DNA from: an uncultured Pseudomonadota bacterium
Lineage (GTDB): Bacteria; Myxococcota_A; UBA796; SXON01
Assembly: GCA_903844155.1 (NCBI GenBank)
Contig: CAIMSU010000086.1
Location: 1-35,174, forward strand
Length of the DNA stretch: 35,174 nucleotides
Direction of reading: 5' to 3'
Shown: positions 1 to 35,174 of the stretch, in pieces
Layout: the number at the start of each line of letters is the position of its first letter
Numbering within the stretch: the first letter of the stretch is position 1
Notes under the pieces: model-generated
Told to the model about the DNA's origin: nothing
Databases searched by the model: none
What the model saw: the letters and a program-made list of their open reading frames with translations, nothing else
Translations under genes and position numbers: made by a program

Positions 1-250
1 AAACTGGAGGTGATGCTAAGCGCGAGATCGCGTTCCAATCGAGGCGCTACCTCCCCTTTTTCAGGGGCGCTGAAGGCGCCCCTGCGGCCGCCCTGCGGGA
101 CGGCCTACCCCTCGCTGACCATCCACCTGAATTCCCAGCCATCGAGCGGCGCTCCTTGGCGGAGCCACGTTTCATGGCCCTGGGACGGGCGCACCGCCCG
201 GTGGTGAACTATCCCGGCGGCCAGCGCCCGCTGGCGTGCGAGAGGGCTCC
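1..250. other. Non-coding left edge of the window
   Basis: About 250 bases without a gene I can support. The GNAT gene on the minus strand stops at 251, so this is its downstream flank. The only clear structure is the double hairpin listed separately at 50-110. One minus-strand frame stays open down to a TAG at 105-107, but it has no convincing start and no family resemblance. I see no tRNA-like fold or promoter here. Confidence 0.5.
50..110. repeat. T-tract plus double hairpin, relative of the 13.54-kb element
   Basis: A run of five T (57-61) is followed by a perfect 9-bp inverted repeat, CAGGGGCGC (62-70) and GCGCCCCTG (76-84), with a 5-nt loop. A second stem follows at once: GGCCGCCC (86-93) pairs with GGG-A-CGGCC (97-105) around one bulged A, and TACCCC comes next. 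The same order (T-tract, hairpin with AGGGG..CGC, GC-rich second hairpin, TACCCC) recurs at 13535-13595. The T-tract precedes the stem on the plus strand and becomes an A-tract after it on the minus strand, so it does not fit an intrinsic terminator on either strand. It is probably an interspersed intergenic repeat. Confidence 0.55.
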
Positions 251-940
251 CTACACCGACGGATGCCGACTCACCGGCTCAAGGCGCGGATGTCCGGGGA
301 GATCAAGGACATAGGTCACCATGTCCTTGCCGTAGAACCGGAATCGACCCGCCTCGCCGAAGCCCCAGCTTTGGAGTTGCCGGTTCGCGCCCTCGTTCTC
401 GACCTCGGTGGTGATCTTCACCTTGCGATGCCCGCGGGCGAGCAGCTCGTCGAACAGCACCTTGTTGATGTGCCCGCTCACCCGCTTGCCGCGCAGGTTC
501 GGGACGAACGAACAGAACAGGCTCTCCCCGGGGACGTCCGAGGCGCCCGACGCATCGCTGTACCGCGCCGTCCGGAGCAGCCGCGGCAGCAGGGCCGGCC
601 TGCGCAGGACGCCGACGATCGCGGGGGGCACCACGAACTGCTTCCGGCGCGCCCAGACGTCGGCAAAGAGCGCGCGCGTGTCGAGGGATCCGGCGATGAA
701 GCCGCGTACTTCGGGCTCCCCCCGGTCATCGTCCTCCACGTACACGAACGCGATGAAGGTCGGGCAGTCGATCATCGCCCGGTACAGCGCGGCCAGGAAG
801 GGGTGGCCGAGCTGCGCCCACAGGCTTTTCCCCATCGCCGCCCGGTGCAATTCGGCGACGCGGTCGGCATCGCGGTACTGCATCGGCCGGATGCGCGCGA
901 TGACGTCGGCGTCGACGGGAAAAGGGGAGAGGGGAGGCAC
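251..940 (-). CDS. GNAT-family N-acetyltransferase
   Basis: A 229-residue protein with the layout of a GCN5-related N-acetyltransferase, which transfers an acyl group from acyl-CoA to an amine; the substrate is unknown. The N-terminus (IRPMQYRDADRVAELH, residues 17-32) matches the first strand and helix of the fold. The C-terminal part has KITTEVENEGANRQLQSWGF (174-193), the usual Asn-rich helix and following strand of the acceptor side. The middle (residues 90-150) is less typical and includes a basic stretch. The start used is GTG at 940; an ATG at 883 (Met20) is the alternative and would remove only the weakly conserved N-terminus. It lies 32 bp downstream of the lipoprotein gene on the same strand, so the two are probably co-transcribed. 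Confidence 0.75.
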   Translation of the reverse strand: MPPLSPFPVDADVIARIRPMQYRDADRVAELHRAAMGKSLWAQLGHPFLAALYRAMIDCPTFIAFVYVEDDDRGEPEVRGFIAGSLDTRALFADVWARRKQFVVPPAIVGVLRRPALLPRLLRTARYSDASGASDVPGESLFCSFVPNLRGKRVSGHINKVLFDELLARGHRKVKITTEVENEGANRQLQSWGFGEAGRFRFYGKDMVTYVLDLPGHPRLEPVSRHPSV

Positions 941-972
941 GCGGGCGCTTACCCCGTCTGGCGGCAGGCTGG

Positions 973-1734
973 CTACCCGTCCGGCGTCAGCGTCATCGAG
1001 CCGAGCCCGGCGGTGATGCCCGACGGCGAGACGGTCCCGGTGTCCGTGCCCGAGCTGCCACCGCTGTCCTCGACCGGGCCGGCCGCGGTGCTGGACGCCT
1101 GCCAGGTCGCCGAGATCATCAGGCTCGATGGATCGCCCGAGCCGTCCAGAGCCAACGTATTCGAGGCCCAGTCCGCCGGGTTCCAGTCGGCAGGCGAGGT
1201 CGTACCGGCGACCTGTGCGAGCGGGATCGAAACGTGGAAGCTCGCTGCGTCGACTGCGCTGGCGACGAGGGTGGTCTCACCCGCCTCGGCCAGCAGACCA
1301 TCGTCCGTGTTCACCGTGTACGCGACGATGATCTCGTAACGAGGAGGGCAATCGGCGCTGCCGGCGCCGCTCCCCATCGTCCCCGAATCGCCGCCCCCGC
1401 TCATCGCGTAGGTGGCGGCCGAAATCGCGCCGTCCGTCCACGTCAGGCTGGCGCTCGCAGCCGTGCTCCCGCCCGAGTAGACCGCCCACGTGCCACCCCA
1501 GCCGTGCGCGAAGTTGGTGATGACGTCCTGGGGCGCATAGTCGAAGCCGTCGGCGGCCACGGAAGCGTCGGTGATCGTCGTTCGACCGGTCTCGGCGCAG
1601 TAGTCGGCCCCGTTCCCGCCAAGGGCAGAATCGTTGCCTGGAGCGTCCTTGGGGGCGAGGACGCAGGCGGGCAGGAGCAGCAGGGCGAGCAGTCCGGAGC
1701 TGTGGACCTGGGAGGGGCGGAACAGAATGGACAT
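973..1734 (-). CDS. Secreted lipoprotein of unknown function
   Basis: A 253-residue predicted lipoprotein. The N-terminus has a hydrophobic stretch ending in the lipobox LLPAC, with the acylated Cys at residue 24; this decided the ATG at 1734 over longer in-frame extensions that lack a signal sequence. The mature part is rich in Gly, Ser, Ala and Asp, contains three further cysteines at most, and looks like an extracellular beta-rich domain (residues 50-215) followed by a low-complexity Gly/Ser/Asp/Thr tail. I recognise no family. It lies back to back with the dehydrogenase-like gene (92-bp divergent spacer) and is followed by the GNAT gene. A TACACT hexamer lies about 20 bp upstream of the ATG, but there is no good -35 partner. 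Confidence 0.7.
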   Translation of the reverse strand: MSILFRPSQVHSSGLLALLLLPACVLAPKDAPGNDSALGGNGADYCAETGRTTITDASVAADGFDYAPQDVITNFAHGWGGTWAVYSGGSTAASASLTWTDGAISAATYAMSGGGDSGTMGSGAGSADCPPRYEIIVAYTVNTDDGLLAEAGETTLVASAVDAASFHVSIPLAQVAGTTSPADWNPADWASNTLALDGSGDPSSLMISATWQASSTAAGPVEDSGGSSGTDTGTVSPSGITAGLGSMTLTPDG

Positions 1735-1826
1735 GGCAGACTCGGGATGCCTACAGTGTAGCTCCGGAACTGCGCGGCTGCGCCCGCCGTGCGCCGGATG
1801 TCGGCCGACGCGGTAGATGCGAGCGC

Positions 1827-3062
1827 ATGGCCCCCTCCCTCCTCCCCCAGTCGCCGAAGGAGCGGATCCGCGCCGGGGTGCTCGCGGTGGCGCTCGTCGG
1901 AACGGTCGTGGTGGCGTGGACCCGGGTGCACCCGGGGCTCGCAATCGTCCCGGATGCCCCGGTCGCGATGGCGTTTGGCCTGCAAAAGGTGGGGGCGGCC
2001 GTTCAGCCGACGGCGATGGTTGTCTCGCCGGGGGGTGAGCTTTTTGTCGCGCAGCAGGGGGGTGACATCGTCGCCATCGACCTCAGGACGGGCGTGGGTC
2101 GGACGGTGGTGACGCTACCAGGCGTGGTTTCGGGCGGTGAGACAGGGCTCCTCGGCCTCGCGCTGGCGCCGGACTGGCCGCACGACGCGCGTGCGTTCGT
2201 GAACTATACTGTTCATTCGCCCGATCTTCCCGGCGAGAAGTCCGCCGACGGCCTCCACACGCTCATCGCCCGCCTGACCCTTCCAGCGACCGGGCCGGCA
2301 GATCCCGCGTCCGTCGCACCCGTGCTGACCTTTGCGCAGCCCTACGCCAACCACAACTCCGGCGCGCTCGCGTTCGGTCCCGACGGCATGCTCTACGCCG
2401 GCGTCGGCGACGGCGGCTCGGGCGGCGACCCCCAGGGCCACGGCCAGAACACCGCCGATCTGCTTGGCAGCATCCTGCGCCTCGACGTCCTCCACCCCAA
2501 CGCCACCGCCGGCTACGCCATCCCGGCAGACAACCCCTACGTCGCCCGCCCCGGCTTCCTCCCCGAAATATGGGCGTACGGCGTACGGAATCCATGGGGC
2601 ATGCATTTTGACCGCGGGGGCGAGCAGCGCCTGTATTTCGCGGATGTCGGCCAGGATCGCTACGAGGAGGTCGACGTTGGCGTGGCAGGCGGAAACTACG
2701 GTTGGAACACGCTTGAGGGGACGCACGGCTACCCCACCGGCGAGCCCGGACCCGGCACGACCGTCCCGCCGCTCGCGGAGTACCCGCATCCTGTCGGCGT
2801 CGCCGTCACTGGCGGCGTGGTCGTTCGGGACCCGGCTCTGCCCACTCTGGTGGGGACGTACCTGTGCGCGGACTTCGGCACCGGGCTGTTCTTCGGCGTG
2901 CGCGACGGTGCGATCACGCGCCTCGCCACAACCACCCTGCACCCGTCGACGTTCGCGGACGGTCCCGACGGCGCTGTGTACGTCGCCGACTATGCCGGCG
3001 CGATCTACCGGCTCATCGCCCCCGTGCCGGGCGCTCCGGTGCCGGATACCCGCGCCCCATGA
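1827..3062 (+). CDS. PQQ-dependent glucose/sorbosone dehydrogenase-like beta-propeller protein
   Basis: A 411-residue protein of the glucose/sorbosone dehydrogenase (GSDH/Hedgehog-interacting-protein-like) six-bladed beta-propeller family. Known members oxidise sugars with PQQ, outside the cytoplasm. Residues 15-31 form a signal peptide or signal anchor. Family hallmarks are PTAMVVSPGGELFVA (61-75), YANHNSGALAFGPDGMLY (173-190) with the catalytic-type His176, GDGGSGGDPQGHGQN (194-208), the conserved IWAYGVRNPWG (248-258) with Arg254, and FADVGQDRYEEVD (271-283). The length fits a single-domain enzyme. The stop overlaps the next start as ATGA (3059-3062). Substrate cannot be read from sequence, and an inactive propeller is possible. 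Confidence 0.85.
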   Translation: MAPSLLPQSPKERIRAGVLAVALVGTVVVAWTRVHPGLAIVPDAPVAMAFGLQKVGAAVQPTAMVVSPGGELFVAQQGGDIVAIDLRTGVGRTVVTLPGVVSGGETGLLGLALAPDWPHDARAFVNYTVHSPDLPGEKSADGLHTLIARLTLPATGPADPASVAPVLTFAQPYANHNSGALAFGPDGMLYAGVGDGGSGGDPQGHGQNTADLLGSILRLDVLHPNATAGYAIPADNPYVARPGFLPEIWAYGVRNPWGMHFDRGGEQRLYFADVGQDRYEEVDVGVAGGNYGWNTLEGTHGYPTGEPGPGTTVPPLAEYPHPVGVAVTGGVVVRDPALPTLVGTYLCADFGTGLFFGVRDGAITRLATTTLHPSTFADGPDGAVYVADYAGAIYRLIAPVPGAPVPDTRAP

Positions 3063-3613
3063 ACCCCAAGGCCCGCTCGGTCACCGCCGAAGGCCAGCCC
3101 GACGGCTGGATCGCCCCCACCAGCTACCGCGCCCAGGTGGCGCCGGATGGCACCACGCGGCTGGTCGTCGCCGTGCCCGCGGAGGCCGTTGCGGGCGTGC
3201 ACACGGGCCTGATCGCGGTGCTCGGGGCCCGGGTTGACGTCCGCTATGTGCAGCTCACTGACCGGGCCGTGGGCCAGCTCCCCAAACCGGTGAGCTGGGT
3301 TGCCATGGATCTGCCGACGGAGGATGTCCTCGTCGCCCTGCACGCCGCCGCCGCGCTGATCTGGGAGGATGGACGCCACCAGCTCTGGATTCGCGGTCGT
3401 CGGGAGGACTCGGTCGTCCTCGATGAGCTCGGGATGCTCTACACCTACCCGGACGACCCGGCGTTTCGGGACCTGCTCGCCGTGAGCGGCATTCCGCTCT
3501 CGCCCCAGCTCGGCCTGGACGGTCGCGATTATGTGAGGGTAGAGCTGCTCAAAGACGCAGATGCGCTGGAGAGTACGTTCATCGAGACGTTGCGGATGCG
3601 CCGGGTCGGCTGA
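3059..3613 (+). CDS. Hypothetical protein coupled to the dehydrogenase
   Basis: A 184-residue protein I do not recognise. The ATG at 3059 overlaps the previous stop by 4 bp (ATGA), which implies translational coupling and a shared transcript. It has no signal peptide, membrane segment or obvious catalytic motif. The composition is that of a soluble alpha/beta protein, with a C-terminal half rich in Asp, Glu, Arg and Leu (DELGMLYTYPDDPAF at about 123-137). It ends 5 bp before the convergent stop of the large lipoprotein at 3619, so no room is left for a conventional terminator between them. Confidence 0.7.
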   Translation: MNPKARSVTAEGQPDGWIAPTSYRAQVAPDGTTRLVVAVPAEAVAGVHTGLIAVLGARVDVRYVQLTDRAVGQLPKPVSWVAMDLPTEDVLVALHAAAALIWEDGRHQLWIRGRREDSVVLDELGMLYTYPDDPAFRDLLAVSGIPLSPQLGLDGRDYVRVELLKDADALESTFIETLRMRRVG

Positions 3614-3618
3614 CCGCG

Positions 3619-5577
3619 CTAGCGGACCGCTCGAACCGCCCACCACCCGTCCGCGCCCGAGACTGTCGCCACGACCCAGGGCGCGCTGTCGGGGATGTCG
3701 ACGCGCACGGTGCCGCCGCCAAACGGCTCGCCGAGCGGGTCGAGGTTGAAGGTCGCGGTTCCGTCGGGCGAGTAGAGCGTGATGGTGTCGATGGTCGCGC
3801 GCAGGGGCGCGTCCACCTGCAGGTCGTACACCCGGTGCGTCCCCACGTGAAACCCGCCGAGGACCTCGATCCGCGGCCCGGTCCCGGCCGTCGTCTCGCC
3901 GGCGTAGAGCCCGGCTTCCACGCCCGGGACGTTGTCGTCGCCCGTCGGCAGCTCGATCCACGTGCGCGGGCCGACGGGCGCGACGTTCACGTAGTCGCCG
4001 AGGAGTTCAAGGTAGACGTCGAGGTCGTCGAGCGAGTCCAACCAAAGGCCGTTGGGCTCGTCCTGCCAGGCGTAGCCGGGGGCCTCGGCGAGCGCGGTCT
4101 CGGCCCACGTTCGGTCGACGATCGTGCGCCGGTCGGTGCTGTTGTCGTGCGCGACAGCGAGGAGCGCGAGGGCGGACAGGCCGTGGGGCGGTGCGCCGTG
4201 GCCGGGCTTCTTGGCGGCCGGGTCCCAGGGCCAGGAGAGCACGCTCCCCCCGTCGGAGACGCCGTCAGCGGCAACGGCATGGCTCTGGACGGCGGCGACG
4301 GCGAGGGGCGGCGAGGGGAGGGAGGCGACGTCGGTGGGGTCGACGGCAGCGGTGGGGACCTCGTCGTCCGCGTAGATGACGGTGTAGCCGACGCCGTCGC
4401 CGGTGGCGTCGTGGACGGCGGCGGCGCTGGACCAGGGGGCGTCGGGGTCGGGGTAGACGTTGCGGCGCAGGTCGGCGAGGATGGCGCCGTCGGTGTCCAT
4501 CTCGCGGGTGAGGGTTGCGGTCGCGGTGCCGGTCGGCTCATAGTCGAGGGTGACAGCGGCGAAAGCAGGCCCGGCCGAGACGGTCCCGGTCATGGGCCCG
4601 AGGCCGAGGGGCAGGGACCCGCCGCCCGGTGGGAGCACCGAACGGACGCCACTCCCGTCGACGAACGTGGCGGTGACATCGTTCCCGGACTCATCGCGGG
4701 CCCACAGGGCTTCCGCACCGCAAGCGATCGGGCGGATCGGCGATTCCAGGAGCAGCGGCGCGTCCAACGCCGGACCTGGGCGGTGCGCCATGTAGGCACA
4801 GCCCGTTCGCTCGCCGCGCAGATCCGCCGGCGAAGGCACCCACTCGTCGTACGTGCCGTTGGCGACGGGCAGCCGCGTCACAACCGCGCCGTTCACCTGC
4901 ACGGCGACGTCGTCGGCGTCAGCGCGGCCCCGCGCCTCAATCGTCGAGCCGTAGTTCGTGGCGGTCCACCAGTACCGGAACGGCGTCACCCAGGAGACCG
5001 CGGCGGTCGTGATGACGTGGCCGTCGTCGGGCACGCTCCCGTCCGTGCCGAAAAAGCCGTCGCCCTGCCAGGTCGTGCCGGTGCGCGCAACGCCATCAAG
5101 CGGCGTGACCGTCGCCGTGGCGCTGCTGCCGTCGTTCATGGTGACGCGCACGGTGTCTTCGTCCACCGCGAGGTGCCAGGTCATCCCGGGGAGGACGAGA
5201 CGGCCTTCGTCGCTGTCGGACTCGGCGTACATCGCGGTGCGATCGCCGTCGACGCGGACCTCGCCGAGCGCGTCCGGCGTCGTGCCCCCGTCCCCGGTTC
5301 GGGCGACGGCGTCAACGAGCGTTCCGCCGGCCTCGTCGAGGCCGTAGAGCGCGCTGTAGACGCCGCGAAATCCAAAGCGGACGTGCGCGTTCTCGAGCAT
5401 GTAGTCGCCGACCCGCGCGTCGCCGTCGCTGATCAGCTCATCGTTGCAGGCGAGCTGATAGGCCCGCACCTCGCCGACCGCAGGCACCGACGTGTCGCAG
5501 GCCGGCGGGAGAAAGGTCGGCGAGCCGCAGGCGTGGAGGGGAGCAAGCAACAGCAGGCTGAGGCCGCCGAGTCGCAC
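3619..5577 (-). CDS. Large lipoprotein, possibly a degenerate CehA/PHP-type protein
   Basis: A 652-residue lipoprotein. I chose GTG at 5577 because it places a short signal peptide (GLSLLLLAPLHAC, Cys17) at the N-terminus; an ATG at 5667 would add 30 residues overlapping the upstream gene. The start of the mature part has GDYMLEN (58-64) and GGTLVDA (84-90), which resemble the leading beta-domain of secreted myxobacterial CehA/McbA-type metallohydrolases. Near the C-terminus, PRTWIELPTGDD (537-548) and AGETTAGTGPRIEV (559-572) resemble the end of their PHP domain. The metal-binding HxH and SDxH motifs expected between them are not seen, so it is more likely a non-enzymatic relative. It is the last gene of the long operon. 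The family link is an inference from motif spacing only. Confidence 0.65.
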   Translation of the reverse strand: MRLGGLSLLLLAPLHACGSPTFLPPACDTSVPAVGEVRAYQLACNDELISDGDARVGDYMLENAHVRFGFRGVYSALYGLDEAGGTLVDAVARTGDGGTTPDALGEVRVDGDRTAMYAESDSDEGRLVLPGMTWHLAVDEDTVRVTMNDGSSATATVTPLDGVARTGTTWQGDGFFGTDGSVPDDGHVITTAAVSWVTPFRYWWTATNYGSTIEARGRADADDVAVQVNGAVVTRLPVANGTYDEWVPSPADLRGERTGCAYMAHRPGPALDAPLLLESPIRPIACGAEALWARDESGNDVTATFVDGSGVRSVLPPGGGSLPLGLGPMTGTVSAGPAFAAVTLDYEPTGTATATLTREMDTDGAILADLRRNVYPDPDAPWSSAAAVHDATGDGVGYTVIYADDEVPTAAVDPTDVASLPSPPLAVAAVQSHAVAADGVSDGGSVLSWPWDPAAKKPGHGAPPHGLSALALLAVAHDNSTDRRTIVDRTWAETALAEAPGYAWQDEPNGLWLDSLDDLDVYLELLGDYVNVAPVGPRTWIELPTGDDNVPGVEAGLYAGETTAGTGPRIEVLGGFHVGTHRVYDLQVDAPLRATIDTITLYSPDGTATFNLDPLGEPFGGGTVRVDIPDSAPWVVATVSGADGWWAVRAVR

Positions 5578-5585
5578 CTTGAAGC

Positions 5586-6104
5586 TTAGGGGAGCAGCGG
5601 GGGATGCCAGCGGTGGGTGTGGCGCGCGGCCGGTGGAGGGGCGCCGCTGTCGGAGGGCGCACCGCAAACGGTCTGGCAGGCCTGGGGCGGCTTGGGGTCA
5701 TAGGTCGTGCAGTCCGCCGCCATCGTCATCTCCGCGCGAATGCAGGCCTTGGCGGAGTACTGGTCGTAGTTGTCGCAGGGGGTCGCGTCCAGGTGGGCGG
5801 TCACGTCCGCCACGCACGATGCCACATCGGTGTAGCCGTTGGTCGCGAGGACGCCGCAGGTGTCCCAGAGCTGGCAGAGCGCCCGCGCCTGGGCGGCCTC
5901 GTAGTCCGCGTAGGTGGCCAGCTGCGAGTCCGTGTCGGTGTCGCCGCCGGTGTCCGTGTCGTTGCTGCTCGAGTCGCCCGACCCGTGGGACGAGTCCTTC
6001 GTAGTGCTGGTGTCCTTTCCGGTGCAGCCAACGAGGGCGCCGACGACCGCAAAGGGGAGGATGAACGAAGAGAAATTCCAGAACGAATGGCCGCTGTTGC
6101 GCAT
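5586..6104 (-). CDS. Small Cys-rich lipoprotein
   Basis: A 172-residue lipoprotein. The ATG at 6104 gives a signal sequence ending VVGALVGC, with the lipidated Cys at about residue 27. It is followed by a Ser/Thr/Asp linker (residues 30-62, many DTD and DSS repeats) typical of myxobacterial surface lipoproteins. The folded part (about 63-150) has regularly spaced cysteines (ALCQLWDTC, ASCVADV, TPCDNYD, KACIRAE, ADCTTYD, QACQTVC) that suggest a disulfide-stabilised small domain. The tail after the last Cys is Pro/His-rich and looks unlike the rest, so the true C-terminus may be uncertain. It sits 23 bp after murB and 8 bp before the large lipoprotein, within one operon. Confidence 0.7.
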   Translation of the reverse strand: MRNSGHSFWNFSSFILPFAVVGALVGCTGKDTSTTKDSSHGSGDSSSNDTDTGGDTDTDSQLATYADYEAAQARALCQLWDTCGVLATNGYTDVASCVADVTAHLDATPCDNYDQYSAKACIRAEMTMAADCTTYDPKPPQACQTVCGAPSDSGAPPPAARHTHRWHPPLLP

Positions 6105-6127
6105 GGGGTCTCCGAGTCGGCCGCGGT

Positions 6128-7030
6128 TTACCCCGGATCTCCCCCGAGTGGCCACAGTTTTTTGTCCCAATCGCCGACGACGCGAACCTCGGGGGTGAGC
6201 CGGACCCCAGTTGCATCCCGGACCGTGGACCACGCCTTGTGGATGCACGTCATCACGTCGGTCGCGCTCGCACCCCCGCAATTCACGATGAAGTTGGCGT
6301 GTTTTTCGCTGATCTGTGCACCGCCGCAGCGCCACCCCTTCAGCCCCACCGAGTCGATGAGCTGCCCGGCCGCCCGTGGCTTGCCCGCGGCGTCGGGCGG
6401 TGGATTGCGGAAGACCGAGCCGCAGCTTGGCAGCGCGAGCGGCTGGGTTGCCTTGCGACGTTCGAGGTGGGCCTGGGCGCGGACCACCTCGTCAGCGGCG
6501 CCTACACGGGAGAGGCCCAGGACCGCGGTGGTCACGATGAACCCGTCCGGGAGCCCGCCCTCGCGGTACGCCATCGGCAAGTCGGCCCTTTGGACGGTCA
6601 CAGCGTCGCCGCTGGCGTCGGTCCCCTCGACCCTGAGCACCACGTCCCCGATCTCGCCGAGCGCGGTGCCCGCGTTCATCGCGACGGCACCGCCCATCGT
6701 ACCGGGCACGCCAACCAGCGGCGCCAGACCCGCCAACTTCCCGAGGTAGCGGTTGAGGAGGACGGCGTTGAGCAGGCCGGCGCCGACCCGCAGCTCGACG
6801 GAATCCCCCGCCTCGTCGACGACATCCACCGCTCGCAGCGCGCCGGCCAGGCGAACCGTGGTGCCCGCGAGTCCGTCGTCTGAAACCAGCAGGTTCGACC
6901 CGTTGCCGATGACGAAGACGCTGCCTTCGCCGCGGATCAACGCCCTCAGCCGGGCCGCATCCTCCACCACCTCGAACCGCTGGCACGGCCCGCCGACCTT
7001 CCAGTACCCGAGCTCCGCGAACGTCGGCAT
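6128..7030 (-). CDS. murB: UDP-N-acetylenolpyruvoylglucosamine reductase
   Basis: MurB is the FAD enzyme that reduces UDP-GlcNAc-enolpyruvate with NADPH to UDP-MurNAc, in the cytoplasm, as the second committed step of peptidoglycan precursor synthesis. The 300 residues cover the full family length. The FAD-binding segment has VIGNGSNLLVSDDG (40-53) and GVPGTMGGAVAMNAG (107-121). The active site shows AYREG (Arg156), the type II motif SCGSVFRNPP (202-211) with the proton-donor Ser205, and TPEVRVVG (279-286) with Glu281. The segment AGQLIDSVGLKGWRCGGA (221-238) is also canonical. The gene lies outside any division/cell-wall cluster: it follows the A2M genes with a 9-bp gap and precedes two lipoprotein genes. 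Confidence 0.97.
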   Translation of the reverse strand: MPTFAELGYWKVGGPCQRFEVVEDAARLRALIRGEGSVFVIGNGSNLLVSDDGLAGTTVRLAGALRAVDVVDEAGDSVELRVGAGLLNAVLLNRYLGKLAGLAPLVGVPGTMGGAVAMNAGTALGEIGDVVLRVEGTDASGDAVTVQRADLPMAYREGGLPDGFIVTTAVLGLSRVGAADEVVRAQAHLERRKATQPLALPSCGSVFRNPPPDAAGKPRAAGQLIDSVGLKGWRCGGAQISEKHANFIVNCGGASATDVMTCIHKAWSTVRDATGVRLTPEVRVVGDWDKKLWPLGGDPG

Positions 7031-7039
7031 CGAGCCCGG

Positions 7040-9406
7040 CTATCGCACCGCCCACGTCGACGGCAGCGCGGCGTAGGTCTCGCCGTCCCGTAGCGTCACG
7101 ATCGAGGCGCCGGACTGCAACGATCCCGACAGCGTCGGCGTTACCGGCAGGCTCGCGGACCACAGGCCGTTCTGGAGCGTGACGCCCTTGAGATGGACGG
7201 CGCCCTCCTCGGTCGTCGCCGTTCCCGTGCCAGAATTGGCCGCCAACGCCGCGGTCAAAGCGGCTGCATCGCCCATGTCCACGCCGGCTGGCAGCGCGAT
7301 GTCGATGTCCGCGGTCTCACCGGTCGGCCCGGCGATGTCGACGCGCAAGGTGGTCTTGACGCCGAGGCGCGGGTTCTGCGGCGCGGTGACGTGCAGATCG
7401 AGCCCGTGCGGCGCGCTCGCGGTCCACGGGACCCAGCTCGTCGCGACGGCCGTGAACGCGAGCCCCGGCACCGCAGGCGTGGCCTCGACGCGCAACTCAT
7501 GGGCTGCACCGGGCACATTCAACACGACCGGCGCGTGCTTCTGCTTCGGGTCGAGCGCTCCCTCGCCGATCGGCTTGCCGTCCGCGAACAACGCGATCTT
7601 CACGCTGTCGGGGATGTCCCCGCCCATCGCGGACGCCAGCGCCGGTAGCGCGGTGAGCCCCGCCCAGCCGCCGCCAAAGCCCGCTTCGGGCGACCAGCGG
7701 CCGAGAATACCGGTGGCGAGATCCGCGACGGGACCCGGGTTGCCCTTCGCGCGTGAGAGGCCCAGGATGGCGACCGCGGTGGCCTCGGCGGTGGATGAGC
7801 CGAGCGTCCGTGCCGACGTGCCGCCGAGCGTGGGATCGAGGCGCAGGCTGCCATCCGGGTTGGTGACGAGCGCGTCGGTGACGGTCTTTGCGAGCTTCGC
7901 GCCAAGCTCCGCGTCGAGCCCGTCCGCGCCGCCGGAGGCGAGGGCCCACGCGGCCACGTAGGGGTCCGTCAGCCGGTCGGCGTAGCGCTCCAGCGCGCCG
8001 GTGTAGCGTAGGCGTGCGCCCTTGATTCGAGCCGGTTCGTCGCCGGTTTTGCTCTCTGTCCCCTGCAGCGCCCAGAGGCACCGCGCGCTGGCGACGAGCT
8101 GGTCGTCAAGGCCGACCCCTGAGCCGAGCGACCAGAGGCCATCGGGCTGCTGGGCCTGGAGGACGACGTCCCGCATGCGCTCGGCCAGATGCGCGTCAAG
8201 GCCGGCGGGGTCCTCGGTTGCGCCCAACCCGGCCAAGGCGAGCGCGGCTGTGGCGACGCCCGCAGGGTCCGAGCCTGCCGAGCGCGTGTCCCGGATCAGC
8301 CGTTGCAAGGCGACAAGTCCGAGGTTCCGGGCGCTGTCCGCCGGGACCTCGTTGTCCGCGACCAGCACGCCCGCCTCCAGACTCACCCGGAACGCGTAGG
8401 CCGCAGAAGCGACGTCCCCGCCGCGGTTTCCCGCGAGGTCGACCTCCGAGCGCAACAGGGACAGCTCGCCCGGGAAAACGGTGACGCTCACGCTGCCGTC
8501 GACCGAATCCCCGACGGCGTCGAACGAAACCGTTCGGGCGCCCGCCAATGAGCCCGCTCGCGACTGCGTGATCGGCCGGCCGACGGGCGTGACCGTCACC
8601 GACTTTCGCACGCTGTCGATCGCCTCGGCGCCGCTGCCCAACGTCGCGGCGATCTCCAGCTTGCCCGCGTGGTTTGCGGTCGTGTGCACCGTCGAAGCGC
8701 TCGATCCCCACGGCGCAACGTTCACCGCCCCGCCGCCCTGCCCGGCCCCGCCGGTGACCGTCACCACGAGCGCGCTCTTGAGCGCGTCCGCCGTCTGGTT
8801 CACCACCTGGATCGGCATTTCGACGACGTCGCCGACGCGCAATTTCAGCGGTGCCGCGACGTCCACGTAGGCCGGCAGCGTCGAGAGGAACGTCTGCACG
8901 GCGCCACCCTGTGAGCCCTGCCGAGTCTGCCCGAGCGCGAGGATCCGCCATGTCGTCAGCGTGTCCGGCACGGTGAATTGCACCTTCGCCATGCCATCCT
9001 TCGCGTCTGTCTGAACGAGCGGCTGCCACAGGAAGCTCTCGGGGAACCAGGCGCGCACGGCCGGGGCCTCCGGGCCGGCGTCTGCGGCCTTGTCCTTCTT
9101 CTCGGCGTGGAATTTCCCGCCAACCATCCCCTCCTTGGGCATCGCGGCCAGCTCCCCGTCCATCGCGATCCCGGCGTTCCCGCCCATCGCCGCCGCCCCG
9201 GCAGGCGGTGCGGGAGGCATGGCCTCGGACTTGTCCATGGCGGGGCTGGCGGGCACCGGCTCGTCGACGGCGCGCCCATCCTCCCGGACCGTCTGATCCT
9301 CCTGCTGGTTTTTGCCGACGGTGGGGGCGGCTTGTTCGAGCTTGCTGCACGAGCCGACGAGCGTGAGGCCGCAGAGCGCGAGGATCGAGTAATTCACGGC
9401 GTTCAT
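7040..9406 (-). CDS. Alpha-2-macroglobulin C-terminal half, lipoprotein, no thioester
   Basis: A 788-residue lipoprotein (lipobox LVGSC, Cys20). After a Pro/Ala/Met-rich linker (25-112) it has the hallmark of the A2M family domain: AWFPESFLWQPLV (119-131) and VPDTLTTWRILALGQ (146-160). A CUB-like/macroglobulin segment follows, then an alpha/alpha-toroid-like region (about 320-600, with QQPDGLWSLGSG) and a C-terminal beta domain. The thioester motif (CxEQ) expected where the toroid begins is absent; residues 322-335 read DLAGNRGGDVASAA. It therefore resembles thioester-less bacterial A2Ms of the YfaS kind, which are thought to act as periplasmic protease traps or structural envelope proteins. 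The ATG overlaps the stop of the N-terminal-half gene by 4 bp, so the two products are probably made together and assemble. Confidence 0.85.
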   Translation of the reverse strand: MNAVNYSILALCGLTLVGSCSKLEQAAPTVGKNQQEDQTVREDGRAVDEPVPASPAMDKSEAMPPAPPAGAAAMGGNAGIAMDGELAAMPKEGMVGGKFHAEKKDKAADAGPEAPAVRAWFPESFLWQPLVQTDAKDGMAKVQFTVPDTLTTWRILALGQTRQGSQGGAVQTFLSTLPAYVDVAAPLKLRVGDVVEMPIQVVNQTADALKSALVVTVTGGAGQGGGAVNVAPWGSSASTVHTTANHAGKLEIAATLGSGAEAIDSVRKSVTVTPVGRPITQSRAGSLAGARTVSFDAVGDSVDGSVSVTVFPGELSLLRSEVDLAGNRGGDVASAAYAFRVSLEAGVLVADNEVPADSARNLGLVALQRLIRDTRSAGSDPAGVATAALALAGLGATEDPAGLDAHLAERMRDVVLQAQQPDGLWSLGSGVGLDDQLVASARCLWALQGTESKTGDEPARIKGARLRYTGALERYADRLTDPYVAAWALASGGADGLDAELGAKLAKTVTDALVTNPDGSLRLDPTLGGTSARTLGSSTAEATAVAILGLSRAKGNPGPVADLATGILGRWSPEAGFGGGWAGLTALPALASAMGGDIPDSVKIALFADGKPIGEGALDPKQKHAPVVLNVPGAAHELRVEATPAVPGLAFTAVATSWVPWTASAPHGLDLHVTAPQNPRLGVKTTLRVDIAGPTGETADIDIALPAGVDMGDAAALTAALAANSGTGTATTEEGAVHLKGVTLQNGLWSASLPVTPTLSGSLQSGASIVTLRDGETYAALPSTWAVR

Positions 9407-12400
9407 GGGCTCTCCGAAGCAACGTAGGCAGGCCAGTTTTCGATGTCCTCGGGGAGGAGTGCGGCGTCCGAGACGAGCACGCGCGGGTCGGTGAAGGCGA
9501 GCAGATCCTGCGGCAAGACCTTGAGGTGTAGCGTGCGACCAAAGGGGTCGGTGGCGGGGTGGGCGACGAGCGCGGCCTCCCAGATCGAGACCATGATCTT
9601 CGGCGTCATCTGGATGCCGTCCTTGGAGTCCTGCCGCTGCTTTTCCCAGGCGCGAACGCCGTCCTTCACCGCCGGGTAGAAGGTGTAGAACGCGTCGGCG
9701 ACGCCGTAGTCCGCGTCGATGGTCTCGCGCGACTCGGTCGACACGCGCGTGGCGCCCGGGGCGGCGGCGGGGAGCGAGGAGACGCGGAGGATCGTGGCGG
9801 CAGCGGCGTTGTCGCCCGCGATCTGGCCGGTCTGCAGGGCGCGCGCATCGAGCTCGCCGAACGCGGGCGTGGCGGTCTCGGCGGTTACGGCGAGGCGGGC
9901 GAGGCTGTCGGGGCCGTCGAGGGTGGCGAGGGTGCCGAGGGTCTGGTCGACACCGGAGAGCGTGACGCCGGCGGCTACCGGTGTTGTCCCCGCCATGCTG
10001 GTGAGCGTGAGGTTTGCGACATCACCGGGTTTGTACTTCGCTTTGTCGAGCTCCATGCCGAGCGCCAGCTTGGCGTCATCCTGCACGTACGCCACTGCCA
10101 TCGCGCCGTTCCAGCTCACGTGCACAAAGCCGCGGGCGTCCTTCGGGATCGTGACGGTGCCCTTGCGTTTTTTCGGGTCGAAGTCGAATTTCTGCAAGTC
10201 GCGGTCGCCCGATTGCAGGACCATCTTGTCGGGGAACTCGCCGGAGAAGTTCGGACCGCGCAAGGCGGAGAGTTCGAGGGTGTCGCCAGGTTTGACGAGG
10301 ATCTCGGAGAAGCGGAGGCGCAGATCGGGCAGCGAGCCTGGGTGCAGGCGCAGCGTGGTGGTCCCGACGGGCGCTGAGTCCTTGTCGCCGGTGAGCGCGG
10401 CGACCTCGAAGGCATAGCCGGGCCAGGTGGTGGGCTGGGGCTTGTCGTAGCCGGGGACGGACGGAAAGTTTAGGTTCACCGTCAGGATTCCGGAGCCGTC
10501 GCCGGTAGCGGGGTCCGAGAGCGTGAGCGAGCCAAGCGCCCGTGCCACGCAGGCCTGGACACCGGGGTTGGCGGTCCCCGCGTCGGTTTGAAGTTGGACG
10601 GGGCGTAGATCCACCGCTTTGGAGCCCGTGTGGGTGAACCACACCCAGGCCTCGCCGAGATCCTCGACGTTGTTGTCGAGGCCCGCGGCGCAAGACCGCG
10701 CGCGCCTGAGGGCGTCGCTGGTCAGCGTGTCGACGTCGCTGGAGCGGTCGTCCCCGCTGGCGTTCTCGGCTGAGGCCGTCAGCCACGGTGTTTGCGGGCC
10801 GCCGAGGGAGAGCGTGAACTTCCACAGCCGGTCGTGCCCGTCGCCTGGCGCTTGCCCGCCGAGCGCGTCCGCGACACACGCCCCGACGAGCGCATCCTCG
10901 CTTCCCGGGCTGGTTTTCACGACATGACCCGACCCGTCGACGAGGACCGCGGCCGTTACCGTCAACGCGTTGGCCCCCTCGACCAGCGCCCCGCACGACG
11001 TCGCCTTCGTCGCCCAGCGATCCAGCAGCGCCCGCGTCGTCAATTCGGGGGATTCGCCCGCGATCAGATCGGTGACGTCGTTGACGGTGAGCGTCGGCGT
11101 CGTCCTCAGCACGGGCGGCCGCCACGGCAGCGCCGGGACGACGACCGTGACGGGCTCGCCCGGGTCCATCTGGTACCGTGCGACGCCGTCGGCATCGGTC
11201 TTCTCGACGGTCGCATGGGCTTCCGCGTCCCCCGTCCGCCAGAGCTTGACCGTGCTGTTCCGCAGCGGGACCCCGTCCGGCGTCGTCGCGCGAACGAAGA
11301 TGCGGTTGTTCGCCGAGGGCACGACCCCGTCTGCCAGCTCCGTCACCGCTGAGACCGCGACCCGGTCCTGCGAATAGAGCAGGCTCGCGCTGCCGTTTGC
11401 GACGTCGCCCGTCTCGTCCCGCGCCGAAATCTGCACCCCGAGCCGCCCGCGCCCGACGAGGTCGCCCGGCACGCTCCCCAGCTTGATCGCGACCTTTCCC
11501 TCCGCGTCGGTCATGAGCGACTGCGGTGCCAGCCACGCAGGAGGCACGGGCCAGGCGGCGGTCCCGTCCTCCGCCACGGTCCCCTGATCGTAGAAGCTGA
11601 CGTCCACCGGTGCGTTCTTGACGGGCGCGCCGGATGTGTAGCGGACCGTCGTGTCGATCTTCGGCGTGTCCCCGAGGGTGTACCAGGGCTTGTCGGCCTT
11701 CGCCTCGACGGTGAAGCGCGGCAGTTGGAACGGATGGACGGGGACCGTACGGGTATCGGCGTTGGCGCCCGTCTTGTAGGTGACCGTCCAGTCGCCGGAC
11801 TCCGCGAGCGCGTCGATGGGGATGTTCCCGTCGGCCACGCCGAACGGGCCCGTCTTCGTCTTCTGCTCCAGCAGCGTCTGCCCGTTGTTGTCGGTGACGA
11901 CCCAGGTGCCCGGCCGATCTTCGAGCGGCGTGAGGTCCTTGTCGGAGAGGACGACGGCGCGGAACTTGATCGTCTGGCCGGGCTTGTAGAGCGGCGAGTC
12001 GGTGAGGACGTGAACGCGCGCGGGCACGTAAAGCGGAAGGGTCAGCTCGGTTTTCGCGACGCCGGAGGGGGAGTCCAGCGAGACGTCCAGCTTCCAGTCG
12101 CCGTCGGGGCCGTCGGGCAGCGTGATCGTCGCCCACTGGTCAAAATCGTCGGTCGAATCCCAGCCATTCTTGGTCGTGACGACGTGGGACTGCCCAAGGG
12201 GGTCGATCGCGGTGAGCGTGGGGCTGAACCGTCGCACCGGCGTTTGCCCGACGTTGTTGTACCGGTCCGCGTACCAGCCGGTCACGCCGACGTTGATGAC
12301 GCCCTCGTCCTTTCGTCCCACGTCGCTCACCTGGGCGTGGGCGGCAGGCACGACCCGCCCGGCCGGGCACTCGTCGAGGAGGACCCCGTCCATCGCCCAG

Positions 12401-12546
12401 GCGCTCCAGCAGGGCCCGAAGATCCCGGCGCAGGCGAGCACCGCGACGCACGGAACGCCGATCGCGACGAGCAGAACGGAGGAGAGGATGGGAGTACGCG
12501 AGCCGCGCGTGAAGAGCGGGCTGACGGGCTTGGTTGCGGTGGCCAT
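9403..12546 (-). CDS. Alpha-2-macroglobulin N-terminal half (MG domains) with inserted repeat module
   Basis: A 1047-residue envelope protein. Residues 20-39 form a hydrophobic segment ending VLAC, either a lipobox (Cys39) or a membrane anchor, after an unusually long N-region. Macroglobulin-type domains follow: MG1-like (80-175), a clear MG2 (VLTDSPLYKPGQTIKFRAVV, 180-199) and MG3 (275-400). The C-terminal part (735-930) again has MG-type strands (VKPGDTLELSALRG; YKPGDVANLTLTS). Between them, residues about 510-700 hold two similar units with paired cysteines (SCGALV..GACVADALG; SCAAGL..QACVARALG), which resemble the TonB-C/AgmX-like modules common in myxobacteria. The remaining A2M part is encoded by the next gene, so the usual single polypeptide of roughly 1500-1900 residues is split in two. 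Confidence 0.8.
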   Translation of the reverse strand: MATATKPVSPLFTRGSRTPILSSVLLVAIGVPCVAVLACAGIFGPCWSAWAMDGVLLDECPAGRVVPAAHAQVSDVGRKDEGVINVGVTGWYADRYNNVGQTPVRRFSPTLTAIDPLGQSHVVTTKNGWDSTDDFDQWATITLPDGPDGDWKLDVSLDSPSGVAKTELTLPLYVPARVHVLTDSPLYKPGQTIKFRAVVLSDKDLTPLEDRPGTWVVTDNNGQTLLEQKTKTGPFGVADGNIPIDALAESGDWTVTYKTGANADTRTVPVHPFQLPRFTVEAKADKPWYTLGDTPKIDTTVRYTSGAPVKNAPVDVSFYDQGTVAEDGTAAWPVPPAWLAPQSLMTDAEGKVAIKLGSVPGDLVGRGRLGVQISARDETGDVANGSASLLYSQDRVAVSAVTELADGVVPSANNRIFVRATTPDGVPLRNSTVKLWRTGDAEAHATVEKTDADGVARYQMDPGEPVTVVVPALPWRPPVLRTTPTLTVNDVTDLIAGESPELTTRALLDRWATKATSCGALVEGANALTVTAAVLVDGSGHVVKTSPGSEDALVGACVADALGGQAPGDGHDRLWKFTLSLGGPQTPWLTASAENASGDDRSSDVDTLTSDALRRARSCAAGLDNNVEDLGEAWVWFTHTGSKAVDLRPVQLQTDAGTANPGVQACVARALGSLTLSDPATGDGSGILTVNLNFPSVPGYDKPQPTTWPGYAFEVAALTGDKDSAPVGTTTLRLHPGSLPDLRLRFSEILVKPGDTLELSALRGPNFSGEFPDKMVLQSGDRDLQKFDFDPKKRKGTVTIPKDARGFVHVSWNGAMAVAYVQDDAKLALGMELDKAKYKPGDVANLTLTSMAGTTPVAAGVTLSGVDQTLGTLATLDGPDSLARLAVTAETATPAFGELDARALQTGQIAGDNAAAATILRVSSLPAAAPGATRVSTESRETIDADYGVADAFYTFYPAVKDGVRAWEKQRQDSKDGIQMTPKIMVSIWEAALVAHPATDPFGRTLHLKVLPQDLLAFTDPRVLVSDAALLPEDIENWPAYVASESP

Positions 12547-12596
12547 CGACGGGGACCCGGGGGAGCGCGTACGTAACGGCGGCCGGGCGACGGGGC

Positions 12597-13466
12597 TTAC
12601 AGTATCGGTGATTTTGGGCTTTCAGTCGCCCACAACACCGCTACACCCAGGACCGCAGCAACACCCCCAGCCGCGCCCATGGGACTCGTCAACACCGGGT
12701 TCCCGCCCTGAAGGACCAGCTCGTGGAACGGGCCGATCGCCGTCAGGACGCCCTGCGCGATCGCCGGCGCCCAGACCGTCTTTGCCCGTCGCGCCAGCGC
12801 CGTCAGCAGGACCGCCTGCGGGATGCTCGCGGCCACCATCGCGAGCGCGCCTGCCATCGGCGCGTCTGCAAAGTACCCGCCCATCCACACCAGCGGCACC
12901 CGCCAGATGCCCCACAACAGCCCGGCCAGCAGCGCCGACCAGCGTGGCCCGAGGCCGAGGAATTCGCGAGGGAGGACGCCGCGCCACCCCAGCTCCTCCG
13001 CCACTCGCACCGGCGCGTAGAGCAGGCCCACCATCAACGCCTGCAGGCTGGCGACGACCGCATACGGGACCGCCCCTTCGCGCATGGCGGTCAGCGCGTC
13101 TGCAGCCTTTTCAGCGCCCTGAACATCGCTCACCCGCTCGGCGATCGCGGTGCCGGTCAGGTCGAACGTCGCCCAGCCGAAAAGGTGCGCGAGCAGCGCG
13201 GCCACCCACACGAACACGATCGCGCCGAGCCAGCCCACCAGCGTGGGGTTGCCGATCTTCAACTCGTTCAGGTCCTCCAACGGCGCCTCGCGGACCACGC
13301 GCCGCCGCCAGATCGCCGTCACGACGCCGGGCCCCATGATGAACGGGATCGCGAGGATCAAGAAGCCGAGTCCGACCGTCGGGCGTCCCGTCAGCGCCAG
13401 CAGGCCCGCCCAACCCCACGACCACGCGTACACGCCGATGACCCAGGGGAGCACGCGAGACCGCAT
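12597..13466 (-). CDS. CPBP (CAAX/ABI) family membrane protein, catalytic histidines missing
   Basis: A 289-residue polytopic membrane protein (about seven or eight hydrophobic segments) of the CPBP intramembrane protease family. Motif 1 is intact as AEELGWRGVLPREF (156-169), with Glu157, Glu158 and Arg162. Motif 2, normally WxxWH, reads LLWGIWRVP (183-191), so Arg189 replaces the catalytic His. Motif 3, normally His-x3-Asn, reads AIAQGVLTA (235-243), with Gln238 and Thr242. It is therefore probably a non-proteolytic relative. The ATG at 13466 was chosen because it starts directly before the first membrane segment; upstream in-frame sequence runs through the hairpin cluster. It is the first gene of the A2M-murB operon, 50 bp upstream of the A2M N-terminal half. 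Confidence 0.8.
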   Translation of the reverse strand: MRSRVLPWVIGVYAWSWGWAGLLALTGRPTVGLGFLILAIPFIMGPGVVTAIWRRRVVREAPLEDLNELKIGNPTLVGWLGAIVFVWVAALLAHLFGWATFDLTGTAIAERVSDVQGAEKAADALTAMREGAVPYAVVASLQALMVGLLYAPVRVAEELGWRGVLPREFLGLGPRWSALLAGLLWGIWRVPLVWMGGYFADAPMAGALAMVAASIPQAVLLTALARRAKTVWAPAIAQGVLTAIGPFHELVLQGGNPVLTSPMGAAGGVAAVLGVAVLWATESPKSPIL

Positions 13467-13534
13467 GGCGCGGCCTATCAAGAAACCGGGTGTGACGACC
13501 CTCGGCTGATCGCGTTCAGATCGAAGCGTTAGCC

Positions 13535-13595
13535 TCTTTTCTGAGGGGGGCGCCTGCCCGGCGCCCCCCTCCGCCGCGCGGGGCGCGGCTACCCC
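13535..13595. repeat. T-tract plus double hairpin, relative of the 50-110 element
   Basis: A short T-run (13537-13540) precedes a perfect 12-bp inverted repeat: GAGGGGGGCGCC (13543-13554), loop TGCCC, GGCGCCCCCCTC (13560-13571). A second stem follows: GCCGCG (13573-13578) and CGCGGC (13584-13589), then TACCCCC. Order and spacing match the element at 50-110 although the bases of the stems differ, with compensating changes in both arms. That pattern suggests a structured repeat family rather than chance. Confidence 0.6.
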
Positions 13596-13610
13596 CGGGC
13601 CGGGCCCTAA

Positions 13611-13636
13611 CGGCGATTTGGAGTACCAAATCGCCG
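13611..13636. repeat. Perfect 11-bp hairpin with AGTA loop
   Basis: CGGCGATTTGG (13611-13621) and CCAAATCGCCG (13626-13636) are perfect reverse complements around the tetraloop AGTA. The stem contains an AT-rich core unusual for this GC-rich region. It sits three bases before a second hairpin that has the same GG-AGTA-CC apex. Confidence 0.85.
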
Positions 13637-13639
13637 CGA

Positions 13640-13687
13640 CTTTGCGCGACCGCACGCGCCGGAGTACCGGCGGGCGGTCGCGCAAAG
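13640..13687. repeat. Long composite hairpin, 14-bp plus 6-bp stems, AGTA loop
   Basis: The outer arms CTTTGCGCGACCGC (13640-13653) and GCGGTCGCGCAAAG (13674-13687) are perfect complements. Inside, CGCCGG (13657-13662) and CCGGCG (13667-13672) pair around AGTA (13663-13666), leaving a small internal loop. The apex GG-AGTA-CC is identical to that of the neighbouring hairpin at 13611-13636. Confidence 0.85.
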
Positions 13688-13769
13688 GGCCGGGCCGGCC
13701 GCGGGTTTCCTCCAGATGTGAGCGGCGGCCGCCCGCTCAAAGGTCCGGGCCGGCCGCTCGTTTCATCCA
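13683..13769. repeat. Two tandem 32-bp imperfect direct repeats with an intervening hairpin
   Basis: Two 32-nt units (13683-13714 and 13738-13769, 55 bp apart) match at 28 of 32 positions. They share the core CCGGGCCGGCCGC followed by GTTTC and TCCA. Each unit directly follows a hairpin: the composite stem at 13640-13687, and a 6-bp stem GAGCGG (13720-13725)/CCGCTC (13733-13738). The repeating unit is therefore a hairpin plus a 32-nt tail. Confidence 0.7.
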
Positions 13770-13803
13770 AGGACGTGCCGCCCCCCTCCGCCGCCTGTCA
13801 GGA

Positions 13804-13824
13804 CGACCCTCTTTTTTCGGGTCG
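13804..13824. repeat. Short hairpin with T-rich loop
   Basis: CGACCC (13804-13809) and GGGTCG (13819-13824) pair around a 9-nt loop containing six T. It lies 50 bp upstream of the lipid kinase-like gene. Function is unknown; it could sit in the 5' leader of that gene. Confidence 0.4.
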
Positions 13825-13873
13825 GGCCCGGCTGTGACATCCCTGTGAAAACGGGGGGGTACACCTTGTCCCG

Positions 13874-14866
13874 ATGGCACTGGCAGAGCGAGCCCCCGAT
13901 CCCCGGTCCGACGAGGGCGCCGCCGACGGTGCACGCGCGGCCCGCGATCTCACCGCGGAGGTCCACGCCGTGCTCAACCGCATCGAGCCCGCGGGCTGGT
14001 CGGAGGAGCGGGCGCGGGAGGTGCGGGCGCGTCTCGCGTCGGTCCAGGGCCACCTCGCCCTGCTGCTCGGCGGGTCAGGTGCCAGCGTTGCCGTCCAGGT
14101 TCCCGCCGCCAACGCGCTCTGGGCGCTCGACTCGGCCATCGCCGAGGCGCTCCCCGCCGAGGACGAGACCGCCGCCGCGTGGACCCGCTTCTCCAACCGC
14201 ATCCACCCCGCTTACGAAGCGCTCGTGCGCGCCGTTGCGCCCGAGGCGGCATCGGCCCGCACGCTGCGCCCCACCAACTACGCGCGCAACATCTTCCACA
14301 TGATCGGTGCCACCTGCGTGCTTGGCATCCTCGCCCACCTCCCCGACCGGCCGACGATGGTGGCGGTGGCTGTTGGCGTGACCGTGCCCGCGTGGATCGT
14401 CGAGTGGCAGCGCCGCACCCGGCCGGCGTTCAACGATTGGATGATGTGGCTCTTTGGCCCTGTGGCGCACGCGCACGAGCGCTTCCGCGTGAACTCGGCG
14501 ACGTGGTACGCGACCGCCATGTCAATCCTGGCGCTCTGCTCGCCGATCCCCGCCGCGATGCTTGGCGTGGCGGTGCTCGGTTTCGGGGACCCGATGGCGG
14601 CCATCGTCGGGCGTCGGTTTGGCCGAACGCCGCTACGGGCGGGGCGCACGCTGGAGGGCTCGCTGGCGTTTGTCGGCGCCGGGTGGCTCGCGGGAGCCGT
14701 CGCGCTCCTGGTGCTCGCTCCAACGCTCCCGAACGGGGCGATGGTCGCGGGCGTCGCCGCGGTGTTCGGAGCGATCGCCGAGCTGTACAGCCAGGATGTC
14801 GACGACAACCTCAGCATCCCGCTCGGCGCAGCGCTGGGCGCGGTGCTGGCGATGGGGCTCGGGTAG
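13874..14866 (+). CDS. Dolichol/phytol/diacylglycerol kinase-like (CTP-dependent) membrane protein
   Basis: A 330-residue protein of the SEC59/DGK1/VTE5 family, polytopic enzymes that phosphorylate polyprenols, phytol or diacylglycerol, typically using CTP. The C-terminal 190 residues carry the family core: NYARNIFHMIGA (135-146) before the first membrane segment, LGFGDPMAAIVGRRFG (235-250), the basic GRTLEGSLAF (257-266), and VDDNLSIPLG (309-318). Residues 1-130 form a soluble, Ala/Arg/Glu-rich helical extension that I do not recognise. The ATG is preceded by a G-rich stretch but no clear Shine-Dalgarno sequence. It lies 44 bp before the SGNH hydrolase gene on the same strand. The lipid substrate cannot be told from sequence. 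Confidence 0.8.
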   Translation: MALAERAPDPRSDEGAADGARAARDLTAEVHAVLNRIEPAGWSEERAREVRARLASVQGHLALLLGGSGASVAVQVPAANALWALDSAIAEALPAEDETAAAWTRFSNRIHPAYEALVRAVAPEAASARTLRPTNYARNIFHMIGATCVLGILAHLPDRPTMVAVAVGVTVPAWIVEWQRRTRPAFNDWMMWLFGPVAHAHERFRVNSATWYATAMSILALCSPIPAAMLGVAVLGFGDPMAAIVGRRFGRTPLRAGRTLEGSLAFVGAGWLAGAVALLVLAPTLPNGAMVAGVAAVFGAIAELYSQDVDDNLSIPLGAALGAVLAMGLG

Positions 14867-14910
14867 GCGCCGGGGACCGGGGCGCATAGGTTGGGGCCGG
14901 TGCCCCAGCC

Positions 14911-16071
14911 ATGACCAGCCCACGCCGGCCGCGGCGCGGCCGCCCGATGACCCCGCTTCGGGGCCTGCTTTGGGCGTTTTTGCCGGTGTTCCTCCTGGTC
15001 GACGGGGGCGAGGTCGCCGCCCGCTTGCACCCGCCGCCCGACCCGCGCCCCCCCCCGGCTGCCGGCGACCGCAACGCCGTCGCGCAGATCCTGCTCCGCG
15101 GCGACCCGTGGCTGCTCTGGGAGCTGCTCCCAGGCGACCACTCGGAGGCCGGCGTGGACGTGCACATCAACGCCGCCGGGTTCCGGGACAAGGCGCGGGG
15201 CCCGAAATCTCGGCCGCGGGCGCTGTCGATCGGCGATTCCAGCATCTACGGCTTCGGAGTTCCCGACGATGCGGTCTTTACCAGCGTTCTGGAGACGAGG
15301 TTCAACGCGGAGTTCATCAACGGCGGAGTCCCGGGCTACTCGACCTACCAGTCGCTCAACCTCCTGGACATCCGAGGCATGGCGCTCGATCCGGATCTCC
15401 TCATCGTCGGCAGCCTATGGTCGGACGACAACTTCGACAGCTTCGTCGACAAGGATCTCCTCTCCACCTACGCGGGGTGGCAGGCGTCGCCGCAATCCCG
15501 GCTGCGTGCCGTCCTCGCCCACAGCGTCCTCTTCCGGTGGTTTGACTACACGCTCCGCGTCGTACCCCGCAGCGAGACCGCCCGAAAGGTCGGCTGGGCA
15601 TTGCCGAGCAACCCCGCGCCGACCGGCGCCCGGCGCGTGGCCATCAACGACTATGCGGCGAACCTCGACGCGTTCTGCGATCGCATGGAGGCGCGCGGGG
15701 GCGGCGTTGTTTTCCTGATGCTGCCCAACCGGGAGGACGTCGCCCCGGTCCAGGCCGCGCAAGGCTGGGCGATCTACCGGCAGGTGATGCAGGAGACAGC
15801 CGCCCGTCGGCACGTCCCGCTCGTGGACGGGCCGGCGGCCTACACGGCCTCCGGACACTCCGCCGCCGAGCTCTTCCTTGATCAGATGCACCCGACCGTC
15901 CTGGGTCAAAAGGTCCTGGCCGACGCCGTCGACGCGACACTGACCGGCGCCGGCTGGCCGCAGCACCCGCTCACCGTTTCGCCGGCGGCGAGCCCACTGC
16001 CGACCTACTCGGACCCGCTGGACGGATCCGCGGGCCGTCCGGTCCCCCGCAGCACGTGGCCGACGCCGTAG
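14911..16071 (+). CDS. Membrane-anchored SGNH/GDSL-type hydrolase
   Basis: A 386-residue protein with an N-terminal signal anchor (about residues 15-32) and an extracytoplasmic SGNH hydrolase domain. Family members are esterases or O-acyl-transferring/-removing enzymes acting on polysaccharides or lipids. Block I is ALSIGDSSIYGFGV (104-117), with nucleophile Ser110. Block V is LDQMHPTVLGQKVLADA (323-339), with Asp324 and His327. The middle (GSLWSDDNFD, 167-176) probably carries the oxyanion-hole Asn. A Pro-rich stretch (41-52) links anchor and domain. The start is either ATG 14911 or ATG 14947 (Met13); both leave the anchor intact. The stop is 4 bp from the convergent stop of the cation transporter gene. 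Confidence 0.8.
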   Translation: MTSPRRPRRGRPMTPLRGLLWAFLPVFLLVDGGEVAARLHPPPDPRPPPAAGDRNAVAQILLRGDPWLLWELLPGDHSEAGVDVHINAAGFRDKARGPKSRPRALSIGDSSIYGFGVPDDAVFTSVLETRFNAEFINGGVPGYSTYQSLNLLDIRGMALDPDLLIVGSLWSDDNFDSFVDKDLLSTYAGWQASPQSRLRAVLAHSVLFRWFDYTLRVVPRSETARKVGWALPSNPAPTGARRVAINDYAANLDAFCDRMEARGGGVVFLMLPNREDVAPVQAAQGWAIYRQVMQETAARRHVPLVDGPAAYTASGHSAAELFLDQMHPTVLGQKVLADAVDATLTGAGWPQHPLTVSPAASPLPTYSDPLDGSAGRPVPRSTWPTP

Positions 16072-16075
16072 CCGG

Positions 16076-16981
16076 TCAGGCCTGGCTGGCGGCGGCGTCG
16101 GTCGCGTCGTCCTCGCCATCCACGTCGGCATGAACGAGCACGTCGAGGTTGGCAACCGCGGCGCGGAGGGCCCGTTCCACGTCGTCCGACACCCGGTGCG
16201 CGGCGGCGAACGTGGTGGCCGGGGCGAGGACGACATGCACCTGGACGAACCGGCTCGGGCCCGACCGGCGGGTGCGCAAGTCGTGCCAGGAGACGAGGCG
16301 CGGCCCGAAGCCGGCGAGGACGGCCTCGATGCGCTCGACCTCCTCAGCCGGGAGCGGTCGGTCCATCAGCTCGTCGATCGCCTCTTTTCCGACCCCGAAC
16401 ACATCGCGGACCATCAGCGCGCTGACGACGAGCGAGGCCGCAGCGTCGGCCTGCGCCCAGCCCGTGAAGCGGGCGACGACCAGCCCCACCAGGACGGCGC
16501 TCCCGGAGAGCAGGTCCATCCGGTAATGCACCGCGTCCGCGCGCAGCACGAGCGACCCCGTGCGCGTCGCCGCGCGCTCCAGGAACGTGGAGATGCCGAG
16601 CGACCCGCACATCGACCCCACCATCACGATCAGCGCCGGGCCTGTGTCCGGGACCGCCCCGGACGCCCCGAGCAGCGAGCGCACCGCCGTGACCGCGATC
16701 GTCCCGACCACGACCGCCAGCGCGACCGCCTGCGCGAGGCTGGCCAACGCCTCCGCCTTCCCGTGGCCCCAGGGATGCCCCTCATCGGGCGGCATCGCGG
16801 CCTGCCGCATCATCAGCAGGTTCACGCCGGAGACGACAGCGTCGCCAAGCGAGTCGGCGCCCGACGCGAGGACGGCGTGGGAGCCGGTGGTCAGGCCGAC
16901 GGCGAGCTTCACGATGCCCAACACGAGCGTGGCGCCGATGGCACCCGCGAGGGGGTAGACACCCGCGTTCTTCTCGCTCAA
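16076..16981 (-). CDS. Cation diffusion facilitator (FieF-type) transporter
   Basis: A 301-residue inner-membrane CDF transporter, which exports divalent metals such as Zn2+ or Fe2+ by proton antiport. The transport site is complete: ADSLGD in TM2 (Asp43, Asp47) and DAVHYRMD in TM5 (His152, Asp156), the same DxxxD/HxxxD pattern as FieF. The conserved loop GHPWGHGKAE (68-77) and a C-terminal cytoplasmic dimer domain (about 205-290, WHDLRTRRSG and FVQVHVVL) are present. The protein ends in an Asp-rich tail (DVDGEDDATD). No ATG is suitable; TTG at 16981 gives the expected family length and has GGAG at 16987-16990, five bases upstream. The upstream gene at 17071 is divergent, with an 89-bp spacer. 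Confidence 0.9.
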   Translation of the reverse strand: MSEKNAGVYPLAGAIGATLVLGIVKLAVGLTTGSHAVLASGADSLGDAVVSGVNLLMMRQAAMPPDEGHPWGHGKAEALASLAQAVALAVVVGTIAVTAVRSLLGASGAVPDTGPALIVMVGSMCGSLGISTFLERAATRTGSLVLRADAVHYRMDLLSGSAVLVGLVVARFTGWAQADAAASLVVSALMVRDVFGVGKEAIDELMDRPLPAEEVERIEAVLAGFGPRLVSWHDLRTRRSGPSRFVQVHVVLAPATTFAAAHRVSDDVERALRAAVANLDVLVHADVDGEDDATDAAASQA

Positions 16982-17070
16982 CGCCGCTCCAGCCGCCGCC
17001 CGAGCGTAACGACGCGCGGGGAGGGCGACGAGGTCGGGCGCGGGCCCGATGCGGTTAGCTTCCCCCGCTC

Positions 17071-18078
17071 GTGAACATCTTCCTCGTCCCCTACACCTGG
17101 CACCGGCACCTCGCGCTGGCGTGGGTGTGCGCGGGAGCGGCGCTCCTGGCGTGGTGGCTCGTGCTCGGCGTCGCGGTCGTGGCGCCGTTCTGGACGGTGG
17201 AGTGGGACGGACCGGTGTACCTTGGCGCGGTCGGCGCGGCGGTGGCAGGCACCTCCGTCCTCGCCGAGCAGTCGCTTTCGCGCAAAGCGCTGTGGCGACG
17301 CGTGCTGTTTCCGGTGCTGGCGGCGCTGCTCTCGCTCGGGTCCATCGTTGGCAGCTTCTGGATGTGGACGCGGGTGATCGGCCCCCACCTGTTTTCGCTG
17401 GATGGCGCCTCGGACCTCGCGGACTCCACGCTGGTGAGCCTCCGCTACCGGCTGCCGGCATGGATGGGCGCCGGGGCCGGCATGGCGTTCGGGCCCACGT
17501 TGGTGCGCAAGGGCCGCGGCATCCTCTCGCACGGCGCGGCCGGGGTGGGGTCCGGCATCACAGGCGGGTGCGTGTGGTACCTGTTCGGCTACACGAAGTC
17601 GGCGCTCGGGTACTCCGATCTGTACGTTGCCAGCGCGTTCGGCGCGATGGCGATGGGCCTCTCGTTCGGTCTGCTCGCCTGGGGCATCCCGGACGCGCTC
17701 TACGCGGGCTGGCTCCGGATCGTCACCGACAACCGCCACGCCCGCCGCATCCCCATCGACGGCCTCGACGGCCGCGCCCGCGAGCGCTTTGTCGGCCACT
17801 TTCCCGTCGGCCTCGACCTCTTCCTGCCTGCTGAGGACGGCGTCCTCGAGCTCCACGTGTCCGTCATGGTCAACGCCAAGCAGCAGTACCGCGCGCGCGG
17901 CCTCACGCTGGCGCCGACGACCGTCCGCCGGTTCCTGGAGAAGGTCGACCTGCGCTACGACGCCCGTCGCCCGGCCCCCCTCGAAACCGAATTGTCCAGC
18001 GGCGACCGGATCCTCTGCGGGCCGCCCGACGACCCCTCGGTCGTGGAATTCCTGATGCTGCCGAAGGAGGAGCGGTGA
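17071..18078 (+). CDS. Polytopic membrane protein with FHA-like C-terminal domain
   Basis: A 335-residue protein starting at GTG. The first 215 residues contain about six membrane segments. The C-terminal 115 residues are soluble and probably cytoplasmic; GHFPVGLDLFLPAEDGV (about 248-264), followed by alternating strands and SSGDRILCG near the end, resembles an FHA-type beta sandwich, an inference from strand pattern only. No enzymatic motif is visible. The stop overlaps the GTG start of the vWA lipoprotein gene by 4 bp (GTGA), and the strong ribosome-binding site AAGGAGGAG lies in its last codons, so the two proteins are translationally coupled and likely work together across the membrane. 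Confidence 0.7.
   Translation: MNIFLVPYTWHRHLALAWVCAGAALLAWWLVLGVAVVAPFWTVEWDGPVYLGAVGAAVAGTSVLAEQSLSRKALWRRVLFPVLAALLSLGSIVGSFWMWTRVIGPHLFSLDGASDLADSTLVSLRYRLPAWMGAGAGMAFGPTLVRKGRGILSHGAAGVGSGITGGCVWYLFGYTKSALGYSDLYVASAFGAMAMGLSFGLLAWGIPDALYAGWLRIVTDNRHARRIPIDGLDGRARERFVGHFPVGLDLFLPAEDGVLELHVSVMVNAKQQYRARGLTLAPTTVRRFLEKVDLRYDARRPAPLETELSSGDRILCGPPDDPSVVEFLMLPKEER
18064..18072 (+). promoter_or_regulatory. Ribosome-binding site of the vWA lipoprotein gene
   Basis: AAGGAGGAG lies in the last codons of the upstream gene, with the AGGAGG core four bases before the GTG at 18075. It is the strongest Shine-Dalgarno sequence seen in the window and it fixes the GTG as the start. Confidence 0.8.
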
Positions 18079-19514
18079 GCCGGGCCCTGCTCCTCGCCCT
18101 CCTCGCCCTCACCGCCTGCGAGCCCTCCCCGCTCGTCGCCCTGCCCGAGACGACCACGCGCGTTGCCGCTCCGCAGAGCCAGAACGAGGGCCAGCAGGAG
18201 CTGACCATGCACATCTTCGCGGACCGCGACGAGTGCGCGGGTGCCGTGGACCCCAAGGACGTCGACCTCTGCATGCCGTACGTCGACCGGGCGACGGGCC
18301 AGGTCCGCGTGGCCTTCCAGATCCGCGTCGACGGCGAAAAATGGGCGATCCCGCTGCCGGAAGACGGCATCGAGATCTTCCACAAGAAGCACGAGGTCAA
18401 GGCCGGTGGCCTGAAGGACTTCTCGGTCGTCCCGCACGACCCGCAGCGTAGCCCGCAGCTCTTTGTCCTCCTCATCGACGGCTCCGGCTCGATGGCGATC
18501 GTCGACGATGCCTCCGGCAGGACACGGATGGACAAGTTGAAGGCCGCGCTCCTCGATCCCGACGTCGTCGACGCGTTCTTCCCGACCGGGACCTCGACCG
18601 CCGTCGTGCCGCTCACATTCGCGGGCGCCGGCCAGCCAACCCCGCTCGGGGGAAAATGGCTCGTGACCAACCGGAAGGAGTACCGGCAGCTCATCCGCGA
18701 CACGCTGCAGGTGGGGGCCGGCTACACGTACCTCTACAACGCCGTCGACTTCGGCACGTCCACGCTGTTGGAGATGCCGGAGATCAAGGCCGCGATCGAC
18801 AACAAGAAGATGCAGCCCACGCTCATCGTGCTGACCGACGGATTCAACGACCAGACCTCGGATGAGACGTGCGGCGCCAACGCCCCCCTGCTCCAGACGC
18901 TGCTGAAGAAGCTCGACAACGTGCGCAAGGGCGAGACGGTCAGCATCACGGCGCGCCCGGTCGTCTACACGGTCGGCCTCGGCGTGAAGGCCTGGCGCAA
19001 CCTGGAGTTGCCGCAGGACACGGACGTCAAGCCGCACGACCTCTGCCGTGCCCTTGCGGATGAGCGCATCGATGGCGACGTGGAGAACCGCGGCGTGGAC
19101 AACGCCGCGCTCGGCTGGATCGCGCGGACCGGCGGGGGCGCGAGCTACGTGAAGCGCGACGCCGAAGGACTCGCCGAAGCCTTCAAAGCCGCGGCGGCCA
19201 CCCGCTACGGCTGGTTCGAGGTCCGCTACAAGGTCGACCCCTACTACCTGCGGCGAACCTTCGAGACCAAGGTGCGGCTGACGACGCTGTTCCGCACGGA
19301 CGCGACCATCCAATTCTCGCCCTCAGGCTGGTTCGACGCCCCGCCCGGCGTCGTCGCAGACGACGGTTGGGCGCGCCCGCCGGTGTTCCGCGCGTCACTC
19401 GGCCTCGTCATGCCGGCGCTCGCGCTGTTTGTGACGCTTGGGTACCTGCCGAGCGCGTGGTTCAATGTGAAGCGGGCGCTGTTTGGACGGATGGTTCGGC
19501 GACGGCGGAAGTAG
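18075..19514 (+). CDS. von Willebrand factor A-domain lipoprotein with C-terminal membrane anchor
   Basis: A 479-residue protein. The signal peptide ends in the lipobox LTAC (Cys15). A beta-rich region (about 40-125) with two cysteines precedes a vWA domain (127-380). Its metal-ion-dependent adhesion site is intact: LLIDGSGSM (132-140, Asp135, Ser137, Ser139), a Thr in GAGYTYLYNAV (214-224) and LTDGFND (253-259). After a beta-rich segment (380-430), one hydrophobic helix (about 437-456) is followed by a strongly basic end (RMVRRRRK). The domain would therefore sit in the periplasm, tethered by a lipid at one end and a helix at the other. The partner membrane protein is encoded immediately upstream. 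The family binds proteins in a Mg2+-dependent way; the ligand is unknown. Confidence 0.85.
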   Translation: MSRALLLALLALTACEPSPLVALPETTTRVAAPQSQNEGQQELTMHIFADRDECAGAVDPKDVDLCMPYVDRATGQVRVAFQIRVDGEKWAIPLPEDGIEIFHKKHEVKAGGLKDFSVVPHDPQRSPQLFVLLIDGSGSMAIVDDASGRTRMDKLKAALLDPDVVDAFFPTGTSTAVVPLTFAGAGQPTPLGGKWLVTNRKEYRQLIRDTLQVGAGYTYLYNAVDFGTSTLLEMPEIKAAIDNKKMQPTLIVLTDGFNDQTSDETCGANAPLLQTLLKKLDNVRKGETVSITARPVVYTVGLGVKAWRNLELPQDTDVKPHDLCRALADERIDGDVENRGVDNAALGWIARTGGGASYVKRDAEGLAEAFKAAAATRYGWFEVRYKVDPYYLRRTFETKVRLTTLFRTDATIQFSPSGWFDAPPGVVADDGWARPPVFRASLGLVMPALALFVTLGYLPSAWFNVKRALFGRMVRRRRK

Positions 19515-19550
19515 GGGCCCTGTCCGATCCCGACTTGTCACGACAATTCC

Positions 19551-19580
19551 TTGACTCCCCCCCTCCCGGTCCGCTACGCT
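19551..19580 (+). promoter_or_regulatory. Candidate sigma70-type promoter of the repeat lipoprotein
   Basis: TTGACT (19551-19556) and TACGCT (19575-19580) are separated by 18 bases and lie 21 bases before the ATG at 19602. The -35 matches the consensus at five of six positions and the -10 at three. The transcript would begin near 19587. The TTG of the -35 box could be misread as a start codon. Confidence 0.45.
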
Positions 19581-19601
19581 GCATCACCACCTGGACGGCT
19601 G

Positions 19602-22508
19602 ATGCGTTTTCTGTCCCCTTTCACGTCCTCCGTCCTCGCCCTGCTGGCGCTCAGCGCGCTCCCCGCGTGCGTCGGCAAGGGCGGCGGTGACTCCTATAGC
19701 GGCTATGACTCGGCCAACTGGCACGATTCCACCAGCCCCACCGACTCGGCCGGCGACTCGTCGCACGACAGCGTGACCGGCGAGACCAACTGCACCGACG
19801 GCGTCGACAACGACGGCGACGGCGCCGTCGACTGCGCCGACACCGACTGCGCAGCCGACCCGGCGTGCACCAACGCGAACGTGGAGACCGACTGCTCCGA
19901 CGGCATCGACAACGATGGCGACGGCAAGATCGACTGCGCCGACTCCGACTGCGCCTCGAACCCCGCCGATTGCCCGGCCCCGTCCGAGAACTGCGACGAC
20001 GGCATCGACAATGATGGCGACGGCATGACCGACTGCGTCGACCCCGATTGTGCCACGAACGCTGCCTGTGGCGGCGGCACGACCGAGACCGACTGCGGCG
20101 ACAACGTGGACAACGACGGCGACGGCGCGATCGACTGCGCGGACAGCGATTGCGGCACCGACGCCAACTGCAAGCCCGGCGAGGCCTGTCTCGACGGGGT
20201 CGACAACGATGGCGACGGGCTCGTCGACTGCGCGGACCCGGACTGCGCGGCCGACGCAGCCTGCGGCGGATCGGGCACGCACGAGGTCTGCATCGACGGC
20301 ATCGACAACGATCTGGACGGCAACGTCGACTGCGCCGACTCCGACTGCTCCTCGGACTCCGCGTGCGGCGGGAAGACGACGACCGGTGAGGCCTGCGCGG
20401 ACGGCATCGACAACGATGGCGACGGCGCCATCGACTGCGACGACAGCGACTGCGCGACCGACTCCGCCTGCTCCGGCTCGAGCGGCCCGAGCCCCGAGCT
20501 CTGCTCCGATGGCATCGACAACGACGGCGACGGCCTGATTGACTGCGACGACTCGGACTGCACCACCGACTCTGCGTGCGGCGGGACAGCCACCAGCGGC
20601 GAGAATTGCATCGACGGCGTCGACAACGACGGCGACGGCCTCATCGACTGCGACGACTCCGACTGCAACACGGACTCGGCCTGCCGCGTCTCCAGCGGCA
20701 CCGAGTCCTGCGCGGACGGCATCGACAACGACGGGGACGGCTACGCCGACTGCCTCGATTCGGACTGCGCGACCGACTCGGCCTGCGGCGGGACGGCCAC
20801 CGGCGAGGCGTGCGCGGACGGCGTCGACAACGACGGCGACGGGCTCATCGACTGCGTCGACCCCGACTGTGCGACGGACTCTGCCTGCGGCGGAACGGCG
20901 ACGGCGGAGGACTGCGTCGACGGCGTCGACAACGACGGCGACGGCCTGATTGACTGCCTGGACTCCGACTGCGCGACCGACTCCGCCTGCGGCGGGGCCG
21001 CGGCTGGCGAGAACTGCACGGACGGCATCGACAACGACGGCGACGGGCTCATCGACTGCGCCGACGAGGACTGCGATCTCGACTCCGCCTGCAGCACGGC
21101 GAAGGCCGAGGACTGCACGGACGGCATCGACAACGACGGCGACGGCGCGATCGACTGCGCCGACACCGATTGCACAGCCGACGCCGCGTGCGGTGGCAGC
21201 AGCACGCCCGATGAGGTCTGCGGCGACGGGATCGACAACGACAGCGACGGATTCGTCGACTGCGCCGACTCCGACTGCGCGACCGACTCGCGCTGCACCT
21301 CGGACACCGGCATCCCGGTCGAGGACTGCAGCGACGGCGTCGACAACGACAGCGACGGCTTCATCGACTGCCTCGACCCCGACTGCGTGGCCGACGCCGC
21401 CTGCTCGGGGACTGCGCCGGACAGTGGTGACAGTGGCGACACGGGCGTCCCCCTCGGCACCCCCGAGGACTGCTCCAACGGCACGGACGACGACGGCGAC
21501 GGCGCCATCGACTGCGTCGACACCGACTGCACGTTTGACCCGGCCTGCACCAGCTCGGGCTCGGACACCGGGGACACCGGCGTGCCCCTCGGCACCCCCG
21601 AGAACTGCGCCAACGGCACGGACGACGACGGCGACGGCGCCATCGACTGCGTCGACACCGACTGCACCTTTGACCCGGCGTGCACGGGCTCCGGCTCGGA
21701 CACCGGGGACACGGGCGTGCCCCTCGGCACCCCCGAGAACTGCGCCAACGGCATCGACGACGACGGCGACGGCGCCACCGACTGCGTCGACACCGACTGC
21801 ACCTTCGACCCCGCCTGCAGCAGCTCCGGCTCGGACACGGGCATCCCCCTCGGCACCCCCGAGAACTGCTCCAACGGCATCGACGACGATGGCGACGGCG
21901 CCACCGACTGCGTGGACACGGACTGCACGCACGACGCCGCCTGCTCCGGCTCGCCGCCCGACTCCGGCTCGGACACCGGCGTCCCCCTCGGCACCCCCGA
22001 GAACTGCTCCAACGGCATCGACGATGACGGCGACGGCTTCATCGACTGCACCGACACCGACTGCACAGGCGACCCGGCGTGCTCCGGCACGCCCCCGAGC
22101 GGCGAGAACTGCCACGACAGCATCGACAACGACGGCGACGGCTTCATCGACTGCGCCGACTCCGACTGCTCGACCGACGCGTCGTGCTCGGGCACGCCCC
22201 CGAGCGGCGAGAATTGCCATGACAGCATCGACAACGACGGCGACGGCTTCATCGACTGCGCCGACACCGACTGCTCGACGGACGCCTCCTGCTCGGGCAC
22301 GCCGCCGAGCCCCGAGAATTGCCACGACAGCATCGACAACGATGGCGACGGCTTCATCGACTGCGCCGACTCCGACTGCTCGACCGACGCGTCGTGCTCG
22401 GGCACGCCCCCGAGCGGCGAGAATTGCCATGACAGCATCGACAACGATGGCGACGGCTTCATCGACTGCGCCGACTCCGACTGCTCGACCGACGCGTCCT
22501 GCATCTAG
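19602..22508 (+). CDS. Giant lipoprotein of 25 Cys-rich DGxDNDGDG repeats
   Basis: A 968-residue surface lipoprotein. The signal peptide ends in LSALPAC (Cys23) and a Ser/Asp-rich linker follows. The rest, from residue 61 to the end, is 25 tandem repeats of 32-48 residues with the core C-x-[10 protein letters not shown]-x-x-D-C-x-D-x-D-C and a closing Cys, four Cys per repeat and about 100 in total. The DxDxDG core is a calcium-ligand pattern known from EF-hand-like/thrombospondin type 3 and MopE-type repeats. Repeats 16-20 carry longer linkers with GVPLGTP; repeats 22-25 are nearly identical. The protein is probably a rigid, Ca2+- and disulfide-stabilised rod outside the cell. ATG 19602 is chosen over upstream TTG 19551 because the signal peptide starts there. 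Confidence 0.85.
19782..22505 (+). repeat. 25 tandem coding repeats (about 96-144 bp each)
   Basis: The repeats begin at the first ENC/ETNC-type unit and continue to the last codon. Units 1-15 are mostly 32-36 codons. Units 16-20 are extended by Asp/Ser/Gly/Thr linkers to 42-48 codons. Units 22-25 start at 22104, 22209, 22314 and 22419, an exact 105-bp period. All unit-length differences are multiples of three, so the frame is maintained. Confidence 0.9.
22111..22475 (+). repeat. Recent 210-bp duplication inside the repeat array
   Basis: Positions 22111-22265 and 22321-22475 are identical except for two C/T changes (22133 and 22238 against their partners 210 bp downstream). They share rare synonymous choices such as AATTGCCAT. 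The duplicated block is two 105-bp units, so the 3' end of the gene has expanded by pairs of units. Confidence 0.85.
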
Positions 22509-22539
22509 GCGGGCCCGCGCCCGGCTGGCTCAGCCCGCC
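22508..22539. terminator. Possible bidirectional hairpin between convergent genes
   Basis: GGCGGGC (22508-22514) and GCCCGCC (22533-22539) could form a 7-bp stem with an 18-nt GC-rich loop. It spans the 21-bp gap between the convergent stops at 22508 and 22530. There is no T-tract, so intrinsic termination is doubtful. Confidence 0.3.
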
Positions 22540-23774
22540 GTCTGGGGCTCCGCGCAGAACTGCAAAAGCGCCGCGTAGACGGCCGGGTGGACCTGCAATT
22601 CGTGGTGGCGCACGCCAGGGAAGCGGGCCGTCCGGACCGCACCCGCGCCCCGAAGGGGGCCGCCCTCCGCGCTGGTGACGGGGACGAGCAGGTCGCCGAG
22701 CACGCTGGACACGGCGCTGTCAGGGTCACTGGTCGCGGAGCCGGCGTAGAACGCGTAGGCGATCCCGGGGAGGAGCGGGAGGTCGACGGGCGCGACGGGC
22801 GCGGCGGGCGCGTCCAGATCGCGGTCGCGCCAGTCCGCGTCGGCGACGTGGCCGTGGCGCAGGTCCTTGATGCCGTGGCTGCGCGCCCGGAGGATGGCGG
22901 CGGGGATGCGCGTGCCGGGCAGGTCGACGGCGTGCAACGCCCCCGCGAGCGCATGCCCGAAGCGCTCGAGCGGCGCGCCGTGATGCGGGGAGCCGATGCA
23001 CACCAGCCGTGTCACCACGCCGAGCCAGGTGCCGTCGCCGACCTGCTGCGTGGCGCTGCGGGCGACGAGGCCGCCCATGCTGTGTCCGATGAGGACCAGC
23101 TCCTCGACCTGCCAGTCGGCGACGAGCCTTTCCAGCGCGTCTGCGAGCGCGCGCCCGCTCTGCGAGACGTGGCGGCCGGTGTTGTAGCGGACAAAGACAG
23201 GGACCAGGCCGGTGTCGCGCTCCAGGAGCGTCCCGAAGTTGGCGGCGGGATCGCCGAGCAGCCGGTCGGCGTCCAGGCACCACGACCACTCGGTCGTCGC
23301 CAGGCCATGCACGAAAACCGCGACCCGCTTCGCGGGCCGGCTGGGCAGCCGCATCGAAAGGCCAAGATCCAACGGGTTCCTTCGCGTTCGGAGGTGATCG
23401 CCGACAACGCCGTTTACAGCGCCAACCAGCGCGTCCGCCATCCAGGGGCCCGTCGTCATCACGTCCGCGCGCATGGCGACGGGGTCGTCCCGGCGTGGCC
23501 CCTGGTCGCCGGCGATGGCCTCGGCGGCATCGATGCCTGCGTCGCTCGCCGCCTCGACCGCCCGATTCACCGCCTTCACCGTCAGCAGCACGCCGTCCGT
23601 CGCCAGCTTTCGCGCCGCGTTCACCAGCGCCGTCGGCTCGCCGAGGCCCGCGGCCGTCGCCACGCGCTCCACCGCCCGCCCCGTCGAATCGTGCCCGACC
23701 CCCACGAGATCCGTAGTCGCGCTCACGGCGTCGTGGACGAGGGACTTCAGGCCGCGGAGGCGGAAATTTTTCAT
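22530..23774 (-). CDS. Alpha/beta hydrolase, lipase/PGAP1-like
   Basis: A 414-residue protein. Residues 1-140 are a helical Ala/Val-rich region without signal peptide, reminiscent of polyhydroxyalkanoate- or lipid-associated helices. The catalytic domain follows: VAVFVHGLATTEWSW (151-165, oxyanion region), the nucleophile elbow LVLIGHSMGGLVARSA (226-241) with Ser232, and LVCIGSPHHGAPLERFGH downstream. The catalytic His is probably in the C-terminal RHHELQVHP stretch. The pattern matches PGAP1-like/triacylglycerol lipase hydrolases; the substrate is unknown. Its ATG overlaps the stop of the metallo-hydrolase gene by 4 bp, so it is the last gene of the transporter operon. Confidence 0.8.
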   Translation of the reverse strand: MKNFRLRGLKSLVHDAVSATTDLVGVGHDSTGRAVERVATAAGLGEPTALVNAARKLATDGVLLTVKAVNRAVEAASDAGIDAAEAIAGDQGPRRDDPVAMRADVMTTGPWMADALVGAVNGVVGDHLRTRRNPLDLGLSMRLPSRPAKRVAVFVHGLATTEWSWCLDADRLLGDPAANFGTLLERDTGLVPVFVRYNTGRHVSQSGRALADALERLVADWQVEELVLIGHSMGGLVARSATQQVGDGTWLGVVTRLVCIGSPHHGAPLERFGHALAGALHAVDLPGTRIPAAILRARSHGIKDLRHGHVADADWRDRDLDAPAAPVAPVDLPLLPGIAYAFYAGSATSDPDSAVSSVLGDLLVPVTSAEGGPLRGAGAVRTARFPGVRHHELQVHPAVYAALLQFCAEPQTAG

Positions 23775-24598
23775 GGCGGAAGGGTAAGCACGGCAGCGGT
23801 CTGCGGGGGCAGCGAGGCGAGCGAGGCCAGCGCCCGCGGCACCTCGTCGCCCTCGACCGGCCCCGAGTGCCCGAACGCGAGCCCGACGATCGGCGCCCCG
23901 GCGAGCCGCGCGGCGAGGCCGGCCACCGACTGGCGGTTCAACGTGGTGTCGTCACTGAACACCCACGGGGCGGTCCGCAGCGTGCCGTCGGCGTTCGCGG
24001 CCAGGGCGTCGCCAAAAAACACGGCTCCTGGCCGCTCGCCGGTCGAGACATCGAACGCCGCGCTGCCGGCGGTGTGGCCGGGGATCGCGTAGGCGCGAAC
24101 CACGAGCGCTCCGACCCGGACGATCTCGCCGTCAGTGAGCGGGTGTCCAACGTGGACGGCCTGCGCCGTCGCGCGGCCGAGGAGGCGCGGGATGGGCCCG
24201 TGCGCGGCCTCTGTCCCCTCGATCAAGCCCACATCGCCGGGCATCGCGTAGACCGTCGCCGCCGGGAAGTTGTGGCAGGCGCCGGTGTGGTCGCGATGGC
24301 CGTGGGTGAGGAAGATCGCCTTGACCGCCGCGCGCGTCAGGCCTTGAGCGGCGAGCTCCGCGTCGATCCGGGCGCCCGCCGTGTCGGCCCCGCAGTCGAT
24401 GAGGACGACGTCGGTGGGCGACGCCGGGAGGACGTAGAGGTTCGCGACCCCGTCGACGAGCAGGCGCCCGCCTCCGAGAAGGTCGGTGCCGTCAACGGCT
24501 GGGCGCAGTCCGACGAAGCCGGAGGCGACGAAACCGAGGGCGCCGAGGAGGACCACGAGGAGGACCGCGAGGGCACGGGCGATGCGCTTTCGAGTCAT
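23771..24598 (-). CDS. Metallo-beta-lactamase-fold hydrolase, membrane-anchored
   Basis: A 275-residue protein with an N-terminal hydrophobic segment (about 9-30) after a basic start, so it is anchored or exported to the periplasm. The dinuclear metal site is complete: LTHGHRDHTG (97-106, His99, His101, Asp103, His104), IPGHTAGSA (172-180, His175), FFGDAL (194-199, Asp197) and a final His in LAFGHSGP. This is the glyoxalase II/lactonase-like branch of the superfamily; the substrate cannot be named. The start is 37 bp after the stop of the second permease gene, and the stop overlaps the lipase-like gene by 4 bp. Confidence 0.85.
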   Translation of the reverse strand: MTRKRIARALAVLLVVLLGALGFVASGFVGLRPAVDGTDLLGGGRLLVDGVANLYVLPASPTDVVLIDCGADTAGARIDAELAAQGLTRAAVKAIFLTHGHRDHTGACHNFPAATVYAMPGDVGLIEGTEAAHGPIPRLLGRATAQAVHVGHPLTDGEIVRVGALVVRAYAIPGHTAGSAAFDVSTGERPGAVFFGDALAANADGTLRTAPWVFSDDTTLNRQSVAGLAARLAGAPIVGLAFGHSGPVEGDEVPRALASLASLPPQTAAVLTLPP

Positions 24599-24635
24599 GC
24601 GGCCTCCGGAGCCGTTGCGAGCGTATCCGGGTCCA

Positions 24636-25877
24636 TCAATCCGACCGCAGCGCCTCGACCGGATCGAGCTGGGACGCGCGCCACGCCGGGTAGATCCCGA
24701 ACGTCAGCCCGATCACGGACGAGAAGACGACGCTCAAGATCAGCGACCACGCCTCGACCTGGAACGGCCAGACCGTCACCCACTTCGTGAGCGCCCACGA
24801 CCCGCCTCCGAGCGTCAGGAGCGCAAGCGCAAGGCCGACAAACGCGCCGCAGAGCGTGATCATCACGGTCTCGGAGATGAACTGCTGCAGGATGTCCGCG
24901 CGCGTGGCGCCAACCGCGCGCCGCAGGCCGATCTCGCGCGTGCGCTCCACGACGGTCACCAGCATGATGTTCATGATGTTGATGCCGCCGACGATCATCG
25001 AGAAGAACGTGGTCAGGTACAGCAACGCCTTGATCGTCTTCATGATCAGGCTCTCGGTGGAACTATCGTTCTCCACACCGGCGAATTCCCAGCTCTTCAC
25101 GGAGCGGTTGCGAAACAGGATCGCGTCGAGCACGCTGCGCGTGGCCAGCGCATAGTCCTTGATCAACCCCTTGAACTCCGACGGCGGCGCGACCTTGACC
25201 ACGATGTTGGACGGCCGGCGGGAGGGGTCGAAGTTGAGCTGGTACGTGCGCTGCGGAAAGAGCACGCGCTGGTTCCAGCTCCACGGCCCGCCTGGGCCCA
25301 TGTCCGCCTTCGCGGCCAGGATCCCGACGACGGTATACGGCTGTCCCTCCACGCGGACCTGGTCGCCCACCACCGGCAGCCCCTCGAACGCCTTTGACCC
25401 CAGGATGACGACCTTGCGCGCCTCGTCAAGCTCACTCTGGGTGAACTCCCGGCCTTTCTCCACGCTCAGGGTGTAGACCCCGAGGGTCTCTGGCCCGACG
25501 CCGATGGTGAACGGGTCGTAGTCCTTCTCCTTGAATCGGGCGTTCCGGTCGCGCATGCCGTAGGTCGCGGTGACGGACGTCCCGGACGACAGCAGCGTGG
25601 AGTCGGCGATCGCCTCCTGGTCGCCGTGCCGCAGCCGCTCGGCGTCCGGGTTGTTCTGCATCACCTCCCAGTCGTTGGACACGGTGATGACGTCGTCGCC
25701 CGTCGCCTCCGCGCTCGTCGACCGCAGGATGCCCTGCCCGACCTCCAGCAGGCTCGCCATGACCACGAGGCTCCACACCCCCACGACGATGCCCGAAACC
25801 GTCAGCAAGAACCGGACTTTTTGCGTCCGGAACAGGTCCAGCGTGGCCCGGAGCGAGGCGATGATGGAGCCGATCAT
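24636..25877 (-). CDS. MacB/FtsX-type ABC permease, second copy
   Basis: A 413-residue inner-membrane permease without its own ATPase domain. TM1 (about 22-42) is followed by a large periplasmic MacB-type core domain (45-270) and an FtsX domain with three membrane segments. The coupling region NIMNIMLVTVVERTREIGLR, followed by RAVGATRADILQQF, is diagnostic. The protein ends with the typical PAWRASQLDPVEALRSD. ATG 25877 was chosen because it starts the family sequence and overlaps the stop of the first permease gene by 4 bp. It differs clearly from the first permease, which suggests a heterodimer comparable to LolC/LolE or YknZ-like arrangements. Confidence 0.9.
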   Translation of the reverse strand: MIGSIIASLRATLDLFRTQKVRFLLTVSGIVVGVWSLVVMASLLEVGQGILRSTSAEATGDDVITVSNDWEVMQNNPDAERLRHGDQEAIADSTLLSSGTSVTATYGMRDRNARFKEKDYDPFTIGVGPETLGVYTLSVEKGREFTQSELDEARKVVILGSKAFEGLPVVGDQVRVEGQPYTVVGILAAKADMGPGGPWSWNQRVLFPQRTYQLNFDPSRRPSNIVVKVAPPSEFKGLIKDYALATRSVLDAILFRNRSVKSWEFAGVENDSSTESLIMKTIKALLYLTTFFSMIVGGINIMNIMLVTVVERTREIGLRRAVGATRADILQQFISETVMITLCGAFVGLALALLTLGGGSWALTKWVTVWPFQVEAWSLILSVVFSSVIGLTFGIYPAWRASQLDPVEALRSD

Positions 25878-27112
25878 ACGCGCCTCAAGCACTCGACAAC
25901 GTCGAGTCGGGCGGCGCGCCAGGCCGGGACGGCACCAAAAAGCAGGCCGATGCCGCTGGTCACGCCCAGCGACATCGCGACGCCAAGCGTGCTGATGGTC
26001 CCCTGCCAGGTGCTCTGGACATGCTGGATCCCGAGGTTCGTGGCCACGGTTACCGCGAGTCCGGCGACAACGCCGACCACCCCGCCCGTCAGCGACAGCG
26101 TGCACGCCTCGATCAGGAACTGCCAGAGGATGTCCGAGCGCGAGGCGCCAAGCGCCTTGCGGATGCCGATCTCCCGGACCCGCTCCGTCACCGAGACCAG
26201 CATGATGTTCATGACGCCGATGCCGCCGGCGAACAGGCTGATGCTGGCGATGAGCGCCACGATCATGTCGAGCACGCGGAAGAACGTGTAGAACTGGTTG
26301 AGGAAGCCGGAGAAGTCGATGGACTGAAAATCCTGGACGCCGTTGTGGTCATTCAGCAGCGTCGCGTTGCCCATGGCCACGCTCGTGGCGTTGTACTGGG
26401 CGTCCGTGGTGAGGGCGACGAAGAACCGGGCTTGCTCGGGCCTTCCGTCGCGCTTCTCGGCGGTGAGCTGGGGGATGAAGACGCTGGTCTCCCAGGAGAA
26501 CCCAAAATGGATCCCCATCATCTCGCGGCGCTCCAGCACGCCCGCCACGACGTAGGGGCGCTGGCCGACGAAGATCGTCTGGCCGACGACGTCGTCGAGG
26601 GTCTTGTCCGGGAAGAGCGACGTGGCGAGGGGCTCGGTCAGCACTGCGACGCGGTGGCGCTCCAGCCCGTCCTCGTCCGTCAGCGCGCGCCCGTGCGCGA
26701 CCTTCCAGTTCAGGATGCCGAGCACGCCGCTGCCGACGCCAACGATGTCGGACTTCTGGCGATTGTCGGCGACCGCCCAGATGGACTCGGTGCCGTAGGT
26801 CGACTCGCCGGCGACGGACGCGATGTACGGGACGGCCTTGAGCGCCGCCAGATCGGCGTCCGTGAAGCCACGGTCGTACCGTGCCTTGTCGCGGGCGGAC
26901 GGCGCAACGTCGTCATTCGGGATCCACAGCACCATCCGCGCGCCGCCGATCTGCTCGATGGCCGCCGACAGCGTCTTCTGGCCGGACTGCGCGAGCGAGA
27001 GCATCACGACGATGGAGAACGCCCCGATCGTCACCGAAAGCATCGTCAGCACCGTGCGGAACAGGTTTCCGCGCAGCGTGCGTAGGGCGAGGAGCGCGGT
27101 CTCGATGATCAC
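25874..27112 (-). CDS. MacB/FtsX-type ABC permease, first copy
   Basis: A 412-residue permease with the same plan as its neighbour: TM1 (about 17-40, FRTVLTMLSVTIGAFSIVV), a periplasmic domain (45-270) and a C-terminal FtsX domain containing MNIMLVSVTERVREIGIRKA and LGASRSDILWQFLIEA. It ends with VPAWRAARLDVVECLRRV. It starts with GTG at 27112, with GAAGG (27120-27124 on the complementary strand) seven bases upstream. It lies 13 bp after the adaptor gene. Such permeases use mechanotransmission: ATP hydrolysis by a separate subunit moves the periplasmic domain to push a substrate through a TolC-type duct or extract a lipoprotein. Confidence 0.9.
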   Translation of the reverse strand: MIIETALLALRTLRGNLFRTVLTMLSVTIGAFSIVVMLSLAQSGQKTLSAAIEQIGGARMVLWIPNDDVAPSARDKARYDRGFTDADLAALKAVPYIASVAGESTYGTESIWAVADNRQKSDIVGVGSGVLGILNWKVAHGRALTDEDGLERHRVAVLTEPLATSLFPDKTLDDVVGQTIFVGQRPYVVAGVLERREMMGIHFGFSWETSVFIPQLTAEKRDGRPEQARFFVALTTDAQYNATSVAMGNATLLNDHNGVQDFQSIDFSGFLNQFYTFFRVLDMIVALIASISLFAGGIGVMNIMLVSVTERVREIGIRKALGASRSDILWQFLIEACTLSLTGGVVGVVAGLAVTVATNLGIQHVQSTWQGTISTLGVAMSLGVTSGIGLLFGAVPAWRAARLDVVECLRRV

Positions 27113-27125
27113 GTCGGGGCCTTCA

Positions 27126-28409
27126 TCAATCCATCTTCGCGCTCATGTCCTTCACCTCGGCCTCTGCGTAGAACTCGTCGCCCTCGTGCAGGCCGCCCGT
27201 GACCTCGACCTCGCGATCGCTGCGGTGCCCCACGGTGATCTGCACCTTCTCCTTGCCTTTCGCGTCAGCCGCGACCGCCTTCTCCGCAGTCGTCTTGTCC
27301 GCGAGCGCCTTCGGGTCCATCGGCTCGCCGACGGGCGCTGGCGCGACCTCCGCCACCTTGTCGGCCCCGCCCGCGGCTGTCGCCGCGTCGTCCGCCTTCT
27401 TCTTGTCGGCGTCGACCTCTGCCTTCGGCTTCACCAGGTAGACGTAGGATTTTCCCTTGTCCTCGAACACCATCTCGGCCGGCAGCTTGACCACGTTCGG
27501 GAACGTGCCGACGTCGATGCGCACCTCAGCCGTCATCCCCGGCTTGATGTTGACCTTGGCCTTGGACGGGTCAACCTCGACTTTTACCGTGAAGACGTCG
27601 ATGCCACGCGTGAGATCGGTGTGTCCGGCGGCCGCGATCTGGCTGACGACGCCCTCGACTTCCTCGCCCGGGTACGCGTCGAGCAGGATGCGCGCGGTCT
27701 GCTTCTCCTTGACCTTGGCGACGTCGACCTGGTTCAGGTCGATCTCGAGGAGCAACGTGTCCATCTGCGCGATCGTGAGCTGGGGGACGCCGTTGACGGT
27801 GGCCGTGATGCCCGCCGTGACGACCTCACCGACCTGCACGTTTCGGACGATGACGACGCCGTCGATGGGTGCCGTGATCTTCGTGTAGCTGAGCTGATCC
27901 TGTGCAGCCTGGAGCTGCACCTGCTGGCTTTCGATGTTGATCTTCGCCAGCTCCACCTCGCGCCGGGCCACGTCGTACTCGGCCGCGGAGATCCCGCGCG
28001 TCGCCAACGCCGCTTCCTTGCGCTGCCGGTCAACCTCGGCGTTCTCGGCCTGCAGTTGCGCCTGTTTGAGCGCCACGCGCGCGAGGGCGACGTTGCGCGC
28101 GTACTCGGTGTCGAGGATCTCGTAGAGCAGATCCCCCTTTTTCACCGCCTGCCCCTCCTTCACGTACACCGCGAGCACCTCGCCCGAGACCTTGGACTTG
28201 ATGTCGACGTTGAAGCTCGGCGTGATCTTGCCGGCCTCCGAGACCACGTCGGTGAGATCGCCACGGGTGACCGTGCGGATCAGGTTCTGGTCGAGCTTTT
28301 CGTCGCCGCCGCCGCCGATGCCGCTGCAGGCGAGGACGGAGACGAGGAGGACGAGCGCTGCGGGGAGCGCCGCGATGGAGGTCGGGCGCCGATGGGTGGC
28401 GGTCGTCAT
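27126..28409 (-). CDS. MacA-like periplasmic adaptor lipoprotein
   Basis: A 427-residue membrane-fusion (adaptor) protein that links an inner-membrane permease to a TolC-type channel. The signal peptide ends VSVLAC (Cys28), so it is a lipoprotein. The lipoyl halves (SGEVLAVYVKEGQAVKKGD, 75-93, and KITAPIDGVVIVRNVQVGEVV, 177-197) flank a coiled-coil hairpin (101-172). A beta-barrel domain (215-305) and a membrane-proximal domain follow. An Ala/Lys/Asp-rich segment of about 58 residues (330-387) interrupts the membrane-proximal domain and is not usual for MacA. Its ATG overlaps the stop of the TolC-like gene by 4 bp. Confidence 0.9.
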   Translation of the reverse strand: MTTATHRRPTSIAALPAALVLLVSVLACSGIGGGGDEKLDQNLIRTVTRGDLTDVVSEAGKITPSFNVDIKSKVSGEVLAVYVKEGQAVKKGDLLYEILDTEYARNVALARVALKQAQLQAENAEVDRQRKEAALATRGISAAEYDVARREVELAKINIESQQVQLQAAQDQLSYTKITAPIDGVVIVRNVQVGEVVTAGITATVNGVPQLTIAQMDTLLLEIDLNQVDVAKVKEKQTARILLDAYPGEEVEGVVSQIAAAGHTDLTRGIDVFTVKVEVDPSKAKVNIKPGMTAEVRIDVGTFPNVVKLPAEMVFEDKGKSYVYLVKPKAEVDADKKKADDAATAAGGADKVAEVAPAPVGEPMDPKALADKTTAEKAVAADAKGKEKVQITVGHRSDREVEVTGGLHEGDEFYAEAEVKDMSAKMD

Positions 28410-29716
28410 GGCGTTCCTGCAGGTTGAATCACGTCAGTTCCGAGTAGCCACCGGAGATCGCACTCCGCAGTGGCGAGCTGCACGCGCAGGCTGGCGCCCT
28501 GGGTGCGGGCCGAGCGAAAAGCCGCTTGCGCGTTGAACAAGTCGAGGATTGCCGCCGAGCCCTGGCCGTAGAGGCCCTGGACGATCTGCAGGTTGTCGCG
28601 GGCGAGCGCGACCTGCGCGTCCACGAGCGGGGCGCGCTCACGAAGCTGGGCGACGTTGGTCGCGGCCTGCCGCAGATCGGCCGCAAGCTGCGCTTTTTCG
28701 CTGTCCGTGCCCCTGTCGACCTGCTCCGCGCGCAGCCGCGCCTCCGCGACGGCGTCCCGCACCTTCCAGAGATTGAAGGGGTTCCAGGTGAGCTGAAGCC
28801 CGACGCTGGCGGTGAGATCGGGGCCGAGGCTGTCGGCCGTCAGCGGCGTGCCCGTGACGCCCGTGCCCGAGGCGGCAGCGCTCGCCGTCCCGGTCAAGCC
28901 GATCTGGGGCAGGGCCGCGCTCTGTGCGGTGCGGACGGCGTCGTCGGCCTCCCGCGCCTCCAGCGCCTGCCGCTTCAATTCCGGTCGCGCGGCGATGGTC
29001 GCCTCGTCCGCGCGCACGGGATCGGCGGAGGGCGCGGGCGGATCGTCCGTGAGCGTGATGGGCCCGCCGTCCAGGTGGAGCAGGCGGATCAGCTCCTCGT
29101 CGGCCTCGGCGAGCGCGGCCTTGTCCTCAACCAGCGCCTCCTGCTGGCTGTAGAGGTCGACCTTGGATCGGTTCACGTCGATCCCCGCCGCCAACCCCGC
29201 GTTCGCCTTGGCGACGATGACGTCGAGCGACTGCTGCGTCAGGTCCAGGCCCTCCTGCGCCGCGGCGATCTGCAGCTCGTAGCCCTTGATGTTCCAGTAT
29301 GCCGTGTACGTCGCCCTGACGAGTGATCGCGCGCTGATCGTCTGGTCCAACGCGGCGATGTCGTTGGCGGCGTCCGCCGAGTCGATCGCCGCGCGGTAGG
29401 CGCCGCCCGCCCAGATCGGCACGCCGACCGTGGCCGTGCCACCCCAGTTGGCGTCCGCGCCCGTGTAGCCGTCCTGCTTCCAGGGCTTGGTGACCCCGAG
29501 ATCCCCGCCGCCCGTCACAGCAAGCTCGGCGGTGAACCGGTCGAGTCGGGCCCGGCGTGCGTCGATGGCCGCGATGGTCTGGCCGAGCTTCGCGCTCGCG
29601 AGATCCGGATTTCGCGCCACCACCAGCGCCAGGGCGTCTGCGAGCGAGAGCGCCTGCGGATCGGCGGCGAGCGCGGGCGAAACGGCGAGGGCCGAGGCGA
29701 GCAGGACACCGATCAT
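28406..29716 (-). CDS. TolC-like outer-membrane efflux channel
   Basis: A 436-residue protein with a cleavable signal peptide ending SPALAADP (about residue 18). It has the two-fold repeated helical pattern of the outer-membrane efflux family: LSLADALALVVARNPDLASA (24-43) opens repeat one, and the same type of helix (AEARLRAEQVDRGTDSEK region) recurs in the second half with LQIVQGLYGQGSAAILDLFN. These proteins form trimers with a periplasmic helical barrel docking on the adaptor. The length fits a minimal TolC. The gene lies between the ATPase and adaptor genes, with 4-bp overlaps on both sides. Confidence 0.9.
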   Translation of the reverse strand: MIGVLLASALAVSPALAADPQALSLADALALVVARNPDLASAKLGQTIAAIDARRARLDRFTAELAVTGGGDLGVTKPWKQDGYTGADANWGGTATVGVPIWAGGAYRAAIDSADAANDIAALDQTISARSLVRATYTAYWNIKGYELQIAAAQEGLDLTQQSLDVIVAKANAGLAAGIDVNRSKVDLYSQQEALVEDKAALAEADEELIRLLHLDGGPITLTDDPPAPSADPVRADEATIAARPELKRQALEAREADDAVRTAQSAALPQIGLTGTASAAASGTGVTGTPLTADSLGPDLTASVGLQLTWNPFNLWKVRDAVAEARLRAEQVDRGTDSEKAQLAADLRQAATNVAQLRERAPLVDAQVALARDNLQIVQGLYGQGSAAILDLFNAQAAFRSARTQGASLRVQLATAECDLRWLLGTDVIQPAGTP

Positions 29717-30441
29717 CGCGCCTCCGCCTGCGTCGTGCGCGCCATGAGCACCTCGCCCGGCGTGCCGTCCGCCACCACCTTCCCATCGCGAACCAACACA
29801 ACCCGACGAGCGCGAGCAGCGACGTCCGGCTCGTGCGTCACCAGCAGGACCGTGAGGCCCGAGGCGTGCAACGTGTCGAGCAACGCCAGGATCTGCCGGG
29901 TCGTGTCCGTGTCCAGCGCGCCCGTGGGCTCATCCGCGAGCAACAGGCGCGGTCGGGTGACGAGCGCGCGCGCGATCGCCACGCGCTGCTGCTGACCGCC
30001 CGAGAGCTGGGTCGGGCGATGCGTGAGCCGGTCGCCCAGCCCGACCTGCTGCAGCGCCTCCGTCGCCCGACGCCGCCGCTCCCCGCTGCCAACCCGTGCG
30101 TAGACCAGCGGCACCTCCACGTTTTCAAGCGCGTTCAGCCGCGGGAGCAGGTTGAAGCTCTGGAAGACGAACCCGATCTTGCGATTCCGCAGGCCGGACA
30201 GCTTGGCATCGCTCATCGCGCTCACCTGCTCGCCGTCGAGCCAGTACTCGCCCTTCGTCGGCCGATCGAGCGCGCCGAGGATGTTCATGAGCGTCGACTT
30301 GCCCGAGCCGGACGTCCCCATGATCGCCGTGAACTCCCCCTCAGCGACCGCCAGCGAGAGATCGTTCAGCGCGTAGAGGGGCTCACCACCCGAGTCATAG
30401 ATCTTCGAAATGTGCTCCGCGGAGAGCAGCGGGCGGTCCAT
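29713..30441 (-). CDS. ABC transporter ATPase (MacB/LolD type)
   Basis: A 242-residue nucleotide-binding subunit. Walker A is MGTSGSGKST (41-50), the Q-loop Gln94 is in GFVFQSFNLLP, the signature is LSGGQQQR (146-153), Walker B is LLLADEPTGALD (166-177) and the switch His is His203. The FVFQSFNLLP and DEPTGALD forms are typical of the LolD/MacB/FtsE group that energises FtsX-type permeases. ATG 30441 gives a standard N-terminus; a GTG at 30501 would add 20 untypical residues. It is the first gene of the exporter operon and overlaps the TolC-like gene by 4 bp. Confidence 0.95.
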   Translation of the reverse strand: MDRPLLSAEHISKIYDSGGEPLYALNDLSLAVAEGEFTAIMGTSGSGKSTLMNILGALDRPTKGEYWLDGEQVSAMSDAKLSGLRNRKIGFVFQSFNLLPRLNALENVEVPLVYARVGSGERRRRATEALQQVGLGDRLTHRPTQLSGGQQQRVAIARALVTRPRLLLADEPTGALDTDTTRQILALLDTLHASGLTVLLVTHEPDVAARARRVVLVRDGKVVADGTPGEVLMARTTQAEAR

Positions 30442-30521
30442 CCGGGGGCTCCGTCGGCGGGGGTTCGCGGCGCAGACCGCGCCGGCCGTGTAGATAGCCA
30501 CGGTTCGGCAGACGGCGACCC

Positions 30522-30537
30522 CGGGGCCTACGCCCCG
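30522..30537. terminator. Small hairpin downstream of the Asp-Thr lipoprotein gene
   Basis: CGGGGC (30522-30527) and GCCCCG (30532-30537) pair around CTAC. It lies between the lipoprotein stop (30581) and the ATPase start (30441) in the 139-bp gap. There is no T-tract on the minus strand, so it may be only a stable stem in a shared transcript or a weak terminator. Confidence 0.3.
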
Positions 30538-30580
30538 AGACGACTCGTCACATCACCGATGCGGGGCACCCGCGGCCGGA

Positions 30581-31201
30581 CTAGCTGCCCGGCGTGAAGT
30601 TGACGCCCGTCAGCGTGTCGCCATCCGAGACGCTGGTCGGGTTGCCCGAGTAGTTCGCGGAGATGCCGGAGGTGTGGCTCCCGTCCGGATCGACGAACAT
30701 CGTGAGGCCGATGCTGGTGGAGGTCCCGATGCCGATGCTGGCCGAGTAGTTGGACGCGACGTTGTTGGACGACGGGCAATCCACCGGGGCGCTCTGGATG
30801 GGAACGGCGCCGTTCGGGTAGTCGGGCGAGCCATCGCCGAGCAGGTCCGCGGCGTCCCAGGTGTTGAGCACGCAGCTCCCGGAGCTGCTCATCGTGCCGG
30901 TGCCCTTGTAGGTGATTGTGCCCGACACCGAGATGCCCGTCGAGGTGGTGTCGGTATCGGTGTCCGTGTCGGTATCGGTGTCCGTGTCGGTGTCCGTATC
31001 GGTATCGGTGTCCGTATCGGTGTCCGAGTCGGTGTCCGTGTCCGTGTCGCCGCCGCCGGAGTCCCCGAGGGCGAGCGGGTAGCAGACGCCGTCGTCCGCG
31101 CGACCCATCGACGGACCGCAGGGTCCGAGGCCCGAGTCAGCGGAGCCGGTGCAGGCAGTGAGCAGGAGAAGGGCGAGCGAGAGGGATGGAAGGGTGTTCA
31201 T
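30581..31201 (-). CDS. Lipoprotein with (Asp-Thr)n stalk
   Basis: A 206-residue lipoprotein. The signal peptide ends LLLLTAC (Cys17). A short Cys-containing segment (18-50) is followed by an almost pure Asp-Thr stalk (52-86) and a C-terminal domain of about 115 residues rich in Ser, Gly, Thr and Asn, predicted beta-sandwich (GTITYKGTGTMSSSG; TSIGLTMFVDPDG). The end LTGVNFTPGS and the domain size recall carbohydrate-binding or carboxypeptidase-regulatory-like folds, but I cannot assign one. It lies upstream of the exporter operon on the same strand with a 139-bp gap. Its TATACT box is six bases from the ATG. Confidence 0.75.
   Translation of the reverse strand: MNTLPSLSLALLLLTACTGSADSGLGPCGPSMGRADDGVCYPLALGDSGGGDTDTDTDSDTDTDTDTDTDTDTDTDTDTDTDTDTTSTGISVSGTITYKGTGTMSSSGSCVLNTWDAADLLGDGSPDYPNGAVPIQSAPVDCPSSNNVASNYSASIGIGTSTSIGLTMFVDPDGSHTSGISANYSGNPTSVSDGDTLTGVNFTPGS
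30944..31048 (-). repeat. Hexanucleotide repeat encoding (Asp-Thr)n
   Basis: About 17 copies of a 6-bp unit (GACACC, GACACG or GATACC on the coding strand) encode the Asp-Thr stalk; one Ser interrupts it. Changes in copy number would keep the frame and only alter stalk length. Confidence 0.9.
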
Positions 31202-31207
31202 CCCGCC

Positions 31208-31213
31208 AGTATA
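31208..31213 (-). promoter_or_regulatory. TATACT -10 box, possible leaderless start
   Basis: On the minus strand TATACT ends six bases before the ATG at 31201. A start site seven bases downstream of the hexamer would coincide with the A of the ATG, giving a leaderless mRNA. No clear -35 is visible about 17 bases upstream. AT-rich sequence (AATTTGTTATACT) is rare in this 70% GC window. Confidence 0.45.
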
Positions 31214-31262
31214 ACAAATTCTCGTCGCGGGGGGAACGCTCGTCTTTTTTTCGTGAACCCTT

Positions 31263-33239
31263 CTACGGCGTCGTGCCGACCGCCTTCTTCACCACCGGCG
31301 CCAGCAGCGTCGCCATCGCCTCATGCCCGTCCGACGAAAAGTGCACGCCGTCGATGAACAGCACGCGCGAGGGTGCCGGCGCCGTCGGGTCTGGCGGCAG
31401 ATCGTGCTCTGCGTCCACAAAGTACGCGCCCTGTTCCTTGGCAACGCGCTGCACAGCGTCCTGCGCTGCCGTTGGGGCCCGCAGCGCCCGCCGGTCCTCA
31501 TCGCGCGCCTCCCGCAACAGCGTCGCCGCCTTCGCCGGATCCGTCGCCATCGCGGCCATCGCCGCCTGGTAGACCCGCTGCGGGCACACGTCGCCGTTGC
31601 AGCTCTCCTGGCCCGGCATCTCAAAGAGGTCGCTGACCGGCGAAACGAGGATGACGGGAACGTGCGCCCGGGCGCCCGCCCACGCGACATGCCGCAAGTT
31701 CGCCTCAAAGTAGCGAAGCGCAGCCTGCCAGCGCGTGTCGTCCATCATCGGCATCTCCTTCTCCTGGCCTGGCGCCGTGTGCGCGCGCGGGGAGCCTTCG
31801 ATCGGGGCGATCAACCGGTTGAGCTGCACGAAGATCTGGAAGCGCTCCAGCGCGGCCCGGCCGTGCGCCTCAATGCCGCCGGAGAGCGTGCCGTACCGTG
31901 CCTGAAAGAACGCATTTCCAAAGTCGTTGTGCCCGTCGTACACGATGATGCAGGACCAGCTCCATTTCAGGAGCTGATCCGCGATGGCCACCGAGTCGAA
32001 GCTGTCCAAGCCCGGGGACCCGAAATTGATCATCTCGACCCCCGTCTTCTGGCTGAGAAGCGCCGGAAATTCCTGGTCCGGGCCGAGGTTCCGACTGCCA
32101 CCGTGCACGCTGCTCCCGCCGAGGACCGCGCACCGTTGGCTGTCGGTGTGCTTGGGGAACGGGGCCGGCGGGCTCATGTCGATGTAGGTCGTGGAGACGG
32201 ACTCACCGTTGGTCGAGAAGTAAGTCGAGTGCGCGCCGAGGGCGGCGTAGACCCGGACCGGCGGCGGCGGCGGTCCGAGCGCCAGACGCAGCGCCCCTTC
32301 GACGATTTCGAGGATGACGAGCGCTGCTACGAGGCCGAAAGCGGCTTTTCGGGGCCAGGTCCGCGGAGGCCGCGGGCGTGCGACGGGGTCGGACACGTGC
32401 GGACGAGGGGACGGTCGGGCGACGCCAGGATTCGTCGCATCGTCGGACGACACCGCCGGGGGCGGCGTGCGGCGGCGCGCCCACCACAGCCGCGCGCCAG
32501 CCAGCCCCAGGAGCGTCAGCACCGACGCTGCGACGACGCCGAACACGGGCCGCCCCCCCGGGGGCGCCCCAGGGGGCCCCTCCTGAACCGCGGCCGCGGA
32601 GCCGTTCGACGAGGCCGGCGGGGCGCTCGGCGCCGACGACGGCGTCCACGGCGCAAGCTCGGTCTGGGGCCCGCCCACCTGCCCGCCCATCTGACCGCCC
32701 ATCTGACCGCCGCTCGGCCCGCCCATCTGGCCACCCATCTGGCCACCCATTTGGCCGCCCATCTGGCCGCCCATCTGACCGCCCATCTGACCGCCCATCT
32801 GCCCTCCGGCACCGCCCCCATCGGACCCCGACGGCCCCAGGGGCGCGGCCCCCACAGGCGCAGGCGTCAGCGTCCCACCCGCGCCGAGGTCGAGCACCAC
32901 TGCCTTCTTGCTCTCGGCGGAGATCCCCGTGAAGTCCGCGGATCCCTTCCAGGTCTGGCCCCCGGAGTGCAGCGTGATGACCTGGGTTCCCGACTCCTCG
33001 GGCAGGACGACGGCGTAGATGCCGTCCCCGGCCTTGAAGTCGGGCTGCTTGCCGTCGTCCGTGGCGCTGATCGCGGTCGCGCCAACCGTTCCGGTGATGG
33101 AGGGACCGGTCGCGAGATGCCCGGAGTCATCGAGGAGCATCAGCGCGCCACCCGGGATCGGGTTGGCAGCCAGCGCCGGGCGCGCCAGAACCAGCAGGGC
33201 GAGGACGCCGGTTGCATGGCGCGACGAGATGGGACGCAT
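31263..33239 (-). CDS. Two-domain membrane protein with SGNH hydrolase and GGQM-repeat linker
   Basis: A 658-residue protein. The signal peptide (5-24, ending ARPALA) is followed by an Ig-like domain (about 25-120) with DDGKQPDFKAGDGIY, a Ca2+-loop-like motif. Residues 145-188 are a GGQM tetrapeptide array. Two membrane helices (about 231-252 and 298-318) flank a Pro/Arg-rich cytoplasmic loop. The C-terminal 330 residues are a complete SGNH hydrolase: AVLGGSSVHGG (371-381), VYDGHNDFG (433-441) with the oxyanion Asn438, and FIDGVHFSSDGH (628-639) with Asp630 and His633. The topology places both the Ig-like and the hydrolase domains outside the cytoplasm. ATG 33239 was chosen for the signal peptide. 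The product may be an acyl-esterase on an extracellular glycan; the substrate is unknown. Confidence 0.8.
   Translation of the reverse strand: MRPISSRHATGVLALLVLARPALAANPIPGGALMLLDDSGHLATGPSITGTVGATAISATDDGKQPDFKAGDGIYAVVLPEESGTQVITLHSGGQTWKGSADFTGISAESKKAVVLDLGAGGTLTPAPVGAAPLGPSGSDGGGAGGQMGGQMGGQMGGQMGGQMGGQMGGQMGGPSGGQMGGQMGGQVGGPQTELAPWTPSSAPSAPPASSNGSAAAVQEGPPGAPPGGRPVFGVVAASVLTLLGLAGARLWWARRRTPPPAVSSDDATNPGVARPSPRPHVSDPVARPRPPRTWPRKAAFGLVAALVILEIVEGALRLALGPPPPPVRVYAALGAHSTYFSTNGESVSTTYIDMSPPAPFPKHTDSQRCAVLGGSSVHGGSRNLGPDQEFPALLSQKTGVEMINFGSPGLDSFDSVAIADQLLKWSWSCIIVYDGHNDFGNAFFQARYGTLSGGIEAHGRAALERFQIFVQLNRLIAPIEGSPRAHTAPGQEKEMPMMDDTRWQAALRYFEANLRHVAWAGARAHVPVILVSPVSDLFEMPGQESCNGDVCPQRVYQAAMAAMATDPAKAATLLREARDEDRRALRAPTAAQDAVQRVAKEQGAYFVDAEHDLPPDPTAPAPSRVLFIDGVHFSSDGHEAMATLLAPVVKKAVGTTP
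32676..32807 (-). repeat. 12-bp tandem repeat encoding (GGQM)n
   Basis: Eleven 12-bp positions encode GGQM, with one GGPS and a final GGQV variant; on the plus strand they read as repeated CATCTGnCCnCC. The period is four codons, so the linker length can change without loss of frame. Confidence 0.9.
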
Positions 33240-33326
33240 GGGGAGCTCCGCGCCACGCGTTAACCCGGGACGCCCCTTGGAGGTTCCGCGCTTCCCGGCC
33301 GACGGCGGGCGAGGTAGCATGGCGCG

Positions 33327-35069
33327 GTGCCGTCCCCCGTCCCCGCCGACCCCCTCGCCTCAACCCGCATCCTCGCGGTGTGCCTCACCCTCCTCGCCGC
33401 CGCGCTCCTCCTGTCGCCGGTCCTCTCGGACCCGATCCACCTCGCCCTCGGGGTGGGCGCCTCCGAGGGCCCCTCGCACCTCTGGGGACTGTGGACGACC
33501 TCCTCGCACATGTTCCCGAACGGCCCTTTCTTTCGTGGCGCGGCGCTCAATTACCCGGTCGGCTACCTCGGCGACCTGATCGACCCTGTCAGCCTCGTCG
33601 TGTTCACGCCCGTCTGGTTTCTGTGCGGACGCGGCCCGATCGCCGCGGTGATCGCGTGGAACACGCTGCACCTCGCGACGGTGTGCCTGGCCGGCTGGGG
33701 CGGCTGGCGGTTGGGGCGTCGACTTTTCGCCGACCCGGGGCCGACACTGCTCGTGGTCGCGGCCTCGGCCGCCTCACCTTACCTGATGGCCAGCGCAGCG
33801 CTGGGGCGCAGCGAATACCTCGCGGGGGCCTGGTACCCGCTGCATCTCGCGTTCCTCCACGCCTGGCTCTCGCCGCAGGGGCGGCGGCGCGACGCCGTTG
33901 GCGCGATCCTGACGCTGATCGGCCTCGGGTGGTCGGGATGGACGCTGGCGCTGTGGGTCTCGGTGCTGGAGATCCCCGTCTCGCTCGCGTTTTGCGAGCA
34001 GATCGAGGGGTGGAGGGAGCGCGCACGGCGCCTCGGGATCGTCGCCATCCCCGCCATCCTCGGCGTCCTGCCCTTCCTGGCCAGCGTGCTGTGGCTGCAT
34101 CCGTGGTGGCTCGCCCGGCTCACCCCGGGCCAGTACCCGGGCGTTCCGGCGATGCCCCTGCAGGATCTGTTCCGGTTCCTCCAGAGCTACCCGGTCGGCG
34201 GGGGCGTCGAGATCGCGCCGTACCCGGGCACGATCACCGTCCTGCTCATCCTGGTCGCGTTCTGGATTCGGCCCTACGAGGTGCTGCCCTGGCTGATCTT
34301 CGCGGGGAGCCTGCTGGTGTTGGCGCTTGGCCCGCAGATCGAGTGGGCGACGACGGGCATGCCGACCTGGCGTGGCGACGCGCCCGTCTCCTGGATCATG
34401 TTCTTTGTCCCGACCACACAGGCGATCCAGAACTGGCCCCGCATCGCGGCGCTCCTCGGTGGGCCCCTCGGCGCCGCGTCGGCGTGGGCGGTGGTAGACC
34501 CGGCGGCCCGCGGACGCCCCCTGCACATCGTGCTCTGTGCGCTGCTCGGCGCCGGCATCGTGCTCGACCACTGGAGCTGGGGGGAACGCAGCACCGCCGC
34601 TTTCACCGTCACGCCGCCGGACGACGTCACCCAGGCCCTCGCAGGCATTCCCGCGGGCCCGATCCTGGAGCTCCCGGTCGATGCGTCCAGCCAGGAGCCG
34701 CAGCTCGTGGTCTGGGAGGATTTTTCGCTGCTGTGGCAGCTCCAGCACGGCCGGCCAAGCAGCGAGGTCCCGTCGCCGACCACCGCCGCCGCGTACACCA
34801 TCTCCGTGCTGGCCTCCTCGCTGCAGTCTGGCCGTCGCCCGAGCGCCTCCCCGTGCGCGGACAGCGAGCAGTCTCGCCTTTACGACGCGGGCTTTCGCGG
34901 GGTCGTGCTCCAGAAGCGGCGGGTGGCCAGCTCCCAGGGCGACGCGTACGTGGCCGCGATCACGTCCGTGCTCGGTGCGCCCACCGTCACCGCAGGCCAG
35001 ACGATCGCCTGGGCGCTGGCCGAGGGCGACCCGGTCCCCGCCCGCTGCAAGGCGCCGCTCTCGATGTAG
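33327..35069 (+). CDS. Polytopic GT-C-like membrane protein of unknown function
   Basis: A 580-residue protein starting at GTG 33327, with around ten membrane segments in residues 15-430 and a C-terminal extracytoplasmic part (about 430-580). The first loop (SEGPSHLWGLWTTSSHM, then NYPVGYLGDLIDPVSLV) and the ordering of segments resemble GT-C lipid-linked-sugar transferases and YfhO-like proteins. In those, an acidic residue in the first periplasmic loop is catalytic; here Glu47 or Asp85 could play that role, but I cannot be sure. ILELPVDAS in the tail also recurs in such proteins. The gene is divergent from the SGNH hydrolase gene (87-bp spacer). The glycan function is an inference. Confidence 0.65.
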   Translation: MPSPVPADPLASTRILAVCLTLLAAALLLSPVLSDPIHLALGVGASEGPSHLWGLWTTSSHMFPNGPFFRGAALNYPVGYLGDLIDPVSLVVFTPVWFLCGRGPIAAVIAWNTLHLATVCLAGWGGWRLGRRLFADPGPTLLVVAASAASPYLMASAALGRSEYLAGAWYPLHLAFLHAWLSPQGRRRDAVGAILTLIGLGWSGWTLALWVSVLEIPVSLAFCEQIEGWRERARRLGIVAIPAILGVLPFLASVLWLHPWWLARLTPGQYPGVPAMPLQDLFRFLQSYPVGGGVEIAPYPGTITVLLILVAFWIRPYEVLPWLIFAGSLLVLALGPQIEWATTGMPTWRGDAPVSWIMFFVPTTQAIQNWPRIAALLGGPLGAASAWAVVDPAARGRPLHIVLCALLGAGIVLDHWSWGERSTAAFTVTPPDDVTQALAGIPAGPILELPVDASSQEPQLVVWEDFSLLWQLQHGRPSSEVPSPTTAAAYTISVLASSLQSGRRPSASPCADSEQSRLYDAGFRGVVLQKRRVASSQGDAYVAAITSVLGAPTVTAGQTIAWALAEGDPVPARCKAPLSM

Positions 35070-35150
35070 GGGGGCCAATCCGTGCGCTCGGCAAACATAG
35101 CGTTCGCATCCACCTGAAATTGCGGCGATGGCTGGTCGGATTGGCCCCCC
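35069..35150. repeat. 14-bp perfect inverted repeat around a 54-nt spacer
   Basis: GGGGGGCCAATCCG (35069-35082) begins at the last base of the TAG stop, and CGGATTGGCCCCCC (35137-35150) is its exact reverse complement. The 54-nt spacer contains a short TGCG/CGCA pairing next to the left arm. As RNA it would form a long stalk with a large loop directly after the gene. There is no T-tract and no target-site duplication around it. Confidence 0.75.
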
Positions 35151-35174
35151 GCGCGGCGTTCCCCGCACGTTCGG

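What the first reader, a model, noticed from the sequence alone, without database searches (positions are those of the whole stretch)
7040..12546. Alpha-2-macroglobulin split into two coupled genes, both exported
The MG2 motif and early domains are in one protein (1047 aa) and the diagnostic A2M domain and toroid-like part in a second (788 aa). The genes overlap as ATGA. The second has its own lipobox, so the split is not a simple frameshift: the two chains are separately exported and probably assemble. Bacterial A2Ms are usually a single chain, and the thioester is missing here.
Basis: partly seen in the sequence, partly recalled or inferred. Interest (0 to 1): 0.8.

Follow-up and report, generated by a model that had tools for sequence, protein, structure and literature searches.

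The report
Macroglobulin split at its bait region
In one order of myxobacterium-like bacteria, a relative of the human protease trap alpha-2-macroglobulin is made as two separately membrane-anchored chains, divided by the gene structure close to where animal macroglobulins and complement C3 are cut by proteases, and it has lost the reactive thioester; this looks like an old protease trap turned into a permanently two-part envelope protein.

Summary
On the minus strand, chain A (9403-12546, 1047 aa) and chain B (7040-9406, 788 aa) overlap as ATGA. It is not a sequencing error: 38 of 38 readable junctions in one Myxococcota order, from six families, show the same two-gene arrangement in the same relative frame (4-nt or 1-nt overlap). 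The B chains form one fully supported clade. The split lies in the bait/linker region between the two halves of the domain called MG6 in animals (MG8 in bacteria). B aligns with complement C3/C5 alpha chains just after the anaphylatoxin; A aligns with the beta chain. Neither chain holds a whole MG6, so assembly is very likely, but no complex was modelled. The thioester is present in 0 of 32 B chains and in all 18 single-chain relatives examined. The "plug" residues behind the bait region remain invariant (R118, F121, D264). B carries a lipobox in 29/32 cases, otherwise transmembrane helices. Several single-chain relatives carry five to six transmembrane helices at the same site, so membrane anchoring there recurs. 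Best reading: an obligate, membrane-tethered, C3-like heterodimer without the trap chemistry, probably a periplasmic binding scaffold. Function is inferred, not shown.

The parts
9403..12546 (-). gene A, 1047 aa: N-terminal transmembrane anchor, MG domains up to the first half of MG6 (animal numbering; MG8 bacterial), a 210-residue insert and a helical C-terminal tail
12418..12483 (-). A residues 22-43: transmembrane helix / signal anchor, followed by invariant Cys46 and Cys60 (12367-12411)
   Evidence: hydropathy, AF2, conservation
11758..12018 (-). A residues 177-263: MG2 domain; the following MG2-MG3 linker FxLPRF (residues 273-278), which forms the channel in animal A2M, is conserved
10459..11091 (-). 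A residues 486-696: insert of two beta-alpha-beta-beta-alpha-beta repeats with four invariant Cys (518, 557, 619, 666), missing in single-chain relatives; weakly like AgmX/PglI (TonB_C-like) domains
9943..10089 (-). A residues 820-868: end of the A2M_BRD Pfam domain = first half of MG6, up to the VDQ motif
   Evidence: (17 of 32 A chains)
9406..9942 (-). A residues 869-1047: helical tail in the place of the LNK region, conserved up to the last residues (W1038 invariant)
9403..9406 (-). ATGA overlap: stop of A and start of B
7040..9406 (-). gene B, 788 aa: lipoprotein with second half of MG6, MG7, CUB, TED-like toroid and C-terminal MG domain
9347..9406 (-). B residues 1-20: lipoprotein signal, lipobox VGSC; 29 of 32 B chains have [AGS]C, the others transmembrane helices
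9071..9346 (-). B residues 21-112: disordered, fast-evolving tether in the place of the bait region
   Evidence: AF2 pLDDT below 50; linker dN/dS 0.28-1.36 against 0.11-0.30 for the body
8774..9055 (-). B residues 118-211: alpha'NT plug residues (R118, F121 invariant) and second half of MG6 / A2M domain PF00207
8396..8431 (-). B residues 326-337: position of the missing thioester (GCFEQTSS in relatives, GGDVASAA here)
7628..8467 (-). B residues 314-593: all-helical toroid of the TED type
   Evidence: AF2; Foldseek to C3/C5 alpha chains

Best explanation
A and B are the two obligate subunits of one alpha-2-macroglobulin/complement-C3-like particle. Shown: a gene break, consistent with one origin in this order, lies in the linker/bait region between the two halves of MG6. 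B starts with a lipid anchor and a disordered tether of about 95 residues, directly upstream of the 'plug' segment. The thioester is gone. Inferred: the chains fold in the periplasm, complete MG6 across the chain boundary and stay together without a conserved interchain disulfide. A is held in the inner membrane by its helix and B by its lipid (or by helices in a few relatives). In human A2M a break in the bait region is what triggers the trap; here the break is permanent and its free end is tied to a membrane. So the protein cannot work as a one-shot covalent protease trap. Most likely it is a constitutively two-chain binding scaffold in the envelope, with the double Cys-containing insert of A as an added interaction module.
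For: 38 of 38 readable junctions overlap in the same frame. Split rows form one clade, SH-aLRT 100. B model: best PDB matches are C3/C5 alpha chains, E 3e-28; A model matches C4, A2ML1 and C3 beta chains. B body aligns from human A2M residue 721 and from just after the anaphylatoxin in C3/C5. A carries the end of A2M_BRD. 0/32 B chains have CxEQ against 18/18 single-chain relatives plus the type I paralogue. Both chains under purifying selection, including the A tail (dN/dS 0.11-0.34), while the B linker is nearly free. R118, F121 and D264 invariant; they match human R732, F735, D897 of the plug-in-channel trigger (alignment; PMC9352918).
Against: No complex was modelled and no biochemistry exists. 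A few B-type genes lack an adjacent A (L116, L055) or come as two B per A (L046), so strict 1:1 pairing is not universal. MagD shows that a thioester-free A2M can still trap a protease (PMC5764988), so inhibition by other means is not excluded. Foldseek TM-scores are modest (0.2-0.45), as can be expected for flexible multidomain chains. The scaffold role is inference by elimination.
Confidence: 0.6

Rival explanations
1. Non-covalent protease inhibitor of the MagD kind: the pair is a two-chain type II A2M that still cages proteases, with the B tether acting as bait.
For: MagD lacks the thioester and still retains TEV protease after bait cleavage (PMC5764988); the B tether is disordered and fast evolving, as a bait would be; the plug and channel residues are kept.
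Against: The chain is already discontinuous before any protease acts, and bait continuity is what holds the native state in human A2M (PMC9352918). No conserved set of partner genes is next to the pair; neighbours change between families.
Confidence: 0.2
2. Inner-to-outer-membrane tether (a sub-version of the heterodimer): A sits in the inner membrane, B in the outer membrane, and the pair bridges the periplasm.
For: A has one N-terminal helix; B is a lipoprotein and no B with a lipobox has Asp at +2, which in enterics would retain it in the inner membrane.
Against: In L046, L051, L111 and L116 B appears anchored by helices, hence in the inner membrane; the sorting rule is untested in these bacteria.
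Confidence: 0.25
3. The two chains are independent proteins that no longer associate.
For: Each has its own export/anchor signal; some orphan or tandem B genes exist.
Against: Each chain has only part of MG6; 38 of 38 junctions stay overlapped; the complete A genes opened all have B behind them.
Confidence: 0.07
4. Sequencing error, pseudogene, or programmed frameshift that yields one chain.
For: The overlap is only 4 nt and single-chain relatives exist.
Against: Same split in 38 junctions from many independent assemblies; own ribosome-binding site and lipobox for B; purifying selection on both; in L053 the B frame is open only 4 codons upstream of its start.
Confidence: 0.01

Closest known systems
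Complement C3/C4/C5 (beta and alpha chains)
   Same: Two chains whose boundary falls in the linker region between the two halves of MG6; the B model aligns over the alpha chain, A over the beta chain.
   Different: There one gene product is cut by a protease and the chains are disulfide-linked (established knowledge); here two genes, no conserved Cys in B other than the lipobox Cys, no anaphylatoxin or C345C domain, no thioester.
Type II bacterial A2M (MagD/YfaS)
   Same: Lacks CxEQ; periplasmic and membrane-associated; MagD is partly processed to a shorter 100 kDa form in vivo (PMC5764988).
   Different: Single gene in a six-gene mag operon; anchored through MagB; no split gene, lipobox or Cys-rich insert.
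Type I bacterial A2M (YfhM with PBP1c)
   Same: Same superfamily; a copy with CIEQ next to a PBP1c-like gene is in this genome (L057).
   Different: Single chain with thioester and bait region; a separate, distant lineage.
Single-chain GCFEQ macroglobulins of other Myxococcota
   Same: Nearest relatives found; cover the MG part of A and nearly all of B; some have 5-6 transmembrane helices at the bait position.
   Different: Continuous, with thioester, without the 210-residue insert.

Membership tests
Alpha-2-macroglobulin superfamily | MG2 and A2M (PF00207) domains | tested here: met
   MG2 in 32/32 A chains, PF00207 in 32/32 B chains
Alpha-2-macroglobulin superfamily | TED-type helical toroid between the CUB halves | tested here: met
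   AF2 model of B, helices 314-593, aligned over C3/C5 alpha chains; the Pfam TED model itself gave no hit
Protease-trapping A2M (type I / animal) | CxEQ internal thioester | tested here: not met
   0/32 B chains; aligned position reads GGDVASAA
Protease-trapping A2M (type I / animal) | continuous bait region whose cleavage triggers the trap | tested here: not met
   the gene boundary lies there in all 38 junctions
Type I bacterial A2M | adjacent PBP1c gene | tested here: not met
   neighbours are an Rce1-like protease and MurB
Type II bacterial A2M (MagD) | lacks CxEQ | tested here: met
Type II bacterial A2M (MagD) | single chain encoded in a mag operon | tested here: not met
   two genes; no conserved operon partners
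Complement C3/C4/C5 | beta/alpha chain boundary in the MG6 linker | tested here: met
Complement C3/C4/C5 | anaphylatoxin and C345C domains, interchain disulfide | tested here: not met
   disordered tether instead of ANA, B ends after its C-terminal MG domain, no invariant Cys in the B body
A-B heterodimer | physical interface across MG6 | not testable with these tools
   no complex prediction offered; only single-chain models made

The most novel reading that the evidence does not exclude
The membrane anchor on B replaces bait-region continuity: the lipidated or transmembrane free end keeps the plug in the A channel, and cutting the tether or straining the envelope releases it and switches the particle, making it an envelope damage sensor rather than a trap. 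The unrelated-looking anchors found at this one site (lipobox, one helix, seven helices, two kinds of five-to-six-helix insert) would then be convergent solutions.
Probability: 0.12. Interest if true: 0.85.

Novelty: new variant of a known kind. Interest (0 to 1): 0.63.

Why it matters
It is a natural experiment on how macroglobulins work. The trigger site of animal A2M and complement is permanently broken at the gene level, the thioester is lost with it, and yet the rest of the machinery, including the plug and channel residues, is strictly conserved. It parallels the two-chain layout of complement in bacteria and asks directly what an A2M scaffold does when it is not a trap. I found no description of a split bacterial A2M in the papers I could search, but that library is incomplete.

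Tried and rejected
Sequencing error, pseudogene and programmed frameshift: rejected from 38 conserved junctions and from selection on both chains. Natural A-B fusions among homologs with long open frames (1585, 1805, 2206 codons): A and B are in different frames there too, so these are chance-open high-GC frames, not fusions. Descent of the L051 seven-helix B start from the helix inserts of single-chain relatives: no detectable homology, so the anchors may be independent. AgmX/PglI identity of the A insert: suggestive only, hhalign probability 68% and 25% for the two repeats against under 1% for control regions, and three of the 13 AgmX rows in that set were misread stretches, so the test is weak; one weak NCBIfam hit. 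Conserved operon: only MurB downstream and an aldehyde-dehydrogenase-like gene upstream within the window's family. Paper searches for a split bacterial A2M gave nothing.

Full report
Observation. Both genes are real and lie on the minus strand: A at 9403-12546 (1047 aa) and B at 7040-9406 (788 aa), overlapping as ATGA with a GGAG-type ribosome-binding site at the end of A. Pfam finds MG2 in A and the A2M domain in B. The window is a whole contig of an 8.1 Mb, 375-contig genome. A same-genus genome holds a contig of the same length (20223) as a record titled 'Myxococcales bacterium isolate Baikal-deep-G128' that also came up as a relative.

Conservation of the split. I fetched the homologous regions from relatives and read the junctions. 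In 38 of 38 junctions where the end of A and the start of B could be read, they are separate genes in the same relative frame, with a 4-nt (ATGA, GTGA, TTGA) or 1-nt (TGATG, TAATG) overlap. In two of these, L056 and L114, B carries an internal stop further on. A is found in 39 of 63 genomes of the order. In 284 genomes of the phylum no B outside the order scored better than 8.5e-61, and those I opened are single chains, apart from one cut by a contig end. A maximum-likelihood tree of the B-equivalent half puts 38 split rows on one side of one branch (SH-aLRT 100) and 18 single-chain rows on the other; within the split clade the families largely hold together. This fits one origin and mostly vertical descent.

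Where the split lies. The B profile aligns with human A2M from precursor residue 721, at the end of the bait region, and with complement C5/C3 alpha chains from just after the anaphylatoxin. Residues 1-112 of B are predicted disordered. A carries the end of the Pfam bait-region domain up to its VDQ motif at about 868 (17 of 32 chains), where the same Pfam domain ends in single-chain relatives, and then 179 more residues, mostly helical, in the place of the LNK region. The best PDB matches of the B model are C3/C5 alpha chains (E 3e-28); the A model matches C4, A2ML1, CD109 and C3/C4 beta chains. In E. coli A2M the bait region lies inside one MG domain (MG8 in bacterial numbering; PMC4498604), and the corresponding domain in C3 is MG6, whose halves are on different chains (established knowledge). 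So neither chain here has the whole domain. That is the main reason to expect assembly. The interface itself was not modelled.

Loss of the thioester. None of 32 B chains has CxEQ, while all 18 single-chain relatives examined have it (17 CFEQ, one CLEQ), as does the type I paralogue in the same genome, which has CIEQ and sits beside a PBP1c-like gene. Profile alignment puts GGDVASAA of B opposite GCFEQTSS.

What is kept. In human A2M the segment after the bait region plugs a channel made by MG2, MG3 and LNK, and a break in the bait region lets it retract; R732, F735 and D897 take part (PMC9352918). By alignment these are R118, F121 and D264 of B, invariant in 32/32, and the channel motif of A (F273-x-L275-P276) is kept in 30, 32 and 32 of 32. 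These residues are common to the superfamily, so they show that the scaffold is intact, not that the trigger still works. Both chains are under purifying selection (dN/dS 0.12-0.39 overall), including the last 150 codons of A, while the B tether evolves at 0.28-1.36.

Anchors at the bait site. A has a single N-terminal helix in 32/32 with invariant Cys46 and Cys60. B has a lipobox-like [AGS]C in 29/32; the exceptions are the two tandem B genes of L046 (one helix each) and L051 (seven helices). Seven single-chain relatives, from families f15, f16 and f46, carry 5-6 helices between the MG6 halves. These inserts are not detectably homologous between groups. Membrane attachment at the former bait site therefore seems to recur.

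Insert. A residues 486-696 hold two repeats with two invariant Cys each, are absent from single-chain relatives, and weakly resemble AgmX/PglI C-terminal domains.

Mechanism. Shown: two overlapping genes, the site of the break, loss of the thioester, predicted anchors, selection. Inferred: heterodimer, shared MG6, scaffold rather than trap. The pair belongs to the A2M superfamily but fails defining features of protease-trapping A2Ms; it resembles complement in chain layout without being a complement protein.

Limits. Most genomes are draft assemblies; lipobox and transmembrane calls are from simple sequence rules; the tree was the quick mode; the paper library is incomplete; no search beyond Myxococcota was made beyond one pattern scan of genome contigs with B.

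Noticed in passing
L089, L090, L104 (family f15); L094, L095, L097, L098 (f16, f46): Single-chain thioester A2Ms of other Myxococcota families carry 5-6 predicted transmembrane helices inserted in the bait/linker region, in at least two unrelated-looking versions.
   Followed up: partly
L051:3698-6961 (+): A B chain of 1088 aa whose N-terminus is a seven-helix membrane domain instead of a lipobox.
   Followed up: partly
L046:5531-10236 (-): One A gene followed by two tandem B genes, both with a transmembrane start instead of a lipobox.
   Followed up: no
L116:3826-6283 (+): Orphan B-type gene with one N-terminal helix and no A gene found in the fetched stretch.
   Followed up: partly
L057:6150-14132 (-): In the window's own genome, a classic type I A2M (1883 aa, CIEQ) next to a PBP1c-like gene.
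   Followed up: yes
L089, L091: The single-chain relatives match the animal-type Pfam models A2M_recep and TED_complement above cut-off, so they may bear on the origin of animal A2M and complement.
   Followed up: no
window 10459-11091 (-), A insert: Tandem domain with four invariant cysteines, found only in the split A chains.
   Followed up: partly
window 25874-29716 (-): MacB/FtsX-like permease, HlyD-like and outer membrane efflux protein genes in a row: looks like an ordinary tripartite efflux operon.
   Followed up: no
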